From Nitrospiraceae bacterium (GTDB lineage: Bacteria; Nitrospirota; Nitrospiria; Nitrospirales; Nitrospiraceae): a stretch of 64,000 nucleotides of DNA. Below, piece by piece: positions 1 through 64,000 of the stretch. How positions within the stretch are numbered: position 1 is the stretch's first letter; each line of letters starts with the position of its first letter. Below the pieces are notes generated by a model that saw nothing but the letters and a program-made list of their open reading frames with translations, made no database searches and had not been told where the DNA came from. Made by a program: the position numbers and the translations under genes. The DNA lies in contig JAHBWI010000002.1 in assembly GCA_019637075.1 (NCBI GenBank), positions 434,001 through 498,000 of the forward strand, written 5' to 3'.

Positions 1-1
1 C

Positions 2-307
2 GACTGGCTGATCCGGCTCCTGGCCGCAATGGACCTGGACGATGCCCCTTACCGGTTCGATCCGAATGGTCTCGAATTTGCGGATGAGATCGCGACTTTC
101 CGGTCGATCCTTACGGACGCGACGAACCCACGCAGCCTGATTCCCGGGACCTCACGCTGGTCACTCTGGAAGTTGAACGAAGAGCGGGAATGGCTTCATT
201 CACCCGACGCCCTAACGCCATCGAGCGAGAATCAGGAACGGCTGGAACGGATTTCGGTCAGGTTTCAGTGCCTATTCGCCGACTATTCAGGCTGCTTTAC
301 CTTCTAG
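2..307 (+). CDS. C-terminal end of an unrecognised protein (5' end outside window)
   Basis: The reading frame is open from base 2 and runs to a TAG at 305-307, so this is the last ~101 residues of a gene that begins before the window; the ATG at 29 is probably internal. The visible part is soluble and charged, rich in Asp, Glu, Arg and Trp, with no signal peptide, membrane segment or motif I recognise. It is followed by a convergent lipoprotein gene. No function is proposed. Confidence 0.6.
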   Translation, partial: DWLIRLLAAMDLDDAPYRFDPNGLEFADEIATFRSILTDATNPRSLIPGTSRWSLWKLNEEREWLHSPDALTPSSENQERLERISVRFQCLFADYSGCFTF

Positions 308-339
308 CTGCGACATACAGGTAGGAATCGAATCATGAA

Positions 340-780
340 CTATTGCCAACCGACCGTCTCGTAGCCCCTCTCCTTGAGACACCGTTCAATGAACTGGGTA
401 TAGTCCGGTTGCGGATCGACCGGCTTATACGCCCCGGCAAAGAAACCGAGAACCCCGCCCACGACCCCTCCTGCCGCAGCCCCAATTGCCACACCGCCGG
501 GGCCACCGACTATTCCGCTCGACGCCCCCACGCCGGCTCCACCCAGGAGGCCAATGACGGCGCCGGCGGCGGCGTTGCTGCTTCGATTGGTGCCGTGACG
601 CAGCCCGGCCTGCTCGGCCTTGTAGCGGCAGAGATCCACTTCCCGTTCAGCCTGATCCTTCCCCTGCAAGAGCAGTTGCTGATTGGACTTCAAGACCGGT
701 TCAGGGCCGGCGCAGCCGATGAGGCTGCAGAACGTCATTACGAACACAAGCCCGGTTCTGCGATTGGCTGCATGCATCAT
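340..780 (-). CDS. Glycine-zipper lipoprotein
   Basis: 146 residues. The N-terminus is a lipoprotein signal ending in a lipobox with the modified Cys at residue 23 (LIGC), so the protein should be anchored in the envelope. A charged stretch with Cys51 is followed by a Gly/Ala-rich segment at about residues 69-116 with repeated GxxxG spacing, typical of glycine-zipper proteins that pack or insert in membranes. The tail has a second Cys (134) in an ERCLKERGY motif, perhaps paired with Cys51. The ATG at 780 is chosen because a GAAAGAGG-type ribosome site precedes it; an in-frame upstream extension to 903 has no signal-peptide character. The precise role is unknown. Confidence 0.75.
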   Translation of the reverse strand: MMHAANRRTGLVFVMTFCSLIGCAGPEPVLKSNQQLLLQGKDQAEREVDLCRYKAEQAGLRHGTNRSSNAAAGAVIGLLGGAGVGASSGIVGGPGGVAIGAAAGGVVGGVLGFFAGAYKPVDPQPDYTQFIERCLKERGYETVGWQ

Positions 781-916
781 CACGTCAGGCCTCTTTCTCT
801 CCCTGCGGTACGACCTCAAGCACGCTACTGCCTCCGATCGACCCACCGTCCGGCTCCCCCGCTCAGGCCCTTGGTTCCGCAACAACATGAACCGGCCGAG
901 CACAGTTCGGTTGCTA

Positions 917-1252
917 TCACGACTCCAACAACAGATCTCGAAGTTGTTCAGCGGTCACGCCGCGGATCATGAGGCGCTTCTGGCGACTTCCGGCACCGGC
1001 CACCAACTCGACGGCCCCAAGTGGAACCCGACAACGCTGAGCGAGAAAGCGGCGCAGTTCGTCGTTGGCCGCCCCGTCGCTGGGCGGTGCCGCCACGCGA
1101 ATTTTCACGGCATCGCCATGTAGACCGACGCAACCGGTGGATGAGGCCCGGGGCTGCACGTGCACGGAGAGCAGCACGCCCTGAGCCGTGTCCCGCATGA
1201 CATTGACGGATGAAGACGTAGGCTTAGGAGTAGGCAAACTGGATGGCTTCAC
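917..1252 (-). CDS. DUF167 / YggU family protein
   Basis: 111 residues. The central part matches the YggU/UPF0235 fold: a V-QPRASS-type strand, a VKIRVAAPPSDGAAN core, then a segment resembling the G-xSRxK motif (here GAGSRQKRL). Family members are small single-domain proteins of about 100 residues with no settled biochemical role, often next to yggT or pyrroline-5-carboxylate reductase; neither is visible here. The first ~18 residues are Pro/Ser-rich and may not be translated, as the internal Met19 is an alternative start. It lies downstream of the CbbQ-like gene on the same strand, about 100 bp away. Confidence 0.8.
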   Translation of the reverse strand: MKPSSLPTPKPTSSSVNVMRDTAQGVLLSVHVQPRASSTGCVGLHGDAVKIRVAAPPSDGAANDELRRFLAQRCRVPLGAVELVAGAGSRQKRLMIRGVTAEQLRDLLLES

Positions 1253-1356
1253 ACGATTCCCGCCGGATGGCGATCCAGAATCGACCGTTCAACAGGCCCA
1301 ATCCCTGTCGGAGCCCTGCCCGGCCATGGTGCACGTTGCCCATTGAACACGTTTGA

Positions 1357-2193
1357 CTAGAATACGGCCTTTACGACCTCGAGGATGCTTCGCAACATGT
1401 CGGGATCATCGGTGATCGGTCTGGCAAGAGCCACGTCGCAGGCCTGATCCGGCGGCACCCCCTGCCTGATCAAGGTCCCGGCATAGATCAGCAGCCGCGT
1501 GCTGACGCCTTCCTCCAAGCCATGGTTCTTGAGGTTCCGGATCTTTCCCGCGACCTTGACCAGCCGCTGCGCGACATCCGCGCCAACGCCGGCCTCATGC
1601 GCCACGACGCGGGCCTCCACGTCCGGAGCCGGATAATCGAACTCGATCGCCATGAACCGCTGTTTGGTACTTTGCTTGAGGTCCTTCAAGATGCTTTGAT
1701 AGCCGGGATTGTACGAGATCACTAGCATGAAATCGTCCACCGCTTCGACAACCTGTCCCTTCTTCTCGATCGGCAAGAGTCGTCGATCATCGCTCAGGGG
1801 GTGGATGATCACGGTCGTGTCTTTTCTCGCTTCGACAATCTCGTCGAGGTATACGATCGCGCCCTGTTTGACCCCCAGCGTCAGAGGTCCGTCCATCCAG
1901 ACCGTCTCCTGCCCCTTCAAAAGATAGCGTCCGACCAGGTCGGAGGCCGTGAGATCTTCGTGGCAGGCCACCGTGATCAGCGGACGTCCCAAGCGGAACG
2001 CCATGTGCTGGACGAAGCGCGTTTTGCCGCAACCGGTCGGCCCCTTGAGCATGACCGGCATACGGGTCTTTGCCGCAATCGTAAACAACCCGACCTCGCC
2101 GCGGACGTCGGCGTAAAACGGCTCGCGCTCAATCCGATACCGATCGATCTCGCGCTCCTGTCCTTTCGCTGCCGAGGAACCCTGTTCGCTCAT
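1357..2193 (-). CDS. MoxR-type AAA+ ATPase of the CbbQ/NirQ/NorQ family
   Basis: 278 residues. Walker A is GPTGCGKT (51-58), Walker B is YLDEI (115-119), and a sensor-1 Asn lies in SYNPG (about 162); the C-terminal part resembles the CbbQ C-terminal domain. Family members work with a VWA-domain partner (CbbO, NorD) to remodel or activate metalloenzymes such as Rubisco or nitric oxide reductase. No VWA partner lies next to it in this window, so its client cannot be read from context. ATG 2193 is preferred over one at 2229 because the best promoter would put transcription start near 2233 and a GGTG-type site precedes 2193. Confidence 0.85.
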
Positions 2194-2239
2194 GATCACA
2201 CCTTCACCCCAAAAAATGGACGCCCCCAACGGTCAGGCA

Positions 2240-2268
2240 CGATAAACGGAACCGAACGGGAAGATCAA
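2240..2268 (-). promoter_or_regulatory. Candidate sigma-70 promoter for the CbbQ-like gene
   Basis: On the minus strand TTGATC (2268-2263), a 17-base spacer and TTATCG (2245-2240) lie about 40 bases ahead of the chosen ATG. Spacing is ideal; the hexamers are moderate matches. Found by eye. Confidence 0.4.
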
Positions 2269-2320
2269 GGTATCGAGCGAATCGTCCTGTGACTTCGACG
2301 CGGCAGGCGACACCCCGGGC

Positions 2321-5300
2321 CTACGCCACCTTAGTGCCGTCGAGCACCTCGCGCACTTTCTGCGCCAGCGCCGTGGGGGTGAAGGGCTTCTGAAGGAAGG
2401 ACCGTTCCGTATCCAACCCGCCCTTCGAAAAGGCCGGGTGGTCCGGGTAGCCGGACATATACAGCACCTTGACCTCGGGTCGCACCGACGCCAACTTTTC
2501 CGCCACCTCCGGACCGCTCATCTGCGGCATCACGACGTCCGTCAGCAGCAGGTGAATGGGACCCATGTACTTGGCGCCCGTCAGCAGCGCTTCGATCCCG
2601 TGCCGAGCTTCCAGCACCGTGTACCCGTGCAACCGCAACGTTTCATTGACCAGCCGGCGCACGCCCGGCTCGTCCTCGACGAGCAAGACGGTTTCTCGTC
2701 CCTTGATGGTCTCCACTCCGCCGCTCGCCGGCTCGAGGCCCTGCGTCACTCCGTCCACTCGCGGGAAGAAAATCTTGAATGTGGCCCCGCGTCCCGGCTT
2801 GCTTTCTACCTCGATGAACCCGCCGCTCTGCTTGACGATCCCATAGACCGTCGACAGCCCGAGACCGGTGCCCTTTCCCTTCTCTTTGGTCGTAAAGAAC
2901 GGCTCGAAGATGTGGGACTGGGTCTCCTCATCCATGCCGTGTCCGGTATCGCGCACGATAATCTCGACATAGGCTCCGGGATCGGCTCCCATTGGGGGAC
3001 GATTGCGCCGCGATCCGAACTGCGCATTCACGGTCTCGACCGTGAGCCGTCCGCCGCTCGGCATGGCATCGCGCGCATTGACCGCCAAATTCATGATGAC
3101 TTGCTCGATTTGTCCCGGATCGGCCTTGAACTGACCGACGTCCTGATCGAGCACGGTACAGAGTTCGATGATGTCTTCGCCCAGAAGTCGGCGCAGCATC
3201 CCTTCCATGTTGTGGACCACCGCATTAATGTCCAAAACCTTGGGCGCGATGAACTGCCTGCGGCTGAAGGCCAGCAGCTGGCCGGTCAACCCAGAGGCTC
3301 GGTCGGCGGCCTTTTTCACTTCCTCCAATTCCTTGCGGAACGCATCGGTCGGAGCCAGGCGACTCAGAACCAACTCACTGTACCCGCGAATGACGGTCAA
3401 CATGTTGTTGAAGTCGTGCGCGACACCGCCGGCCAATCGGCCCACGGCTTCCATTTTTTGAGATTGTTGGAGCTGGACCTCCGTCCTGCGCAGTGCCTCC
3501 TCGGCACGCGCTCGCTCGCCGAATTGTCCGATCTTCAAACCGACGTCGGTGACCATCTTGAGCAATTGCTCATCCGGTTCCCGAATTTCTCGACGGTACA
3601 GCTCGATCACCCCTTCGACTTCCGTCCCCACACGAATGGGAAACCCGAACGCGCCGTGCAACCCGGCTTTGGCGGCAGCGGCGGAGCGCGGAAAGTTTGG
3701 CTCGCGCACCACGTCGGTAATCCACGCCGGCTGGCCGGTCTGCCAGACCCGCCCAGGCAGCCCCGCCCCGATCGGAAAGGCATGCTGCCACGTAGCCAAC
3801 ACGAACTCGTCCGCATTCAGCGCCGGCGACTGCCACAGCTCCAGACAACGCAATACGCTCCCCTGTCGATCAAGCCGCCAGAAGACACCCAGTTCCCATT
3901 CCAAGCTTTCACAGATCGCCTGCAGAATCATCGGCCCGGCTTCCTCGAGCGTCCGCGATTCGGAAAGCACCCGCGTGACGGCATACTGCGACGCCAATTG
4001 CCGTTCGGATCTTTTCCGTGATGTGATGTCCCGCACGAACGCGCTGAAGATATAGGCATCGCCCAAACGGGCCGGAGATATCGCAACCTCGACCGGAAAC
4101 TCATAACCGGTGCGATGACAGGCCGTCATTTCGATACGCCGGTTCAGGATCGGTCCTTCGCCCGTTGCCAAAAAGTGCTGCAGGCCGCGCTCATGTGCGT
4201 CACGATCGCGAACGGGCACCACGGTCTCCGACACCCGTCGACCGAGCGCCTCCTCCCGCTGCCAACCGAAAATGTTGACGGCCTGCGCGTTCCAATCCGT
4301 GATGATCCCTGACGCATCCATGGAAATCACAGCGTCCAGCGCCGTATCGACGATCACCCGGTTACGCTCTTGGCTTTGCAGCAAGGCGGCCTCAGCCGCC
4401 CGCGCCCATTCACTCTCCTGCTGGGCCTGCTGATACTCGCTCCGGAGGCGACCTGTCGCCCAGAGCAGCAAGCCGAGCATCGGCAGCCAGACGACTGCCG
4501 CCGCGATGCCCAATTTCCACATCATCGCCCGGATCGGCAACAAAATGACGTCCCGGTCTACGCGCAGAAGAATCGTCCAGTTCAATCCCGGATAGTCGCT
4601 GTACCCTTTGGTCTGGGAGTAGCCCGTCACCACATTCACGCTGCGGCGCACGTGCTGTTCCTCGACATAGCCAGGCGTGCCGCTGTCACTGAGGAGCGCC
4701 GAAGGGAGCCCGACCCGCTTCAAGTTAGCCCGCACGACGGTCGGCACCGCGGAGTCGACAAAGGCCATGCCTTCCTTGGTCAGAAATTGATACTCGAAGG
4801 GACCTGCCGCCTTGTCCGTATTCTGGATTTCCCGCACGGTCTCGATCAAAACGTCTTCCAACATCGCCAGACCGATCCGCGACGTCACCACGCCGAGAAA
4901 TTCGCCTTTCAGGCCTATCAGTGGTGCGGTAAACGCGATGGCTTCGACCGTATTGTTAGGCTCGTGCGTCTCCACCTCGTTGACCTGCACCTTGCCGGTG
5001 CGGACCACGGCCTCGAACCAACCGCTCTTGGCGTGGTCCTGACCGATGATCGAGGAATCGGTGGCTGTGATGAGGCGTCCATCTTTGTCGGTCACGCCCA
5101 GCCAGATATACATGGGCGAGTAGGTCGACTTCATCCATCGAAGGTATTCGTCGATGAATCGCTTGTCGAGCGTGCGGCCGGAAAAAGCGCGGGCCATCAT
5201 CTGGATGTCGCCGTACCGTTCAAACATCAACCGGTCGAGCTTGTCGGCGATTTCTGCGGATGCAAGGGTGAGATTTTCTCCGGTCGCCTCGACCAGGCGC

Positions 5301-5422
5301 ACCTCGATCGATCGGAGCATCACCGCACCGATGACGAAGGCGACGATCGTCATGCCCACGATGAGAACGGGAAGCCAGACGTAGGATCGGCGATCGGCGG
5401 CACCGGAGGAAGGCGTGGGCAT
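2321..5422 (-). CDS. Hybrid sensor histidine kinase (dCache-PAS-GAF-HisKA-HATPase-REC)
   Basis: 1033 residues. A membrane segment near residues 16-38, a large periplasmic region of dCache type to about 295, and a second membrane segment near 302-328 form the sensor. A PAS domain follows (about 360-475), then a GAF-like domain (about 490-640), a HisKA box with His669 in GGVAHDFNN, and an ATPase domain with N, G1 (DTGHGMD) and G2 (GTGLGL) boxes. A C-terminal receiver carries Asp962 in TDVVMPQ. The ATG at 5422 has GGAG 8 bases upstream and lies just beyond the stop of the preceding gene; a TTG at 5443 would overlap that gene. The ligand is unknown. The kinase core is very like that of the hybrid kinase at 27081-29462. 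Confidence 0.92.
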   Translation of the reverse strand: MPTPSSGAADRRSYVWLPVLIVGMTIVAFVIGAVMLRSIEVRLVEATGENLTLASAEIADKLDRLMFERYGDIQMMARAFSGRTLDKRFIDEYLRWMKSTYSPMYIWLGVTDKDGRLITATDSSIIGQDHAKSGWFEAVVRTGKVQVNEVETHEPNNTVEAIAFTAPLIGLKGEFLGVVTSRIGLAMLEDVLIETVREIQNTDKAAGPFEYQFLTKEGMAFVDSAVPTVVRANLKRVGLPSALLSDSGTPGYVEEQHVRRSVNVVTGYSQTKGYSDYPGLNWTILLRVDRDVILLPIRAMMWKLGIAAAVVWLPMLGLLLWATGRLRSEYQQAQQESEWARAAEAALLQSQERNRVIVDTALDAVISMDASGIITDWNAQAVNIFGWQREEALGRRVSETVVPVRDRDAHERGLQHFLATGEGPILNRRIEMTACHRTGYEFPVEVAISPARLGDAYIFSAFVRDITSRKRSERQLASQYAVTRVLSESRTLEEAGPMILQAICESLEWELGVFWRLDRQGSVLRCLELWQSPALNADEFVLATWQHAFPIGAGLPGRVWQTGQPAWITDVVREPNFPRSAAAAKAGLHGAFGFPIRVGTEVEGVIELYRREIREPDEQLLKMVTDVGLKIGQFGERARAEEALRRTEVQLQQSQKMEAVGRLAGGVAHDFNNMLTVIRGYSELVLSRLAPTDAFRKELEEVKKAADRASGLTGQLLAFSRRQFIAPKVLDINAVVHNMEGMLRRLLGEDIIELCTVLDQDVGQFKADPGQIEQVIMNLAVNARDAMPSGGRLTVETVNAQFGSRRNRPPMGADPGAYVEIIVRDTGHGMDEETQSHIFEPFFTTKEKGKGTGLGLSTVYGIVKQSGGFIEVESKPGRGATFKIFFPRVDGVTQGLEPASGGVETIKGRETVLLVEDEPGVRRLVNETLRLHGYTVLEARHGIEALLTGAKYMGPIHLLLTDVVMPQMSGPEVAEKLASVRPEVKVLYMSGYPDHPAFSKGGLDTERSFLQKPFTPTALAQKVREVLDGTKVA

Positions 5423-5424
5423 CG

Positions 5425-6942
5425 TCACGACTCCGTCACGCAATAATTGGGCAGAAGGTGCGTAGGATGATACAAATGCTTAGACTTGGCAAGATGCGGA
5501 AGCCCCGAGTCATCCATCGTATTCACCCAGAGTGCCCCATCCGCGCGCGCCTGGCGACAGAATTCACGAAATATGAACGGACCGAGACCGGTCACCGTCC
5601 GATCGGCTACTTCGATCAGCACGCAAAACACGGCCGGCGTGAGCCACGTCCCGAGCGTATACGCGCAAATCCGGCCGCCGACACGCACGACACCCCCGAT
5701 CAAGCCAAGCGCAGCATGTTCCGACAGAGCTTCCTCATGGGCCCCCGCCGCATCCTCCAGGAGCGCGCGCCCGTAGTCGTCGGCGCCAGCTGCATGTTTT
5801 TGTCCGACCCAGTCTCGGAACAGCGCAAGACAATCGTGGCGATCGTCGGATCGATAGCGCTCGAAGCGGCCGGCCTGCTCACGTACAAACCGATTGCAGG
5901 CTGCTCGCTGCGATTTGTAGGCGTCGCCGGATAAATCCGCCATCGCCGCCGCCTCGTACACATAATCCGGCTCCAGCGCCGTGACGCGATAGCCCAGCGC
6001 GCGCACCTCGGCAACCAATTCCGCAGGGAGATGTTCCACCCGTGTCACTGGTCGACCCTGGTTCTCCTCCTTCATCCCTCGAAAAGCCTCAGCCAGCGAG
6101 GACGCGATCGGCCCTTCCCCGAGAGGAGGCAGGGCGAGGAACAGACCGTCAGGAGAATGTCCAAAGAGACAGAACCGCTCCTTCACCTCGCGCCAGGAAT
6201 AGGCCAGTGCTCGACGCCACATATAATGGTAGGCAAAGGAATAGGCGGCAAGTGGCTGCTCGACGCCCCGCAAGGCAAGTCGAGCGGCCGACTCAAAGCG
6301 GTCGCGATCCTGCAACCGAAGGGGCCAAGACCGGTGGAATTTCCCAAGCGAGGTCAATCGCTCCGTCACCCGATCAAGCTTTCGCATTCCGACGATATCG
6401 TCCTGAAATCTCCCAACTAATCGAGGGTTCCGCGCCAACAGGTCCACCTGCGTGTCCTCTTCGAGCCAGCGGGTCAATTGCTCCGCTGCTTGATCCAACC
6501 CGGGAGGCGGTGAGTCCAGCAGGTACGGGCACTTCGCATCCCACCCCAACAGGACCCGCTTACCGGCAGCATCCCACATGAGCGCAAAGGGATAGAGCCG
6601 ACAGTCGAGCGGACGCGATTCATAAATCCTGCAGTGGGCGGTGGTCGGATCGAAGGCGGGACAGAGGTATCCCTCTCCATGCGGATGCGGCACCAATTCC
6701 ACCTGTCCGCCGCCCTGATGGGGAAGCACGTCGGCTGAGAGTCCGGCGGCAATCGCCTGCGATCGTTCCTCTGCGGAGAAGTAGGGACGGAGAAAACTGT
6801 CCCGCTCGGGAAATCGGCAACACACGTCACACTGGAGACAAACCCGGCTTGGGACGATTTGCAGCGGTGAACCAGCCATGGATTCTGCGGGCGGCCTGAG
6901 CGGGACCGGAACGGTTGTGCCAGCCATGAGATGTGCCGACAT
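5425..6942 (-). CDS. Fusion of YkgJ-type cysteine cluster and DUF2156 (GNAT-like) domain
   Basis: 505 residues. The N-terminal quarter has the YkgJ zinc/iron-chelating pattern: Cys35-x2-Cys38-x2-Cys41-Cys42, then Cys94, Cys104 and Cys114 in the RPLDCRLYPF motif. The remainder (about 220-505) resembles DUF2156, the GNAT-like domain of phosphatidylglycerol lysyltransferases, but without their membrane part, suggesting a soluble aminoacyl- or acyl-transferase. The two domains usually occur as separate proteins. The gene ends 2 bases before the ATG of the hybrid kinase, so the two are probably cotranscribed. ATG 6942 lacks an obvious ribosome site; Met6 or Met22 are alternative starts. Confidence 0.75.
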   Translation of the reverse strand: MSAHLMAGTTVPVPLRPPAESMAGSPLQIVPSRVCLQCDVCCRFPERDSFLRPYFSAEERSQAIAAGLSADVLPHQGGGQVELVPHPHGEGYLCPAFDPTTAHCRIYESRPLDCRLYPFALMWDAAGKRVLLGWDAKCPYLLDSPPPGLDQAAEQLTRWLEEDTQVDLLARNPRLVGRFQDDIVGMRKLDRVTERLTSLGKFHRSWPLRLQDRDRFESAARLALRGVEQPLAAYSFAYHYMWRRALAYSWREVKERFCLFGHSPDGLFLALPPLGEGPIASSLAEAFRGMKEENQGRPVTRVEHLPAELVAEVRALGYRVTALEPDYVYEAAAMADLSGDAYKSQRAACNRFVREQAGRFERYRSDDRHDCLALFRDWVGQKHAAGADDYGRALLEDAAGAHEEALSEHAALGLIGGVVRVGGRICAYTLGTWLTPAVFCVLIEVADRTVTGLGPFIFREFCRQARADGALWVNTMDDSGLPHLAKSKHLYHPTHLLPNYCVTES

Positions 6943-7016
6943 TGTATCACTACAAGCTCAGCGCGCCTATCGGCCCGCGCGGATTTCCGCCATGCCCTCT
7001 CGAAACGACCAATCAC

Positions 7017-7045
7017 TTGACCGCCTGCGGCATCGCTGTGATACT
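7017..7045 (+). promoter_or_regulatory. Candidate sigma-70 promoter of the diguanylate cyclase gene
   Basis: TTGACC (7017-7022), 17-base spacer, GATACT (7040-7045); predicted transcription start near 7052. The region is AT-rich against a GC-rich background. Confidence 0.5.
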
Positions 7046-7052
7046 TAAAACG

Positions 7053-7070
7053 TTAAGGCATTTACCTTAA
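7053..7070. promoter_or_regulatory. Inverted repeat, possible operator at the start of the diguanylate cyclase transcript
   Basis: TTAAGG-CATTTA-CCTTAA is a perfect 6-6-6 inverted repeat directly after the candidate promoter and ending 9 bases before the ATG at 7080. It could bind a dimeric repressor or fold in the mRNA and mask the ribosome site. Confidence 0.35.
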
Positions 7071-7079
7071 AGGTCATCC

Positions 7080-8096
7080 ATGGGCGTGCCCGACCAGCCT
7101 GATTCCCCACAGTACGATCCGCAGGCGCTACTGAATGCCCAGCCGGTCAGCCTCATCATCATTGAACCGGCCAGCTATCGGGTGCTCTATCAAAATTCCG
7201 CCTCGCAAGCTCGGTTCGGCCGGATGATCGACCGGACGTGCCACCAGGAAATCGCCGGCTGCGCCACCCCCTGCGCCTACTGCAAGGCTCCTGCAGCGCT
7301 TCAGACGGGACACACAACCTCCAACGAAGTGCAATTGCGCAACGGCACCTGGGTGCTCATCCAATGGAGCTGCGTGCCGACCGGCGATGGGCAGGTGCAC
7401 CTGGCCGAATCCATCACGGACATTACCGCCCTGAAACAGGAACAGGCTCGGACCAATTCGCTCAACATCCAACTGCAAGAAGCCAATCGACAATTGACAC
7501 ACCTGAACGAGCAACTCAGGGATAAGTCCGTTCGCGACGGACTCACCGGCCTGTACAACCATAGCTACTTCCAAGAATCGATTGCGCAGCTGGCGGCGAC
7601 CGCGGAACGCACGAACAGCCCGCTCTCGTTGATCTTCATCGATTTGGACAACTTCAAAGAGATCAACGACCGCTATGGCCACAAGGCCGGCGACGAGGTG
7701 TTGCGGGGCATGGGGTGGCTGCTTGACAGCCGTCAAACCTTGGAGCCGGGCGCGCATATCGGGCGGTCGTCCGACGTCCCGGCTCGTTACGGCGGAGACG
7801 AATTCGCGATCATCCTGCCCAACACGCCGATCGATGGCGCCGTGATCCTGGCGGAGCGGTTGTTCCGCCGCATCGCCACCTTGATGCTGCTCCCGGAGTT
7901 TTCGACGTTGACCGACGCTGCGTTTTCGCTGACGGCAAGCATCGGCGTCGCCGGCCTGCCGCTTCACGCGAAGTCGCCCGGCGAGTTGATCATCGCCGCC
8001 GACCGGGCGGTCTATGCCGCCAAAGCCGCAGGACGGAATTGCGTGCGCGTCTGCGCCGAAGCGTCCGAACGAACAGCCCCGTCGTCCCGCACCTGA
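7080..8096 (+). CDS. PAS-GGDEF diguanylate cyclase
   Basis: 338 residues, soluble. An N-terminal PAS-like domain (about 15-130) has four cysteines in C54-x6-C61-x3-C65-x2-C68, a pattern seen in other PAS domains, possibly for metal or redox sensing. A coiled-coil linker (about 130-160) leads to a GGDEF domain with an intact GGDEF signature at 238-242, so it should make cyclic di-GMP from GTP. The product-inhibition I-site RxxD is present (RSSD, 229-232), exactly five residues before the active site, implying feedback control. It stands alone with its own promoter and an inverted repeat at the transcript start. Confidence 0.92.
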   Translation: MGVPDQPDSPQYDPQALLNAQPVSLIIIEPASYRVLYQNSASQARFGRMIDRTCHQEIAGCATPCAYCKAPAALQTGHTTSNEVQLRNGTWVLIQWSCVPTGDGQVHLAESITDITALKQEQARTNSLNIQLQEANRQLTHLNEQLRDKSVRDGLTGLYNHSYFQESIAQLAATAERTNSPLSLIFIDLDNFKEINDRYGHKAGDEVLRGMGWLLDSRQTLEPGAHIGRSSDVPARYGGDEFAIILPNTPIDGAVILAERLFRRIATLMLLPEFSTLTDAAFSLTASIGVAGLPLHAKSPGELIIAADRAVYAAKAAGRNCVRVCAEASERTAPSSRT

Positions 8097-8160
8097 GCAC
8101 GTCACCGTCCGGTTCCCCTCAGACCTGTTCACCCGAGGATCGCGCACACCCCATCCGCTC

Positions 8161-8190
8161 TTGTACCCACCCGAAAACCCATGTTACGAT
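8161..8190 (+). promoter_or_regulatory. Candidate sigma-70 promoter for the ATP-grasp/KamA gene run
   Basis: TTGTAC (8161-8166), 18-base spacer, TACGAT (8185-8190). Transcription would begin near 8197, giving a leader of about 55 bases before the ATG at 8252. Confidence 0.45.
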
Positions 8191-8251
8191 TTCCTTCGCC
8201 TCGAGTCGGACCGCGCGCGGGTCGCACGGGCGAGCCACTCGCGTCGAGGGC

Positions 8252-9730
8252 ATGGCTTTGACACCAGCACAGCATTCCGAAGAATTCTTGCATTCCACCG
8301 ATAGCCGTCGGCGCTGCCTGGCAATCCGTGACGCCTTGATCCGAGCGGGGCTCTACCCTCCCGGGACCGGTGCGACTGCGCCTACCGGTGGTCCAGCCGG
8401 CTTCCGAATCGCGCCCGACCCCTTTTCCCTCTCCGCCTCGGACTTTACGTTTCTTCAAAACCTCGGGCCGCTGCTCCTCTCATTCTATCGGGCGTTGAAC
8501 CGGCTCTATGTCGACAGCACACGCAACCTGCAACCGAGCTGGGTCGCCTCCTACCTCGACCAGGGCAAACCGGAATCGTTGATCGCCTACAGCCGCATGA
8601 ATCGCTTCCGTAACCACCTCCCGGCCGTCATCCGGCCCGACATCATTCCCACCGCCGACGGAATGGTCATCACAGAACTCGATTCCGTCCCAGGCGGCAT
8701 CGGGCTCACGGCCTGCCTCACGGCAGCCTATGATGAGCAGCGCGGCAAGACGGCATCGGCAACCCGTTCGACGAATCCGGCCGGCCCAGACGGGATGATC
8801 CAACAGTTCGCCGCCATGCTCCGCTCGCAGCAAGCCGACCACCCAGGCTGTATCGCCATCGTCGTGTCCGAAGAGGCGAAGGACTATCGGCCGGAGATGC
8901 AGTGGATGGCGGAACAGCTCCGCGAGATTGGGTGCGAGGCGTACTGCGCCGAGCCGAAGGCGGTGCGGTTTTCGGAGGCGGGCTTATCGCTTGAAAGGCC
9001 AGCCGGTGTGCGCCCGATCGGGCTGATCTACCGGTTCTACGAGCTGTTCGATTTGAAAAATATCCCGAAGTCCGAACTGACGATGTACGCCGTCAAGAAA
9101 GACACGGTTGCCGTCACGCCGCCCTACAAACCGGCCCTGGAGGAAAAGCTGGCCTTCGGGCTGTTCCACCATCCTGAGCTCGAACCATTCTGGAAGAAGA
9201 CCTTGGATCAGGATGCCTATACGACCCTGCATCGACTATTGCCCCGCACATGGATCCTTGATCCGCGTCCGGTGCCCCCGTCGGCCGTGATCCCGCACCT
9301 CCAGATGGGAGGCCAAGCCATTTCGGATTTCCGCCGATTGGCCGATGGAACACAGAAGGAGCGGCACCTCGTGATCAAGCCGTCCGGCTTCTCCGAGCTG
9401 GCCTGGGGCAGCCGGGGGGTCTCGATCGGCCACGATCTCCCTCAGTCGGAATGGGCGCAGGCGCTGGACCAGGCGCTGGAGCGTTTCTCGACGACCCCCT
9501 CCGTGCTGCAAGAGTTTCACAAAGGCCGGCAGTTCGAATGCCGATACTACGACGAGGCGACCGATCAGATCGCTTCGATGTCGGCGCGAGCGCGCCTCTC
9601 GCCGTATTATTTCGTGGTCGGAGAAAAGGTCGAGCTCGGGGGCATGCTGGCTACCCTGTGCTCTGCCGAAAAGAAGATCATTCACGGCATGGTCGACGCA
9701 ATCATGGCGCCCTGCGCCCTTGAGGTCTAG
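8252..9730 (+). CDS. ATP-grasp-like protein, possible carboxylate-amine ligase
   Basis: 492 residues, no signal peptide or membrane segment. The C-terminal third has features of ATP-grasp enzymes: a VIKPSGFSELAWGSRG stretch like the phosphate-binding Lys/Gly loop, followed by PSVLQEFHKGR, where a Gln/Glu pair could bind adenine. An earlier LDSVPGGIGLT motif and a middle region with a YRFYELFD motif recall circularly permuted ATP-grasp proteins and glutathionylspermidine synthase. If correct it would join an amine to a carboxylate using ATP. ATG 8252 is preceded by GAGGG; a reading frame open farther upstream overlaps the diguanylate cyclase and is unlikely. It heads a run with glutaredoxin and lysine 2,3-aminomutase. 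Confidence 0.6.
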   Translation: MALTPAQHSEEFLHSTDSRRRCLAIRDALIRAGLYPPGTGATAPTGGPAGFRIAPDPFSLSASDFTFLQNLGPLLLSFYRALNRLYVDSTRNLQPSWVASYLDQGKPESLIAYSRMNRFRNHLPAVIRPDIIPTADGMVITELDSVPGGIGLTACLTAAYDEQRGKTASATRSTNPAGPDGMIQQFAAMLRSQQADHPGCIAIVVSEEAKDYRPEMQWMAEQLREIGCEAYCAEPKAVRFSEAGLSLERPAGVRPIGLIYRFYELFDLKNIPKSELTMYAVKKDTVAVTPPYKPALEEKLAFGLFHHPELEPFWKKTLDQDAYTTLHRLLPRTWILDPRPVPPSAVIPHLQMGGQAISDFRRLADGTQKERHLVIKPSGFSELAWGSRGVSIGHDLPQSEWAQALDQALERFSTTPSVLQEFHKGRQFECRYYDEATDQIASMSARARLSPYYFVVGEKVELGGMLATLCSAEKKIIHGMVDAIMAPCALEV

Positions 9731-9787
9731 CCCTTACGCGATGACCCGACCTTTGCCTTTTTCGCCAGTTCTTGATACGTGGTACTC

Positions 9788-10033
9788 ATGGCTTTGACGC
9801 TCTATCATGTCGAATGGTGCCCCGATTGTGCCGTCGTGCGCGATCGGCTCGAAGAATTGAACCTCACCTATGAAGGCATCATCGTGCCGGACTTCCGTCC
9901 CATGCGGAAACTGGTGCACGAAGTTTCCGGCCAATACTATGTGCCCGTGCTGAAAGACGGCGATACGATCCTGACGGAAACCCACGACATTCTTGCCCAC
10001 CTGGATACCCACTACGCCAAGGCAGACTCGTGA
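9788..10033 (+). CDS. Glutaredoxin-like thioredoxin-fold protein
   Basis: 81 residues, a single thioredoxin fold with a WCPDC active site close to the N-terminus and a YVPVLKDG segment holding the cis-Pro. The pattern fits glutaredoxins and the N-terminal domain of glutathione S-transferases; with both cysteines present a dithiol redox role is likely. A GTG at 9779 is an alternative start. It sits between the ATP-grasp-like gene and kamA, about 50 and 110 bases away, so probably in the same unit. Confidence 0.75.
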   Translation: MALTLYHVEWCPDCAVVRDRLEELNLTYEGIIVPDFRPMRKLVHEVSGQYYVPVLKDGDTILTETHDILAHLDTHYAKADS

Positions 10034-10146
10034 CCACGGGATCCCGGACCGACAACTGGACGAAGAACAACGGAACAATCCTTCCGTTCGGCAACCGAGG
10101 CCTCGCGTGTCCGGCTTGAGGATTCCGTAAGCGAAAGGACATCGAC

Positions 10147-11322
10147 GTGGACGACTGGAAACGCATTCTGGCTGACAGCGTCGTCAAGCCGAAGGACTTG
10201 GCGGAACGGCTCGGTGTGGATCCGAAGGAAGTCGAAGACATCGTCGGCGACTATCCCATGCGCATTACGCCGACGGTGCTGGCGACCATCAAACACAAGG
10301 ACGACCCGATTTGGAAACAGGTCGTGCCGGACCGCGCCGAGATGGCCGATGCCGATGCGGAAGATGATCCTCTCGAAGAAGACCTGATGAGCCCGGTGCC
10401 GCACCTGGTCCACCGGTATCCGGATCGAGTGCTGCTGATGGTGACCAACCAATGTCCCATCTATTGCCGCTTCTGCACGAGAAAGCGCCTCGTCGGAAAG
10501 CCCGGTTTCCTTAAGAAGGGGGAATTGGACCGCGCCATCGCCTATCTCCGCGAACACCAGGAAGTTCGCGACGTCATTCTGTCGGGCGGCGATCCGCTGC
10601 TTCTGCCCGATCACCTCCTGGAGCGCATCCTCAAGGCCCTGCGCACGATTCCCCATTTGGAACTCATCCGCATCGGCTCACGGGTGCCAGGCACGCTCCC
10701 GGAACGAATCACGCCGAAACTGTGCGAGATCATCAAGAAATACCATCCCCTATATATGAACCTGCACTTCAACCATCCGGACGAGCTGACGCCGGACGTA
10801 AAGCGGGCGTGCGGCATGTTGGCCGACGCCGGGGTTCCCCTGGGGGCGCAAACTGTGCTACTCAAAGGAGTTAACGACGATCCCGACACTATGAAACGAC
10901 TCGTGCATCAACTGCTGTTGGCCCGCGTGAAACCCTATTACCTCTACCAAGCGGATCTCACCAAGGGAACGAATCACTTCCGAACCCCGGTCGAGAAGGG
11001 GCTCGAGATCATCAAGGCTCTTCAGGGGCATACCAGCGGGATGGGCGTGCCGCACTTCGTGATCGACGCTCCCGGCGGAGGCGGCAAGATTCCTTTGTTA
11101 CCGGCCGATTACCTGGTGCATGCGGACGAAGACAGCGTGGTACTCCGCAACTACGAAAACAAGACCTATCATTACCCTCAACCGAAGCAGGGAACCGGCC
11201 GTGAGTTGCCTATGGTGGGGGTCCGATCGAGCTACGACTCCCTGAGCGAAAACAGCTACCCAGACCGTGACGGGTATGCGGCCTGGGGAAACAGCTGCGG
11301 CGGGGATCCGGACGACTTGTGA
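10147..11322 (+). CDS. kamA: Lysine 2,3-aminomutase (radical SAM)
   Basis: 391 residues. The radical-SAM cluster motif is C103-x3-C107-x2-C110 (CPIYCRFC). The PLP lysine is in the PGGGGK loop (K314). Two aspartates that in clostridial lysine 2,3-aminomutase hold the substrate's side-chain amino group are kept, in QADLTKG and VIDAPGGGGK; glutamate 2,3-aminomutase and the EF-P enzyme EpmB differ there. I therefore infer conversion of L-lysine to L-beta-lysine. The start is a GTG with AAAGGA upstream. The stop overlaps the next start (GTGA), so the deaminase gene is translationally coupled. No acetyltransferase such as AblB, used for the osmolyte N-acetyl-beta-lysine, is adjacent. Confidence 0.85.
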   Translation: MDDWKRILADSVVKPKDLAERLGVDPKEVEDIVGDYPMRITPTVLATIKHKDDPIWKQVVPDRAEMADADAEDDPLEEDLMSPVPHLVHRYPDRVLLMVTNQCPIYCRFCTRKRLVGKPGFLKKGELDRAIAYLREHQEVRDVILSGGDPLLLPDHLLERILKALRTIPHLELIRIGSRVPGTLPERITPKLCEIIKKYHPLYMNLHFNHPDELTPDVKRACGMLADAGVPLGAQTVLLKGVNDDPDTMKRLVHQLLLARVKPYYLYQADLTKGTNHFRTPVEKGLEIIKALQGHTSGMGVPHFVIDAPGGGGKIPLLPADYLVHADEDSVVLRNYENKTYHYPQPKQGTGRELPMVGVRSSYDSLSENSYPDRDGYAAWGNSCGGDPDDL

Positions 11323-12470
11323 CACGCGCACGCAGCGGGCAGGGCATTCTGCCCTACCAGCAGATCACGCAATTGATCGCGAAGGGCGCCATCAAGGCCG
11401 ACCCTCCCGTCGAAAGTCGGCAAATCCAACCAGCCAGCCTCGACCTTCGGTTGGGTGCCAAAGCGTACCGGCTCATCAGCAGCTTTCTCCCGGAACTCTC
11501 CGCCATCAGCAGCCGCCTGAACGTGCTCGATTTCTACCAGTCCGACCTCGTCATGTACGAGATGGATCTGACGAAGGGGGCCATCCTCGAGAAGGGCCAC
11601 GTCTATTTGGTTCCGCTGCTTGAAACCTTGAACCTTCCCGCAACCGTTCGCGCACGGGCCAACCCCAAGAGCACGACGGGACGGCTGGATGTGTTTACCC
11701 GAATCGTGACCGACCTGACCTCGGGGTTCGACGAAATCCGTGCCGGCTATCGCGGCCCCCTCTTCTTGGAAGTGGTGCCCCGCTCGTTTGCCATCAAGGT
11801 GCAGACCGGCTATTGCCTGAACCAAATTCGATTCGTGCGCGGCGATGCCGCGGTGGCGGATGGCGCACTGCAAAAGGTCCATACCGGCGCGCCGTTGCTG
11901 TACCACAACAGCGCACCCCCGAGGCCTGTCGCGGCCAAGGACTTTCGAACCGACCGCGGACTGTTCCTCCGAATCAATTTAACCGGCGGGGACCGGAAGG
12001 ACGGGGTCATCGGTTATCGGGCCAAGAAAAACAGCCACGTCATCGACCTCTCCAAGATCGGCCATTACGCCGCACAGGATTTTTGGGAGCCCTTGAAGCC
12101 GCAGCGGCACGACAGCCTCTTGCTCGAACCGGAAGAGTTCTACATCCTGGCCTCGAAAGAGCGGATTCGCGTGCCGCCGGGATACGCCGCCGAAATGGTG
12201 GCCTACGAAGCCGCCTGCGGCGAACTGCGCACACACTATGCGGGCTTCTTCGATCCGGGCTTCGGCTACGGGGCCGGGGAACTGCGCGGCACCCAGGTCG
12301 TGCTCGAAGTTCGGCCGCACGATGTCCCCTTTCTCATTCACGACGGACAAACCTTCTTCAAAGTCGTGTATGATCGTATGCTGGATGTCCCGACGCAGGT
12401 CTATGGATCCGGCCTGGGCTCTTCATACCAACGGCAGGCCCTCACCCTAAGCAAACATTTCAAGGCATAA
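11319..12470 (+). CDS. dcd: Two-domain 2'-deoxycytidine 5'-triphosphate deaminase
   Basis: 383 residues, about twice the length of the ordinary Dcd, matching the two-domain family in which two dUTPase-like folds sit in tandem. The first half has RANPKSTTGRLDV and EIRAGYRGPLFLEV; the second has the more canonical AGFFDPGFG and GTQVVLEV with the likely catalytic Glu. It should deaminate dCTP to dUTP for thymidylate synthesis. The GTG start overlaps the kamA stop by 4 bases. Placement in this run may simply reflect coupling and need not mean a joint pathway. Confidence 0.85.
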   Translation: MTRARSGQGILPYQQITQLIAKGAIKADPPVESRQIQPASLDLRLGAKAYRLISSFLPELSAISSRLNVLDFYQSDLVMYEMDLTKGAILEKGHVYLVPLLETLNLPATVRARANPKSTTGRLDVFTRIVTDLTSGFDEIRAGYRGPLFLEVVPRSFAIKVQTGYCLNQIRFVRGDAAVADGALQKVHTGAPLLYHNSAPPRPVAAKDFRTDRGLFLRINLTGGDRKDGVIGYRAKKNSHVIDLSKIGHYAAQDFWEPLKPQRHDSLLLEPEEFYILASKERIRVPPGYAAEMVAYEAACGELRTHYAGFFDPGFGYGAGELRGTQVVLEVRPHDVPFLIHDGQTFFKVVYDRMLDVPTQVYGSGLGSSYQRQALTLSKHFKA

Positions 12471-12473
12471 GCA

Positions 12474-12887
12474 ATGGCTCCACCCAGCGATCTTCCCGAT
12501 CCGTCCACAAGACCGACGCCGCAGAACGATCCTCAAGATGCCGAAGAGGATGAGCGGCAGCGGGAGCGGCACTCCAACGTCATCGGCATGATGGTGGGCA
12601 CCGCCCTCATGTTCATCGGCTTTCTCAACATATTCCTGTCGATCAGCGGCGGGTTCGAAATCAACGTCGTACCGTTTCTGATTTACTTCGGCGGGCTCGC
12701 CATTTGGGCCAACTCCGTCGTGGAAAACCTCACCATGCGTTACTCCGTCATCGGCATTGCCCTGCTCCTTGGGCTGGCCTTGGCTCATTACGGCGAGGTG
12801 CTGTTTTGGCATAAGCAGGTGGTCTTCTGGGGTACGGTGGTCGTCGTCATGTACTTCATGTTCAACGAACCCAAGAAACCGGCCTGA
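12474..12887 (+). CDS. Small integral membrane protein, function unknown
   Basis: 137 residues. A hydrophilic, Pro/Asp/Glu-rich head (1-33) precedes four hydrophobic segments at about 36-58, 62-80, 88-104 and 110-128, so it should be an inner-membrane protein with a cytoplasmic or periplasmic tail. It begins 3 bases after the dCTP deaminase stop and is followed 29 bases later by a glycosyltransferase, so it is clearly in the same transcription unit. I do not recognise the family. Confidence 0.7.
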   Translation: MAPPSDLPDPSTRPTPQNDPQDAEEDERQRERHSNVIGMMVGTALMFIGFLNIFLSISGGFEINVVPFLIYFGGLAIWANSVVENLTMRYSVIGIALLLGLALAHYGEVLFWHKQVVFWGTVVVVMYFMFNEPKKPA

Positions 12888-12916
12888 CGGATGTCGGCCT
12901 CCGCTTCCCTACCGCG

Positions 12917-13612
12917 ATGACGATCACAGTCATCATCCCAGCGCTCAATGAAGAACGAGTCATCGGCCGCACGCTCTCGCACACGGGGCGGCTGGGATTC
13001 GATGCGATTACCGTCGTCGATGGGGGCAGCACCGACCGGACGCGCGAGATAGTCGAATCAGCCATGGTGCCGGCCGGCGAGAGGATTCGTCTCCTGACGG
13101 CCCCCCAAGGCCGGGCCAGACAATTGAACGCCGGGGCTGCGTCCGCCGATTCCGAGGTCCTCCTGTTCCTGCATGCGGACACGCGGCTTCCGGAGAACGC
13201 CCGCGACGTCGTCGAAAAAACCTTCGGCGACCGTGCCTGCGTCGGCGGCCGCTTCGACGTCCGATTCGATACGGACACCCCGATCGCCCGCACCGTCGCC
13301 CGCTTCATGAACCTACGCTCCAGGCTCAGCGGGATTTCCACGGGAGATCAGGCTCTGTTCGTACGCCGCCGGGTGTTTGAGGAACTCGGGCGGTTTGCGG
13401 ACATTCCGCTGATGGAAGATATCGAGTTCTCGCGCCGCCTCAAGCGGGCCGGCACCGTGGCTGCGCTGCGTGACCAAGTCGTCACGGCCTACCGCCGCTG
13501 GCAAACCCAAGGCCCGATCCGGACCATTCTCTTGATGTGGACGCTCCGACTCCTGTACTGGCTGGGCGTCAATCCCTTCACCCTTCACAAAATGTATCAG
13601 GTAGTTCGCTGA
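12917..13612 (+). CDS. TIGR04283-type family 2 glycosyltransferase
   Basis: 231 residues, a compact GT-A fold. It starts with VIIPALNEE, has VVDGGSTD, a DxD-type HAD motif in LLFLHADTRLP, and STGDQALFVRR and MEDIEFSRRL toward the C-terminus, the pattern of the 'transferase 2, rSAM/selenodomain-associated' family, also named arsenosugar biosynthesis glycosyltransferase. The ATG at 12917 follows a CCGCG stretch without a strong ribosome site, so coupling is likely. The partner transferase begins 1 base after its stop. No radical SAM selenodomain protein is nearby. Confidence 0.88.
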   Translation: MTITVIIPALNEERVIGRTLSHTGRLGFDAITVVDGGSTDRTREIVESAMVPAGERIRLLTAPQGRARQLNAGAASADSEVLLFLHADTRLPENARDVVEKTFGDRACVGGRFDVRFDTDTPIARTVARFMNLRSRLSGISTGDQALFVRRRVFEELGRFADIPLMEDIEFSRRLKRAGTVAALRDQVVTAYRRWQTQGPIRTILLMWTLRLLYWLGVNPFTLHKMYQVVR

Positions 13613-13613
13613 C

Positions 13614-14381
13614 ATGACCGCACAACCCTCGTCCGCGCACCGTCCGCCGACCGGCCCGCGTGCCGTAAACGCCCTCGTCGTATTCGCCAAGGCACCGGTG
13701 CCCGGTCAGGTCAAGACCCGGCTGTGCCCGCCCTTGACTTCGGACGAGGCGGCGACCTTGCACGGGAGTTTCGTGCTCGATCAACTGGAACGGACCAAGG
13801 CGGCCATCACCAAATTCAAGCTGCCTGTCGACCGCTTCGTCGCCTGTTCCCCCTCGTCCGCGCACGTGTTCTTCAAGATCCTCTCGGCTCGGCACAACGT
13901 CGGCCTACTGGACCAAACGGGAGATGACCTCGGCACCCGCATGGAACAGGTATTTGCCGACCTCTTCGCCCGTGGTTATCAACGGATCGTGCTGGTCGGG
14001 ACGGATGTGCCGAACCTCCCGCTCACACATTATCGCCAGGCGTTCGACCTACTGCAGCAGCACGATGTGGTCTTCGGTCCGGCGCAGGATGGCGGATACT
14101 ACCTTTTGGGGTTGCGAAAACCGGTGCCGCAGTTGTTCCGGGGGATTCCGTGGTCGACGGATCAAGTCCTTGCCCGCAGCGATCAACAGGCTGCGGAAGC
14201 CGGCGTCAGCCGTGCCAGGGTACCGGTCTGGAGGGATGTCGATACCCTCGACGACTTGAACATCTTGATTGATGACGCCGCAGCGGACCGGAAACGCCCC
14301 AAGGGGGAGCAACTCTTTTCATCGCGGACCGCGGGCGCACTCGAGTTGACCGGCAAACGCCTGCGCGAACGACGCACGTAG
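13614..14381 (+). CDS. TIGR04282-type DUF2064 glycosyltransferase
   Basis: 255 residues. The N-terminal VVFAKAPVPGQVKTRL signature and the QDGGYYLLGL motif identify the DUF2064 'transferase 1, rSAM/selenodomain-associated' family, nucleotide-sugar-transferase-like proteins that travel with TIGR04283 transferases. The substrate is not established with certainty; arsenosugar synthesis has been proposed for some genomes. The gene directly abuts the TIGR04283 gene, so the two are almost certainly cotranslated. The last ~30 residues are basic and variable. Confidence 0.88.
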   Translation: MTAQPSSAHRPPTGPRAVNALVVFAKAPVPGQVKTRLCPPLTSDEAATLHGSFVLDQLERTKAAITKFKLPVDRFVACSPSSAHVFFKILSARHNVGLLDQTGDDLGTRMEQVFADLFARGYQRIVLVGTDVPNLPLTHYRQAFDLLQQHDVVFGPAQDGGYYLLGLRKPVPQLFRGIPWSTDQVLARSDQQAAEAGVSRARVPVWRDVDTLDDLNILIDDAAADRKRPKGEQLFSSRTAGALELTGKRLRERRT

Positions 14382-14403
14382 GACAGAGAAAGGACTCACC
14401 ACC

Positions 14404-15138
14404 ATGGACCAAAATGTCGCCTTGATCACGGGAGGTGCCAAGGGCATCGGACGGGCGATCGCGCTCGACCTGGCGGCGCAAGGGTGGTCCATCGCCATTT
14501 GCTACCGTACAAGCGCGCATGCGGCGGCGGAGACGAGTGCGGCGATCGTGGCCCGCGGTGGCCGCGCCCTCTCCTTACAAAGCGACGTGTCCGATCCTGA
14601 AGCGGCGCGCGGACTGGTCCGACGAGTCGAACAGGAATGGGGACATATCGACGCGTTGATCAACGGCGCAGGCCCCTATCATCGCATCAATCTGTTCGAA
14701 GAAAGCGTAGAAGGCTGGCGGGAGATGTTCGACGGAAACCTGCATCCGATTTTTTATCTCGGACAGGCGGTCGTACCGGGGATGAAGGCACGCAAACGTG
14801 GGCGCATCATCAATTTCAGCATGGCCAACGCCGACCAGATGGTTTCCCAGCCGGATGTCACCGCGCATTACATTGCGAAGGCGGGCGTGTTGATCCTGAC
14901 CCGCACGCTTGCCAAGCTCCTGGCTCCGCACGGCATCACGGTCAATGCCATCTCGCCTGGCTTCATTGATTCCGGCAGCGCTCCGGCTGAAGAACTGGCA
15001 GGGGTGGTCAAACGCATTCCGGCAGGCTACTTGGGCACGGTAGAGGACACGGTGCACGCAGTCCGGTATCTGCTCTCCGACGAGGCTCGCTACGTCAACG
15101 GGGCCAACATCCAGATCAGCGGCGCCTGGGGCCTTTAG
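14404..15138 (+). CDS. SDR oxidoreductase, FabG-like
   Basis: 244 residues, the usual length of a classical short-chain dehydrogenase. The cofactor loop is TGGAKGIG (9-16), NGAG replaces the common NNAG, and the YxxxK pair is in YIAKAG; the catalytic Ser is expected in the FSMAN segment. The C-terminal LLSDEARYVNGANIQISG matches FabG-type 3-oxoacyl-ACP reductases. The substrate is unknown. AAAGGA lies 12 bases ahead of the ATG. It is the last gene of the run and faces the grx4 gene 14 bases away. Confidence 0.85.
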   Translation: MDQNVALITGGAKGIGRAIALDLAAQGWSIAICYRTSAHAAAETSAAIVARGGRALSLQSDVSDPEAARGLVRRVEQEWGHIDALINGAGPYHRINLFEESVEGWREMFDGNLHPIFYLGQAVVPGMKARKRGRIINFSMANADQMVSQPDVTAHYIAKAGVLILTRTLAKLLAPHGITVNAISPGFIDSGSAPAEELAGVVKRIPAGYLGTVEDTVHAVRYLLSDEARYVNGANIQISGAWGL

Positions 15139-15152
15139 CCCACCTCACCCAC

Positions 15153-15479
15153 TCAGCTGGCGCCGAACGCCTTTTTCAGCAACGGCTCCACTTCTCCTTT
15201 GGCTTCCATCGGATCCAAGATGTCCGTATCGCCGTAAAATTGCCCGTCGATGAAGACCTTCGGCAGGGTGGGCCAATTCGTCATCTTTGTCAGGGCCTCC
15301 CGCTTCGCCGGCTGCGAGAGGACGTCGATCACCTCATACGGATACCCGTATTTATTGAAAAACTGCATCGTCTCACGGGTAAAGCCGCACATGGGCATGG
15401 TCTTGGTGCCCTTCCCGTAGATGAGGATTTTATGGGCTTTCACTTCCTTGTGGATTTCCTCTTCGATAGGATCCGCCAT
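15153..15479 (-). CDS. grxD: Grx4-family monothiol glutaredoxin
   Basis: 108 residues. The single active-site Cys is in MCGFT, a Thr variant of the standard CGFS motif; the GSH-binding WPTLPKVFIDG and GDTDIL segments are intact. Family members bind a [2Fe-2S] cluster through the Cys and glutathione and pass it on, often together with BolA. The bolA-like gene lies 14 bases upstream on the same strand, supporting a Grx4-BolA iron-sulfur complex. Confidence 0.92.
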   Translation of the reverse strand: MADPIEEEIHKEVKAHKILIYGKGTKTMPMCGFTRETMQFFNKYGYPYEVIDVLSQPAKREALTKMTNWPTLPKVFIDGQFYGDTDILDPMEAKGEVEPLLKKAFGAS

Positions 15480-15493
15480 GGCATCCTCCTGCG

Positions 15494-15733
15494 TTATGCT
15501 TCGTCCTTTGTCTTGGCCGTTATCTCCAGCGCATGAATACGCCCATCCTTCATGGGCGCTGCCAGGGACTGATAGACCAACCGATGCCGGTCGAGCAAAT
15601 TCATCCCCTTGAAGCGGTCCGAGACGATGCGGACGATCAAATGGTCTTGCGTGCCTGTCTTATCGATCACCGTCACAGCGGCATCCGGCAAGGTTTCACG
15701 GACGATACTCGTGACTGATTCCGCACTAATCAT
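15494..15733 (-). CDS. BolA/IbaG family protein
   Basis: 79 residues, the usual length. The fold is indicated by an N-terminal helix ISAESVTSIVRETLP, the DHLIVRIVSDRFKGMNLLDRHRLVY core, and IHALEITAKT at the end; the conserved His that helps bind the shared [2Fe-2S] cluster is in LLDRHR. ATG 15733 is chosen since upstream sequence is not BolA-like. It is immediately followed by grx4, the standard partner in iron-sulfur trafficking and repair. Confidence 0.9.
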   Translation of the reverse strand: MISAESVTSIVRETLPDAAVTVIDKTGTQDHLIVRIVSDRFKGMNLLDRHRLVYQSLAAPMKDGRIHALEITAKTKDEA

Positions 15734-15861
15734 AATCGTGAAGCTACCATAGCGCAGGAAAGGCCCGTGAGGCAATTCCCCCCGGACAGGCTCATGGAAG
15801 GCATGGCGAATCCTGGCCGGGGTCTGGCATTTCAAATGTTCCCCTCGTTAGACTACGTGCT

Positions 15862-15882
15862 CCGCCCATCACGCTTGGGCGG
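15862..15882 (+). promoter_or_regulatory. 5' leader stem-loop
   Basis: CCGCCCA (15862-15868) pairs perfectly with TGGGCGG (15876-15882) across a 7-base loop, 24 bases before the ATG at 15906 and ahead of its strong ribosome site. Such leader hairpins can stabilise mRNA. Confidence 0.4.
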
Positions 15883-15905
15883 TCGAAACACCAAAGGAGG
15901 ATCTA

Positions 15906-16268
15906 ATGTCTGCTGAACCATCGAACCGCATGACGAACTTTGCCCGAACGACCATCATCGCCCTAAGCCTTATCCTTGGCATCGAATGCGCCACCTCTGT
16001 ACGCCCCGCCTCTGCAGCCGGGCCTGGCACGGAAGCCGTCCAAGGCCTCGCCAGTTACTTCCTGACCATGCCCTACGGCGGCATCAAGATGGCCGTGGCC
16101 GTGATGGGAGCCCTTGCGGGGGGAATGGGGTTTATCTTCACTGGTGGCGATAAGGTCACCGCCGGAAAAATCTGGGGCCCGACTCTCGGCGGGGAATATG
16201 TCATCACCCCGGAGCACATTCGAGGTGATAAGGACCTGCACTTCTTCGGGAACGCCCCAACCAAGTAA
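15906..16268 (+). CDS. Small exported or membrane protein, function unknown
   Basis: 120 residues. A hydrophobic N-terminus (about 15-38) ending in an Ala-rich SAAG site is probably a cleaved signal peptide; a second hydrophobic segment (about 58-80, with GALAGGMGFIF) probably anchors it. The tail is Gly-rich with a YVITPEHIRGDKDLHFFG stretch. An AAAGGAGG ribosome site lies 5 bases before the ATG, a stem-loop lies in the leader and a 14-bp hairpin after the stop, so this is likely an abundant, independently made transcript. I do not recognise the family. The signalling genes downstream begin 265 bases later. Confidence 0.75.
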   Translation: MSAEPSNRMTNFARTTIIALSLILGIECATSVRPASAAGPGTEAVQGLASYFLTMPYGGIKMAVAVMGALAGGMGFIFTGGDKVTAGKIWGPTLGGEYVITPEHIRGDKDLHFFGNAPTK

Positions 16269-16284
16269 CCGACTTCTCTCGATT

Positions 16285-16316
16285 CGGCAGGGGATCTGCT
16301 CACAGATCCCCTGCCG
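16285..16316 (+). terminator. Perfect 14-bp hairpin, probable transcription terminator
   Basis: CGGCAGGGGATCTG (16285-16298) and CAGATCCCCTGCCG (16303-16316) form a perfect stem with a 4-base loop, 16 bases after the stop of the small exported protein. It has no U-tract, so termination might be partial, or the hairpin might protect the mRNA 3' end. Confidence 0.65.
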
Positions 16317-16456
16317 CAGGCTGCCTCCCTTTCCCAGTCTCTCGTGGTGGTGGAATTCACGCGCTGGTGGTGGTTCTCAACCACCGTTCGATGCGGCACG
16401 CATAGCCTGCTCGACCAAACCGATTGAAATCCTGTCGCTTCCCCAGGCCGCCTGCA

Positions 16457-16471
16457 TGGCATGCCTGTTGC
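16457..16471 (+). promoter_or_regulatory. Candidate sigma-54 promoter before the receiver gene
   Basis: TGGCATGCCTGTTGC has the GG-N10-GC spacing of -24/-12 promoters. It lies 62 bases ahead of the ATG at 16534. A short hairpin (GGTGGTT-CTC-AACCACC, 16369-16385) lies upstream. Single-site matches occur by chance in GC-rich DNA. Confidence 0.3.
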
Positions 16472-16533
16472 CATTCTCTTTGGGCAAGAAGACATCGCCA
16501 GTCGCGGCGGTCGACAACCACAAGGAGGGCACC

Positions 16534-16965
16534 ATGGAGTTCAAATCCGGATTCTTCCTGAGCGAGTCGGAATGCAACGGTCGAGTGCTCGTCGTGGACG
16601 ATGAACCAGATATCCGCAAGGTCGTGAAGATGACCCTGACCAAGGCCGGTTACGAAGTGCTCGAGGCAGAGAACGGAGAAAAGGCCATCGAGGCCATCAA
16701 CTCCGGTGAAAACCGCCTCCTGCTCGACGTCGTGGTGTGCGACATCCGAATGCCCAAGATCAACGGCGTGGAAGCCATCGCCTACTTCCAGAAAGAATGG
16801 CCCCGCGTACCGATCATCGTCTTGACGGGCTTCCCCGACACCGACATGGCCACGACCTTTTTGCGGAGCGGCGTCGTAGACTACTTGGTGAAGCCTGTGG
16901 AAGGTGACAAGCTCCGGTCGGCCGTGGCTCGCGCCATGGAACAGCGGGAGTTGGCCCGCCTCTGA
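16534..16965 (+). CDS. Stand-alone CheY-like receiver
   Basis: 143 residues: a short head, then one receiver domain (about 16-138) with the acidic pair in VVDDEPD, the phosphoacceptor Asp in VVCDIRMPK, the Thr switch in VLTGF and Lys in LVKPVEG. There is no output domain, so it would act by protein contact or as a phosphate relay. AAGGAGGG stands 6 bases before the ATG, which fixes the start; the frame is open farther upstream without receiver sequence. It is followed 89 bases later by the Rossmann-fold histidine kinase and probably belongs to its operon. Confidence 0.92.
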   Translation: MEFKSGFFLSESECNGRVLVVDDEPDIRKVVKMTLTKAGYEVLEAENGEKAIEAINSGENRLLLDVVVCDIRMPKINGVEAIAYFQKEWPRVPIIVLTGFPDTDMATTFLRSGVVDYLVKPVEGDKLRSAVARAMEQRELARL

Positions 16966-17054
16966 TCGCGAGAAGCATCCGACCCTTCGACTCCGATTCG
17001 GGAAAGCACAGCCGCTTTCCCGGACGGAGAAGAGGGAGGAGACAGGATACGCAG

Positions 17055-18104
17055 ATGGAACGAAAGCCGACGCATATCGCCATCCTGGGAGCGGGACGAG
17101 GCGGCACGGTCCTGCTCGAGCTGTTTCATCAGATGCCGGACGTCACGATCGTCGGCATCGCCGACAAAGATCCGGCCGCACCGGGGCTGAAACGGGCAAG
17201 AGAGCTGAATGTCCCGGTCGCCGACCACGTACCCGATCTTATCCGCCATGCGGGGGCCAGCCTGATCGTCGATGTGACGGGCGATCCGAACATGGCGCAG
17301 ACGGTCGGGGCCAACAAACGACCCGAGGCTGAAGTCCTCAGCGGCGCGACCGCACGGCTGCTGTGGACACTCGTGCAGCACGAGCGGAAACTGGAAGCGG
17401 AACTCTTGCACGCGGAAAAGCTCGCGGGGCTCGGCTCCTTCGCCGCCGGCATCGCCCATGACATCAACAACCCCCTGCAGCTGATCTTGGGGTTGGCGGA
17501 GAATCTGACCGAAGAAGGTGATCTCAAGGCCGTCCACGAACAGGCCCATGACATCGTCAATGCCGTCAAACGCACCAGCGCCATTTGTCGTGACCTGACT
17601 CGCTACGCGCGGCGAGACGGCGGCGACGGAGACATGCTGGTCGCGCTCAACACCAAGCTGGAGGAAGCGCTCCGAATCGCCCGGTATGCCGTCACCCTGC
17701 AGGACATTACGGTCGTGAGGGACTATGCCGATCAGGCTCAGGTCCGCGGAAATCCCGATGAACTCCTGCATGTGTTCGTGAACCTCATCACGAACGCGGT
17801 CCATGCCATGAGTGATCGAGGGACGCTGACCTTGAGCACATCGGTGAACGAGGATGAGTCGGTCGCGGTGAGCGTGACCGACACCGGCTGCGGCATTCCC
17901 GCTGAAGCGCTCCCCAAGATCTTCGAGCCGCTCTTCACGACGAAGCCGCCGGGGAAAGGCACGGGGCTGGGGCTTTATAATGTCATGTCGGTCATTTCCA
18001 AGATGCAGGGTCATATCTGCGTCAACAGCACGGTCGGCCAGGGATCGACATTCCGGATCGAGTTTCCCGTGGTGAGTCAACCGATTGAATATGTGCCCAT
18101 ATGA
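17055..18104 (+). CDS. Soluble histidine kinase with N-terminal Rossmann nucleotide-binding domain
   Basis: 349 residues, no membrane segments. Residues 6-105 look like a NAD(P)-binding Rossmann fold: strand HIAILGAGRGG with GxGxxG at 12-17, an acidic residue at the end of the second strand (GIADKD), and a later IVDVTGD strand, similar to homoserine-dehydrogenase-type domains. A short helix leads to HisKA with His135 in AGIAHDINNP and an ATPase domain with DTGCGIP and GKGTGLGL. The kinase may therefore read NAD(H) or another nucleotide. The stop overlaps the start of the next kinase by 4 bases (ATGA). No sensor domain other than the Rossmann part is present. Confidence 0.85.
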   Translation: MERKPTHIAILGAGRGGTVLLELFHQMPDVTIVGIADKDPAAPGLKRARELNVPVADHVPDLIRHAGASLIVDVTGDPNMAQTVGANKRPEAEVLSGATARLLWTLVQHERKLEAELLHAEKLAGLGSFAAGIAHDINNPLQLILGLAENLTEEGDLKAVHEQAHDIVNAVKRTSAICRDLTRYARRDGGDGDMLVALNTKLEEALRIARYAVTLQDITVVRDYADQAQVRGNPDELLHVFVNLITNAVHAMSDRGTLTLSTSVNEDESVAVSVTDTGCGIPAEALPKIFEPLFTTKPPGKGTGLGLYNVMSVISKMQGHICVNSTVGQGSTFRIEFPVVSQPIEYVPI

Positions 18105-20578
18105 CGACTGAAGGCTCCGCGCTCGGCAAGGCACTCGGCTGGGGGCTCAAACGGAAGCTGATCGTTTCGATGCTTCTGGTGGGCGTGGTACCTCTCCTGC
18201 TTGGACTGGGCCTGGCATTTCTTCAAGGCTCGAAGGAAATTCACGAAGTCAGCGGAGAAAGCTTTAAGGCCCTGGCCACCGAAGCGGCCAGGAAGTTGGA
18301 TCTGTTGGTCGCCGAAGAAGTGTCGCGCACATCGCGCATCGCAATCAACCCCATCATCATCCGCGAACTGGAAAAACGCCGAGATCACCTGCAAACCGGC
18401 GAGCCGGCCGCACTCAAGAAATCGTTGGAGGATGAACGGACGCGATGGGACAACGGGGATCCGGCCGGCACCAAGGCCATTACGGGAAACTCGGTTGCGC
18501 TCCTGCTCCGCGAGCACTACGCGGGGTCGCACAACGAACCGGACCAACTGCTTCCACAAGTCGTCCGGGCCGCCACCAAGATGCTCTTCGTCACGGATAT
18601 GCAGGGGCATTTGGTCGCAGCCTTGACCACCAGGCCGGCCTTCAACAGCTCCGACCGGATCTGGTGGAAAGGCGCCTACAACAAGGGCGTCGGACAACTC
18701 TTCATTGAGGATGTGGCCTTCGACAAGGCGGCCGACTCCTATGTCTTCACCATTTCGATTCCCGTCATGGACAGCCTGCGGTATGAGGTCGTCGGCGTGA
18801 TCCATCGGGTCATCGATGCGAAAGAGTTTTTCTCTCCCTCGACCCATCCGATCCGATTCGGGAAAACCGGCCACGTCATGCTCATCGATAGCCGCGGCGT
18901 CGTCATGAGTTGTCCCATCCTCCCGACCGGTGTCCGGTTGTCGGATCCTTCGTTGATTCCGCTGATCACTCCCCTTCAGCCAGGTTGGGTCAGCGCCGCC
19001 AGTGACGGACATGGGGGACATGGCACTGCCATCATCGGATTCGCTCCGCTGCCGGAAACGAGCCGTGCTACGAATGGATCGCTGGAACAGGGAGGGTGGC
19101 ACACGTTCGTCTGGCAGTCATCCGCCGAACTGTTCGCTCCCATCGAACACTTATTGGAATGGATGTCGATCCTTGCATTGGTTGCAGTGGGCTTGCTGGC
19201 CACGTTGGGCTACTTCGCCGCCAGCCGCATCGTGACTCCGGTTCGCAAACTGCAGGAGGCAGCGAGACTGGTTGGGCGGGGCGAACTGCGCGAACCGATT
19301 CGAATCGAAACCGGCGACGAGCTGCAGGAACTCGCCGTCGAGTTCAACCGGATGAATACACAGTTGGAAGCCGCCTTTGCCGGCCTGGCCACGCAGGTCG
19401 AAGAAAAAACCCAAGAGGTGCAGTACCTGCAAAAGGCGACCGACCAAGTGCTCGATGCGGTTCCGACGCCGATCGTGCTGATCGACCAACATCAGGACAT
19501 CCAGTATATGAACCAGGCATCCCGCGAGCTGTTGGGAACGGACGGCCAGGGCAAGACCGGCTCGTCGCTTTTTGAGCTCCTGAATCTGAGCCACGCGCAG
19601 CAGGAGCACTTGGAACACGCACTCGATCTCGAGACCGGTGCCTCGCTCCGAGGCCCCGCTCGCGCGGAGGACGATCTGATCAAAGAAGCCAGGGACCCGC
19701 TCGCTCCCTTGCTGAAACAACCGACCCACGATGCCCGACGCGAATTGACGATCGAGGGACGCCTCTACCGCTACGAATGGTTTTCGCTGCAAGCCCGAAG
19801 CGGCGAAGGCCGTCGCTTCGGACTCGTACTCCGCGACACCACCGACGAGAGCCGGCTTCAGGACCAGCTGGTCCAGGCGGAGAAGTCCGGCAGCCTGGGC
19901 GTGCTGACGGCAGGCATCGGTCATGAACTGAACAATCCGCTGTTCGGCATTCTCGGCCTGGGCGAAGCCATCCAGGAAGAATCGGACCTGACGAGAGCCA
20001 AAGCCTATGCGCGCGATATCCTGGAACATGGACGCCGAATGGCAGCGATCATCCGCGACTTCACCGGCGTCGCCACCAGGGAATCCAAAGATCAACGCGT
20101 CCCCGTCGACGTAAACGCACAACTCGATCAGGCTCTGGCCATCGCGCAAACCTCCCAGGACTGCCTGGGGCTCAACGTGAGAAAGCACTACGTCGCGCTG
20201 CCGCAGGTGAGCGCGTTGCCGGACCAACTCCGATTGGTCTTCATCAACGTGATCACGAATGCCTTACAGGCCATGCACAGCAAAGGGGATCTCTGGGTCA
20301 GTACGGCGGAACAGCCGGGAGCGGTAACGATCACGATCCGCGACAATGGTCCGGGCATCGCCAAGCAACATCTCGGCAAAGTCTTCGATCCGTTCTTCAC
20401 CACGAAGGGGCAGGGTGAAGGCTCGGGTCTGGGCCTTACGGTCGCGCAGCGATTGATCAAAAAATTCGGCGGGGACATCCGCATCGAGAGCATCGAAGGC
20501 CAGGGCACCACCTGCACGATCACATTGCCGACCGTGGAGTCCGGGGTGCGAAAGGAGGAGTCATGCGCAACCTCATGA
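18101..20578 (+). CDS. Membrane sensor histidine kinase (periplasmic Cache-like domain-HAMP-PAS)
   Basis: 825 residues. Membrane segments near 18-43 and 357-378 flank a ~310-residue periplasmic domain of Cache type; HAMP follows (about 378-430), then a coiled coil, a PAS domain (about 445-590), HisKA with His608 in GIGHELNNP and an ATPase domain with DNGPGIA and GSGLGL. There is no receiver, so the stand-alone receiver at 16534 is a natural partner. The start overlaps the Rossmann kinase stop, and its end overlaps the haem protein start by 16 bases, indicating strict cotranslation. Confidence 0.92.
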   Translation: MTTEGSALGKALGWGLKRKLIVSMLLVGVVPLLLGLGLAFLQGSKEIHEVSGESFKALATEAARKLDLLVAEEVSRTSRIAINPIIIRELEKRRDHLQTGEPAALKKSLEDERTRWDNGDPAGTKAITGNSVALLLREHYAGSHNEPDQLLPQVVRAATKMLFVTDMQGHLVAALTTRPAFNSSDRIWWKGAYNKGVGQLFIEDVAFDKAADSYVFTISIPVMDSLRYEVVGVIHRVIDAKEFFSPSTHPIRFGKTGHVMLIDSRGVVMSCPILPTGVRLSDPSLIPLITPLQPGWVSAASDGHGGHGTAIIGFAPLPETSRATNGSLEQGGWHTFVWQSSAELFAPIEHLLEWMSILALVAVGLLATLGYFAASRIVTPVRKLQEAARLVGRGELREPIRIETGDELQELAVEFNRMNTQLEAAFAGLATQVEEKTQEVQYLQKATDQVLDAVPTPIVLIDQHQDIQYMNQASRELLGTDGQGKTGSSLFELLNLSHAQQEHLEHALDLETGASLRGPARAEDDLIKEARDPLAPLLKQPTHDARRELTIEGRLYRYEWFSLQARSGEGRRFGLVLRDTTDESRLQDQLVQAEKSGSLGVLTAGIGHELNNPLFGILGLGEAIQEESDLTRAKAYARDILEHGRRMAAIIRDFTGVATRESKDQRVPVDVNAQLDQALAIAQTSQDCLGLNVRKHYVALPQVSALPDQLRLVFINVITNALQAMHSKGDLWVSTAEQPGAVTITIRDNGPGIAKQHLGKVFDPFFTTKGQGEGSGLGLTVAQRLIKKFGGDIRIESIEGQGTTCTITLPTVESGVRKEESCATS

Positions 20579-21153
20579 GACCCTACCGGCTTTCGCTTTG
20601 GCTCGCGATGATGCTTGCCACGGGCATGGCCTACTCTCTCCAAGCCAAGGACCCGCCGCCGCCTTCCGGTATCGCGCCGGAGAAAGTCGCCGACTACGTG
20701 CATGCCGTACTTGAGGCCGATCGGACGATCTATACCAACCACGTCGTCAATCGCATGCAGGCCAAGGGGATTGTCTCCGCTGCCGAACATTGGGAGAACG
20801 AGAATGCCTTACCGCTCCCAGCCCAATTCCTCCAGCATTCCGGCAAGCTCGTAGCGGAATCCGGGCGCGGCATCCGTTACCGCCTGATCAGTCAGTGGCC
20901 GATCTACCAACGCAACGCTCCGGCGACGGATCTTGAACGCCGCGCGCTGGAGGGATTCGCGCAGAGTCCGGATCGCCCGCTGACCGGCATCGTCACCAGC
21001 GGACGAAAACAGTACTTTCAGGCCATCTACCCGGACCGCGCCATCTCAGCCGCCTGCGTGAACTGCCACAACAGTCATCCGCTGAGCCCCAAGCGTGACT
21101 TCGCCGTGAACGACATCATGGGCGGCATGGCGATTACGATTCCGCTGGATTGA
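20563..21153 (+). CDS. Tll0287-like (DUF3365) exported haem protein
   Basis: 196 residues. A signal peptide (about 8-28) is followed by the DUF3365/Tll0287-like domain, a PAS-like haem sensor fold. One c-type haem site is visible, C165-V-N-C168-H169, followed by NSHP. Family members bind a single haem c in the periplasm and are thought to sense redox state or small ligands such as NO. AAAGGAGGAG lies just before the ATG, inside the kinase gene, so strong independent initiation is likely. It could present the signal to the Cache domain of the kinase encoded just upstream. Confidence 0.85.
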   Translation: MRNLMRPYRLSLWLAMMLATGMAYSLQAKDPPPPSGIAPEKVADYVHAVLEADRTIYTNHVVNRMQAKGIVSAAEHWENENALPLPAQFLQHSGKLVAESGRGIRYRLISQWPIYQRNAPATDLERRALEGFAQSPDRPLTGIVTSGRKQYFQAIYPDRAISAACVNCHNSHPLSPKRDFAVNDIMGGMAITIPLD

Positions 21154-21174
21154 GCACGCGGTCGTGTACGCGAA

Positions 21175-21248
21175 GCGTATCTCGCAGTTCGTCTCCCGCC
21201 GAATCGAACGATGGTCACCGCCCTCCTCCCCAGGATAGCGAGATACGC
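21175..21248. repeat. 11-bp inverted repeat between convergent genes
   Basis: GCGTATCTCGC (21175-21185) and GCGAGATACGC (21238-21248) are perfect complements 52 bases apart, in the 155-base gap between the haem-protein gene and the AI-2E-type permease gene. It may act as a two-way terminator or be an intergenic repeat family. Confidence 0.5.
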
Positions 21249-21308
21249 ATCACGAGGGATGAACGACAAACGCTGCCGAGACAATCGTCGGGAGTTGACG
21301 GGTGAGGT

Positions 21309-22394
21309 TCACGGGATCATGGGAGGCAGATTCGGCGGCGGTTGCTGGTATTCGTCTCGATAGATTTGAACGGCCGTGAGAAAGAGGCCGACGAGCGTCG
21401 GGCCAAGGAAAAGTCCTATGATGCCGTAGAGCGCCAACCCACCCAGCACACTGAATGTCAGGAGTAGGACCGGGATCTGCGCCCCCTGACCGATGAAGAG
21501 CGGCTTCAAGATCTGGTCGACCGTCGAAACAACGCCGGCCCCCCAGGCCAACATGGCGACGCCCTTCCCGATCGGACCGATCCAAAACAAATACACAGCC
21601 ACCGGCCCCCACACCAGGGCCGTCCCGCCGAGAGGCAGCGGCGCCAGCAGGATGGTCAGCGTCGTCAGCACCAATGGAAACGGTGCTCCGAGCACGGCAT
21701 AGGCGGCGCCGGCCAAAAGCCCCTGCACCAGCGCCGTCAAGACGACGCCCTTCACGACGGCGCGAATCGTTTGATCCAACCGTGCCAGAATCTTCACCTT
21801 GTGCGAGGATTCGAGCGGAATGAGGGCGTAGAGGGCCTGGAGCCATGCCCGGCCGTCCTTGAAAAAGAAAAACAACGTGAAGATCATGACGAGAAAATCG
21901 GCCACGAGCAGAAAGGCATCCCGGACCAACTCGCTGAGCTCTCCCACGATGTAGCGGCTGAACGTCTTGGCGCTCGACAGCACCAATTGCTCCAAATCGC
22001 TCTCACGCCCGCTGACACGTTCGAGCCACTGCCGGACCAGTCCTCCTCCCGGCAGCTTGGACAAATGCTCGGGCAGTCGCTGCACTCCTCCCGACGCAAT
22101 CCATGCGCGAATCGATTGTTCCGCCGAACCGGCCTCGTTCACAAACATGACGGTCAAGACGATCAACGGCACGACGACCAATGCCATGACGCCCAACGTC
22201 AGCAGCGCGGCCGACCGCGATTCCTTCCCGCCGAGCCACGCAGTCAGGCGCACATGCAATGGAAAGCTGAGATGCGCGAGGATCGCCGCCCACAGGACCG
22301 GAAGGAAGAACGGCTTGAAGATCAGGGCGATCTGATACAGCAACCAGAGGAAAACAGCGAAGAAGCAGAGTGAGAAGACCTGGCGGCGATTCAT
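21309..22394 (-). CDS. AI-2E family (UPF0118) membrane permease
   Basis: 361 residues with about eight hydrophobic segments: a double segment at the N-terminus, a hydrophilic periplasmic-side domain around 85-150, then paired segments to the C-terminus. The pattern, including FKPFFLPVLWAAILA near the start and IGLFLGPTLVGLF near the end, is that of the AI-2E transporter family, which includes exporters and Na+/H+ antiporters. The substrate is not known. It is the third gene of a minus-strand run with PBP1B and bactofilin, 150 bases after bactofilin. Confidence 0.88.
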   Translation of the reverse strand: MNRRQVFSLCFFAVFLWLLYQIALIFKPFFLPVLWAAILAHLSFPLHVRLTAWLGGKESRSAALLTLGVMALVVVPLIVLTVMFVNEAGSAEQSIRAWIASGGVQRLPEHLSKLPGGGLVRQWLERVSGRESDLEQLVLSSAKTFSRYIVGELSELVRDAFLLVADFLVMIFTLFFFFKDGRAWLQALYALIPLESSHKVKILARLDQTIRAVVKGVVLTALVQGLLAGAAYAVLGAPFPLVLTTLTILLAPLPLGGTALVWGPVAVYLFWIGPIGKGVAMLAWGAGVVSTVDQILKPLFIGQGAQIPVLLLTFSVLGGLALYGIIGLFLGPTLVGLFLTAVQIYRDEYQQPPPNLPPMIP

Positions 22395-22544
22395 CCTGAA
22401 ACCAATTCCCCGTGCGTCACCCGACCCCGGTGATAACAGAAACGCCGGCTGATGTCACGCAAGGATCGGGCTCGGAGAATGGTCAGAGGGGCGGCACGGA
22501 GGAAACAGCGGCCGGAGGGCGCAGCGGCGGCCGCGCCCCGGCGC

Positions 22545-22985
22545 TTAGGAATGCTCGCCTGCTACGGCCACCGACTTGGGGCGCTGCGCGGGCAATTCAC
22601 GAACATTGTTGGGAAGCGTCTTGGGTTCCTCTCCCCATGAGGAGGACAGGCCCATATCCGACGTGCCTTGGAATTTCGATCCGTCTTCCATGGACAGGGC
22701 CGGAGTATGCACTTCGCCGATCAGGATGCCGGTCTTGAGTAATTGCAACCGTTCCGTTGCCGTCACCGTCGCCTTGATCTTCCCGCTGTTGATGATCACG
22801 CCCGCCGTGATCGTGCCCTGCACGACCCCGTCTTCGCCGATCACCACGGTACCCTTGGTCTGGATGTCCCCCTCCAGCCGCCCATCGATACGCACGGTGC
22901 CTTCCACGCGAATCTCGCCCTTGAGGAGCACACCCCGGGCAAGCAACGTGATGTTGTCATCTTCGACGAAACCGCTCTTCTTCAT
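22545..22985 (-). CDS. Bactofilin
   Basis: 146 residues. A central beta-helical domain (about 15-115) has the repeated strands of bactofilins, with GEIRVEGTVRIDGRLEGDI and GTVVIGEDGVVQGTI near the start. Termini are flexible; the tail is Pro/Ser-rich. Bactofilins polymerise into cytoskeletal filaments that help place cell-wall enzymes. AAGGAG before the ATG at 22985 fixes the start; upstream in-frame codons are not needed. It lies 80 bases downstream of the PBP1B gene, which suits a wall-patterning role. Confidence 0.9.
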   Translation of the reverse strand: MKKSGFVEDDNITLLARGVLLKGEIRVEGTVRIDGRLEGDIQTKGTVVIGEDGVVQGTITAGVIINSGKIKATVTATERLQLLKTGILIGEVHTPALSMEDGSKFQGTSDMGLSSSWGEEPKTLPNNVRELPAQRPKSVAVAGEHS

Positions 22986-23065
22986 CGCAGGCTCCTTCTC
23001 ATGGAGGGCTGGGCTGGTGGACCATCCAAACATGAGTTGAGCCTACACCAGGTTTTTTCAGGCAC

Positions 23066-25366
23066 CTAGGAAAAACCAAAACTTCGTTTGAGCCGCTCCC
23101 AGAGCCCTTCGCCGTGCACTTCGCAGGCGACGGTCGGCTCGGTGCCCTCGATAAACACCTCGACCATTCGTTCGGGACAACGGGACGTCGCCAGTTGTCC
23201 GGTCTTCGGATCTATCTCCCGCGTGACGATGCCGGGGGGAATCGGAAAATCCCTCAAGACCGGCGATGACGTCTGCCGCATGAAGTCCGCCCAGATAGGC
23301 AGCGCCGCCTGCGCGCCGGTCAATCGCAGGGGCTCCTCATCGTCGAATCCCACCCAGACCCCGACGACATAGTCCGTGCTGTAGCCGACGAACCAGGCGT
23401 CCCGATACCCATCGGTGGTGCCGGTCTTGCCGGCGACGATGCTGCGGACGCCCATCGCTTTGGCCTTGGCCGCCGTGCCCCGTTCGACGACGCCTTTTAA
23501 AAGACTCGTGACCACATAGGCCGCCTGGGGAGAGACCGCCTGGCGCCGCTCCGGCGTATGGTGCCACAAGGAATCTCCGTCGGAGGTCAGCACCGACTGC
23601 AAGGCCGTCGGCGTCACCGCCACGCCTCCGTTGGCCAGTACGCCGTAGGACGAGGTGATCTCGAGGAGCGAGACGGAGGATGTGCCGAGCGCAATGGAGA
23701 GATTGTCCGCCAGGGGACTCCGGATACCGAGGTTCTGCGCGGTCTGAAGAATCCGCCTGGTGCCCACCGACTGCGCCAATTTCACGGCCGGAACGTTCAG
23801 GGACTGCTCCAGCGCCGCGCGGAGTGACACCGTTCCATGGAATTGACGGTCATAGTTTTGCGGCGACCAGGTACCGGTGGAAGACTCGAAGCTGACCGGC
23901 TCATCTTTCATGCGCGTCGCCGCCGTCACCGGTTGCCCGCTCCCCGGTTCGCGCTTCGCCTCGAGCGCCGCCAAGTAGACCAGCGGCTTGAAGAGCGACC
24001 CCGGTTGGCGCTTGGCCTGCACCGCCCGATTGAACTGGCTCGCGCGGTAGTCCCGGCTTCCGGCCATGGCGAGGATAGCCCCCGTCGAAGGATCCAGCAC
24101 GACAATCGCGCCCTGGAGCGTCTCGTCCCGCGCATTCAATGCCGGATGTTGCGCTTCCAATTTTGCGAGGCCGGTACCGAGGACATCCGTCGCCGTACGT
24201 TGCAGCATCGGATCCAATGTCGTGTAGAGCTTCACACCGTCCGGCAGCGGCGCCCCCACGGCTTCCTCGGTTTGGCGCAGAAGGTAATCGACGAAGAACG
24301 GCGCGTCAGCCAAGGTTTCCTGCGGCAAGAGCACCTGTACCCTCGCATTGACGGACTCCCGCCAATCCTCCTCCGCGATGAATCCCTGCTCGCGAAGCCG
24401 CCCCAACACCACATCGCGCCGTTGCTTGGCGGAGGCGGGGTTCTTGAGCGGTGAATAGGTGTTCGGTCCCTTGATCATCCCGACCAGGAGGGCGATCTCC
24501 GGAAGATTCAGTTCGTCGACCTGCTTCCCGAAATACCGGTGAGCCGCTTCCCCCACCCCGTAGATCGACACGGACCCGATCTGCCCCAGATAGATCTCGT
24601 TGAGGTAGCTCTCGAGGATCTCCTTCTTCTGATACTTGGCCTCCAACACCAGTGCGGCGACGGACTCCTTCAACTTTCTGGTGAAGGTGCGGCGCGGCGA
24701 ATAGAAGAGGTTCTTGGCCAGTTGCTGCGTGATCGTGCTGCCCCCCTGAACGACGTCGCCGCGGACCAGGTTTCGCCACAGGGCCCGGCCGACCGCCACC
24801 GGATCGATGCCGGGATGGCTAAAGAACCGTCGATCCTCGATGGCTAAGAGGGTGTCGACGAAGCGGGCCGGTGTCTTGGCATAGGGCAGCCATTCCCGCA
24901 CTTGCCTCGAATCACCGCGCAGTCCGCTGATCAACTGCGGCTCCAGATAGACGGGAAATACGTCCCCTCCATGCTCGAGCGAGACGACTCGGGTAGCCTG
25001 GCCCTGTTCCAGCACGAGCCGCACGGCTGAGGCCCGCACATGCTGGTCGGGCACCTCACGGAGATAGATGTCCAATTCCGAGGAGGTGCTGCGATAGTCG
25101 CCGGGCGCGCGCACCGGATGCTCGACGGACTTATAACCAAGTTGCTGCAGCCGCTCGAGCAAGCGGGAGGAAGTCACATCGAGGTCGGGCTTCAGAAGAA
25201 ACGGAGCGCCGAACACCAGGCGCGGGCGGTGTTCGTCTCCCTTCGGCAGTGCCAAACTGGCCGACAAGTACAGCCCGTATCCAACGCCGAGGCCGACCGT
25301 GAGCATGATCGCGACGGTCAACAGCAAGAAGGCCCGCTTGGCCCAACGCAGCGGTACGCTTACCAC
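23066..25366 (-). CDS. mrcB: Bifunctional penicillin-binding protein 1B-type
   Basis: 766 residues. A membrane anchor (about 11-33) is followed by a UB2H-like region (about 50-130) typical of PBP1B, a GT51 glycosyltransferase (about 160-340) with Glu177 in EDRRFF and GGSTITQQLAKNL, and a transpeptidase (about 415-710) with Ser457-x-x-Lys460, SLN (522-524) and KTG (647-649). It should polymerise and crosslink peptidoglycan at the inner membrane. The start is a GTG with GAGGAG close upstream. It heads a run with bactofilin and an AI-2E-type permease and is divergent from the FadL-type porin. Confidence 0.93.
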   Translation of the reverse strand: MVSVPLRWAKRAFLLLTVAIMLTVGLGVGYGLYLSASLALPKGDEHRPRLVFGAPFLLKPDLDVTSSRLLERLQQLGYKSVEHPVRAPGDYRSTSSELDIYLREVPDQHVRASAVRLVLEQGQATRVVSLEHGGDVFPVYLEPQLISGLRGDSRQVREWLPYAKTPARFVDTLLAIEDRRFFSHPGIDPVAVGRALWRNLVRGDVVQGGSTITQQLAKNLFYSPRRTFTRKLKESVAALVLEAKYQKKEILESYLNEIYLGQIGSVSIYGVGEAAHRYFGKQVDELNLPEIALLVGMIKGPNTYSPLKNPASAKQRRDVVLGRLREQGFIAEEDWRESVNARVQVLLPQETLADAPFFVDYLLRQTEEAVGAPLPDGVKLYTTLDPMLQRTATDVLGTGLAKLEAQHPALNARDETLQGAIVVLDPSTGAILAMAGSRDYRASQFNRAVQAKRQPGSLFKPLVYLAALEAKREPGSGQPVTAATRMKDEPVSFESSTGTWSPQNYDRQFHGTVSLRAALEQSLNVPAVKLAQSVGTRRILQTAQNLGIRSPLADNLSIALGTSSVSLLEITSSYGVLANGGVAVTPTALQSVLTSDGDSLWHHTPERRQAVSPQAAYVVTSLLKGVVERGTAAKAKAMGVRSIVAGKTGTTDGYRDAWFVGYSTDYVVGVWVGFDDEEPLRLTGAQAALPIWADFMRQTSSPVLRDFPIPPGIVTREIDPKTGQLATSRCPERMVEVFIEGTEPTVACEVHGEGLWERLKRSFGFS

Positions 25367-25457
25367 CGGCTCCTCATGCGCGCAGCATACGCGATCCTGC
25401 AGGGGAAATCATACGGCCGGATGGCTCGAACACATCACGACTCGTACGTCCACCAGC

Positions 25458-25486
25458 TTGACAAAAATGCGACAGTCCCCTTAGAT
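25458..25486 (+). promoter_or_regulatory. Candidate sigma-70 promoter of the FadL-type gene
   Basis: A consensus TTGACA (25458-25463), 17-base spacer and TTAGAT (25481-25486) lie about 60 bases before the GTG at 25549. Confidence 0.5.
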
Positions 25487-25548
25487 GGCGCCCAACTGCT
25501 CTATTCCTAGGACGCGATACGTAATTCACAACCGACAAGGAGAATTCC

Positions 25549-26973
25549 GTGGACATGATGCCCGCCTCCCTTCCTGTCCGCCAACCATGCCCCCAGACAT
25601 CGTCCAGTACGATCGGGCGCGGGGTCGGACTCCTGGTGATCCTGTTGGGATTCCTTACCGTGCCGGACATGCTCTGGGCCGGAAGCTTTCGGATATTCGA
25701 CCACAGCGCCTCGGCGGCGGGTCAGGCCTCCGCCTTCACCGCGCAAGCCGACGATGCCTCCGCCGCATACTACAACCCGGCCGGTATGACCCAGCTCCAC
25801 GGTGTCCAATTGTCGGCAGGCACGACCCTTATCGGCGGCGGCTTCTCATTCCAAAATGCCGGAGGCGCCACGACCCCGGGAGATTTGCGCGGCAGCGTCG
25901 CCCTCCCGCCGCCATCCAGTTTCTACGCCACGGCGAATCTCAAAGATCTCGGCATCGGATCGGTCGACGGCCTGGTCGTCGGCTTGGCCGCGTTCAATCC
26001 GTTCGGCACGATCACGCGCTGGCCCGACAGCAGCCAGTTCTCCAGCGCCACGACCAAAGCCGCCTTCGAATTGCTCGATATCCGTCCGTCGATCGCCCTC
26101 AAACTCCACCCTGACTTTGCGATCGGCGTCGGCGCCGACATTTATACGTTTTCCGGCCTCCTCGGGGAGGGACAAGTTGAACGGCAACTTCGATGGCCCG
26201 GCGGGCTCGGGATCCCGGCCGGCTCCGGCATCGAGCTCACCGGCCGCGATACAGCCGCGGGCTTCAACGTCAGCATGCTTTATACCCCGATCCGGAACGA
26301 GGACGGGTTACCGCTCGTCAATGTGGGATTGATCTACCGGAGCCAAGCCACGCTGCACCTGAACGGGCAATTCATGGTCAACGGCGCACCGATTGCCGAC
26401 TCGCGCACCACCTTTGTCGTCCCCCAAGTCTTCACCGGAGGCGTGGCGCTTTGGCCGGTCCGCAACAAGAGTCGCGAGTGGAAACTGGAGTTGGACGTCG
26501 ACTATACAGGCTGGAAATCCGTCCGCAACCTCGACAGCACGCTCTCGAACGGGGTGACGATCGCGACGCCGGCCAATTGGAACAGCGGATACACGGTGAT
26601 GATCGGTACGGAGTACAAGTGGCTCAAACCGGAACCGCTGCCGGACTGGGACATCGCGGTGCGAGCCGGCTACTGGCACTCGCCGAAGGTCATCCCCGAC
26701 CTGACCTTCAACCCGGCCATTCCGGATGGCGACCAACATGCGATCGCTGGCGGTCTGGGCTTCATGTGCACCGGCAACGGGCATTTCCTCGGCCTGATCC
26801 CCTGCGGCGGATCGGACAAGGCCTTCCGGCCAAAGGGCCTCGGATTGGATGTGGCCTACAAGGCCGTGCTGTACGAAGATCGAACAGTGGCCGGGAACGT
26901 GAACCCGACCGTCAACGGAACCTACCGCACGACGCTGCACGTCGGATCGGTGAATATTCGGATGAATTTTTGA
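25549..26973 (+). CDS. OmpP1/FadL-family outer-membrane transporter
   Basis: 474 residues. A long signal region with a hydrophobic core (about 25-43) precedes the family signature: a short helix rich in Ala/Ser followed by AYYNPAGM near residue 70, then the LSAG strand. The remainder alternates in the manner of a beta-barrel and ends with an aromatic residue (Phe), as expected for outer-membrane insertion. Members import long-chain fatty acids, toluene and other hydrophobic compounds. The GTG at 25549 has AAGGAG 6 bases upstream; an ATG at 25555 is an alternative. No fatty-acid genes are adjacent. Confidence 0.9.
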   Translation: MDMMPASLPVRQPCPQTSSSTIGRGVGLLVILLGFLTVPDMLWAGSFRIFDHSASAAGQASAFTAQADDASAAYYNPAGMTQLHGVQLSAGTTLIGGGFSFQNAGGATTPGDLRGSVALPPPSSFYATANLKDLGIGSVDGLVVGLAAFNPFGTITRWPDSSQFSSATTKAAFELLDIRPSIALKLHPDFAIGVGADIYTFSGLLGEGQVERQLRWPGGLGIPAGSGIELTGRDTAAGFNVSMLYTPIRNEDGLPLVNVGLIYRSQATLHLNGQFMVNGAPIADSRTTFVVPQVFTGGVALWPVRNKSREWKLELDVDYTGWKSVRNLDSTLSNGVTIATPANWNSGYTVMIGTEYKWLKPEPLPDWDIAVRAGYWHSPKVIPDLTFNPAIPDGDQHAIAGGLGFMCTGNGHFLGLIPCGGSDKAFRPKGLGLDVAYKAVLYEDRTVAGNVNPTVNGTYRTTLHVGSVNIRMNF

Positions 26974-27029
26974 CCATGGCCCCCCCGATCATGCTACAGT
27001 TCTAGGTACGTACAAGCTGCGAGTCGCCA

Positions 27030-27053
27030 CCCATCCCGCCAAAACGGGATGGG
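27030..27053 (+). terminator. Hairpin between FadL-type and kinase genes
   Basis: CCCATCCCG (27030-27038) and CGGGATGGG (27045-27053) form a perfect 9-bp stem with a 6-base loop, 57 bases after the FadL-type stop and 28 before the kinase start. No U-tract; it could terminate the first gene or regulate the second. Confidence 0.45.
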
Positions 27054-27080
27054 ATTCATTGCTCGGCTGAGGGATCCCCC

Positions 27081-29462
27081 GTGACACAGGCTCAGCAGGC
27101 AACCCCCATCTCCTCGCTTCAAGACGAACAGACGAAAGTTCTCTATCGGAGTGCCGCCTTCGGGCTGCTGGTGTCCGTCATCAATGCGACGTTGATCGTC
27201 GTATTGGAATGGGACGTCTTTCCGCAAACTCCGCTGCTCTGGTGGCTGGGCACAGTCTGCAGCGTCACCGCCTTGCGCGCGGGCATCGTCTGGGGCTACT
27301 GGAACCACACCCCGGCCGGCTGGACCACAGCCGACTGGTATCGCTGGGCGCTCCGCGGCGTCACGGCGACCGGCCTGGCCTGGGGAGCCAGCACCTGGTT
27401 TTTGGGCCCGGACGTACCCCGGGCAAATGAGTTGCTTCTGCTGTTCGTGATGACCGGAATGGTCGCGGGGGCAGTACCAATCTTGGCACTTGTGCTGCCG
27501 GCCTTTCTGCTGTTCAACGCGACGGTCTCGATTCCCCTGCTCTACCACTTTGCCACAGCCGGCGATCCGTTCCACTGGACGCTGGCCGGCATGACGATCC
27601 TATTCGTCTCCGCCACGACCTATTCCGCCTGGAACCTGAACCATGCGGTCCTGACTTCCCTGCGGCTCAGGCTCCAAAACCAGGCGCTGGTCACCTCGCT
27701 GACCGAACGATCGACGGCGATAGAACAGCTGAACCGGGATGTCACGAAAGAGATTCAGGAACGCCGGCTGGTTGAAGAAGAACTCCGGCAAACTCAGGGC
27801 GACCTGGAACGCCGGATCGCCGAGCGCACCACGGATTTAGCGCAGGCCAACGAGAGCCTGCTCACGGAAGTCGAAGAGCGGCGCCGTACCGAGCGGGCGC
27901 TCTTCTCGAGCGAGAAGCGCTTCAATCACCTGACCGACAACCTCAACCAGGGCGTCTGGTTTGCGCAAGTCGAACCGCCGCAGGTGCTCTATGTGAATCC
28001 CGCCTTCGAACGCATCTGGGGACTTCCTGCCGATCGATTCTACGAAAACCCTCGCTTGTGGCGGGAGTGCCTGCACCAGGACGATCGCGCGTCGGTCAAC
28101 GAGGCCTACGATGCGGCACTGGCCGCGCCTGACACCAAAGACCTCGCCCTCTTCTACCGGATCGTCCATCCCGACGGGGCGGTACGCTGGATCCATGATC
28201 GCGTGGTCTTCCACCATAAGAGCGACGGGACGGTCGACCAGATCAGCGGCATCACCGAGGACATCACCGAGTCCCGAGCGTTGGAACAACGCCTGCGCGA
28301 GGCGCAAAAGATGGAAGCGGTCGGCCGCCTGGCGGGGGGCGTCGCCCACGACTTCAACAACGTCATGACCGTCATTCTCGGTTACAGCGCCGTTCTTCTC
28401 CAGGAAATGAGCCAGCAATCGAGCGCCCGCCATTTCGTCCAGGAAATCCAGCGGGCTGGTGAACGATGCGCCGCCCTGACCAGTCAACTCTTGGCCTTCA
28501 GCCGCAAGCAGATGTTGCACCCCGTGTCGCTCGACCTCCACCGAGTCATTCGCGATCTGATGTCCCTGCTCAGGAGCCTGCTTGGCGAACACATCACCGT
28601 CGTGCTCCGCTTGGACCCGACTCCCCGCTGGGTCAAGGTGGATGCGGTTCAAATGGAACAGGTGATCATCAACCTGGCCGTGAATGCCCGGGATGCGATG
28701 CCGCAAGGCGGCACCTTGACGATCGAAACGGACGAAATCCCCCTTTCTCAGGTGCGCGGAGCGGGAACCGGCAGCCGCACGGATCGGCCCTACGTTCGCT
28801 TTCGCGTGCATGACACCGGCATCGGCATGGACGCGGACACCCAGGCGCGCGTCTTCGAACCGTTTTTCACGACCAAACCGCAAGGGCAAGGAACCGGTCT
28901 CGGTCTTGCCACGGTCTACGGAATCGTACACCAAAGCGGCGGGACGATCAGCGTCGACAGTAAACCGGGGCTCGGCACGACTATGACGATCTGCCTCCCT
29001 CAAGTGACGCCGGTCGGTCCGCCGATGCCCGCCACAGTTCTCCCTCCGGATACCAAACCGGGCACCGAAGCCGTGCTGTTGGTGGAGGATGATCCATCCG
29101 TACGGCTCCTGACGCAGCATGTGCTCAGAATGCACGGGTTCCTGGTGTACGAGGCGGCGGACGGTATCCACGCCCTCGACCTGATCCGGCAACATCCGGT
29201 ACACGTCGACGTCCTGGTCACCGATCTCGTCATGCCCGGCATGAATGGGAAGGAATTGGCGAAACGGTTGCGCGGGAAGCTCGGTCCGCTGAAGGCCGTC
29301 TACGTGTCCGGATACAGCGATTCGGCCCCGATCGTCGGAGACGATGCGGATGGACAATCTGCGTTCTTAGCGAAGCCCTTTTCTCCGGAAGACTTGATCC
29401 GCACCATCCGCCAGCTCCTCCAGACGGCGGCGCCCGCCGCGCTGAGCCCGCCTCAGCGGTAG
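27081..29462 (+). CDS. Hybrid sensor histidine kinase (membrane sensor-PAS-HisKA-HATPase-REC)
   Basis: 793 residues. The first ~200 residues hold five to six hydrophobic segments and no periplasmic domain of size, so sensing is probably within the membrane. A long coiled coil (about 200-275) leads to PAS (about 280-405), HisKA with His423 in GGVAHDFNN, an ATPase domain with DTGIGMD and GTGLGL, and a receiver with Asp715 in VTDLVMPG. The GTG at 27081 follows GAGGG. Its kinase-receiver core is closely similar to that of the hybrid kinase at 2321-5422, though the sensors are different. It is convergent with the symporter gene, 7 bases away. Confidence 0.92.
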   Translation: MTQAQQATPISSLQDEQTKVLYRSAAFGLLVSVINATLIVVLEWDVFPQTPLLWWLGTVCSVTALRAGIVWGYWNHTPAGWTTADWYRWALRGVTATGLAWGASTWFLGPDVPRANELLLLFVMTGMVAGAVPILALVLPAFLLFNATVSIPLLYHFATAGDPFHWTLAGMTILFVSATTYSAWNLNHAVLTSLRLRLQNQALVTSLTERSTAIEQLNRDVTKEIQERRLVEEELRQTQGDLERRIAERTTDLAQANESLLTEVEERRRTERALFSSEKRFNHLTDNLNQGVWFAQVEPPQVLYVNPAFERIWGLPADRFYENPRLWRECLHQDDRASVNEAYDAALAAPDTKDLALFYRIVHPDGAVRWIHDRVVFHHKSDGTVDQISGITEDITESRALEQRLREAQKMEAVGRLAGGVAHDFNNVMTVILGYSAVLLQEMSQQSSARHFVQEIQRAGERCAALTSQLLAFSRKQMLHPVSLDLHRVIRDLMSLLRSLLGEHITVVLRLDPTPRWVKVDAVQMEQVIINLAVNARDAMPQGGTLTIETDEIPLSQVRGAGTGSRTDRPYVRFRVHDTGIGMDADTQARVFEPFFTTKPQGQGTGLGLATVYGIVHQSGGTISVDSKPGLGTTMTICLPQVTPVGPPMPATVLPPDTKPGTEAVLLVEDDPSVRLLTQHVLRMHGFLVYEAADGIHALDLIRQHPVHVDVLVTDLVMPGMNGKELAKRLRGKLGPLKAVYVSGYSDSAPIVGDDADGQSAFLAKPFSPEDLIRTIRQLLQTAAPAALSPPQR

Positions 29463-29469
29463 CGGTCCA

Positions 29470-30906
29470 TCAGCCCGCGGCCTCGTCGGCTCGAACGGAT
29501 GCACCGATCCACGGCGGCGAGAGGGAGCCGACGAACATGCCTGCCGCTGCGGCCAAAAATCCGACCAACTGCGGCGGCCAGATCGAATCGGACCCGCCGA
29601 AGGCTTCAAGCACGACCCAGGTCACCAATCCTGCACCGATTGCCAGCAACGCCCCCTGCGTCGTCGCTCGCTTCCAAAACAGTCCCGCGGCCAGCGGTAC
29701 GAATGCCGCCACCAGCGTCACTTTGTAGGCATTTTCGACCATCTTGAAGATTGATGCCTCTGAATTGAGGGCGAATCCGAGCACGGTCGCGGCAAAACAG
29801 ACCAGCACCACCCGCATGAGCCGCAGAAACTCGTCGTCTGCGATCCGGGGAAACCACGCTTTCAGCACGTTCTCGCTGAATGCCACCGACGGGGCCAGCA
29901 GCGTGGCCGATGAACAACTCATGATCGCCGAGAGCAAGGCCCCGAAAAATACGATCTGTGCAGCCAAGGGCGTATGTTCGAGGATCAACGTGGGCAACAC
30001 CAGCTGAGAATCGCGTTCGAGCAACCCGGCCACGTGGGCCGGATCGATCAAGGTCGCGGAATAAGCAAGGAACATGGGGACGAACGCAAAGAGGAAATAG
30101 AGCGATCCGCCGAGCACGGATCCGCGGACGGCCGTCCGCTCATCCCGCGCGGACGTGATCCGTTGAAACACGTCTTGCTGGGGAATCGAGCCCAGCATCA
30201 TCGTCATCCAGGCCCCGAGAAACGGAATCCAGGCCTCGAAGGTCGCGGGTGGAAAGAAATCCAGTTTTCCCGCCCTGGAGGCGTGCGCGATGACCTGATC
30301 GACGCCGCCGGCCAACCCGCTGATGATCGAGGCGATATACAACATCCCTCCCATGATGATCGTGATCTGCACGAAATCGAGGATCGCGACCGAGAACATC
30401 CCCCCGAAGACGGTATAGGCGAGCACAATGACGGCGCCGAGGACCATGCCCGTCGGTTGCGAGATCGCTCCGTCCGTCACGACCGAAAAAACCAAGCCGA
30501 GCGCCTTGATCTGTGCCGAGACCCACCCCAGGTAGGAGGCGACGATGCAGAGGGTACAGAGCACCTCAACGCTGCGGTTGTAGCGGAGGCGGTAATAGTC
30601 GCCGATCGTCAGCAGGTTGAGGCGATAGAACCGGCTCGCGAAAAACAGACCGGCCAGGATGAGGCAAAGGCTCGACCCGAAGGGATCTGCCACTACGGCC
30701 CGCAGGCCGTCTTTCACGAACGTGGCGGAGATGCCCAAGACCGTTTCGGCGCCGAACCAGGTGGCGAACACCGTGGCCGTCACGACCGGCAGGGGCAAGC
30801 AGCGCCCTGCCACCGCAAAATCCTTGGCAGTATGAACGCGCATGGCCGCGTAGAGTCCGATACCGACCGACAGCGCAAGGTAGAGGATGACGAAGGTCAG
30901 CAGCAT
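29470..30906 (-). CDS. Sodium:solute symporter (SSS family)
   Basis: 478 residues with about 13 hydrophobic segments. The segment DFAVAGRCLPLPVVTATVFA near the start, GDYYRLRYNRSVE and the GGMFSVAILDFVQ motif are typical of SSS-family transporters, which move organic acids, amino acids or sugars with Na+. The substrate cannot be read from sequence or context. An in-frame extension up to 31068 is basic, not membrane-like, and overlaps the presumed control region of the divergent lipase gene, so ATG 30906 is used. Confidence 0.9.
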   Translation of the reverse strand: MLLTFVILYLALSVGIGLYAAMRVHTAKDFAVAGRCLPLPVVTATVFATWFGAETVLGISATFVKDGLRAVVADPFGSSLCLILAGLFFASRFYRLNLLTIGDYYRLRYNRSVEVLCTLCIVASYLGWVSAQIKALGLVFSVVTDGAISQPTGMVLGAVIVLAYTVFGGMFSVAILDFVQITIIMGGMLYIASIISGLAGGVDQVIAHASRAGKLDFFPPATFEAWIPFLGAWMTMMLGSIPQQDVFQRITSARDERTAVRGSVLGGSLYFLFAFVPMFLAYSATLIDPAHVAGLLERDSQLVLPTLILEHTPLAAQIVFFGALLSAIMSCSSATLLAPSVAFSENVLKAWFPRIADDEFLRLMRVVLVCFAATVLGFALNSEASIFKMVENAYKVTLVAAFVPLAAGLFWKRATTQGALLAIGAGLVTWVVLEAFGGSDSIWPPQLVGFLAAAAGMFVGSLSPPWIGASVRADEAAG

Positions 30907-31091
30907 TCCGCGATCAACGATCGGGTGACGGTGACGGAAGAATCGGCGGGCCCGGAGCGCGATTGTAGCGAGCGGCTTCGCGCCACGCAACAGCAGAGCG
31001 CCGCACGCATTGACTTGGCTGCCGCGACCGGCTACAACGCGCCGCGCAACCAGGTGAGCCGAAGACACTTCGTACGAACCGGAGCATGCAC

Positions 31092-31958
31092 ATGACTCAA
31101 CGCCAAGGCAACCGTCACCTTGTTTCGTCCATTCTGTTGCTGGCCGCTTGCATCAGCCTGCTTCAAGCCTGCAGCGGCGCCTCCATCTTTCCCAGCAAAC
31201 CACCGGCCCCGATCGACTTCGCCCGCACGATCGAATATGCCGACCGCGCCGCACTGGTCTACGAAAGCACCGAGACCATCGAAGCACGCAACACCGCCGA
31301 TCACCGCTACGAAACCAGTCCGCTCGACGCATTGGGCGGCAAGGTCTTCCTGGAAACCGACGATGCACGACATCTCCAGTGGATCGCCGTTCGCGGCACG
31401 GCCAATCTCAACAACATCAAACTCGACGTCGACTATAACAAGGTGGTCGACGAACGCCTGCGGATCCCCCTCCACAAGGGCTTCGCGGACCTGGCGATGG
31501 ATGCCTACCGGTTTGTGAAACCGCGGCTCAAGCAGGGGTACGAGGTACGGGTGACGGGTCACAGCCTAGGCGGGGCCGCAGCGGTGATTGTGCTGATGTT
31601 GTTGAAAGAGGACGGCGCGACGCTCGGACAAGCCGTTACGTTCGGCCAGCCGAAGGTGACCAACCGGGCAGGCGTACGCAAGTATCAGGAACTCCCGCTG
31701 CTCCGCGTCATCAACGACAAGGACCCGGTTCCGCTCCTGCCTCCGCTCGAGCTGTTCGCCATTCTGGACGAGGGATCCTTCCGCCATCTCGGACCGGAGG
31801 TTGTCCTGGAGGATGGCGCCGCATTCCGCTACTACAACGGGCATGATGCCGAGCGCATGTCGGTGATGTCATTCTGGCAACACATGTCCGACCACGACGT
31901 TCCCGATCACTATATGAAGAACTATCTCGACCGTCTCCACCAGAAGCTGCTGCCGTAA
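31092..31958 (+). CDS. Class 3 lipase-like lipoprotein
   Basis: 288 residues. The N-terminus is a lipoprotein signal with a lipobox LQAC (Cys27). The alpha/beta-hydrolase core has the lipase class 3 nucleophile elbow GHSLGG with Ser158, a following FGQPKVTN motif, the likely acid in VINDKDPVP and a likely His in a DHDVPDHYM segment near the end. It should be a membrane-anchored lipase or esterase facing the periplasm or outer surface. ATG 31092 has GGAG 7 bases upstream; an ATG at 31086 is an alternative. Divergent from the symporter gene. Confidence 0.88.
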   Translation: MTQRQGNRHLVSSILLLAACISLLQACSGASIFPSKPPAPIDFARTIEYADRAALVYESTETIEARNTADHRYETSPLDALGGKVFLETDDARHLQWIAVRGTANLNNIKLDVDYNKVVDERLRIPLHKGFADLAMDAYRFVKPRLKQGYEVRVTGHSLGGAAAVIVLMLLKEDGATLGQAVTFGQPKVTNRAGVRKYQELPLLRVINDKDPVPLLPPLELFAILDEGSFRHLGPEVVLEDGAAFRYYNGHDAERMSVMSFWQHMSDHDVPDHYMKNYLDRLHQKLLP

Positions 31959-32136
31959 CGATGCGTCGACGAACCAAGATGGTGGGTCATGAGACAAGGT
32001 GCAGGGCTATGGTACGTCGAATGAGCGGCGGACCGGCATTCCCGTTGCGAAGGGACGGTGCGAGGCGTTGACGCGGCGCCCGCGCAAGAGGCGAAGTTTC
32101 GTTGACTTCTGACAGCCCTATGTTACGAATCCTGGT
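31959..32136. other. Intergenic part of a gene-poor stretch
   Basis: Together with 32368-32448 this forms the largest non-coding stretch of the window, about 490 bases interrupted only by a doubtful short gene at 32137-32367. I see no tRNA-like fold, clear hairpin or repeat in it. A TTGACT at 32102 has no good -10 partner. Confidence 0.4.
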
Positions 32137-32367
32137 ATGCGACTCTCCATCTGTCTCACCTGGATCGTCGCGGTCCTGTCGATTTGCGTCTTCACGATCC
32201 TCGCGTCGCTTCGCGGGTTCATGAGCGAAGACCGGGGCACCTCCGTGAAAACCGTGGCGCACATCGACTTGCCCCGCGTCGTCAAGGTCCACCGCGGGCG
32301 CTGCAATCCGGCGAAGCCGTCCTGTCACCTGGCTCGTCCCAAGCCCCATCACAGGGCCGCGGCCTAG
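32137..32367 (+). CDS. Possible small membrane-anchored protein
   Basis: 76 residues. An N-terminal hydrophobic segment (about 3-25) would serve as signal or anchor; the rest is basic with two cysteines (GRCNPAKPSC) and a His/Arg-rich end. Codons mostly end in G or C as in the neighbours, which supports it, but there is no clear ribosome site and no family I recognise. Confidence 0.4.
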   Translation: MRLSICLTWIVAVLSICVFTILASLRGFMSEDRGTSVKTVAHIDLPRVVKVHRGRCNPAKPSCHLARPKPHHRAAA

Positions 32368-32448
32368 ACATCGAGACACCCCTCATCCGGAGGCAGGCTG
32401 GGCCACGGCCGCCCCGTGATGCCATGGCCCAGGCGCTTCATGATCGCG

Positions 32449-33399
32449 TCACGAGAGGGCAATCAGCTGCTTGTTGGCTCCGAGCCACTGGTCGAAGGTC
32501 TGCAAAGAGGAGTTGAGCGCCCGAGAGATCGCAAGGTCGCGATTGCCGCAAAATACCTCGTTGAAGTCTCGCTTGAACTGAAACATGTTTCCCAGATCGT
32601 CGGCACCGGGAAACCCGAAGGTCCGGTAGACCTCCGGCGGCACTGCGTTGTATCGCACTTCACGGCCGAGATGTCGCGTGAGCGCGGCGGCCATCTGCCC
32701 ACCGGTGAGATGCTCCCCCGCCACTCCCACGGTCTTCCCGAGATAGGCATCACGCCGCTTGAACACACCGAGCGCGCACTTGCCGATATCCACGGCGGCA
32801 ATCCCCGGCAGCTTCTTCTCGCCCATGGGCAGAGTGAAGGCCAAGACCCCATCCGGCCCCGGCTTGGGTCCCATCCCGAAATGAATCAAGTTATCCCAAT
32901 AAAATGACGTGAGGAAACAGGTCGTCGGCACCCCGAGACGCTTGAATTCACCGTCCGCCTCGCCCTTTGCGTCGAAATGAGGAACCTTGTATTTGCCCAT
33001 AAGGGTCGGCATCCGGTTGTCCGAGAGCGGCACCCACCGACGGGAATCCTCGAGCGTCGACCACACGACATGCTGCAATCCGGCAGACTTCGCCGCCTGC
33101 GCCATCGCCTGGGCTTCGCTGAATTCCTTTTCAGGGGACATGTGCGCCCAGAAAAACGTCACGCAGAACGCCCCATACGCCCCGGCAAACGCCCGCTTCA
33201 GGCTCTCCGGATCATGCACATCCGCCGCCACGACTTCCGCACCGAGGCGCGCAAGCTCCTTGGCTTTGTCGGCATTCACGTCCCTGGTCAGTGCCCGAAC
33301 CGAAAATCCGGAAGCCGGATCGGCCAGAATAGCCCGTACCAACCCGTTCCCCTGCATGCCCGTTGCTCCCACCACTACAACGACCTGTTTCTGTGCCAT
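32449..33399 (-). CDS. NmrA-family NAD(P)-binding protein
   Basis: 316 residues, an atypical SDR fold. The dinucleotide loop is GATGMQG (11-17), followed by the ALTRDV and GAEVVAADVHDPESL strands characteristic of NmrA/HSCARG proteins, and later HVVWSTLED. Members act as NADPH sensors or reductases; catalytic Tyr-Lys is not obvious, favouring a regulatory or binding role. AAGGAGG lies a few bases before the ATG. Stands alone and is divergent from the exported coiled-coil protein. Confidence 0.88.
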   Translation of the reverse strand: MAQKQVVVVVGATGMQGNGLVRAILADPASGFSVRALTRDVNADKAKELARLGAEVVAADVHDPESLKRAFAGAYGAFCVTFFWAHMSPEKEFSEAQAMAQAAKSAGLQHVVWSTLEDSRRWVPLSDNRMPTLMGKYKVPHFDAKGEADGEFKRLGVPTTCFLTSFYWDNLIHFGMGPKPGPDGVLAFTLPMGEKKLPGIAAVDIGKCALGVFKRRDAYLGKTVGVAGEHLTGGQMAAALTRHLGREVRYNAVPPEVYRTFGFPGADDLGNMFQFKRDFNEVFCGNRDLAISRALNSSLQTFDQWLGANKQLIALS

Positions 33400-33479
33400 C
33401 TTCTGCGTTTCCTCCTTCTCTCACACCGGCTGTCAACCACGCGCCCCCTCACGCGTTTCGATTAGGGGGTGAATCCAGC

Positions 33480-33509
33480 TTGGTCTGCATCGCCCCAACA
33501 TGTTAGGCT
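33480..33509 (+). promoter_or_regulatory. Candidate promoter with adjacent palindrome
   Basis: TTGGTC (33480-33485), 18-base spacer, TAGGCT (33504-33509); the 10-bp palindrome CTATCGATAG (33508-33517) overlaps the -10 end and could be an operator. Confidence 0.4.
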
Positions 33510-33536
33510 ATCGATAGCTAGCCTGGGAGGAATACC

Positions 33537-34037
33537 ATGATGCGTCATTCCACCGATCGAATGGAATCCCCTCGGAACACCTGGCTCGCTCTTTCGTTCT
33601 TATTCGCGCTCGCAACAGGTGGCCTCGCCGGTCCTGCTCAAGCCGCCGACACCTCAGGCCCGTGGGAATGCTCGGGTTACCAAGGCGAAGCCCATACGCG
33701 CTGCCTCCAAGCGTTCATCGAAATCCAACGCGAGAAAATTTCGAAACTCGAAGCGGAAGTGCAGCTCCAGCAGGGCCGGATGGGTCAGCTGAAAGACCAG
33801 GTCGATCGGCAGGCCTCCGCGACGGCCGACCTCCAGCGCCAGATGGCAGACCAATCCTCCTCCACCACCTACAACTACGTGACATCGGGAGCCGGGCTCT
33901 ACCTGTATCCGCCCGCCGGCGTGGAACTCTACTTCGGTCGTCCCTGGGTGTACGGAGCCCCGTTCTACGTTCGCCCGCACTTCTGGGGGCCTCGCTATTA
34001 CCGCCCCTATTACGGCCACTGGCATCGCCGCTGGTAA
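33537..34037 (+). CDS. Exported coiled-coil protein with Tyr/His/Arg-rich tail
   Basis: 166 residues. A signal peptide (about 14-36, ending PAQA-A) leads to a mature protein that starts with a Cys-containing segment (WECSGYQGEAHTRC), then a coiled coil at about 57-105 with heptad-like Leu and Gln. The tail (about 112-166) is rich in Tyr, Trp, Pro, His and Arg and ends HWHRRW. Such proteins may oligomerise in the envelope; aromatic/His tails can bind metals or surfaces. GGGAGGAAT precedes the ATG. I do not recognise the family. Confidence 0.75.
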   Translation: MMRHSTDRMESPRNTWLALSFLFALATGGLAGPAQAADTSGPWECSGYQGEAHTRCLQAFIEIQREKISKLEAEVQLQQGRMGQLKDQVDRQASATADLQRQMADQSSSTTYNYVTSGAGLYLYPPAGVELYFGRPWVYGAPFYVRPHFWGPRYYRPYYGHWHRRW

Positions 34038-34061
34038 TCCAGCGTCCCGAGGGCACGCACG

Positions 34062-34427
34062 CTAGGCGGGATCCCGATGGACGGTGCCCGGTGTGAAAGC
34101 CGGGAGACAGACGGCAATGTACTCGGCCCCCTCGGGACCGGGAGTGCCGTAACGAATCCACTCACCTCGCCTCGTGATTACCGCCTGACCAGCCTGCACA
34201 TCCATCACACCGGCCTTGGTTTCCACTCGCAGCATCCCGCGAAGCACGACCGTGTACTCGTCAAACTCGGGTGTTTGACCAGGCTCCTGCCAACCGGACG
34301 GACTCTGCATCCGTGCAATGCTGATGGCCTCGGTCCCGCTGTTGACCTTGCCGATGTATTCGTCAATGAGCTTGGGCTTATTGCCGGCCGCTGCAATCCT
34401 CGTTGGCTTCTGAATCAATTGCGCCAT
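34062..34427 (-). CDS. Cupin-domain protein
   Basis: 121 residues, a single small beta-barrel. The segments PEFDEYTVVLRGMLRVET and VQAGQAVITRRGEWIRY correspond to the two cupin motifs; the His residues of metal-binding cupins are largely replaced, so metal binding is doubtful. The strand AEYIAVCLPAFTPGTVHRD closes the barrel. AAGGAG stands before the ATG at 34427; the upstream open frame is not needed. The substrate is unknown. Divergent from the ankyrin-repeat gene and convergent with the exported coiled-coil gene. Confidence 0.85.
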   Translation of the reverse strand: MAQLIQKPTRIAAAGNKPKLIDEYIGKVNSGTEAISIARMQSPSGWQEPGQTPEFDEYTVVLRGMLRVETKAGVMDVQAGQAVITRRGEWIRYGTPGPEGAEYIAVCLPAFTPGTVHRDPA

Positions 34428-34546
34428 GTTCGACTCCTTCCTCTTGCCGTCCACTTTCCCACAATCCGGCAACCCATCTAGCGGAGTCACCGCAAAATTC
34501 CAAGCCGATTCACCTGGGCATCTCTGAAAGAACAGTGACGCCGGAC

Positions 34547-34587
34547 CAAGGCGTATGCTAAACCATACACTCAGTGCCAACGCCTTG
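34547..34587. promoter_or_regulatory. Inverted repeat in divergent control region
   Basis: CAAGGCG (34547-34553) and CGCCTTG (34581-34587) are perfect complements 27 bases apart, in the 180-base gap between the cupin and ankyrin-repeat genes. Weak evidence for an operator. Confidence 0.25.
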
Positions 34588-34607
34588 AATTTTCACATAG
34601 GATACCG

Positions 34608-36605
34608 ATGCGGCGCCCCTGGTTCCAGACCGGATTGATCGCATGGCAGCTGGTCCTCGTCCTGGGATTGAGCTTGGCGGCAGAGGCACGATCGGACCGA
34701 CCACGCGCTTCGACAGCTCCAACAGAACGCCCTGAGCCCGAACTCCATAAGACCCTCACGGAAGCTCCCCTCCTCCGCGTCGGCCAGCTACTCGCGCATG
34801 GTGCGAACATCGAGGCGCGCGATGCCACGGGAGCCACTCCGCTCATCACCGCCGCGGCCAGGGGCAACATCACATTGATTCGACTGCTGCTGAGCCGTCT
34901 GGCGCGGGTCGATGCGCGCGACAGGGACGGCGACAGCGCACTCCACCTGTCCAGCTTGGCCGGATGCGTCGATTGCGTCGACGCCTTGCTGCAGGCCGGA
35001 GCTCCACCGGACAGCCGAAACACACTCGGGTTTACTCCGCTCCACCAGGCCGTCCGGCGATTCTGGGAATTGCCGGGCGAAACCAACCGAGACCGCCTCC
35101 ACCGGCAACGAGACATCATCGCACTCCTCCTTCAACAGGGAGCGTCCCTCGATTCGCAGGATGGCTCCGGCAGAACGCCTGCTACGTTGGCAATGGAAAG
35201 TAACAACGGCGCGCTGCGCGCGAGCTTGATCACACGCGAGCCGGCAGTAGAATCCCACCAGCCCGAGTCGCTCTCAGGGAACGGTCAGGCCCCGGCGCCG
35301 AATCAAGATCGATTGGAAACAGCCGTGGTTCCTTCAGGAGCCGGAACATCCGCCACAGCTCCTATCAGGCAAGAGCCTCAGCCGGCGGTCCTTCAAGACT
35401 CTGCCGCTGCGCAGAGCCCTCCAATCATGCAACCGGAACCGCCTGCGGCGACTAGTCCGATCCCTCCGGCTGCCGCTCCTTCGGAACAACCACCGGCAGC
35501 GCCATCAAGCTCAATGCCTCCATCGATCGAACCAGCGACATTGGCCGACCGGTCAGCGAAGGGAGCCACAACACAGGCCTCGAGGACAACCGCGAGCGAT
35601 ACGGGCCCGCAAGCGCAGGCAACCGAGACGGAAAGCAGATCCGATGCACAAAGCCAGCAAGCCTTGTCCGGTCCAGATCCGGCCGCCCCTCCGGGACCGG
35701 TCCTCTCCTCACCGGCCTCGGCTGCCCCCACGCTCGGCGCCTCATCCGGAAGCTTCCCTCTGTCTCCTCCGGTGCCGGCCGCTGCCTCGAAGCCGGAACG
35801 GTCGTCGGTTGAATCAGCGAGTTCCGAACAGCAAGGGGACCCGGCGATTCAGCGGACCGAGCCGATCGAACCCAGTGCGCTCGCAGAATCCGTTCCGGCC
35901 ACCGCCTCGCAACCGCTTCCACAGCAACCTGCACCAGCGTTGGAACGCGACCGTCCCACGCCTAGTCACCGAGAGTCGACTCAGACCGCTCAAGCGACCG
36001 GTGCAGCAGCCGTGGCATCTGCAGAGCCATCGGAAGTATCGGCCCGGCCCGTTCCAAGAGACCTACAGCAAGAAGCGCGCGTTTCTGAACCGTCGCAGAG
36101 CCCCTGGCTGTTCCGGAATGTTGGGTTCGGCCTCGGCCTCGGATGGACGCACAATCTTGGTCCCCGACGGATCGAATCGGTCACGACCATCAATCGTATC
36201 GTCCGGATCGATGAGGAGCGAAACGACCTCGTGCGGTTCATGCCGGAGCTGCACGTGTGGCTCGACCGTTGGGACGAACAACGTTGGAGCTGGGGGCCTT
36301 TTCTGGCCTTTGCGCCCGGATCGCGCGTGGTGGATGCGGTCGGTTTCGGGCTGATGTTGGGCTACCGCCCGAGCCCAGCCGATCACTACAGCTTCAATCT
36401 CGGCCTCGGTGGCGTCCTGGACCTGGATGCCCGCGTGCTCGGAGACGGGCTGATTGCCAACGAGCCGCTCCCTCCGCATGAAAGTTCGGCTAGGACTAAA
36501 CACACGACCGCCGCCGGCCTCCTCGTTCTCTTTTCCATAGGGTGGGACCCCGCGGCACCGCAGGGAGCGTCACGATCATCATCCTCGGGACCCCCGCTTC
36601 ATTGA
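34608..36605 (+). CDS. Exported ankyrin-repeat protein with Pro/Ser/Ala-rich linker and putative barrel-like C-terminus
   Basis: 665 residues. A signal peptide (about 8-27) is followed by four to five ankyrin repeats (about 45-205), seen as GATPLITAAARGNITLIRLLL, DGDSALHLSSLAG and GFTPLHQAV units. A low-complexity region rich in Pro, Ala, Ser and Gln runs from about 210 to 500. The last ~160 residues are different again: Gly- and aromatic-rich strands such as VGFGLGLGWTHN and FNLGLGGVLDLDARVL look like transmembrane beta-strands. The layout suggests a periplasmic ankyrin platform tethered through a flexible linker to an outer-membrane domain. I know no family with this architecture. Confidence 0.8.
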   Translation: MRRPWFQTGLIAWQLVLVLGLSLAAEARSDRPRASTAPTERPEPELHKTLTEAPLLRVGQLLAHGANIEARDATGATPLITAAARGNITLIRLLLSRLARVDARDRDGDSALHLSSLAGCVDCVDALLQAGAPPDSRNTLGFTPLHQAVRRFWELPGETNRDRLHRQRDIIALLLQQGASLDSQDGSGRTPATLAMESNNGALRASLITREPAVESHQPESLSGNGQAPAPNQDRLETAVVPSGAGTSATAPIRQEPQPAVLQDSAAAQSPPIMQPEPPAATSPIPPAAAPSEQPPAAPSSSMPPSIEPATLADRSAKGATTQASRTTASDTGPQAQATETESRSDAQSQQALSGPDPAAPPGPVLSSPASAAPTLGASSGSFPLSPPVPAAASKPERSSVESASSEQQGDPAIQRTEPIEPSALAESVPATASQPLPQQPAPALERDRPTPSHRESTQTAQATGAAAVASAEPSEVSARPVPRDLQQEARVSEPSQSPWLFRNVGFGLGLGWTHNLGPRRIESVTTINRIVRIDEERNDLVRFMPELHVWLDRWDEQRWSWGPFLAFAPGSRVVDAVGFGLMLGYRPSPADHYSFNLGLGGVLDLDARVLGDGLIANEPLPPHESSARTKHTTAAGLLVLFSIGWDPAAPQGASRSSSSGPPLH

Positions 36606-36646
36606 CGGGCTCGCAAGGTTCTCAGTAAGGTGAAGATGGAGCACAC

Positions 36647-37597
36647 ATGAGCAGCATTCCTCCAGCACAGTTTCCCGACGAACAAACGGAGGGCGGAGAG
36701 TTCAAGCGTCAAGCCGATGCGTTTCGCGATTGGGTGACGGCCGACGGTTCATCCGGCTATCCGGCCGCCGTGGGCCGGTACCACCTGTACGTCTCCCTCG
36801 CCTGTCCCTGGGCCCATCGCACCATCATCGTGCGCAAGCTGAAGCGGCTGGAACCTGCCATCGGCATGACCGTCACCGATCCGATCAGGGACGAACGGGG
36901 CTGGGCGTTCCGTCAGGGACCCGGCTACTCTCCCGATCCCATCAACGGATTTCATTTTCTCAGCGAAGCCTATCGGGCCACCGACCCGACGTACCGAGGC
37001 CGCGTGACGGTTCCGGTCCTGTGGGACACCGTCAGCCGACGCATCGTCACGAATTCGGATGACGACCTCATGCGCATGTTCAACAGCGAATTCGACCGGT
37101 TTACCGACAGCCACCTCGATCTCTATCCCACGGCGCTCCGAGCGGAGATCGACGCACTGAACGACTTCATCTATGAACGCATCAACAACGGAGTCTACCG
37201 CGCGGGATTCGCCACTTCTCAACGCGCGTACGAGCAGGCGATTCGCCCCCTGTTCGAAGCGCTGGAGGCCCTGGATGCCCGGCTCGCCGACCGGCGTTAT
37301 CTTTTCGGCAATCAGTTTGTGGAGACCGATTGGCGGCTGTTCGTGACCCTGGTACGCTTCGATGCCGTCTACTACGGTCACTTCAAATGCAATCTTCGGC
37401 GTATCGTGGACTATCCCAACCTGTTCGGCTACTTGCGCGACCTCTACCAAACGAACCACATCGCCGAGACGGTCAACTTCGACCACATCAAACGGCACTA
37501 CTACGTCACCCACGACGACATTAATCCGACCCGCATCGTGCCGCTGGGCCCCATTCAGGACCTGAGCGCGCCGCACGGGCGGGATCGTCTCGGATGA
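36647..37597 (+). CDS. yqjG: Glutathionyl-hydroquinone reductase (GST Xi class)
   Basis: 316 residues, the usual length. The catalytic motif CPWAH with Cys53 is in SLACPWAHRT; the next strands TDPIRDERGW and ATDPTYRGRVTVPVLWD are characteristic of the Ecm4/YqjG family. The enzyme removes glutathione from glutathionyl-hydroquinones through a mixed disulfide. The helical C-terminal domain begins around residue 165, with an NNGVYRAGFATSQRAYE motif. A GGAG lies about 8 bases before the ATG. Stands alone on the plus strand. Confidence 0.92.
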   Translation: MSSIPPAQFPDEQTEGGEFKRQADAFRDWVTADGSSGYPAAVGRYHLYVSLACPWAHRTIIVRKLKRLEPAIGMTVTDPIRDERGWAFRQGPGYSPDPINGFHFLSEAYRATDPTYRGRVTVPVLWDTVSRRIVTNSDDDLMRMFNSEFDRFTDSHLDLYPTALRAEIDALNDFIYERINNGVYRAGFATSQRAYEQAIRPLFEALEALDARLADRRYLFGNQFVETDWRLFVTLVRFDAVYYGHFKCNLRRIVDYPNLFGYLRDLYQTNHIAETVNFDHIKRHYYVTHDDINPTRIVPLGPIQDLSAPHGRDRLG

Positions 37598-37610
37598 TCG
37601 GAAATTTGTC

Positions 37611-37640
37611 TTGTACCGTATGTGGTTGGTGCCGTATGGT
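37611..37640 (+). promoter_or_regulatory. Candidate promoter of the FKBP gene with direct repeats
   Basis: TTGTAC (37611-37616), 18-base spacer, TATGGT (37635-37640). Overlapping it are two near-identical 10-mers, GTACCGTATG (37613-37622) and GTGCCGTATG (37629-37638), 16 bases apart, which might bind a regulator. Confidence 0.4.
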
Positions 37641-37674
37641 GGATTAGCTATGCCACCAGCAGAAAGGATGTTTC

Positions 37675-38352
37675 ATGCGCCTCATCGTTGCCGCCTTCGC
37701 CCTGTTGACGCTGTTCGCGACGTCCGCCACTCCAGCCTCATCGGCTGATCCGACCACCGACGACCAAAAAACCTTGTATGCCCTTGGCCTGGCCGTGAGC
37801 CAGTCGCTCGGCACCTTCACATTGACCGAGGCAGAATTGGAATTCGTGAAAGCCGGCCTCTCCGACGGCGTCCTCAAGAAGCCGCAGAAGGTGGATCTTC
37901 AAGCGTTCGTCCCGAAGATCAACCAATTGGGACAATCCCGCATGACCGCCCTGGCCGACATTGAGAAGAAAGCAGGCGCAGCGTTCGTGGCGAAGGCCGC
38001 GGCGGAGTCCGGAGCCAAGAAAACCGAGTCCGGCGCTATCGTGACGACGATCAAGGAAGGAAAGGGCGCCACGCCGAAACCGACCGATACCGTCAAGGTG
38101 CACTACCACGGCACGCTGATCGACGGGACGGTGTTTGATAGCTCAGTGAAACGCGGTGAACCGGCGACCTTCCCCCTGAATCAGGTGATCAAGTGCTGGA
38201 CTGAGGGCGTGCAACAGATTAAGGTCGGTGGGAAAAGCCGGCTGGTATGCCCCTCCAGTATCGCCTATGGCGATCGCGGTCAGCCACCGGTCATCAAGCC
38301 AGGCTCTACACTGGTCTTCGAAGTAGAGCTCTTGGAAATCGCGAAACAGTAG
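37675..38352 (+). CDS. Exported FKBP-type peptidyl-prolyl isomerase
   Basis: 225 residues. A signal peptide (about 1-24), an N-terminal helical dimerisation region (about 28-110) as in FkpA/Mip, and a C-terminal FKBP domain (about 120-223) with VKVHYHGTLIDGTVFDSS, GWTEG-type CWTEGVQ, and SIAYGDRG. It should catalyse prolyl isomerisation and act as a chaperone in the periplasm. The tryptophan in CWTEGV at the base of the active site is kept, with a Cys in place of the usual Gly before it. AAAGGA lies just before the ATG. Confidence 0.93.
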   Translation: MRLIVAAFALLTLFATSATPASSADPTTDDQKTLYALGLAVSQSLGTFTLTEAELEFVKAGLSDGVLKKPQKVDLQAFVPKINQLGQSRMTALADIEKKAGAAFVAKAAAESGAKKTESGAIVTTIKEGKGATPKPTDTVKVHYHGTLIDGTVFDSSVKRGEPATFPLNQVIKCWTEGVQQIKVGGKSRLVCPSSIAYGDRGQPPVIKPGSTLVFEVELLEIAKQ

Positions 38353-38465
38353 CCTCCCAAGATGTAGGATAAACACCGACGCAGCCATCGGATGTTTTTC
38401 CCCTGTGATCGAACACTTAAGGTTTTCCTGCCTCGTTCCGAAATGGTCAAAGCCGAACGAATCTG

Positions 38466-38502
38466 ATTTCCCGGCAGCGGCAACCCTGCCCTGCCGGGAA
38501 AT
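38466..38502 (+). terminator. 12-bp hairpin, probable terminator of the FKBP transcript
   Basis: ATTTCCCGGCAG (38466-38477) and CTGCCGGGAAAT (38491-38502) are perfect complements with a 13-base loop, and TTT follows soon after. It lies 113 bases after the FKBP stop and 92 before the receiver-ATPase gene, in a 242-base gap. Confidence 0.5.
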
Positions 38503-38594
38503 TTCATGGCGCCGGACTAGGCCGACAGCCACGAATACACCCGTGCCGATGTTCACGACCGGGATGGCGCGGTCCGGAACAAAGGCTCGCCCTT

Positions 38595-39518
38595 ATGCGA
38601 TCGCCGGATATACACCTACTCCTCGTCGACGACTCGCAGGTCAACCTCGACCTGCTGTTGGACTATCTAAAGGACACTCCCTACGCGCTCGTGACGGCGC
38701 GGGGCGGAACCCAGGCCTGGCAATTACTCGAACAGAACCCGGATTGCTATTATGCGGTCCTTCTCGACCGTGTCCTGCCAGGCATGAGCGGCATCGACCT
38801 TCTCCGCAAGATGAAGCAACACCCCACGCTCTGCCAAGTCCCGGTGCTTATACAAACGGCGTCGAGGGAACCGCAAGAAATGCTGGAGGGCCTACAGGCC
38901 GGGGCCTATTATTCTTTGACCAAACCGTTCGACAAGGACACGCTTCGAGCCATCGTCGACGCTGCCGTTCGCGATCGCACCGGCTTTCTGGAGGTAAGGA
39001 GCAGCCTGCTCAGAACCAACGCCACGATGGCACTGCTCGATTCCGCGACCTTTCATTTCCGCACTCCGGAAGAAGCCAAGGACCTGGCCACGTTGCTGTC
39101 GCATGCCTATCCGGATCCGCAACGCGTGGTGATGGGCATCCTGGAATTGGCGCTCAACGCCATCGAACATGGCAACCTGGAAATCGGGTACGCGGAGAAA
39201 TCCCGGCTCCTGAATTGTGACTGTCTCGACGAGGAGATCGCACGCCGACTGGCCGATCCGCGCTATGCGTCTCGAACGGCAACGGCGCAGTTTGCCCGCC
39301 AAGCCGGACGTCTCTGTCTTCAGATTCTCGATGAGGGAGAGGGCTTCGAATGGCACCGCTTTCTCGACTTTGATCCCCAGCGGGCGTGCGACACGCACGG
39401 CAGGGGAATCGCGATGGCCAACAAGCTGAGCTTCGACCAACTGGAGTATCTCGGGAAGGGCAACGAGGTCCTGGCGGTTCTGCGGTTGGAAAGTATGCCG
39501 AAATGCTTCGCTGCCTGA
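38595..39518 (+). CDS. Receiver fused to anti-sigma-type ATPase
   Basis: 307 residues. A receiver domain (about 6-125) has the acidic pair VDDSQ, phosphoacceptor Asp58 in VLLDRVLPG and Lys in LTKPFDKD. The second half (about 160-300) is a GHKL ATPase of RsbW/anti-sigma kind: an N-box in LELALNAIEHGN and a G1 box in LDEGEGFEW, followed by GRGIAMAN. It lacks a HisKA part, so it would act as a phosphorylation-controlled serine kinase or partner-switch protein. No STAS antagonist, sigma factor or PP2C phosphatase is encoded in this window. Convergent with the exported TIM-barrel-like gene. Confidence 0.85.
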   Translation: MRSPDIHLLLVDDSQVNLDLLLDYLKDTPYALVTARGGTQAWQLLEQNPDCYYAVLLDRVLPGMSGIDLLRKMKQHPTLCQVPVLIQTASREPQEMLEGLQAGAYYSLTKPFDKDTLRAIVDAAVRDRTGFLEVRSSLLRTNATMALLDSATFHFRTPEEAKDLATLLSHAYPDPQRVVMGILELALNAIEHGNLEIGYAEKSRLLNCDCLDEEIARRLADPRYASRTATAQFARQAGRLCLQILDEGEGFEWHRFLDFDPQRACDTHGRGIAMANKLSFDQLEYLGKGNEVLAVLRLESMPKCFAA

Positions 39519-39525
39519 CACCTGC

Positions 39526-40995
39526 CTAGTTCGACAGCACCACTTTCGAAACACCGTACCAACGATCAAGCCGCTTCCCCTCGATCGCCAAGTCCAGATG
39601 GGGCGCACCGCCGTCTCGGTCCAAGACTGCGATATCCAAGCTGTACTCACCCGACGGGAGTCTCCCGGGAAGCTCGATCCGGTCGGACACTTCATGCGGA
39701 CCGCCGGGCAACCAATCCCGAAGCTGCGCCTGGCTCACCCACTGTCCCACCACATCCCCCGACTCGTTGCGCAGTCGATAGGCCAGCGGCCAGGCTTGGT
39801 ACACCGGCGCCACGCCAATGTTCTCCCAGCGAGACTGCAGGACAAACGGCTGACCGGCGGTGAGGCGCGCCTCATGCGTGAGGCTGCGAAGCACCAATCG
39901 ATAACCCATTTTCCGCAGAAACTCCTCGAACCGGGATCGCCAGGCAGCAGGAACCGGTTTCGACTTGGCGTTCAGCACCGAGACGTGCCAGTCGAGGCCG
40001 CGCTGTAAGATTTTGTCGAGGTCGAACCCGCGCTCATACCACTCCTGGATGTAACCGCACACCTCGAACTGTACAGGCCCGCGTTTCCATGCGCCGGCCA
40101 CGATCGAATCTTCCAATGCGGGCGGATAGGCGTGCTCCATATGGTTCCAGTCCGGTCCGAAGTACCCGTAATCCCCGTAGCAGTCCCCGCGCCACCCGGC
40201 TCCACGCGACGCGGCATACCGTAACGGCCCGTTGTGGAGCATCACGAGCGGGGTGCCCGAAAAATACTCGAAGTACCAATCCATAATCGCGCGCTGATTG
40301 GCTTCGGTTGGGAAATAGTCGCGACAGATCGGTTGGGTTTCGCCGGGACAGCAGGCCGTGTTCCACTCGCCCCAGCATCCCACGGAACCGATGTCCACAT
40401 GGTCGAGCACCGCAGTCTGACCGTATCGCTCACCGAACGCCCGGAGCAGTCGCCGGTGATATTCGAGAAACGTGGGGTTGTTGTAGTCGGGAAAGGTCCC
40501 GTCCGATTCCTTGACGCTCGCCACGCCTTTATCGAGCAGCCATTGTGGGGTGCCGGTCTTGTACTCCGAAACGATTCGAATGGCGAGGGATTCCCCCTTC
40601 GCCTTCGCTTCACTGATCACGCGATCGACGAGCGCGAAGTTATACCGACCCTCCTCCGGCTCCAGTTCGGCCCAGGACCAACGGAAATAGGCGACCGTCG
40701 TTTTTGGATACTCCGCCGCGGACGGCGGATGGCCGAACCCGAAATGAAAATCGGCGAACCCCATTCCAGGATTGTAGAGGAGATCGCTGACCTCCCGAGG
40801 CCTCACGGTCGTATGGACATGAGCGCTCGCGCCGCCAGCGCCGCTGGAAACCGAGCTGCTATCGACTGAGGTTGCATGAGCAAGAATGCCGCCCAGCATC
40901 AACCGGCCGATCAACAGTCCCCCTGCGACGCATCGCGTCAAGGCCGCATGACCGCCGAACGACAAGCCCCTTGTCCTGTGAGTCACCGCCTCCAT
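39526..40995 (-). CDS. Exported TIM-barrel-like protein with DUF4832 domain
   Basis: 489 residues. A hydrophobic segment (about 22-41) probably directs export. From about 70 the sequence looks like a glycoside-hydrolase-type barrel: YNPGMGFADFHFGF, RWSWAELEPEEGRYNF, HVDIGSVGCWGEWN with a possible acid. The C-terminal part, including SRWENIGVAPVYQAWPLAYRL, matches DUF4832, a beta-sandwich region often attached to such barrels. It may bind or cleave a polysaccharide, but catalytic residues are not certain. The gene starts 3 bases after the stop of the collagen-like lipoprotein, so the two are cotranslated. Confidence 0.75.
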   Translation of the reverse strand: MEAVTHRTRGLSFGGHAALTRCVAGGLLIGRLMLGGILAHATSVDSSSVSSGAGGASAHVHTTVRPREVSDLLYNPGMGFADFHFGFGHPPSAAEYPKTTVAYFRWSWAELEPEEGRYNFALVDRVISEAKAKGESLAIRIVSEYKTGTPQWLLDKGVASVKESDGTFPDYNNPTFLEYHRRLLRAFGERYGQTAVLDHVDIGSVGCWGEWNTACCPGETQPICRDYFPTEANQRAIMDWYFEYFSGTPLVMLHNGPLRYAASRGAGWRGDCYGDYGYFGPDWNHMEHAYPPALEDSIVAGAWKRGPVQFEVCGYIQEWYERGFDLDKILQRGLDWHVSVLNAKSKPVPAAWRSRFEEFLRKMGYRLVLRSLTHEARLTAGQPFVLQSRWENIGVAPVYQAWPLAYRLRNESGDVVGQWVSQAQLRDWLPGGPHEVSDRIELPGRLPSGEYSLDIAVLDRDGGAPHLDLAIEGKRLDRWYGVSKVVLSN

Positions 40996-40998
40996 CCG

Positions 40999-41514
40999 CT
41001 ACTCGAACCGGCTGATCTCCACACTGAACTCCGTCTTCAGCAAGATCTCCTTCTGGACCGGAGAGCCTTTGCTGGAGTTGGTCACTCGCAACACCATCCC
41101 GCGTTGTTCGAAACGATCCACCGTCACCAGCACCGTCCGGGCCGCCGTGCCCAGACCGACGACCTTCACGACGTATTGGAAGGACGAACCCTGGGGGAGG
41201 GCATAGCCGGCAAACGTAAGCAGCACTTCGCCGTCCCGTTCAGCCTTCGCACGCAAGGCGTTGTACACCGGTTGTCGCGCATTTCCGTCCCCACGCACCA
41301 AACCCGCCGCGACGATTTCATAGCGTCCGGCTGAGAGCGGACGTTCGACGGCATTCGTGATCGCCGTCTGCCCTGCGACGCCGGGAGGGCCGGGAGGACC
41401 GACGGGGCCGGTCGGCCCTGGAGGGCCGGGAGGACCCGCAACCGTTTTCGCACAACCGGCCAGACACAGCAGTGTTGCAGCGAGCAGCACGTTCCCGAAA
41501 CCTCTTCGCGTCAT
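40999..41514 (-). CDS. Lipoprotein with short collagen-like Gly-X-Y repeat
   Basis: 171 residues. The lipobox is LAGC (Cys21). Directly after it, residues 27-48 hold seven perfect Gly-X-Y triplets with Pro in most X and Y places, as in collagen-like proteins. The remaining ~120 residues form a beta-rich domain with alternating hydrophobics. The tract is short, so a stable triple helix is uncertain, but it could trimerise the protein or form a rigid stalk off the membrane. GGGAGG precedes the ATG. Coupled to the TIM-barrel-like gene downstream. Confidence 0.8.
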   Translation of the reverse strand: MTRRGFGNVLLAATLLCLAGCAKTVAGPPGPPGPTGPVGPPGPPGVAGQTAITNAVERPLSAGRYEIVAAGLVRGDGNARQPVYNALRAKAERDGEVLLTFAGYALPQGSSFQYVVKVVGLGTAARTVLVTVDRFEQRGMVLRVTNSSKGSPVQKEILLKTEFSVEISRFE

Positions 41515-41760
41515 GGGACCTCCCTCGGTGTCGGACACCACTGCCCCCCAAGCCCGAACGAAACCGATACGACCGGAAAACGCGCACAGGCTATGCCGTT
41601 CCCCCGACTCTGTCAACCGACCCAATTGTCACGGTTGAACCGGTGAGCGATGTCGGGGCGGCCAAAGACGGTGCGGCGGGTTCGGCTCAAGAAACATTGG
41701 GGGAAGCGGCAAAGTATGGTAGGGTACGGCCCGCATTGCTGCCGAAGGGACGAACCCGAC

Positions 41761-42645
41761 GTGTTCAGACTCTTTTCCCCCGCTATCCGATCCGATGCCG
41801 TGTTGATCACCGGCGCCTCCACGGGTATCGGCGCCGCCTGCGCCCTGGCCCTCGACAAGATCGGCTACCGTGTCTTCGCCGGCGTCCGCAAATCCGCGGA
41901 CGGTGAGGCGCTCCAACAAAAGGCGGGCCCACGGCTCATGCCGGTGCGTCTCGACGTCACCGACGAGACGACGATGCTCGCCGCCAGCCACACCATCCGC
42001 GCGATGATGGGAGACGCAGGCTTGGCCGGACTCGTCAACAATGCCGGAATCGGGGTCGCCGGTCCGATCGAAGCGCTGCCGTTGGCCGACTGGCGCCGGC
42101 AATTCGAGGTCAATCTGTTCGGCCTCATCCGCGTCACGCAAACCTTCCTGCCGCTCATCCGGCAAGGACGCGGACGCATCGTCAACATGGGATCGATCGC
42201 AGGCCGAGCCGCCATGCCCTTCATGGCTCCGTACTCCGCGTCCAAGTATGCGCTGGAGGCGATGACCGACGCGCTTCGAATCGAAGTGCAACCGTGGGGG
42301 ATTCGCGTCGCGATCATCGAGCCCGGCGCCATCGCGACACCGATCTGGAAAAAGACGAGAAAAGAAACCGACGCATGGGACACATCCTGGAGTCCTGAAC
42401 TCAAATCGCTCTACCAGGAAGGCTTCAGCCTCGTCAAAGAAACAGCCACAGAGGCGGGAGAGCGGGCGCAGCCGGCCGGCCTTGTGGCGGAAGCCGTCAT
42501 CCATGCCTTGCGGTCGCGATTTCCTCGCACACGATACCTCGTCGGGTCGGACGCCAAGATTCGCGCCCGCCTCGCGGCGTTGCTGCCCGATCTGCTCAAC
42601 GATTGGCTGATCACCCGGATCGTCAAACTCCCACCCCGACGGTAA
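41761..42645 (+). CDS. SDR oxidoreductase
   Basis: 294 residues, classical short-chain dehydrogenase of the slightly longer type. The cofactor loop is TGASTGIG (17-24), NNAG is intact, the catalytic Ser is in NMGSIAG and YSASK holds Tyr and Lys; EPGAIATPIWKK follows. The C-terminal extension (about 215-294) resembles retinol dehydrogenase-like SDRs. The substrate is not known. GTG 41761 has GAAGGGA upstream; ATG 41716 is an alternative. It is followed 15 bases later by an AEC transporter and divergent from the collagen-like lipoprotein. Confidence 0.85.
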   Translation: MFRLFSPAIRSDAVLITGASTGIGAACALALDKIGYRVFAGVRKSADGEALQQKAGPRLMPVRLDVTDETTMLAASHTIRAMMGDAGLAGLVNNAGIGVAGPIEALPLADWRRQFEVNLFGLIRVTQTFLPLIRQGRGRIVNMGSIAGRAAMPFMAPYSASKYALEAMTDALRIEVQPWGIRVAIIEPGAIATPIWKKTRKETDAWDTSWSPELKSLYQEGFSLVKETATEAGERAQPAGLVAEAVIHALRSRFPRTRYLVGSDAKIRARLAALLPDLLNDWLITRIVKLPPRR

Positions 42646-42660
42646 CGAGGCCGGTCCCCT

Positions 42661-43581
42661 ATGCCGCCGCAGCTCCTCGCCATGGTGGTGATCGCCCTGC
42701 TCGGAGCGGGCCTGAGGCGGGCCGGCATCCTGACACGATCCCATCTCGAACGCCTGGTCCACCTGGTATTCCGGATCAGCCTCCCCGCCACCATCTTGGT
42801 CTCCATCGATCGCCTGACGGTGGCATCGGACTTGTGGAGGCTCCCGGTTACCGCCTGGCTGGTCATCCTCTCGCTCCTGCCCTGTGCCTGGCTCTTGAGC
42901 CGCAGGCTCGACTTGCCCCGCGCCGCCGCCGGCACCGTACTGGTCGGCAGCAGCGTGATGAACATGGCCTTCTTCGCCTATGCCGTCGTCCTAAGCCTTT
43001 TTGGCGAGGCGGGGTTGGGACGAGCCCTCTTCTTCGATCTGGGCCACGGGCTGCTGGTGTTCACGCTGATCTATGGCATCGCCGTTCGGTTCGGCGGTCG
43101 CGCGACTTCCCCTCCCGCCGCGATCGGGCGTTTTCTCGGCTCGCCTCCCCTCTGGGCCATCATCGTGAGCACCGGGCTCCGTGCCTGCGAGATCCATTTG
43201 CCCGACTGGGGACGCGGGCTTCTGTTTCCGCTTCACCTGACGACCATGCCGCTGGCCAGCCTGATCCTCGGATTGTCCATCGACATGCAGACGTTGTCTC
43301 AACGCGTCGCCGTTGCCGCAGCGGCCGTGATGCTTCGCATGGGAGGCGGCGGCGTGATGGGCTGGTGGTGGAGCGGGCTCTTGGGACTGTCGGATTTCGA
43401 TCGCACCATCGTAACGCTGAGCGCCGCCATGCCGGTCGGTCTCAACACGCTGGTGTTTGCGGCGGAAGAGGAGTTAGATCAGGACTTGGCCGCGGCGATG
43501 ATCACGCTCTCCATCGGCATCGGCCTGCTCTTGCTGCCGGCCCTGCCCTGGCTCCTCGGCCTGCTCGGACGGTTGGCATGA
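42661..43581 (+). CDS. AEC-family transporter
   Basis: 306 residues with about ten hydrophobic segments arranged in two similar halves, as in the auxin efflux carrier family. Typical features are the N-terminal LRRAGIL region, the amphipathic FRISLPATIL segment, and near the C-terminus SAAMPVGLNTLVFAAE. Bacterial members export organic anions such as malate or malonate. The gene starts 15 bases after the SDR stop and is convergent with the lipoprotein gene at 43591. The substrate cannot be read from sequence. Confidence 0.88.
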   Translation: MPPQLLAMVVIALLGAGLRRAGILTRSHLERLVHLVFRISLPATILVSIDRLTVASDLWRLPVTAWLVILSLLPCAWLLSRRLDLPRAAAGTVLVGSSVMNMAFFAYAVVLSLFGEAGLGRALFFDLGHGLLVFTLIYGIAVRFGGRATSPPAAIGRFLGSPPLWAIIVSTGLRACEIHLPDWGRGLLFPLHLTTMPLASLILGLSIDMQTLSQRVAVAAAAVMLRMGGGGVMGWWWSGLLGLSDFDRTIVTLSAAMPVGLNTLVFAAEEELDQDLAAAMITLSIGIGLLLLPALPWLLGLLGRLA

Positions 43582-43590
43582 TCGAGGGCA

Positions 43591-44379
43591 TCAGGTCTGC
43601 GGCACACGAGTCATATCGATGACGAGGCCTTGGCCGTCAAGGTAGAGCCAGACCACTTCGTTTGGCGAGAGTTGCTCGATCGCCGGTTGGAGCAATGGGC
43701 GAACGGGAAAGGTGAGGATCTCGTCGATCTTCGTTCGGAGTCGGACCCGTCCGTCGCCGATCGCGACGAACGCCCCCTCCAAACGACGTTGCGGCGCCTG
43801 CGGCGATGTCCCGGAGGCCAGATCCCTCGGCTTGCCCTGCGAGTGGGCATCGACGATGAGGTACGAACGGTCAATCGCAAAATCGGCCGTTTCCCCCACC
43901 TCGAACTTCGCCAACTTCTCCATCACGACCCGCCGCGCATAAAACCCCACGTCGCGGCCGGTTTCGAGGCGAATCGTCACCCGCTCCTTGTCCACCTGAA
44001 ATTTCCGGCCCAGCGAGGCGCGCAGGATCTTCGTGGGCGGCGTCGGTGCAGGTTTCTGGTATGCGACCACCTCGTCGGCGCTGTTCAGTAAAATCTCCAC
44101 CGGATGACCGATCCCCAACCCGCGGGCTTCGTCGCCTCCCGCTTCCAGAGAGAGGATCCTCTGCGCCCGTTCGCCGGTGTCGACATAGACCTGATCTCCG
44201 CTCATTGAGACGATGGTCCCCTTGACCAGCCGGCCGCTCTGCACGATGCCGGGAACCGGCTTGAGCTCTTCGATGCTGAGGTTCGGGAGAATCTTGGCGG
44301 CGCCACCGCAACCGGTCAGCATCCCCGAGACGCAACAGGCAGCGATCCACATCCAACCGCCATGAGGCACTCTTGTCAT
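43591..44379 (-). CDS. Lipoprotein of unknown function
   Basis: 262 residues. The lipobox is LTGC (Cys24). Mature sequence is all-beta in character, with short repeated strands such as GTIVSMSGDQVYVDTG and VTIRLETGRDVGFYARRVV, recalling small barrel (SH3- or OB-like) repeats. AAAGG lies 7 bases before ATG 44379; a start at 44394 is an alternative. It is the last gene of a minus-strand run with a GNAT acetyltransferase and a C39-like protease, 22 bases after the protease stop. I do not recognise the family. Confidence 0.75.
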   Translation of the reverse strand: MTRVPHGGWMWIAACCVSGMLTGCGGAAKILPNLSIEELKPVPGIVQSGRLVKGTIVSMSGDQVYVDTGERAQRILSLEAGGDEARGLGIGHPVEILLNSADEVVAYQKPAPTPPTKILRASLGRKFQVDKERVTIRLETGRDVGFYARRVVMEKLAKFEVGETADFAIDRSYLIVDAHSQGKPRDLASGTSPQAPQRRLEGAFVAIGDGRVRLRTKIDEILTFPVRPLLQPAIEQLSPNEVVWLYLDGQGLVIDMTRVPQT

Positions 44380-44401
44380 GACTCGCCTTTCCACCTGACG
44401 C

Positions 44402-44848
44402 TCATCGCCGCGCCGTGACCGAACCGCAAGACCCTCGACCCGCTCGAATTTCGATGTACCATTTCGGGCGCATGCGCCCGAAATCCGTTCGCACCGGCCG
44501 CCGGATCGAGGATGCCGAATCTAAAACTCTTGGCCCGTCCGGACCTTGAGAATACACGACCCAATGCCAGAAGGCACGGTTACCGCGGCGGTGCCACTTG
44601 ATCGCCAGTAGCGCCACGGACGGTAACGTTGTCCAGTCGCGAAAGGGCCGTTCCGACCGGGCCGCATGAAGCCCATAAGACGCCAGCAGTCGTCGAACGT
44701 GGCCTGTCTCGGACCAGAGTCGCTCGTCTGACACGGCGATCCCGAGCCGCGCCGCCTTCTTCCGCACCCGGCGATAGGACTGTCCGGTCAGCGCCGCCAC
44801 GCTCGCGATCCCGCACCCGGTTCGATCTTCCTGGACCACCGCCTGCAT
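44402..44848 (-). CDS. C39-like papain-fold cysteine protease
   Basis: 148 residues. The start QEDRTGCGIASVAALTG has the CxxAxxA pattern of C39-type peptidases with catalytic Cys12; His95 in FWHWVVY and Asp110 in RVLDSAS complete the likely triad in the right order and spacing. It has no signal peptide, transporter or nucleotide-binding domain, so it is a free-standing, cytoplasmic C39-like domain that may process or cleave a peptide. The ATG overlaps the stop of the GNAT gene (TGATG), so the two are cotranslated; a GTG at 44851 is an alternative start. The C-terminus is basic. Confidence 0.8.
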   Translation of the reverse strand: MQAVVQEDRTGCGIASVAALTGQSYRRVRKKAARLGIAVSDERLWSETGHVRRLLASYGLHAARSERPFRDWTTLPSVALLAIKWHRRGNRAFWHWVVYSQGPDGPRVLDSASSIRRPVRTDFGRMRPKWYIEIRAGRGSCGSVTARR

Positions 44849-45339
44849 CACAAACTCAGCTTCAGTTTTCGTCCGCCGGACGGGCTGAACCCCTGCCGCT
44901 CATAAAACACAAGCGAGCGCTCGAACGCGGGCAACGGCGGCGTATTCACTTCCAACCTTGTCCACTGTCGCGCTCGTCCGAACCGGACTGCCTCGCGAAT
45001 CAGCCTCGCCCCCACGCCTTGCGAGCGGTAGAGCGGCCGCACGTAGACCTCCGGCATGGTCCCGAATCTTCCTCCTGCATACAACGCATAGCCCTCACAG
45101 AGACTGAGGAGCCCGACCGTTGCACCGGCGCCCACGTCTCGGGCGAGCAGAATTCGGCATTGCCCGGTGGCCAGCCCCTCGCGCGCCAACTCAATCGTCC
45201 GGGCACGATCGACATCGAAGGCGCGCTGCCCGATCACGGCCATGATCTCCTCGAGCAATTCCGCAATCAACGCGGCAATGTCCGGCGCATCCTCCGCTCG
45301 TGCCCATTGCAGCTCGATGGCCATCGAATCAGATCGCAC
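44848..45339 (-). CDS. GNAT-family N-acetyltransferase
   Basis: 163 residues. The acetyl-CoA site R-x-x-G-x-G is in YRSQGVGARLIREA, after the MPEVYVRPLYR strand; a second strand LEVNTPPLPAF and FYERQGF complete the GNAT fold. The protein probably acetylates an amine or peptide. Start is GTG 45339 with GGAG close by; ATG 45324 is an alternative. It is the first gene of the run with a C39-like protease and a lipoprotein. Confidence 0.88.
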   Translation of the reverse strand: MRSDSMAIELQWARAEDAPDIAALIAELLEEIMAVIGQRAFDVDRARTIELAREGLATGQCRILLARDVGAGATVGLLSLCEGYALYAGGRFGTMPEVYVRPLYRSQGVGARLIREAVRFGRARQWTRLEVNTPPLPAFERSLVFYERQGFSPSGGRKLKLSL

Positions 45340-45509
45340 TCGTCTCCGTCACAAGATCGGCGCTGAGCATACCATAGCAACGCGAAGGATCGTTCATCCG
45401 ATCGTGAGAACTCCCCTCATGATCGTTGCTCAACGGGCGGGGCACACGTGCCATAATACGGATTCAACGGCCTGTTCTCAGACCAACGAACGAAAGGATC
45501 GCCCTCGCC

Positions 45510-46571
45510 ATGACACCGATTCGCCGAAGCGCCGCGCTGCTCACCCTTGGTCTATGCCTCCTGCCCTTTATAATCGCAGCCCCTGCCGAGGCCCGTCGGG
45601 AGGTCTGGACTAACGACCAAAAATCCAAGCTGCAGCAGGCCGATCGGCTGTTCCTCGAAACCATCGTCCTCACCTCGCAAGCGGACAGTGATCGCGCCGC
45701 CATTGAAGCCGTCTTGTCGCAGCGCTTGCGCAGCCTGGGCTACACGATCGTCGGCGATTCCTCGCAACCCATCGACCTCACCGTGAAGATAAAGTGCGAA
45801 GAACGCAAGACCTGGGAAGGACCGATTCGGTCCGGCGGCGACGCGGATCAACCGGATGCCGCGTCGCGATTGTGGAAAGGCCCGGCCTGCCAGTTTCTCT
45901 ATCGGTTGAATCAACAATGGGCCGACTGGCGATACGAGGTCCGTACGGAGCGAGCCACCGACGGGGGCAAGCAGGCCGGAGCCAACCTCGCAGCCCGACT
46001 GCGTGAGGATGATTTTCCCTACCTGTTGGCGGCTGAATGGCAGCAGGCAGCACGCTTGCTCCCGGTGCTGCTGGACAGCAAGGCCGAACCCCCGCGACAA
46101 GCAGCCATCGCCACCCTGCTCGGAAACATGCCCGCCGTCGAAGCCATTCCTGCCTTGGGCAAGGCAGCCCAGAGTCCCCACGTGGAGGTATCACAGGCTG
46201 CGTTGATCGCGCTCGGCAATATCGGCCAGGAACAATGCATTCCGATGTTGTTGAACTCGCTGACCTCGACGGAGCCCAAGACCAGACTGGCCGCCATCAA
46301 AGGTTTGGGACGGCTCGCTCCGCTGTACCCGACCAGCGACATCGTGCCTGTCCTCCTAGCCCGATTGCCCCAGGAGCCGATCGTCGAGCAAATCGAGATC
46401 GTCCGCGCCCTTGGCCGTACCCCCGACCGGCGCATTCTCCCACCGCTGAAAGAATTGAACCGCGCGGTGCAGGAACAGGCCCGCTCGGACAGCGCCGCCG
46501 ATCTCAAAGAATTACGCGCCGCGCTCGGCCAGGCGCTGGATCAATTCGACGGCACGCATACGGCGGAATAG
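45510..46571 (+). CDS. Exported HEAT-repeat protein
   Basis: 353 residues. A signal peptide (about 5-28) precedes a mixed domain (about 30-150) with two cysteines (KCEERKTWEG, GPACQFLY) and then four to five HEAT-type helical repeats (about 195-335), visible as AIPALGKAAQSPHVEVSQAALIALGNIG and LAAIKGLGRL units. HEAT solenoids usually bind proteins; in the periplasm this might be a scaffold. AAAGGA lies 9 bases before the ATG. Stands alone, convergent with the tag gene 9 bases away. Confidence 0.85.
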   Translation: MTPIRRSAALLTLGLCLLPFIIAAPAEARREVWTNDQKSKLQQADRLFLETIVLTSQADSDRAAIEAVLSQRLRSLGYTIVGDSSQPIDLTVKIKCEERKTWEGPIRSGGDADQPDAASRLWKGPACQFLYRLNQQWADWRYEVRTERATDGGKQAGANLAARLREDDFPYLLAAEWQQAARLLPVLLDSKAEPPRQAAIATLLGNMPAVEAIPALGKAAQSPHVEVSQAALIALGNIGQEQCIPMLLNSLTSTEPKTRLAAIKGLGRLAPLYPTSDIVPVLLARLPQEPIVEQIEIVRALGRTPDRRILPPLKELNRAVQEQARSDSAADLKELRAALGQALDQFDGTHTAE

Positions 46572-46580
46572 GCGGAGGCA

Positions 46581-47165
46581 TTACGTGCGGCGGGCGCGGA
46601 AACAGTCTCTGGTATGGTCGTCGACCATGCCGATCGCCTGCATGTAGGCATAAATGATCGTGCTGCCGACGAAACGGAAGCCCCGTTTTTTGAGGTCCTT
46701 CGAAAGCGCGTCGCTTTGGGGCGTGGTCACCGGCACTTCGCGCATTGTCTTCCAGCGGTTCACCTGAGGCCGCCCTCCAACGAACGTCCAGACATACCGG
46801 TCGAACGAACCGAACTCCCGTTGGATCACCAAGAATGCCTGGGCGTTCGTCACCGCGGCATCGATCTTCAACCGATTGCGGATGATGCCTGAGTCCTGGA
46901 GCAAGGCCGCCTGCTTCTTGGCGTCGAACCGGGCCACCTCAAGAGGATCGAATCCGGCGAAGGCTTGGCGGTAGCCGTCCCGACGCCGAAGAATCGTGTC
47001 CCACGTCAATCCCGCTTGCGCCCCTTCGAGCAGCAGCATCTCAAAGTGAGTGCGATCGTCATGGACCGGCCGTCCCCATTCCTCATCATGATAGCGGATC
47101 ATGTGCGGCTTTTCGCCGGCCCAGGCACAACGCACCCGGTCGATTTTAACAGCCCGTTTGCTCAT
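46581..47165 (-). CDS. tag: DNA-3-methyladenine glycosylase I
   Basis: 194 residues, the usual length. The N-terminal signature with VRCAW and IRYHDEEWG, and the C-terminal DDHTRDCF provide the Cys/His zinc snap of Tag (Cys13, and Cys and His near the end). The segment LLLEGAQAGLTWDTIL is highly conserved in the family. It excises 3-methyladenine from alkylated DNA. The ATG overlaps the stop of the preceding small membrane protein by 4 bases (ATGA). Confidence 0.95.
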   Translation of the reverse strand: MSKRAVKIDRVRCAWAGEKPHMIRYHDEEWGRPVHDDRTHFEMLLLEGAQAGLTWDTILRRRDGYRQAFAGFDPLEVARFDAKKQAALLQDSGIIRNRLKIDAAVTNAQAFLVIQREFGSFDRYVWTFVGGRPQVNRWKTMREVPVTTPQSDALSKDLKKRGFRFVGSTIIYAYMQAIGMVDDHTRDCFRARRT

Positions 47166-47389
47166 GACCGCCCGGCTGGTGCGTGGGTGCGTCCGGATCG
47201 CACCATGAGGGCAATGATGCCGGAGAGCAGGGCGCAGGCCGGCCCGATCACGAAGGCTCCGGTCATCGCGGCCTCTAGCGACTTGTCGTGGGTATTGGAG
47301 GAAAGCAGCTGGATGAGCAGCATTCCCCCGAAGAATCCAACCAGATAGCCAGTCACCGCTCCCAACAACACACGGCCCAGGGTCGCCAT
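47162..47389 (-). CDS. Small membrane protein
   Basis: 75 residues with two hydrophobic segments (about 7-30 and 40-62) separated by a short charged loop, Gly-rich in the first (GYLVGFFGGMLL). ATG 47389 has GAGGAG upstream; a start at 47449 would give an unlikely Arg-rich head and would lie within the -35 box of the best promoter. The gene overlaps the tag start by 4 bases. Function unknown; its coupling to a DNA-repair gene may be incidental. Confidence 0.7.
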   Translation of the reverse strand: MATLGRVLLGAVTGYLVGFFGGMLLIQLLSSNTHDKSLEAAMTGAFVIGPACALLSGIIALMVRSGRTHAPAGRS

Positions 47390-47420
47390 ATCCCACTCCT
47401 CGCGGCGCGTAGCCCTTCGC

Positions 47421-47449
47421 ACGCTACCCGCTCGGCCGACGACTGTCAA
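47421..47449 (-). promoter_or_regulatory. Candidate sigma-70 promoter for the small membrane protein/tag pair
   Basis: Minus-strand TTGACA (47449-47444), 17-base spacer, TAGCGT (47426-47421), 32 bases before the ATG at 47389. Confidence 0.5.
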
Positions 47450-47624
47450 TATAGAGCCGATCTTCTGGTCAGATCCCCCATATATGCCACCCTCGATGCC
47501 AGCCTGAGACCAATCGGCCTATGTATGGATGGCACTTTAGATTCGATCTGTACCAACCGACAAGAACTTCACAAGCTTCCATTTCCAGGTCGACCGACCA
47601 CCGCTGCCACGAGGAGGCCCGTTC

Positions 47625-48488
47625 ATGCCATCGGCTCAAGAACTCGTCGAATCCTGCGATTGTCTTGTCTCATTGCCGGAAATATATCTCCGCGTCCGCG
47701 AGGTCGTCGACAATCCGGATTCATCGATGAATGACCTTGCCAAGGTGTTGGCACTTGACCCCGCGATTACCGCCCGCATCCTGCAAGTGGTCAACAGCCC
47801 GCTCTACGGACTCCCGAAAAAAATCGGCACCTTGAGCCAGGCGGTGGGATTGCTCGGCATGCAACCGATTCAAGACATCGTATTCGCCACGTCGGTCGCC
47901 AAGGCCTTCCCTCGAATCGAGGCCTCTGTGATGGACGTGACGGCCTATTGGCGGAAAAGCGTGCGCTGCGGGCTGCTCGCCACCAGCCTCGGTAAACTCG
48001 CCCGCCTTGAGGATCCTGAAGGGCTTTTCGTGATCGGCCTATTGCGCGACGTCGGCCACTTGGTCATGTACCAGACCGTCCCGGCCCGGGCACAGTCGGC
48101 GCTGGTCGAAGCGGGCCACCTGAGCCAGTCGATCGCGGAAGTAGAACAATCGAACATCGGGTGCGATTACACGGAGGTCGGCGGCGAGTTGCTGAAGAAG
48201 TGGGGCATGCCCGCATCGATCGAATCCGCGATCCGCCATCAACTCACCCCATCGGAAGCCGGTGAGCACGAGGGCATCGCAGGCGTCATCGGGGTGAGCG
48301 GCGCGCTGTCGGATTATCTCGAAAACCTGCCGGCCGATAAGGAAGTAGATCAGGACGTCATCCAAGCCACGGTGGCGCCGATTCGCCTGACGCTGGGACA
48401 GGCGAGCGGAGCGATCGAGGCAGTGCATAGCCAGCTGCGCGACGTGCTCAACCTGATCTATCCCAAAGCCATGGCGATGGCGGCGTAG
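47625..48488 (+). CDS. HDOD-domain protein
   Basis: 287 residues, one HDOD domain spanning about 5-210. The pattern LPEIYLRVREVVDNPDSSMNDLAKVLALDPAITARILQVVNSPLYG and later VIGLLRDVGHLVMY identify the family, related to HD phosphohydrolases but here with degenerate metal sites (RDVGH rather than HDIG), so it is likely a signalling adaptor without hydrolase activity. Members link to cyclic di-GMP, motility or stress control. GAGGAGG precedes the ATG. Stands alone, with a palindrome directly after its stop. Confidence 0.9.
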   Translation: MPSAQELVESCDCLVSLPEIYLRVREVVDNPDSSMNDLAKVLALDPAITARILQVVNSPLYGLPKKIGTLSQAVGLLGMQPIQDIVFATSVAKAFPRIEASVMDVTAYWRKSVRCGLLATSLGKLARLEDPEGLFVIGLLRDVGHLVMYQTVPARAQSALVEAGHLSQSIAEVEQSNIGCDYTEVGGELLKKWGMPASIESAIRHQLTPSEAGEHEGIAGVIGVSGALSDYLENLPADKEVDQDVIQATVAPIRLTLGQASGAIEAVHSQLRDVLNLIYPKAMAMAA

Positions 48489-48494
48489 ACCAGG

Positions 48495-48560
48495 CGTGAG
48501 ACGGCAGACGAGAGAGGTGAAACGAAAGAGCCTCGAAAATCCTCCGTCTGCCGTCTCACG
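48495..48560. repeat. Perfect 16-bp inverted repeat between convergent genes
   Basis: CGTGAGACGGCAGACG (48495-48510) and CGTCTGCCGTCTCACG (48545-48560) are perfect complements, 34 bases apart. Each arm also carries the similar sub-motifs GTGAGAC and GGCAGAC. It fills the gap between the HDOD and flavoprotein genes. It may be a two-way terminator or a member of a REP-like intergenic repeat family. Confidence 0.65.
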
Positions 48561-48565
48561 TCAGT

Positions 48566-49855
48566 TCACGTCTTCCCCACCGCAACGCCCGCCGCTCGGC
48601 CGGCCAAATAGCCGGTCGCCCAGGCCCACTGAAAATTGAACCCGCCGATACGCCCGTCGCAATCGAGAATCTCGCCGACCAGGTGCAGCCCCGGCACGAC
48701 CTTCGATTCCATGGTGCGATAGTCGATTTCCTCCAACGGAATTCCGCCGGCCGTGACCTCGGCAAAATTCCATCCTCGGTCGCCCGTCACCGGGAGCCGG
48801 CAACGAGTCAACCAGGCAAGCAGCTGCTCCCGCGCCGGCCGAGGCACCTGGGCCGTGGCTTGCTGGAAATCGCACCCCGCCCGCCGCGCGATCGCTTCAG
48901 CCAATCCCTCCGGCAAGAGACAAGCCAATGTCTTGAGCAGCGATCGTTTGGGATGCGCCGCGGCCTCGGCCAAAAACCAGTCCCTCGCCTGCTCCAAATT
49001 CATACCGGGAAGAAAGTTGGCGGACACCTGAACCTGACGCCCCTCGCGATGGGCCTCGGTCCAGAGGCGGCTCGCATCCATCACGACCGGGCCGCTCACA
49101 CCGAAATGGGTCCATAGGAGATTGCCGGTCCGCCGATCCGACACCTTTCCGCCGAGCATCGTCGTCAATTCCGTTTCCTGCGAGGAGCCGGACAGCAACC
49201 GGTGAAAGAACGTGCCCTCGAGCGTCAGCGCGACCAGCGCCGGCGAGATGGGAGTCACCTGATGGCCGAGTCTTCGCGCGAGATCATAACCGGCCCCGTC
49301 GCTGCCGCTGCGCGGGAGCGACCGTCCGCCGGTTGCCAGAATGACGCGCTTCGCAAGGAGCTCGCCATGCCTATGCCCGACGACGAACGAGGGCAGGTCG
49401 TCCATCTCGCTCTCACCGCTGCTCGAGGTTCGTGTCAGCGTCCGCACGCGATGATCCGGCCGCAATACGACGCCCACCTGGCGACAACGGCGCAGCAGCG
49501 CCTCGACAACCGTGCGGGCCTTGTTCGTGACGGGGAACAGTTTGCCTGTTTCCTCTTGCTTGAGTTCCACCCCAAGCGACGCGAACCACTCGACCGTCCG
49601 CGACACGGGAAATGATGCGAGCACGTTGCGCACCAAATGTCTGGTGCCGAAAAAATCGTCGGCCGAGACCGATGCATGCGTCACGTTGCAGCGGCCGCCG
49701 CCGGAGACGAGGATCTTAGCGCCGAAACTTTTGGCCCCGTCGAGTACGTGCACGGACGGGTGCCCAGGCTGTTCCGCCGCGAAGATGGCTGCAGCCAAAC
49801 CGGCGGCGCCGCCCCCGATGATGCAGATTTCGGTTGTCAGTCCCGAATCAACCAT
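48566..49855 (-). CDS. HI0933/BaiN-family FAD-dependent oxidoreductase
   Basis: 429 residues. The FAD loop is GGGAAG (14-19) after IIGGG, followed by FGAKILVSGGGRCNVTHA, the hallmark of the HI0933/BaiN family, and near the C-terminus LVGEILDCDGRIGGFNFQWAWATGYLAG. Family members are NAD(P)/FAD reductases; BaiN reduces bile acid intermediates in gut clostridia, but most substrates are unknown. ATG 49855 lies 8 bases after the stop of the hydrolase gene. Third gene of a run with an RBBP9-type hydrolase and a second, related flavoprotein. Confidence 0.9.
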   Translation of the reverse strand: MVDSGLTTEICIIGGGAAGLAAAIFAAEQPGHPSVHVLDGAKSFGAKILVSGGGRCNVTHASVSADDFFGTRHLVRNVLASFPVSRTVEWFASLGVELKQEETGKLFPVTNKARTVVEALLRRCRQVGVVLRPDHRVRTLTRTSSSGESEMDDLPSFVVGHRHGELLAKRVILATGGRSLPRSGSDGAGYDLARRLGHQVTPISPALVALTLEGTFFHRLLSGSSQETELTTMLGGKVSDRRTGNLLWTHFGVSGPVVMDASRLWTEAHREGRQVQVSANFLPGMNLEQARDWFLAEAAAHPKRSLLKTLACLLPEGLAEAIARRAGCDFQQATAQVPRPAREQLLAWLTRCRLPVTGDRGWNFAEVTAGGIPLEEIDYRTMESKVVPGLHLVGEILDCDGRIGGFNFQWAWATGYLAGRAAGVAVGKT

Positions 49856-49862
49856 GGTCCGG

Positions 49863-50423
49863 TCACGGTTCGAGGTCCGAGTCAGCCGTCGCGACCACGC
49901 GCGCGAGAAGACGCAGGCCCTCCGGCCAATCCCCCAAGTCGCTGTCGGCATTGATATGGCCGGCGGCGCCGATATCGAAAAATAGGCTGCCCCAAGCGCT
50001 TGCACAGCGACGGGCAAAGGTCGCGCTTCCCAAGGAATCGTTGCTGCTGGTGACCACCAAGCTGGGAAAAGGCAGGCGCATTGACGGGACCGGATGGAAA
50101 CCATGCGCTTGATTTGGAAAGCTCGGAGAGCTGGGATCAGGCGGAGCCACCAGAAACGCAGCCTTCACGGGACAATCGGCTTGGGCAGCCCAATGCGCGA
50201 CGGTCAGGCACCCGAGACTATGGGCGATCAGAACCGGCGGCGCCACACAGGCCCGGAGCGCCCGTTCGAGACCGCCGACCCAGTCCATCCGGTCCGGACG
50301 ATCCCAGTCCCGCTGGCGTACCCGCCGCCACCAGGGATGCCGCCGCTCCCACCGCGTTTGCCAATGCCGAGCGCCGGAATTGCCGATCCCCGGCACGATC
50401 AGGGCGGGAAACACCAAATCCAT
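49863..50423 (-). CDS. RBBP9/YdeN-type serine hydrolase
   Basis: 186 residues, a short alpha/beta hydrolase. The start LIVPGIGNSGARHWQTRWE and the nucleophile elbow AHSLGC are typical of the RBBP9/YdeN family; the likely Asp is in SSNDSLG and the His in GAAGHIN. Substrates are generally unknown. The gene lies between two HI0933-type flavoproteins, 29 bases after one and 7 before the other, so it is in their operon. Confidence 0.88.
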   Translation of the reverse strand: MDLVFPALIVPGIGNSGARHWQTRWERRHPWWRRVRQRDWDRPDRMDWVGGLERALRACVAPPVLIAHSLGCLTVAHWAAQADCPVKAAFLVAPPDPSSPSFPNQAHGFHPVPSMRLPFPSLVVTSSNDSLGSATFARRCASAWGSLFFDIGAAGHINADSDLGDWPEGLRLLARVVATADSDLEP

Positions 50424-50452
50424 GCTCACTGCACCGATTCCCCTGTCATCGA

Positions 50453-51679
50453 TCACGCCCCCGCTTGCTCGTTGGCCCACGCAGCGGCTCCGGCGCCGGC
50501 AATCCGGCCGCTGGCAAAACAGGCATTCAGAAGATATCCGCCGGTCGGGGCCTCCCAATCCAACATCTCACCGGCGAAAAACAGACCAGGCTGCTTCCGG
50601 CACATGAGCCGTTCATCCAGCGCTTCGAACCGGACGCCGCCCGCCGTGCTGATCGCCTCCGCCAACGGCCTCGCCGCCGTGAGCGTCAGCGGTAAGGATT
50701 TAATCGCCGGGGCCAGCCGTTGGGGATCGTTGAAGACATCCTTCGGCAACAGTTCCCGCAAGAGTCCCGATTTGACACCTTCAATGTGGGCGCGACGTTT
50801 CAATTGCGTTGCAACGGTACGTTTGCCGCGCGGCTGCGCCAGGTCCGCGATAAGCCGCGGCAACTGCCGATCCGGCGCCAAGTCCAGCCGAAGCGTCGCC
50901 TTGCCGTGGGCGTCGATCACGTCACGAAGACAGGCCGCCACCGCATAGACCACGCCGCCTTCGATGCCCCGCTCGGTGATGACGAATTCACCCTGCCGCC
51001 TGAGCACCTCGCCGTCGACCCCTTTTGCCACAAGCCCGACGGTCTTCACCGGTTGGCCGGCGAACTTTGTGCGGAAGAACTCGCTCCAACCCACATCAAA
51101 TCCGCAGTTGGCCGGCTTCAGCGGCGCAATCTCCACCCCACGGTCGCGTAGCAATGGCACCCACCCCCCGGTCGAACCGGTCTTGGGCCAACTAGCCCCG
51201 CCTAACGCCAGCACCATCGCCTCGGCCTGAACCAAACGAACCCCATCGGGAGTGACGAACCGCAACTGGTTGCCCTCCCATCCATCCCAGCGATGGCGCA
51301 CCTGGACCGTGAGGCCGGATTGGCGCAGTCGCCGCAGCCATGCGCGCAAGAGCGGCGCAGCCTTCATGTCGACAGGGAAGATGCGGGACGACGAACCGAC
51401 GAAGGTCTCGATCCCCAGCCCCGCGGCCCATGCGCGTACTTGCTCTGGCCCGAATGCCGTCAACAGCGGCTCCAACTGTCTGCGCCGGGATCCATAACGG
51501 GCCAGAAAGGCGTCCGTCGGTTCCGAATGGGTCAGATTCAATCCGCCCCTGCCGGCGAGCAGGAACTTCCGGCCGAGAGACGGCATCGCGTCGAACAATT
51601 CCACTGTGCCGCCGGCAGCCAAGGCCGACTCGGCAGCCATCAGCCCCGCCGGCCCCCCCCCGATAATCGCAATCCGCAT
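50453..51679 (-). CDS. TIGR03862-type flavoprotein (HI0933/BaiN superfamily)
   Basis: 408 residues. The dinucleotide loop is GGGPAG (7-12) after IAII, followed by GRKFLLAGRGGLNLTHSEP, a variant of the HI0933 SGGGRCN motif in which the Cys is lost, and by FFAGEMLDWEAPTGGYLLNACFASG near the end. These are the marks of the TIGR03862 subfamily of FAD-dependent proteins; no reaction is established. First gene of a three-gene run with a hydrolase and the BaiN-type protein at 48566. Divergent from the P450 gene. Confidence 0.88.
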   Translation of the reverse strand: MRIAIIGGGPAGLMAAESALAAGGTVELFDAMPSLGRKFLLAGRGGLNLTHSEPTDAFLARYGSRRRQLEPLLTAFGPEQVRAWAAGLGIETFVGSSSRIFPVDMKAAPLLRAWLRRLRQSGLTVQVRHRWDGWEGNQLRFVTPDGVRLVQAEAMVLALGGASWPKTGSTGGWVPLLRDRGVEIAPLKPANCGFDVGWSEFFRTKFAGQPVKTVGLVAKGVDGEVLRRQGEFVITERGIEGGVVYAVAACLRDVIDAHGKATLRLDLAPDRQLPRLIADLAQPRGKRTVATQLKRRAHIEGVKSGLLRELLPKDVFNDPQRLAPAIKSLPLTLTAARPLAEAISTAGGVRFEALDERLMCRKQPGLFFAGEMLDWEAPTGGYLLNACFASGRIAGAGAAAWANEQAGA

Positions 51680-51831
51680 CCGCCCCCCTCACCTTTCCGC
51701 GCGACTGTCGGCAGCCGCCGCAATCATCGCGCCCGGCAACATAACACAACCGAAGGCGGGAACCATCCCGGCAACCGTTGACAGGCTCTCCGTCCGCCCC
51801 TATGCTCCGTGACTATACGGAAAATCGATCG

Positions 51832-53256
51832 ATGGTCCCAGCTTCCTCAGGCACCATACCGCCCAACAGCCCACCCGTCTCGAAATGGTTCGGCTTTTTC
51901 CCCAACTTTCGGAAGGACGTCCTCGGCTTCCTCGTCGACTGCCGCCGCTACGGCGACGTGGTGAAACTGCCTGTCGGTCTAGTGGGAGAGTGGCTGCTTC
52001 GCCGGCCCGATCCGGCCCTCTATGTCCTGTACCACCCCGACGATGTCAAACACGTGCTGGTCGGCAATCAACACAACTATGTGAAGGGTCCGGTTCCGCC
52101 GGTCGAACGCAGGATCTTCGGACAGGGACTTCTCCATCTCGAAGGCGCCGCGCACCATGCGCACCGGCGGCTGCTGTTGCCGTTTTTTCACGGCACCCAT
52201 ATCCACGCCTACGCCGAGGCGATCGTGACGCAAACCGCCCGTGTCGTCGAACGGTGGCAGGAGGGACAGCAGGTCGACGTCGGACAGGCTATGAGTCGTC
52301 TGACACTCTCGATCATCTGGCCGGTGCTCTTCGGACAAGAATTGGGAGAGGAAGCGGAGCGAGTCGCCGCCTCCATCGAGGTGGGCCATCGCCTGATCAA
52401 CAAACAGTATCACTCCATCTTTGCACAGCTTACTCCGCTGTGGATTCCGACGAGACTGCATCGGCGGTTTGGCCGTTTCCATGACGCGCTGGAGGGACTC
52501 ATCCGGCAGCGAATCAGGGAACGGCGCGCCGATCCCCGTGAACAACAGGACGTCCTCTCGCTCCTCTGCCGCGCCCGGGACGAACAGGGACATCCCCTCA
52601 CCGAAAACGCCGTTCGCGACGAGTTGGTCACGCTGATGCTGGCGGGACATGAGACCACAGCCAACGCCTTGACCTGGACCTGGATCCTCTTGTCCCGGTC
52701 GCCGGAAATCCGCGCGAAACTGGATGCAGAACTGAACACGGTGCTGCAGGGCCGCGCTCCCTCGACGGCCGACCTCCCGCATTTGGTCTATACGAAGATG
52801 CTGTGGGACGAATCGCTCCGTCTCTACCCCCCAGCCTGGTCGCTCCATACGAGGGTGAGTGCGGCAGAGGATCCGCTGCCATCCGGTGTGCGGCTGCCGG
52901 CCGGGGCCTACGTGCTGATCAGCCCCTGGAGCATTCACCGTGACCCGCGTTGGTTCCCCGATCCTGAACGGTTCGACCCCGAGCGGTTTGCGCCCCAGAC
53001 GGATCAAGTCAGGCCGGCGTTCAGTTATCTGCCGTTCGGCGGAGGCGGGCGTCGTTGCATGGGAGAAGCGTTTGCCGAACTCGAGGGAATCTTGGTGCTG
53101 GCGACGCTGGCGTCGCGGACAAGCTTACAACTTCCGGACCGCGCCTCGACCGAACCGGACGCCTTGATGACCCTGCGCCCCAAGCATCCCGTCGTGATGA
53201 CCGTCACGCCCCTGACGAGCCGGGTGGCTGCTTCTTCCGAGCCTTCTCGCCGGTAG
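51832..53256 (+). CDS. Cytochrome P450
   Basis: 474 residues. The I-helix motif is AGHETT, the ExxR pair is in ESLR (Glu327, Arg330) and the haem-binding loop is FGGGGRRCMG with Cys409 as the iron ligand. The N-terminus has no membrane anchor, so it is soluble. The substrate is unknown; the overall pattern is of a class that oxidises fatty acids or terpenoids. No ferredoxin or reductase lies next to it. ATG 51832 is preferred; ATG 51802 is an alternative. The last 53 bases overlap the end of the convergent DUF488 gene. Confidence 0.93.
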   Translation: MVPASSGTIPPNSPPVSKWFGFFPNFRKDVLGFLVDCRRYGDVVKLPVGLVGEWLLRRPDPALYVLYHPDDVKHVLVGNQHNYVKGPVPPVERRIFGQGLLHLEGAAHHAHRRLLLPFFHGTHIHAYAEAIVTQTARVVERWQEGQQVDVGQAMSRLTLSIIWPVLFGQELGEEAERVAASIEVGHRLINKQYHSIFAQLTPLWIPTRLHRRFGRFHDALEGLIRQRIRERRADPREQQDVLSLLCRARDEQGHPLTENAVRDELVTLMLAGHETTANALTWTWILLSRSPEIRAKLDAELNTVLQGRAPSTADLPHLVYTKMLWDESLRLYPPAWSLHTRVSAAEDPLPSGVRLPAGAYVLISPWSIHRDPRWFPDPERFDPERFAPQTDQVRPAFSYLPFGGGGRRCMGEAFAELEGILVLATLASRTSLQLPDRASTEPDALMTLRPKHPVVMTVTPLTSRVAASSEPSRR

Positions 53257-53620
53257 GAGGTCTCTTCGGACGATTCAACAGTTGCGCAAGGACGGCAGCC
53301 TGGTTGAATCGTTCGTCCCGCGCGCCGTACAGGAGCGTGACCGGCCCCTGTTCAACCTGCCGGCGCAAGTCGGCAACGAGCGATCGTTTCAGCCGTAGCT
53401 CTGCCCGGTAGCGAACGCAAAACTCCTTCCATTTGGCCGGGTCATGGTTGAACCAGACGCGCAGGTCGGTGGACGGCGCAATATCCCGCAGCCACACATC
53501 CACGTTCGCACGAGATTTGGAAAGTCCGCGCGGCCACAAACGGTCGACCAGCACGCGGATCCCGTCGCCGCGTGACGGCGATTCATAGATCCGTTTGATG
53601 ACTACGGCGTGGCGGGCCAT
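53204..53620 (-). CDS. DUF488 (YeaO-type) protein
   Basis: 138 residues. The pattern IKRIYESPSRGDGIRVLVDRLWPRGLSKSRA, followed by DIAPSTDLRVWFNHDPAKW and TLLYGARD, is diagnostic of the short DUF488/YeaO family. No biochemical role is settled. The Lys/Arg/Pro-rich C-terminal tail (about 119-138) lies in DNA shared with the P450 3' end on the other strand. Its ATG overlaps the aldo/keto reductase stop (TAATG), so the two are translationally coupled. Confidence 0.92.
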   Translation of the reverse strand: MARHAVVIKRIYESPSRGDGIRVLVDRLWPRGLSKSRANVDVWLRDIAPSTDLRVWFNHDPAKWKEFCVRYRAELRLKRSLVADLRRQVEQGPVTLLYGARDERFNQAAVLAQLLNRPKRPPTGEKARKKQPPGSSGA

Positions 53621-54456
53621 TACAACCCAATCGATTCGATCCGTCGGAGTTCGTCTTCGGAGAGGGAAAAGCGGTCACAGTGCAAGTCTGCCGTCATATG
53701 CTGCGGATTGCCGGTTCCGGTGAGCGGCACCATGCCGATCTGCATGGCGAATCGGAACACGATCTGCGCGAGTCCGGTCCCGTATTTTTCCGCCATCGCC
53801 CGCACATCCGGCTCCACGAACACTTCACGGTTGGCAGTGAGCAGCGAAAACCCTTGGTAGGTGATGCCTTGTTCGCGACAATAGCGCCGAACGTCCTGAT
53901 CCCAGCCGAACGCCGCGTAACAGCGATTCTGCACGACCATGGGTTTGTGCCTGGCCTGTTCGCACAGCGCAATCAGCTGTTCGAGCGACACGTTGCTCAC
54001 CCCGATCTGCTTGGTCCGACCGGACTCATACAGGGCCTCGATCGCGCCCCAGACCTCCCAATCTTCTTCCCCAAGCCCCCGCCGATAGTGGGGCCCGTGG
54101 AGCACGTAGGAATCCAGATAGTCGGTGTGCAAATGGGCGAGGGAACTCTCGAACGACTGTGCGACCTGCGCCGCCAGGGGAGCCTGCGAATCGTAGGGTA
54201 GCCGGGAATCCTGGCCGCTCATGGAGGTAAACTTGGTCTGCAGAAACAACTGCGCCCGTTCGATTCCTCGACCGGCCGCAATGCGCAGTGCCTCCCCGAC
54301 CCGCGCCTCATCGTAATGGATCAACTGGTTGGCGGTGTCGATCGCGCGAAAGCCGGCCTCCAACGCCGCCAGCACCAGGTCCGTCGTCGCTTCTTTTTTC
54401 CATGCCGTACCGTAGATGAACGAAGGCGTGGCGGTCTTGTGTTCGCTTTCAGGCAT
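53620..54456 (-). CDS. Aldo/keto reductase
   Basis: 278 residues, a TIM-barrel reductase. The N-terminal pattern FRAIDTANQLIHYDEARVGEAL holds the catalytic Asp and Tyr in the NQ-x-x-HY-x-E form of one AKR branch; the Lys is in FLQTKF and the His in YVLHGPH. The C-terminal NADPH-binding strand is in VPLTGTGNPQHM. The substrate is unknown. AGGAGGG lies upstream of the ATG and a promoter candidate precedes that. Coupled to the DUF488 gene. Confidence 0.9.
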   Translation of the reverse strand: MPESEHKTATPSFIYGTAWKKEATTDLVLAALEAGFRAIDTANQLIHYDEARVGEALRIAAGRGIERAQLFLQTKFTSMSGQDSRLPYDSQAPLAAQVAQSFESSLAHLHTDYLDSYVLHGPHYRRGLGEEDWEVWGAIEALYESGRTKQIGVSNVSLEQLIALCEQARHKPMVVQNRCYAAFGWDQDVRRYCREQGITYQGFSLLTANREVFVEPDVRAMAEKYGTGLAQIVFRFAMQIGMVPLTGTGNPQHMTADLHCDRFSLSEDELRRIESIGL

Positions 54457-54479
54457 CGCGCTTCCCTCCTGAATGCCGT

Positions 54480-54509
54480 ACCATACACAGAACCAGCTAT
54501 CAGTCTCAA
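54480..54509 (-). promoter_or_regulatory. Candidate promoter of the aldo/keto reductase gene
   Basis: Minus-strand TTGAGA (54509-54504), 18-base spacer, TATGGT (54485-54480). Beside the -35 box lies GTTCCTTC-GGGG-GAATGAAC (54511-54530), an almost perfect inverted repeat (7 of 8 positions) that could be an operator. Confidence 0.45.
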
Positions 54510-54571
54510 TGTTCCTTCGGGGGAATGAACCTGGTAGAGTGTGCGCCCGAAAGTACGAAAGGATCTCGCGC

Positions 54572-54883
54572 GTGACCGATCAGGATGGGTTGAAGGAAGC
54601 GGAACTGCGGCTGAGCGCCCGATACGCGAAGGAACACCCGTGGGTCGTGCAGGCCATCACCGGATTTCTGTCCGCCTATTTCATGGAACACCCGGGGTTC
54701 CGAGTCAGGCGCCATTTCGACGAACCGGACTCCGGCATGCACGTTTGGCAGTGCGAATACCCCGCGTCGATGACCGTCCCGCGCCTGCTCAAGCGCTTGC
54801 AGGCCGACATTCCTCCTTGCCGCATCGTGACCAGCGAGGGAACGCCCCAGGGATATCTGCTCGACAGCCCCGCAGCCGGGTGA
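54572..54883 (+). CDS. Small protein of unknown function
   Basis: 103 residues, soluble, mixed alpha/beta. It has an N-terminal helix (LKEAELRLSARYAKEHPWVVQAITGF region), a strand with HVWQCEYP and a C-terminal CRIVTSEGTPQGYLL. No motif I recognise. The GTG start has AAAGGA 9 bases upstream. It is divergent from the aldo/keto reductase and convergent with the anchored repeat protein. Confidence 0.6.
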   Translation: MTDQDGLKEAELRLSARYAKEHPWVVQAITGFLSAYFMEHPGFRVRRHFDEPDSGMHVWQCEYPASMTVPRLLKRLQADIPPCRIVTSEGTPQGYLLDSPAAG

Positions 54884-54896
54884 ACAGCCCCGACTA

Positions 54897-55547
54897 TTAC
54901 TGCAATTCTTCCCAGCTGTTTTGCTGAGCCCGCAACACCAGCCGCCGTCGGCTGGTCGTGAGGACGATTACGTCCGTTTCCCCGTCCATGGCAGAAACCG
55001 TTTCATCGCCCGACAAGTCTTTCGCGAAGAATCCCCCGGCAAAAGCGGAAAACCCCAGCACCCGCTCGTTTGTGACCACGGCAATCAAGTGGCCGGCTCC
55101 CTTCGTCGCCTTGACGGTCTCGTTGGGGCCGAGTCGCTCTTCCACCCACCGGCCCAACGTCGCGCGGAAGGCATGGAGCCGCTGATTCGTCCGTATGAGA
55201 CTGAACGTGCCGTGAACTCGACGGTCCAGCACCTGCTCGCTGATGTCGAGCGATTGCTCGTTCCAGGTCATGGTTTCGGAGGAAAAGGCCAACAGCCTGC
55301 TCGAACTGACGACGATTCCGTTCATGCCCCTCGCGGTCGCGCTCAGGACGGTTTCGCCCACGCCCAGACTGATTTCCCTGGTTCCGCTGGTCGGGGTAAT
55401 GGCGGACACTTTTCCGTTCTGCACCGAGAGCACCACCTCGATGATGCGGCCCGACGCCGGCGAGACGATCAACGCGCACAATGCCGCGGCGCTCACCGCC
55501 AACGCATAGCCCCAGAAGGATCTGTCCGTCAGCTTTCGCCGAATCAT
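54897..55547 (-). CDS. Membrane-anchored protein with four tandem repeats
   Basis: 216 residues. A signal anchor (about 11-33) is followed by a beta-rich body in which four units of about 37 residues repeat the pattern ETV-x5-G-x4-IVxTxxRxLxF-x6-WxExxL: near 65-100, 105-140, 142-178 and 180-216. The repeats look like blades or strands of a propeller-like or beta-solenoid fold facing the periplasm. Four blades alone would be an open propeller, so it may oligomerise. GGGAGG precedes the ATG at 55547. Family not recognised; the period was judged by eye. Confidence 0.7.
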   Translation of the reverse strand: MIRRKLTDRSFWGYALAVSAAALCALIVSPASGRIIEVVLSVQNGKVSAITPTSGTREISLGVGETVLSATARGMNGIVVSSSRLLAFSSETMTWNEQSLDISEQVLDRRVHGTFSLIRTNQRLHAFRATLGRWVEERLGPNETVKATKGAGHLIAVVTNERVLGFSAFAGGFFAKDLSGDETVSAMDGETDVIVLTTSRRRLVLRAQQNSWEELQ

Positions 55548-55713
55548 GCCGCCTCCCTTCTCTCGATGTCCCGTGAACAACAGAAGGCGGCCTCGCGCGA
55601 GCGTCGCCCCATCGGCCGAGCCAAAGCCCCGCAGCCGGGTCGGATGTGGATGGGCCAGTATGAAATGGAGCGCGCCCTCGGCAAGCGTTCCTGCCGGTCG
55701 GCGCGTCGGGGTG

Positions 55714-56436
55714 CTAGAGGCCGGCGACCAGCCGTGCCGTCGGGACTTGTTCGTTGAAACCGAACGTGAGCGGCATGGCCGCCTTGGCAGGATCGTAATA
55801 GGTGCCGAAGAGCCGATCCCAACTGGTGAACAAGGCTCCCAGATTCGCCTTGTGATGGAGCGGATCGGCGCTGTGATGGATACTGTGGTACCGCGGGGTC
55901 ACAATGAGCCATTCGAGTTTCGACGAATTCCAGCTCACGTTCATGTGCATCCAATTGTTGCGAATGACGTGCTCCACCATGATGACCTGGAACGCCCACC
56001 CGGAGGCACTCTTGAGCAGGGGCAGCGCCAGGACGTAGGTGCAGTTGAAAAGGATCACGTGCGGCAGCGTAGCGCGAATCCCGGCCAGCCAATACATGTA
56101 GGACGGCGAATGGTGCCAGCGGTGCACGGACCACAGTGCAGGGGTATGCATCAGCCGATGCACCCAGTACAGACCGAAATCCTCCACCACATAAAACAGG
56201 ATAAGCTTGAAGAGCGTGGGCATCTCCACGAGGGCGGCCGGAGCATATTGTGGAACGGGAAGCCGGTCGGTGATCCGAATGGCGACGAGAAAAAACAGGT
56301 TGTAGGTGCCGAGCGCGAGCAGATCTCGCCAAAAGACGGAGCGATAGGGCACGTCGCGCGCCGGATAGAGCCACTCCGCCGAAAAGAAGAGCAGACCGAC
56401 GGCCCAATAGAGCAGGTAGGGATAGAGCGTCTCCAC
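55714..56436 (-). CDS. Fatty acid hydroxylase/sterol desaturase family membrane enzyme
   Basis: 240 residues with about four hydrophobic segments. The di-iron histidine boxes are HRLMH (HX3H), HRWHH (HX2HH) and HSIHH (HX2HH), the order typical of the family. Members hydroxylate or desaturate lipids, sterols or carotenoids at the membrane. The final ~25 residues, from GTYYDP on, match the family C-terminus. The substrate is unknown. It lies between the HAD acid phosphatase and the anchored repeat protein on the same strand, 50-170 bases away. Confidence 0.92.
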   Translation of the reverse strand: METLYPYLLYWAVGLLFFSAEWLYPARDVPYRSVFWRDLLALGTYNLFFLVAIRITDRLPVPQYAPAALVEMPTLFKLILFYVVEDFGLYWVHRLMHTPALWSVHRWHHSPSYMYWLAGIRATLPHVILFNCTYVLALPLLKSASGWAFQVIMVEHVIRNNWMHMNVSWNSSKLEWLIVTPRYHSIHHSADPLHHKANLGALFTSWDRLFGTYYDPAKAAMPLTFGFNEQVPTARLVAGL

Positions 56437-56484
56437 CGTGCGACTCTAGTACGGAAGACACAGGGCACCAAGCAAGTGGCGATT

Positions 56485-57345
56485 TCACGGCTGACCCGCC
56501 GGCGACCCGCCGGCGTCGAGCCCCTGTCGCTTTTTCAGAAGGATCGTGGCACCGTCGTCTCGACCCGGTTCATAGAAAGCCCGCTCCCACGAGCCGTAGG
56601 TCGGGTTTGGAATGACGATCCATTCCCGCCCCCATCGCGACTCGGCGGCCCGGCCACGCTCCAGACGAGCCGCGACCGTGAGGTCTTTCACGCTGAAAAA
56701 ATCCCCGAGATCATCCCCGACCAACAGCGCCACGTGATACTTCGCCGCGATATCCTGCCGCCGACATTCCTTGTCCGTCGAGCGGTCGCCTCCGGCACAT
56801 TCCCCGGGAAGCCTGACCCGATCCTCCGAGTCCTCGATCGGGAATTGCCGGCTGATCAAATTCTTCCGCACCGCCTCCTCGTCGAACCGATTGGTGACAT
56901 AGAACACGGCAACCTGGTGGGAGGAAGCCCACTGCGCGAACGCCCCCGCTCCCTGGATCGCCTTCGCTTCGGCCCGCCGCTCCCACTCCTTCCAAGTAGC
57001 GACATCGAACTCGCGGCGATCCGCCAGGATGTTCGCCACCTCCGCGGGACTGTTGTCGAGCAGGGTCTCATCGACATCCACGATGACGGCCAAAGGTTTG
57101 GCGGCGTACGCAGCCTGAGTCTCGACGGCGCTCGGCCAGCCAGCCGGATCCGCCAAGGCCTGCGCCAGATTTTGCGTGGCCGTCCGGTAAGCTTGCAGGG
57201 TCGAAGCCCGATACTCAGCCGATTGCTGCATCCACAGGACGCTATGGAGCTTTTCATGCGGCTGCACGCCTCCGCATCCCCAGAACAACAACAAGGGAAG
57301 CAACCAGCCGGCCGGCCGCAACCAGGTACGGAATGTTCTGCTCAT
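56485..57345 (-). CDS. HAD acid phosphatase, lipoprotein e(P4)-like (class C)
   Basis: 286 residues. A lipoprotein signal ends in WGC with GG next. Motif I is DVDETLLDN in VIVDVDETLLDNS, the nucleophile of the HAD acid phosphatase branch. Thr in FYVTNRFDEE (motif II), and VGDDLGDFF (motif IV) complete it. The pattern is that of class C acid phosphatases such as e(P4), which remove phosphate from nucleotides in the periplasm. The ATG at 57345 follows a GGAAG; ATG 57357 and TTG 57369 are alternatives. It is preceded by an OmpH-like lipoprotein. Confidence 0.88.
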   Translation of the reverse strand: MSRTFRTWLRPAGWLLPLLLFWGCGGVQPHEKLHSVLWMQQSAEYRASTLQAYRTATQNLAQALADPAGWPSAVETQAAYAAKPLAVIVDVDETLLDNSPAEVANILADRREFDVATWKEWERRAEAKAIQGAGAFAQWASSHQVAVFYVTNRFDEEAVRKNLISRQFPIEDSEDRVRLPGECAGGDRSTDKECRRQDIAAKYHVALLVGDDLGDFFSVKDLTVAARLERGRAAESRWGREWIVIPNPTYGSWERAFYEPGRDDGATILLKKRQGLDAGGSPAGQP

Positions 57346-57379
57346 ACTTCCGGTCATGGATCGATCCAAGGCGACATCA

Positions 57380-57898
57380 TCACGGATACAGCCGGTTGAT
57401 CTCCTCGATGATGCGATCGGTCAAGTCCAGTTCGGGCGCCACATGCCAGGTAATCATCATGACTTCGGGCCGTCCCTTCACGAGCACCATGGTGAACCCC
57501 TGCTGCTCGGCCATGCCCTTCGCCAGCGAGGCGACCTTGTTGTGCAACGTGGCCAACACTCGCTTGCGTTTTTGGAGGAGTTCCGATTGCACGGTTTTCG
57601 CGTTCTGCCGCAACCGCTGCTCGCCGGCCTCCCGCTCTTCGGGGCTGATCCGCCCCTCTTGGAGTTGCTGATCGAGCTGCTGCCGAGATGCAGCCATCTT
57701 CAGGTTGAACTCGTCGGCTTCAGCGCGCAGCCCGGCCAGCAAGCGCGCGCCGGCCTGCGTCCGTTCCGCGACGGCAAGCAGATCGACCACGGCCACTTTG
57801 GCGTCTTCCACGGCCCCGGACCTTTGCGGGACGACGGTCGCTCGACCACCGCAGCCGCCGATCAGGACGGCCGACAGCAGGATCACGCTCAAAGACAT
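57380..57898 (-). CDS. OmpH/Skp-like lipoprotein
   Basis: 172 residues. A lipobox in IGGC (Cys about 14) is followed by KVAVVDLLAVAERTQAGARLL, the start of an OmpH/Skp domain, then a long coiled coil rich in Ala, Glu, Gln and Leu (about 55-125) and a hydrophobic end (about 128-170). Skp is a periplasmic chaperone for outer-membrane proteins; a lipid anchor is unusual for it. Start at 57898 or GTG 57919. It is followed by the acid phosphatase gene. Confidence 0.85.
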   Translation of the reverse strand: MSLSVILLSAVLIGGCGGRATVVPQRSGAVEDAKVAVVDLLAVAERTQAGARLLAGLRAEADEFNLKMAASRQQLDQQLQEGRISPEEREAGEQRLRQNAKTVQSELLQKRKRVLATLHNKVASLAKGMAEQQGFTMVLVKGRPEVMMITWHVAPELDLTDRIIEEINRLYP

Positions 57899-57975
57899 GA
57901 TGCAGGAGGTTCCGAACACCGTGAGTTCGATGCTCCCCGTGTGAAGTGGTGAGGATGGCGTGGGACGGTCCCGGC

Positions 57976-59583
57976 CTACCCCATATCCCGCAGCACATGA
58001 TCGGGATTGCGGTTGCGGGCAAACGCCTTCATGCGCAGATCGCTAAAGAGCACGACGACGCGGTCGCGCTGGTCCTTCACCACCATCGAGTCCGACGGCG
58101 GCTTGAACGTCGTGGGGTCCCCCTCCAGCCAGGCGCTGCAGGTAAACGAGAGCACGTCCATCGCGGTTTCGACCTTGTACTCGGTCCGGAGCCGGTACTG
58201 CAGCACGTCGAACTGAAGCCGTCCGACCGCCGCCACCATCGACTCGGTTTCGTTGAGGCTCCGCAGGATCTGGACGGTACCCTCCTGCGCCATCTGCAGC
58301 ATGCCCTTGTCGAAGGTCTTGCGTTTACCGACGTCGGTGGGACGGATGCGCGCGAAGATCTCAGGCTGAAACTGCGGGAGCGGCTTGAAGTTGAACCCGC
58401 CGGTGACCGAGATCGTATCGCCGATCGCGAACTGGCCGGGATTGATGATCCCGATGATGTCGCCCGGATAGGCTTCTTCCACCGTGGTGCGGTCCTGCGC
58501 CACGAGACTGTGGGGCCTCGAGAGCCGCACCTCCTTGCCGAGCCGGTGATGCTTCACCACCATGTCGCGCTCGAACCGTCCCGAGCAGACGCGCAGGAAG
58601 GCGGTGCTGTCGCGATGCTTGGGATTCATGTTCGCCTGCAGTTTGAACACATAGGCGCTGAACGGCGTTTCGATCGGATCGACCGAGACCTCGCTGCCGT
58701 CGTCGCGATCGGCCAACCGCGGACCGGGACTGGGAGCGAGCGACACGAAGGCATCCAAGAAATTCTCGATACCGAAATTCGTCAGGGCCGACGCAAAAAA
58801 CACCGGGGTCACGTCGCCCTTCAGGAACTCGTGGCGGTCGAACGGGTTCCCGGCGATCTCGAGCAATTCCAAATCGTGCCGGACCTGATCGAGAATCTCG
58901 GGGTGCACGCGAACGCTCCGGACGAATTCCTCGAACGGCACCGTATCCACGCCGACTTTCGTGGCTCCGCCGTGGGCGGTGCGGCTGAACAGATGCACGA
59001 GACTATCCGCGCGATTGACGATGCCGGCAAAATCCTGTCCCGACCCGATCGGCCAATTCACCGCGCTCGCATGGATGTTCAGGGCCTGCTCCACCTCGGT
59101 CATCAAATCGAGCGGGGGACGTCCCGGCAGGTCCATCTTGTTGACCAGCGTCAACACCGGAATCCGGCGCAGGCGGCACACGGCAAACAGCTTGAGGGTC
59201 TGGGCTTCGACGCCCTTGGCCGCGTCGATCACCATGATCGCGCTGTCCGCGGCGGTCAATGTCCGGTAGGTGTCTTCGGAAAAGTCTTGGTGTCCGGGCG
59301 TATCGAGCAGGTTTACCACGGCGTCTTTATAGGGAAATTGCATCGCGGAGGCGGTAATGGAAATGCCGCGCTCCTGCTCCATCCCCATCCAGTCAGACGA
59401 CGTGGCCTTGCCGCCCTTGCGGCCTCGTACCATGCCGGCCGTCCGGATCATGCCGGAATAGAGCAGCAGCTTTTCCGTCAACGTCGTCTTACCCGCGTCG
59501 GGGTGGCTGATGATGGCGAACGTGCGGCGCTTCGCCGTGGCTGTGGCCAATTCCGTCTGCGAAAGCGAAGTATCGGTGGGCAT
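57976..59583 (-). CDS. prfC: Peptide chain release factor 3
   Basis: 535 residues, close to the 529 of E. coli RF3. The GTPase motifs are HPDAGKTT (G1), GISIT (G2), DTPGHQDF (G3), NKMD (G4) and SAL-like in FASALTNFG. The C-terminal region PQFQPEIFARIRPTD and FDVLQYRL matches RF3 domains 2 and 3. It recycles RF1/RF2 after peptide release. ATG 59583 is preferred; a farther upstream frame to 59730 overlaps another gene. Divergence from close neighbours is not seen. Confidence 0.95.
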   Translation of the reverse strand: MPTDTSLSQTELATATAKRRTFAIISHPDAGKTTLTEKLLLYSGMIRTAGMVRGRKGGKATSSDWMGMEQERGISITASAMQFPYKDAVVNLLDTPGHQDFSEDTYRTLTAADSAIMVIDAAKGVEAQTLKLFAVCRLRRIPVLTLVNKMDLPGRPPLDLMTEVEQALNIHASAVNWPIGSGQDFAGIVNRADSLVHLFSRTAHGGATKVGVDTVPFEEFVRSVRVHPEILDQVRHDLELLEIAGNPFDRHEFLKGDVTPVFFASALTNFGIENFLDAFVSLAPSPGPRLADRDDGSEVSVDPIETPFSAYVFKLQANMNPKHRDSTAFLRVCSGRFERDMVVKHHRLGKEVRLSRPHSLVAQDRTTVEEAYPGDIIGIINPGQFAIGDTISVTGGFNFKPLPQFQPEIFARIRPTDVGKRKTFDKGMLQMAQEGTVQILRSLNETESMVAAVGRLQFDVLQYRLRTEYKVETAMDVLSFTCSAWLEGDPTTFKPPSDSMVVKDQRDRVVVLFSDLRMKAFARNRNPDHVLRDMG

Positions 59584-59629
59584 ATCCGCGCACCATACCA
59601 TAGAGAGCCGGTCGCTGTGCAGATGCCCG

Positions 59630-59935
59630 TCAGGGATTTGCGGCAGGGGGCGGCGGCGCGGGGCGTTTCGCTCGGCGACGATCGAGCCACCAGGCAAGCA
59701 ACGGCAACAGCAGAAAGGACCCCGGTGCAATCAGGGCCAGGAAATAGGGACCGATCGAAGTGAGCCGACGGAGATGGCGGACCAGTTCCGCCCGCTCTTC
59801 GGACGCCCAGGGCGCGCCGTTTCGCTGCTTCATCAGCAGCGGCATGAGCCCCTGGCAGGAGAGAATTTCCGCTCGGATTCGGTCCCGCTCGCGATGGAAC
59901 GGCTCGTGCCACCGCCGCCACCGTTCGCCGAACAC
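59630..59935 (-). CDS. Small protein, possibly LETM1-like domain
   Basis: 101 residues. A charged N-terminal half is followed by RHLRRLTSIGPYFLALIAPGSFLLLPLLAWWLDRRR, whose arrangement of basic residues, Gly-Pro and a hydrophobic hairpin recalls the short LETM1-like domain of bacterial proteins. The segment around 62-83 would span the membrane. The match is weak. It lies 46 bases upstream of prfC and 25 downstream of galE on the same strand. Confidence 0.55.
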   Translation of the reverse strand: MFGERWRRWHEPFHRERDRIRAEILSCQGLMPLLMKQRNGAPWASEERAELVRHLRRLTSIGPYFLALIAPGSFLLLPLLAWWLDRRRAKRPAPPPPAANP

Positions 59936-59960
59936 GATCAGCCTTCCCGCATCGGCATGA

Positions 59961-60992
59961 TCACGAGGCCGCCGAGCCTCGATAGCCTTGCGGGTTCATG
60001 CTCTGCCAGCGCCAGGTATCGGCACACATGGCATCGAGTTCGCGCTCCGCCCGCCAGTGCAATCGCGCGGCGGCCCGAGCCGGGTCGGCGTAACACGAGG
60101 CCACATCACCGGGACGACGATCGGCAATGCGATACGGTACGGACTTGCCGCTGGCCTTCTCGAACGCCTTCACGATGTCCAGCACGCTGTAGCCCTTGCC
60201 TGTGCCGAGGTTCACCGTCAGGCAGGTATCAGGCTCCCGCAACGTCCCGAGCGCATCGAGCGCCTTCAGATGGCCCAAGGCCAGGTCGACCACATGGATG
60301 AAGTCGCGTACGCCGGTCCCATCCGGTGTCGGATAGTCGCCGCCCCACACGTTCAACCGTTCCAGCCGCCCGACCGCGACCTGCGCCACGAAGGGCAACA
60401 GATTGTTCGGGACGCCCTGCGGGTCCTCGCCGATCAACCCGCTGGCATGAGCGCCGACCGGATTGAAGTAGCGGAGGATCGCCAATCGCCACGACTGGTC
60501 GCTGCCGTGCAGGTCGCGCAAAATCTCTTCAATCATCAGCTTGGTCCGGCCATAGGGATTGGTGGCAGACAGCGGGTGCTCTTCCGTCAGCGGCAGGCGC
60601 TGCGGTTCGCCGTAGACCGTGGCGGACGAGCTGAACACGAGCGTCTTCACGCCGCACTCGCGCATTGCCTCCAGCAGCCGCAGCGTGCCGACGACGTTGT
60701 TATCGTAATAGGCCAGGGGTTGTTGAACCGATTCCCCGACCGCCTTCAGCCCCGCGAAGTGAATGACGGCGGTCGCGCGACTTTCGCGCAAGGCTGCGAC
60801 CAGCGCCTCTCGCCGGCGGATATCGCCGCGAATCAGCCGGACCTTCATGCCGGTAATCCGCTCAACCCGGGCCAGGGCTTCGGGATGGCTGTTGGAAAAA
60901 TTGTCGAATACCGTGACCGCATGTCCTGCCTGGAGCAATTCCACGCAGGTGTGCGACCCGATATAGCCGGCTCCGCCTGTCACCAAAATCAT
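59961..60992 (-). CDS. galE: UDP-glucose 4-epimerase
   Basis: 343 residues, the usual length. The NAD loop is TGGAGYIG (5-12), a FDNFSNSH strand follows, and the active-site pair is SSATVYG (Ser) and NPYGRTK (Tyr-x3-Lys). VRDFIHVVDLALGH and NLGTGKGYSVLD complete the family pattern. It interconverts UDP-glucose and UDP-galactose for envelope sugars. The ATG is at the start of MILVTGG. Confidence 0.95.
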   Translation of the reverse strand: MILVTGGAGYIGSHTCVELLQAGHAVTVFDNFSNSHPEALARVERITGMKVRLIRGDIRRREALVAALRESRATAVIHFAGLKAVGESVQQPLAYYDNNVVGTLRLLEAMRECGVKTLVFSSSATVYGEPQRLPLTEEHPLSATNPYGRTKLMIEEILRDLHGSDQSWRLAILRYFNPVGAHASGLIGEDPQGVPNNLLPFVAQVAVGRLERLNVWGGDYPTPDGTGVRDFIHVVDLALGHLKALDALGTLREPDTCLTVNLGTGKGYSVLDIVKAFEKASGKSVPYRIADRRPGDVASCYADPARAAARLHWRAERELDAMCADTWRWQSMNPQGYRGSAAS

Positions 60993-61132
60993 GCAGTGCT
61001 ACCTCACGGTCATGATTGCCATGCGGGTCCGTCCCCGCCCTTCCACAACCTGAGCCTAGCGGGCAAGAGCCCGCCGGTCAAGAATCGGCGCGCTTCCCGC
61101 CTTCGCCGGCCTATCAACCGCCAGGAACCCGG

Positions 61133-61699
61133 CTAGGACTTGACCCGCGTGAGCGTGTTGCTGTCTCGATGGTGGAACAGTTCTTTTCGGCCCGGCATGC
61201 GGAGTTGCGTATCTTCCTCATACCGCATCCGCTCGCGGTCGAGCAGCGTAACCGTCAATTCATAACGTTCCGTCTTAAATTCCCGATCCAAGAACTTATT
61301 CGAACAGATGCCGTACGTCGGCGAGCCCACGTCCGCCGCCAGCGAGAACGAAGTGGCTGTCGGTTCGGCTGTCCCTCCCGCAAGGATCGTCACGCCGCGC
61401 GGCACCATGAAACAGCGCAGCACCTGCTTGTCCGCCGGATCCCAGAGCCAATAGCCCAATTCCTCATGGAACGGCTGGTCTTCCCCGACACGCCAGGCGG
61501 TCGTCGCATACCGCAACCCATAGAGCACCTGTTCGTGATTCCGCACCGGCCCGAACGGATCGAACGTCATGCGTTCCCGAAACTTGTTCTCTTCCGTCCC
61601 GCGACCATCCGACGGGGCGATGTCCTCTCCCTTGGTTCCTTCCCACACCCCGGCCAAGGCCGCCAAAGGCCCCAACTGCGCCACCACATCCTGACTCAT
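61133..61699 (-). CDS. Nitrobindin-like haem-binding beta-barrel protein
   Basis: 188 residues. The start LAALAGVWEGTKGED matches the THAP4/nitrobindin family GxWxGxG strand, followed by a ten-strand barrel pattern. Nitrobindins bind ferric haem through a C-terminal His and react with NO or peroxynitrite; here a FHHRDSN segment near the end could provide it. The 240-base gap to the CBS gene separates them in opposite directions. A GGAGGAGAG ribosome site precedes the ATG. Confidence 0.8.
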   Translation of the reverse strand: MSQDVVAQLGPLAALAGVWEGTKGEDIAPSDGRGTEENKFRERMTFDPFGPVRNHEQVLYGLRYATTAWRVGEDQPFHEELGYWLWDPADKQVLRCFMVPRGVTILAGGTAEPTATSFSLAADVGSPTYGICSNKFLDREFKTERYELTVTLLDRERMRYEEDTQLRMPGRKELFHHRDSNTLTRVKS

Positions 61700-61834
61700 C
61701 GGTTCTCTCCTCCATCAGTAACGTCCGGTACCTTCCCCGGCTCCTTGCCGGGTCGATGCGCCCACTTGTGCCACAGGCCGCCGGTCAATACAAGCGGGCG
61801 AGACCCGCGGCGCGCCTGCCGGCAGTTGCGCCTA

Positions 61835-61863
61835 TTGACTGACTCTCGAACCGCGACTATTCT
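61835..61863 (+). promoter_or_regulatory. Candidate sigma-70 promoter of the CBS-protein gene
   Basis: TTGACT (61835-61840), 17-base spacer, TATTCT (61858-61863), about 75 bases before the ATG at 61940. A short stem, CCCGGC-TCCTT-GCCGGG (61736-61752), lies upstream toward the nitrobindin-like gene. Confidence 0.5.
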
Positions 61864-61939
61864 GAAACCTATATCGTCTTATTACCGTTCAATCGCAAGC
61901 GCCACGAGCCGGCCGGCCTCGCGTCGCAAAGGAGTCGTC

Positions 61940-62785
61940 ATGACGGGACCATCGGGACCGCGTGTCAGCGAGTATATGCACCGCCAATTGGAGACCCTAT
62001 CTGAGGAAACCACCGCCGCCGTCGCGGCCGCCCGCATGCGGGACCAACGGATCGGCTCGCTGCTGGTCGAGTCGCTCAATCGCCCGCAACGCGATTGCCG
62101 GATCACCGGCATCGTGACCGAAACCGACCTCATCGTGAAGGTCATGGCGAAGGGACTCGACGCCTCGACGACCACGCTCGGACAGATCATGAGCAGCCCG
62201 CTCCTCACCATCGCGGCGGATCGGCCCATGCTCGATAGCGGCCATCTGATGGACCAGCGTCACGTGCGCCACCTGGCGGTCACCGAAGGGAACGACATCG
62301 TCGGCATCGTCTCGGTGCGGGACCTCGTTCGGCACTTCATGCAGGCCGACAGCGGCCCCGTGCAGGCACTCAACGACGTGTACCGCCCCTTGAGCATCCT
62401 CATGCGCACGGACATCGCGACGATCGATACGCGCGATTCGCTGGCCTCGGCCATCGAGGTGATGGCGGCGCGCAAAATCGGTTCCGTGTTCGTGCGCGAA
62501 GCGGGCGAGTTGGTCGGCATTCTGACCGAGACCGACATCGTGCGCCGGGCCATGGCGGAAAAGAACGATCCGAAGACCGTCACGGTCGGTTCCCTGCTGA
62601 CCTATCCCCTGCTCGATATCGACGTGAACCGTTCCATCCGCGACGCCTGCGAAGTCATGACCAAACAGCAGGTGCGGCACCTGGCCGTGACGGATAAGCA
62701 AAAGATCGTCGGCGTCATTTCGATTCGCGATCTGGTCAAGATGGCCGCCGCGCGCGACCGACCGGAATTTTTGCGGCGAAGCTAA
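61940..62785 (+). CDS. Four-CBS-domain protein
   Basis: 281 residues consisting of two CBS pairs (about 5-125 and 140-275) and nothing else. Repeated core motifs such as GIVTETDLIVKVM, RHLAVTEGNDIVGIVSVRDLV, GILTETDIVRRAM and RHLAVTDKQKIVGVISIRDLV show the internal duplication. Stand-alone CBS proteins sense adenosine nucleotides and control partner enzymes or transporters. AAAGGAG precedes ATG 61940, which rules out a longer in-frame start. It is followed 57 bases later by a diheme cytochrome c on the same strand. Confidence 0.92.
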   Translation: MTGPSGPRVSEYMHRQLETLSEETTAAVAAARMRDQRIGSLLVESLNRPQRDCRITGIVTETDLIVKVMAKGLDASTTTLGQIMSSPLLTIAADRPMLDSGHLMDQRHVRHLAVTEGNDIVGIVSVRDLVRHFMQADSGPVQALNDVYRPLSILMRTDIATIDTRDSLASAIEVMAARKIGSVFVREAGELVGILTETDIVRRAMAEKNDPKTVTVGSLLTYPLLDIDVNRSIRDACEVMTKQQVRHLAVTDKQKIVGVISIRDLVKMAAARDRPEFLRRS

Positions 62786-62842
62786 GGGGCCCGGAACAAG
62801 CGACTGGGGTGCTGACACTCTCGCTGCCTCGATGGTGCAGCC

Positions 62843-63625
62843 ATGGCACGATCGGCCGGCCGATTCGCTCGTCTATCGATTCTCTCGCTGATCCTCTGTG
62901 GGCCGACGCTCGCGGGGCCGACCGATGCCGGAGTCCCCGAGCAGAAGCCGCAGCTCGGGGCACAGGCAGAAGCGGGGCGAAACATCTTCAACGGGGTCGG
63001 GCGCTGCTCCACTTGCCATGGCCTGGACGCAGTCCACGACCAGCTTCCCTCCGATCTTTCTCCGAACCTGCGCAAAACCGTCGCGGCGATGAATCCCCCG
63101 CCTTCCGACCTTCGGAACCGGTCAAGGCTCACGCTCGCCACCGATAAGCAGCGCTTCGACGTGATCCGGCACGGCAGGCTCCGCACCGCCATGCACCCGA
63201 TTTCCGAGGCGGCCCTGTCCGACGAACAGATCCTGTCGCTCCTGGCCTACCTCGCCGCGCTCCGGCAGAATGGAACACACGAGGCGCCGACCAAGCCGGC
63301 CAGTGCGCCCGCCGGCGACATCGCATCCGGACAGCGCCTGTTCCACGAACTCGGCGGCTGCTACATCTGCCATGGGCTGGAAGGAAACCCTGCGAATCGA
63401 CCGAAGCTCTCCGACAAACTGCGCCAGGAACTCGCGCGACTGCAGCCGCCCCCCACCGACCTGCGCAATCTCGATCAGCTCAAGACCAGCGACGACCTGG
63501 AGCGATTCCGCAGCATCAAGTACGGCCACCCCGGCACGGCCATGTTCCCGAAGAAACTCTTGCGGGACGAGGACATCTGGGACCTGATCGCGTACATCGA
63601 TACGTTGCCCAACGCCAAACGCTGA
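62843..63625 (+). CDS. Exported diheme cytochrome c with internal duplication
   Basis: 260 residues. A signal peptide (about 1-25) is followed by two similar halves, each a mono-haem cytochrome c domain: haem sites CSTCH (55-59) and CYICH (173-177), with candidate axial Met in TAMHP and TAMFP. Both halves share PPPSDLRN/PPPTDLRN and DE-I-LLAY/DLIAY, so they arose by duplication. It should carry electrons in the periplasm. Downstream of the four-CBS gene, probably in the same transcript. Confidence 0.9.
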   Translation: MARSAGRFARLSILSLILCGPTLAGPTDAGVPEQKPQLGAQAEAGRNIFNGVGRCSTCHGLDAVHDQLPSDLSPNLRKTVAAMNPPPSDLRNRSRLTLATDKQRFDVIRHGRLRTAMHPISEAALSDEQILSLLAYLAALRQNGTHEAPTKPASAPAGDIASGQRLFHELGGCYICHGLEGNPANRPKLSDKLRQELARLQPPPTDLRNLDQLKTSDDLERFRSIKYGHPGTAMFPKKLLRDEDIWDLIAYIDTLPNAKR

Positions 63626-63652
63626 GGCACAGGAACGATGGGCACGGTCGTC

Positions 63653-64000
63653 TTACAGGGCAGGAGCTTTTCTCGGCGGGACGGTGGAGGTCCGGACGTG
63701 CTCGGGGCGAAACCCCAGGCCGATCAGCCTTGCGGGAATACGCTGAAGCCACGGGAACCGGGCCAGCAGCGTGAGCGCCAACGGCGGCACCAGCGGCGCC
63801 TGGTCATCGAGCACCCGTTTGATCACCCGATCCTGAACCGCAAGCTGCATCCGTTGAGTCATCCGCGTGGGCCAGCTCCGGCGTTGCTGCACAAGACGCA
63901 ACTCATCCGGCGAGAGACGATCTTCCCTGAGTGAATCCGACAAGAGATTGGCCGTCGCCACCGCATCTTGAATCGCCAGGTTGATGCCGACCCCGCCGAC
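63653..64000 (-). CDS. C-terminal part of an FAD-dependent monooxygenase (start outside window)
   Basis: The frame is open to the last base and encodes at least 115 residues. The first visible residues, VGGVGINLAIQDAVATANLL, match the second FAD-binding motif (GGxGxNxxIQDA) of UbiH/PHBH-type flavin monooxygenases, followed by helices typical of their C-terminus, ending in Pro/Lys-rich tail. The substrate cannot be seen. It is convergent with the diheme cytochrome gene, 27 bases away. Confidence 0.75.
   Translation of the reverse strand, partial: VGGVGINLAIQDAVATANLLSDSLREDRLSPDELRLVQQRRSWPTRMTQRMQLAVQDRVIKRVLDDQAPLVPPLALTLLARFPWLQRIPARLIGLGFRPEHVRTSTVPPRKAPAL

Follow-up and report, generated by a model that had tools for sequence, protein, structure and literature searches.

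Several histidine kinases can feed a single stand-alone receiver, as KinA-E do with Spo0F. Sensing can also be split between proteins, as in LuxP-LuxQ and TorT-TorS, where a membrane kinase has a periplasmic partner protein. Nitrospira rank among the major nitrite oxidisers, and to our knowledge little has been learned of their means of sensing redox state and nitrogen oxides. The locus described here, from a Nitrospira relative, shares features with both arrangements. Like KinA-E and Spo0F, it combines kinases that have different inputs with one receiver lacking an output domain, but all of its members lie in one conserved operon. Like LuxP-LuxQ and TorT-TorS, it encodes an exported protein beside a kinase whose sensor domain is periplasmic. 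This protein, however, is a predicted haem protein and not a solute-binding one, and the cassette adds a second, soluble kinase.

The exported haem protein belongs to a family that was recently renamed. A 2026 preprint gave the DUF3365/Tll0287-like family the name sCache_heme and divided it into stand-alone members, classed as redox proteins, and fused members, classed as NO sensors, with one protein tested per class (PMC12889525). The stand-alone protein is reported to be ligated by Cys and His and to have the properties of a redox protein, and the membrane-associated one, without Cys, to bind NO tightly and release it slowly; the text of the preprint makes no mention of operons (PMC12889525). 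Two further members, the sensor domains of the Geobacter haem chemoreceptors GSU0582 and GSU0935, have His/water or His/Met ligation that shifts with redox state, and bind both NO and CO (PMC8396549).

The window is a stretch of 64,000 nucleotides from the 4.06-Mb source genome, which also encodes NxrB. Between positions 15862 and 21153 it holds five intact plus-strand open reading frames (Table 1), in agreement with the initial annotation, whose five genes were all confirmed with their Pfam domains. Its overlaps were likewise exact: RHK and MHK share 4 bp, MHK and HEM 16 bp. Conservation of such overlaps makes cotranslation of these genes plausible. The same annotation had grouped all five genes into one module and had allowed that the order might be found only here, which would have counted against a module. 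The order of four of them proved to be conserved in other genomes, but the small exported protein keeps this neighbourhood only in close relatives. The cassette is thus four genes, REC-RHK-MHK-HEM, and not five.

Table 1. Features of the cassette and its upstream flank (positions in the window)
Feature	Position	Strand	Details
Small exported protein, judged outside the cassette	15906..16268	+	120 aa
Perfect 13-bp inverted repeat GGCAGGGGATCTG-CTCA-CAGATCCCCTGCC, in the gap between the small exported gene and REC	16286..16315	.	sequence inspection
REC, stand-alone receiver without output domain	16534..16965	+	143 aa; Pfam Response_reg 1.5e-29
RHK, soluble kinase: Rossmann (aa 1-105), HisKA, HATPase_c	17055..18104	+	349 aa; Pfam, AlphaFold
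MHK, membrane kinase: dCache_1, HAMP, PAS, HisKA, HATPase_c	18101..20578	+	825 aa; Pfam
HEM, exported mono-haem Tll0287-like / sCache_heme protein	20563..21153	+	196 aa, CVNCH; PF11845

The order and strand of REC-RHK-MHK-HEM recur across the Nitrospirales, which places the arrangement beyond chance. REC lies immediately upstream of RHK in 39 of 40 RHK loci. Among the 37 of these with enough downstream sequence, MHK follows RHK in 33, and HEM is present as well in 31. The cassette also occurs in Candidatus Nitrospira defluvii and N. moscoviensis, and a search with the dCache region found MHK orthologues in 79 of 119 genomes. Genes for a glutaredoxin, BolA, an AI-2E permease, a bactofilin and a PBP are common neighbours within the cassette's own family, whereas in another family (f3) the cassette is kept and the surrounding genes are different. 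Two loci (L053 and L243) have RHK-MHK without adjacent REC and HEM, and the genome of the first (G114) carries a REC at 69% elsewhere. N. moscoviensis has a described regulatory cluster, NITMOv2_3614-3631 (PMC12342949), with which the cassette was compared; by interpolation from its position (~3.87 Mb of 4.59 Mb, L105) the cassette probably lies elsewhere, and the identification was dropped. A link to nitrite oxidoreductase was also discarded, since the presence of NxrB, which is multicopy and often missing from draft assemblies, does not track that of MHK (Fisher p = 0.43).

All three signalling proteins carry the residues expected of a two-component system. In REC the acidic pair D22/D23, the phospho-acceptor D70, T98 and K120 are invariant among 25 aligned orthologues, so that the full set of receiver phosphorylation residues is present; Pfam finds the receiver only, with no output domain. 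Both kinases have the HisKA histidine and the HATPase boxes, as seen by Pfam and in alignments. H135 and N247 are invariant in RHK, and H608 and N720 in an alignment of 30 MHK orthologues. In addition to its dCache_1 domain (1.1e-12), MHK matches HAMP, PAS_4, HisKA and HATPase_c.

REC is very probably the shared receiver of RHK and MHK, judging from comparison across genomes. REC adjoins RHK and MHK is the more distal gene, an order that would also suit two independent pairs side by side, RHK signalling to REC and MHK to a response regulator elsewhere. REC, however, is found in some lineages beside one kinase without the other, and in most beside both. It accompanies RHK without MHK or HEM in four loci (L065 and L068-L070) and MHK without RHK or HEM in another four (L302-L304 and L306). 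Where RHK is missing, REC directly adjoins MHK; the two genes overlap in L307, and one genome (G109) has REC-MHK-HEM without RHK. Consistently, the presence of REC tracks that of either kinase across 119 genomes. Using a cut-off of E<=1e-40, with presence called by hand from the listed identities, REC homologues were found in 69 of 69 genomes with both kinases, 10 of 10 with RHK only and 9 of 10 with MHK only (in the tenth the locus lies at a contig end), as against 4 of 30 with neither. The association is strong when shared ancestry is ignored (Fisher p = 6e-21).

The phosphotransfer domains point in the same direction. Among about 36 kinases of the genome, the domains nearest to that of RHK are those of a kinase on contig C3 (C3:198831, 58 bits) and of MHK (51.5 bits), with the next at 36 bits. 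Those nearest to MHK are again from the C3 kinase (C3:198837, 56 bits) and from RHK (49 bits), with the next at 28 bits. By this measure RHK, MHK and the kinase at 198.8 kb are one another's best matches, at a clear distance from the remaining 33 or so. The gene of the C3 kinase overlaps by 4 bp that of the receiver nearest to REC among 113 (133 bits, next 80). The closest other kinase is thus translationally coupled to a REC-like receiver, and the simplest reading is that the C3 kinase and receiver may be a co-duplicated pair. The second kinase of L065 was considered as a C3 paralogue; on inspection it is a different dCache kinase. As for RHK and MHK themselves, their similarity could stem from recent duplication and not from a shared partner. 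Simple paralogy of their phosphotransfer domains would leave room for the two independent pairs, but given that these domains are close to each other and far from other kinases, and that REC follows either kinase, we regard separate pairs as quite improbable. The comparative evidence thus points to the single receiver for both kinases that the initial annotation had proposed.

By sequence and predicted fold, HEM is a member of the sCache_heme family. It matches PF11845 at 1.9e-19 (71 bits against a curated cut-off of 24.1), and its CxxCH motif (CVNCH) is invariant in 29 orthologues, which have no other Cys in the mature region. Searches of the PDB with the sequences of HEM and a paralogue returned nothing useful, but a fold search with the AlphaFold model (pLDDT 83) gave Tll0287 as best match (5b82, E 4.5e-5), followed by 3b42. 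HEM therefore shares with the described family (PMC12889525; PDB 5b82, 3b42) the CxxCH motif, export, the Tll0287 fold and a PF11845 score above cut-off. Within the family its place is less usual. The protein ends after the haem domain and, unlike the NO-sensor class, is not fused to transmembrane or signalling modules; the axial Cys of the redox class is absent from all 29 orthologues. By its sequence, HEM joins the stand-alone architecture of the redox class to the Cys-less ligand set of the NO-sensor class, and it is encoded in a kinase operon. The Geobacter proteins GSU0582 and GSU0935 are likewise periplasmic c-haem members without a Cys ligand, although their haem domain is covalently part of a receptor and HEM is a separate protein.

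Since HEM falls into neither class of the preprint and its position behind MHK is conserved, a detached sensor for MHK is suggested. Every HEM gene in the sampled cassettes sits directly behind MHK, and in the majority of loci, which span a broad range of lineages, the two genes overlap by 1 to 52 bp. An exported protein is thus encoded with the membrane kinase across the order, as in LuxPQ-like systems. The genomic context nevertheless leaves some room for an ordinary periplasmic redox protein that shares the operon for regulatory convenience, with the dCache domain of MHK sensing a small molecule directly. HEM paralogues elsewhere in the source genome lie beside non-signalling genes and none beside kinases, so that HEM could be a plain redox protein, the role assigned to stand-alone sCache_heme proteins (PMC12889525). 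HEM also does not appear to be essential for MHK, as several REC-MHK loci in several lineages are without it and L053 and L243 have no adjacent HEM. However, HEM is without the axial Cys typical of the tested redox-type protein, and the start/stop overlaps and invariant placement behind MHK sit poorly with mere convenience. We consider a plain redox role unlikely, and HEM probably acts as a sensor working through MHK. Whether its haem would signal NO rather than redox state is harder to judge, and NO is a real possibility that falls somewhat short of likely.

The input domain of RHK has a different character. Pfam assigns HATPase_c (3.5e-26) and HisKA (1.2e-10), while matches to NAD-binding Rossmann families are sub-threshold. 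The AlphaFold model (mean pLDDT 84) has alternating beta and alpha elements at aa 6-95, and a profile of the N-terminal 162 aa matches acetaldehyde dehydrogenase (2.8e-5) and Rex (3.6e-4). A GxGxGG motif and an acidic residue at D37 are conserved in the orthologue alignment, along with His135 and N247. Rossmann domains of the same type occur ahead of HisKA_3 kinases followed by a NarL-type regulator (e.g. L131, L133 and L238), with a PAS-HisKA kinase in a Nitrospinota MAG, with two sigma-54 activators, one of them in a Methylomirabilota MAG, and with GerE-GAF-GGDEF and GAF-PAS-kinase-REC-GGDEF proteins. The profile matches 198 of 246 sampled Nitrospirota genomes at E<=0.001, a count that may include, among its weaker matches, many ordinary Rossmann enzymes. 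Because the same domain recurs with several outputs, it is best viewed as a sensory input module. The RHK domain appears typical of an unnamed, recurrent signalling input domain, related at the profile level to NAD-binding proteins including Rex. Our literature search found no kinase or receiver with such a domain.

Rex repressors (PDB 5zz5, 3wg9) offer the nearest regulatory comparison, since they too use an NAD-type Rossmann domain for regulation and the profile similarity is detectable. Rex, however, carries a winged-helix DNA-binding domain, for which Pfam finds no counterpart in RHK, where the output is a histidine kinase or, in the fusions described below, a receiver. The Rex-like features, a glycine-rich motif and an acidic residue ending beta 2, were found in 14 of 14 diverse domains aligned, with several outputs. 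This conservation and the profile matches to acetaldehyde dehydrogenase and Rex argue against a protein-docking or vestigial module, with RHK regulated by partner proteins. Despite the weak, sub-threshold Pfam matches to NAD-binding families and a degraded glycine motif in one paralogue (L063), we regard such a module as rather unlikely, and a dinucleotide sensor is the reading we slightly favour. Other nucleotides, or proteins, are also among the possible ligands of Rossmann domains.

In some lineages the same domain interrupts a receiver. We found 17 intact open reading frames in 16 genomes (15 from GTDB and one MAG) in which a Rossmann domain is inserted inside a receiver that is similar to the cassette REC on both its N- and C-terminal sides. 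The insertion lies between the LTG of beta 4 and the LVKP of beta 5, the expected position of helix alpha 4. Six aligned fusions keep the phospho-acceptor Asp and the Lys, but the first acidic Asp is Glu and the beta3-alpha3 loop is short by two residues, changes that may alter or abolish phosphorylation. In L127 a HEM-like gene lies behind such a fusion, with MHK not adjacent.

Taken together, these comparisons make it reasonably likely that REC-RHK-MHK-HEM forms a two-component circuit with two inputs and one receiver. RHK would read a cytoplasmic signal through its Rossmann domain, with NAD(H) or a related dinucleotide as the likeliest candidate, and MHK a periplasmic signal through its dCache domain, aided by HEM, a detached haem protein in which redox state or NO would act on the open haem. 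Both kinases would phosphorylate or dephosphorylate REC, which, with its phosphorylation set by the two, would bind or act on a target. Of this scheme, the ligands, contact between HEM and MHK, the transfer of phosphate and the output are inferred. A broader proposal is more tentative: an order-wide Nitrospirales circuit may bring cytoplasmic NAD(H), through the Rossmann domain, and periplasmic redox state or NO, through a detached c-haem Cache protein, to one receiver, and in some lineages the first branch may have collapsed into a nucleotide-gated receiver in which the Rossmann domain replaces alpha 4. The initial annotation knew of no described system with this set of genes, and our literature search found no description of the REC-RHK-MHK-HEM combination. 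The cassette thus gives Nitrospira a concrete, conserved candidate sensing circuit. In addition, a Cys-less, stand-alone HEM in a conserved kinase operon tests the claim that only fused sCache_heme members are sensors, and the unnamed Rossmann input domain is common to histidine kinases, sigma-54 activators and a diguanylate cyclase and also interrupts a receiver.

The region upstream of REC differs from the cassette in its conservation. A gap of 265 bp separates the small exported gene from REC and contains the perfect inverted repeat, a possible transcript boundary; it was not scored as a terminator because no T-run follows it. A promoter scan gave no match above shuffles. The small exported protein was considered as a cassette member and ruled out, as its synteny is limited to close relatives: its gene adjoins the cassette only in the source genome and part of the N. 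defluvii-type genus. Members of its paralogous family occur in 53 of 61 relatives, for the most part at loci unrelated to this one, and the protein encoded here is a local paralogue.

The closest relatives of the two cassette kinases (Rossmann-domain RHK and dCache-HAMP-PAS membrane kinase MHK) and of the stand-alone receiver (REC) are the members of a paralogous kinase-receiver pair in the same genome, G000. Its kinase, of 916 aa, has a REC-PAS-GAF-PAS architecture, and the two genes overlap by 4 bp.

The Rossmann input domain of RHK also occurs with alternative outputs (PAS-HisKA, sigma-54 activator, GerE-GAF-GGDEF and multi-domain kinase-GGDEF), which are spread over several phyla. A second, HisKA_3-type Rossmann kinase is followed by a NarL-type regulator in most of the listed loci, often with glyA and nrdR nearby, and together kinase and regulator appear to form a widespread Nitrospirota system. 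Receivers interrupted by the Rossmann domain are intact in 17 ORFs from 16 genomes; one genome, G109, has two of them and a cassette that lacks RHK.

Features related to the cassette or its Rossmann domain
Feature	Location	Remark
Paralogous kinase and stand-alone receiver	G000:C3:197917-201101 (= L286:5918-9102)
RHK-type Rossmann domain, other outputs	L130:5925-7466, L132:6998-8440, L135:6713-8311, L136:4305-5771, L137:6684-10259
Rossmann kinase, HisKA_3 type	L129, L131, L133, L134, L238, L240, L241, L242, L245, L246
Rossmann-interrupted receiver	L126:6671-7465, L127:1705-2634, L190-L192, L194-L206
Monothiol glutaredoxin and BolA genes	window 15153-15835	divergent from cassette
Globin-like sensor, genes resembling anti-sigma/STAS regulators	L053 (G114), about 9369-12829	upstream of RHK-MHK

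The divergent glutaredoxin/BolA layout is retained in most of the cassette's own family. An aminotransferase-like gene adjoins paralogues of the exported haem protein (HEM) on two G000 contigs (L208 and L209; C2 and C14), and a similar gene lies immediately upstream of the cassette at L052. At L053 in G114, the RHK-MHK pair has no REC or HEM beside it, and the periplasmic domain of this MHK carries insertions. At L048 (draft genome G010, contig C55), a stop divides MHK into two ORFs; either the gene is truly broken there or the stop is an error of sequencing. Nitrospirales-type cassette genes also lie on contigs labelled Gammaproteobacteria and Nitrosospira (L127, JAALKB010000128.1; L101, CAADGK010000088.1), which are probably misbinned or mislabelled.
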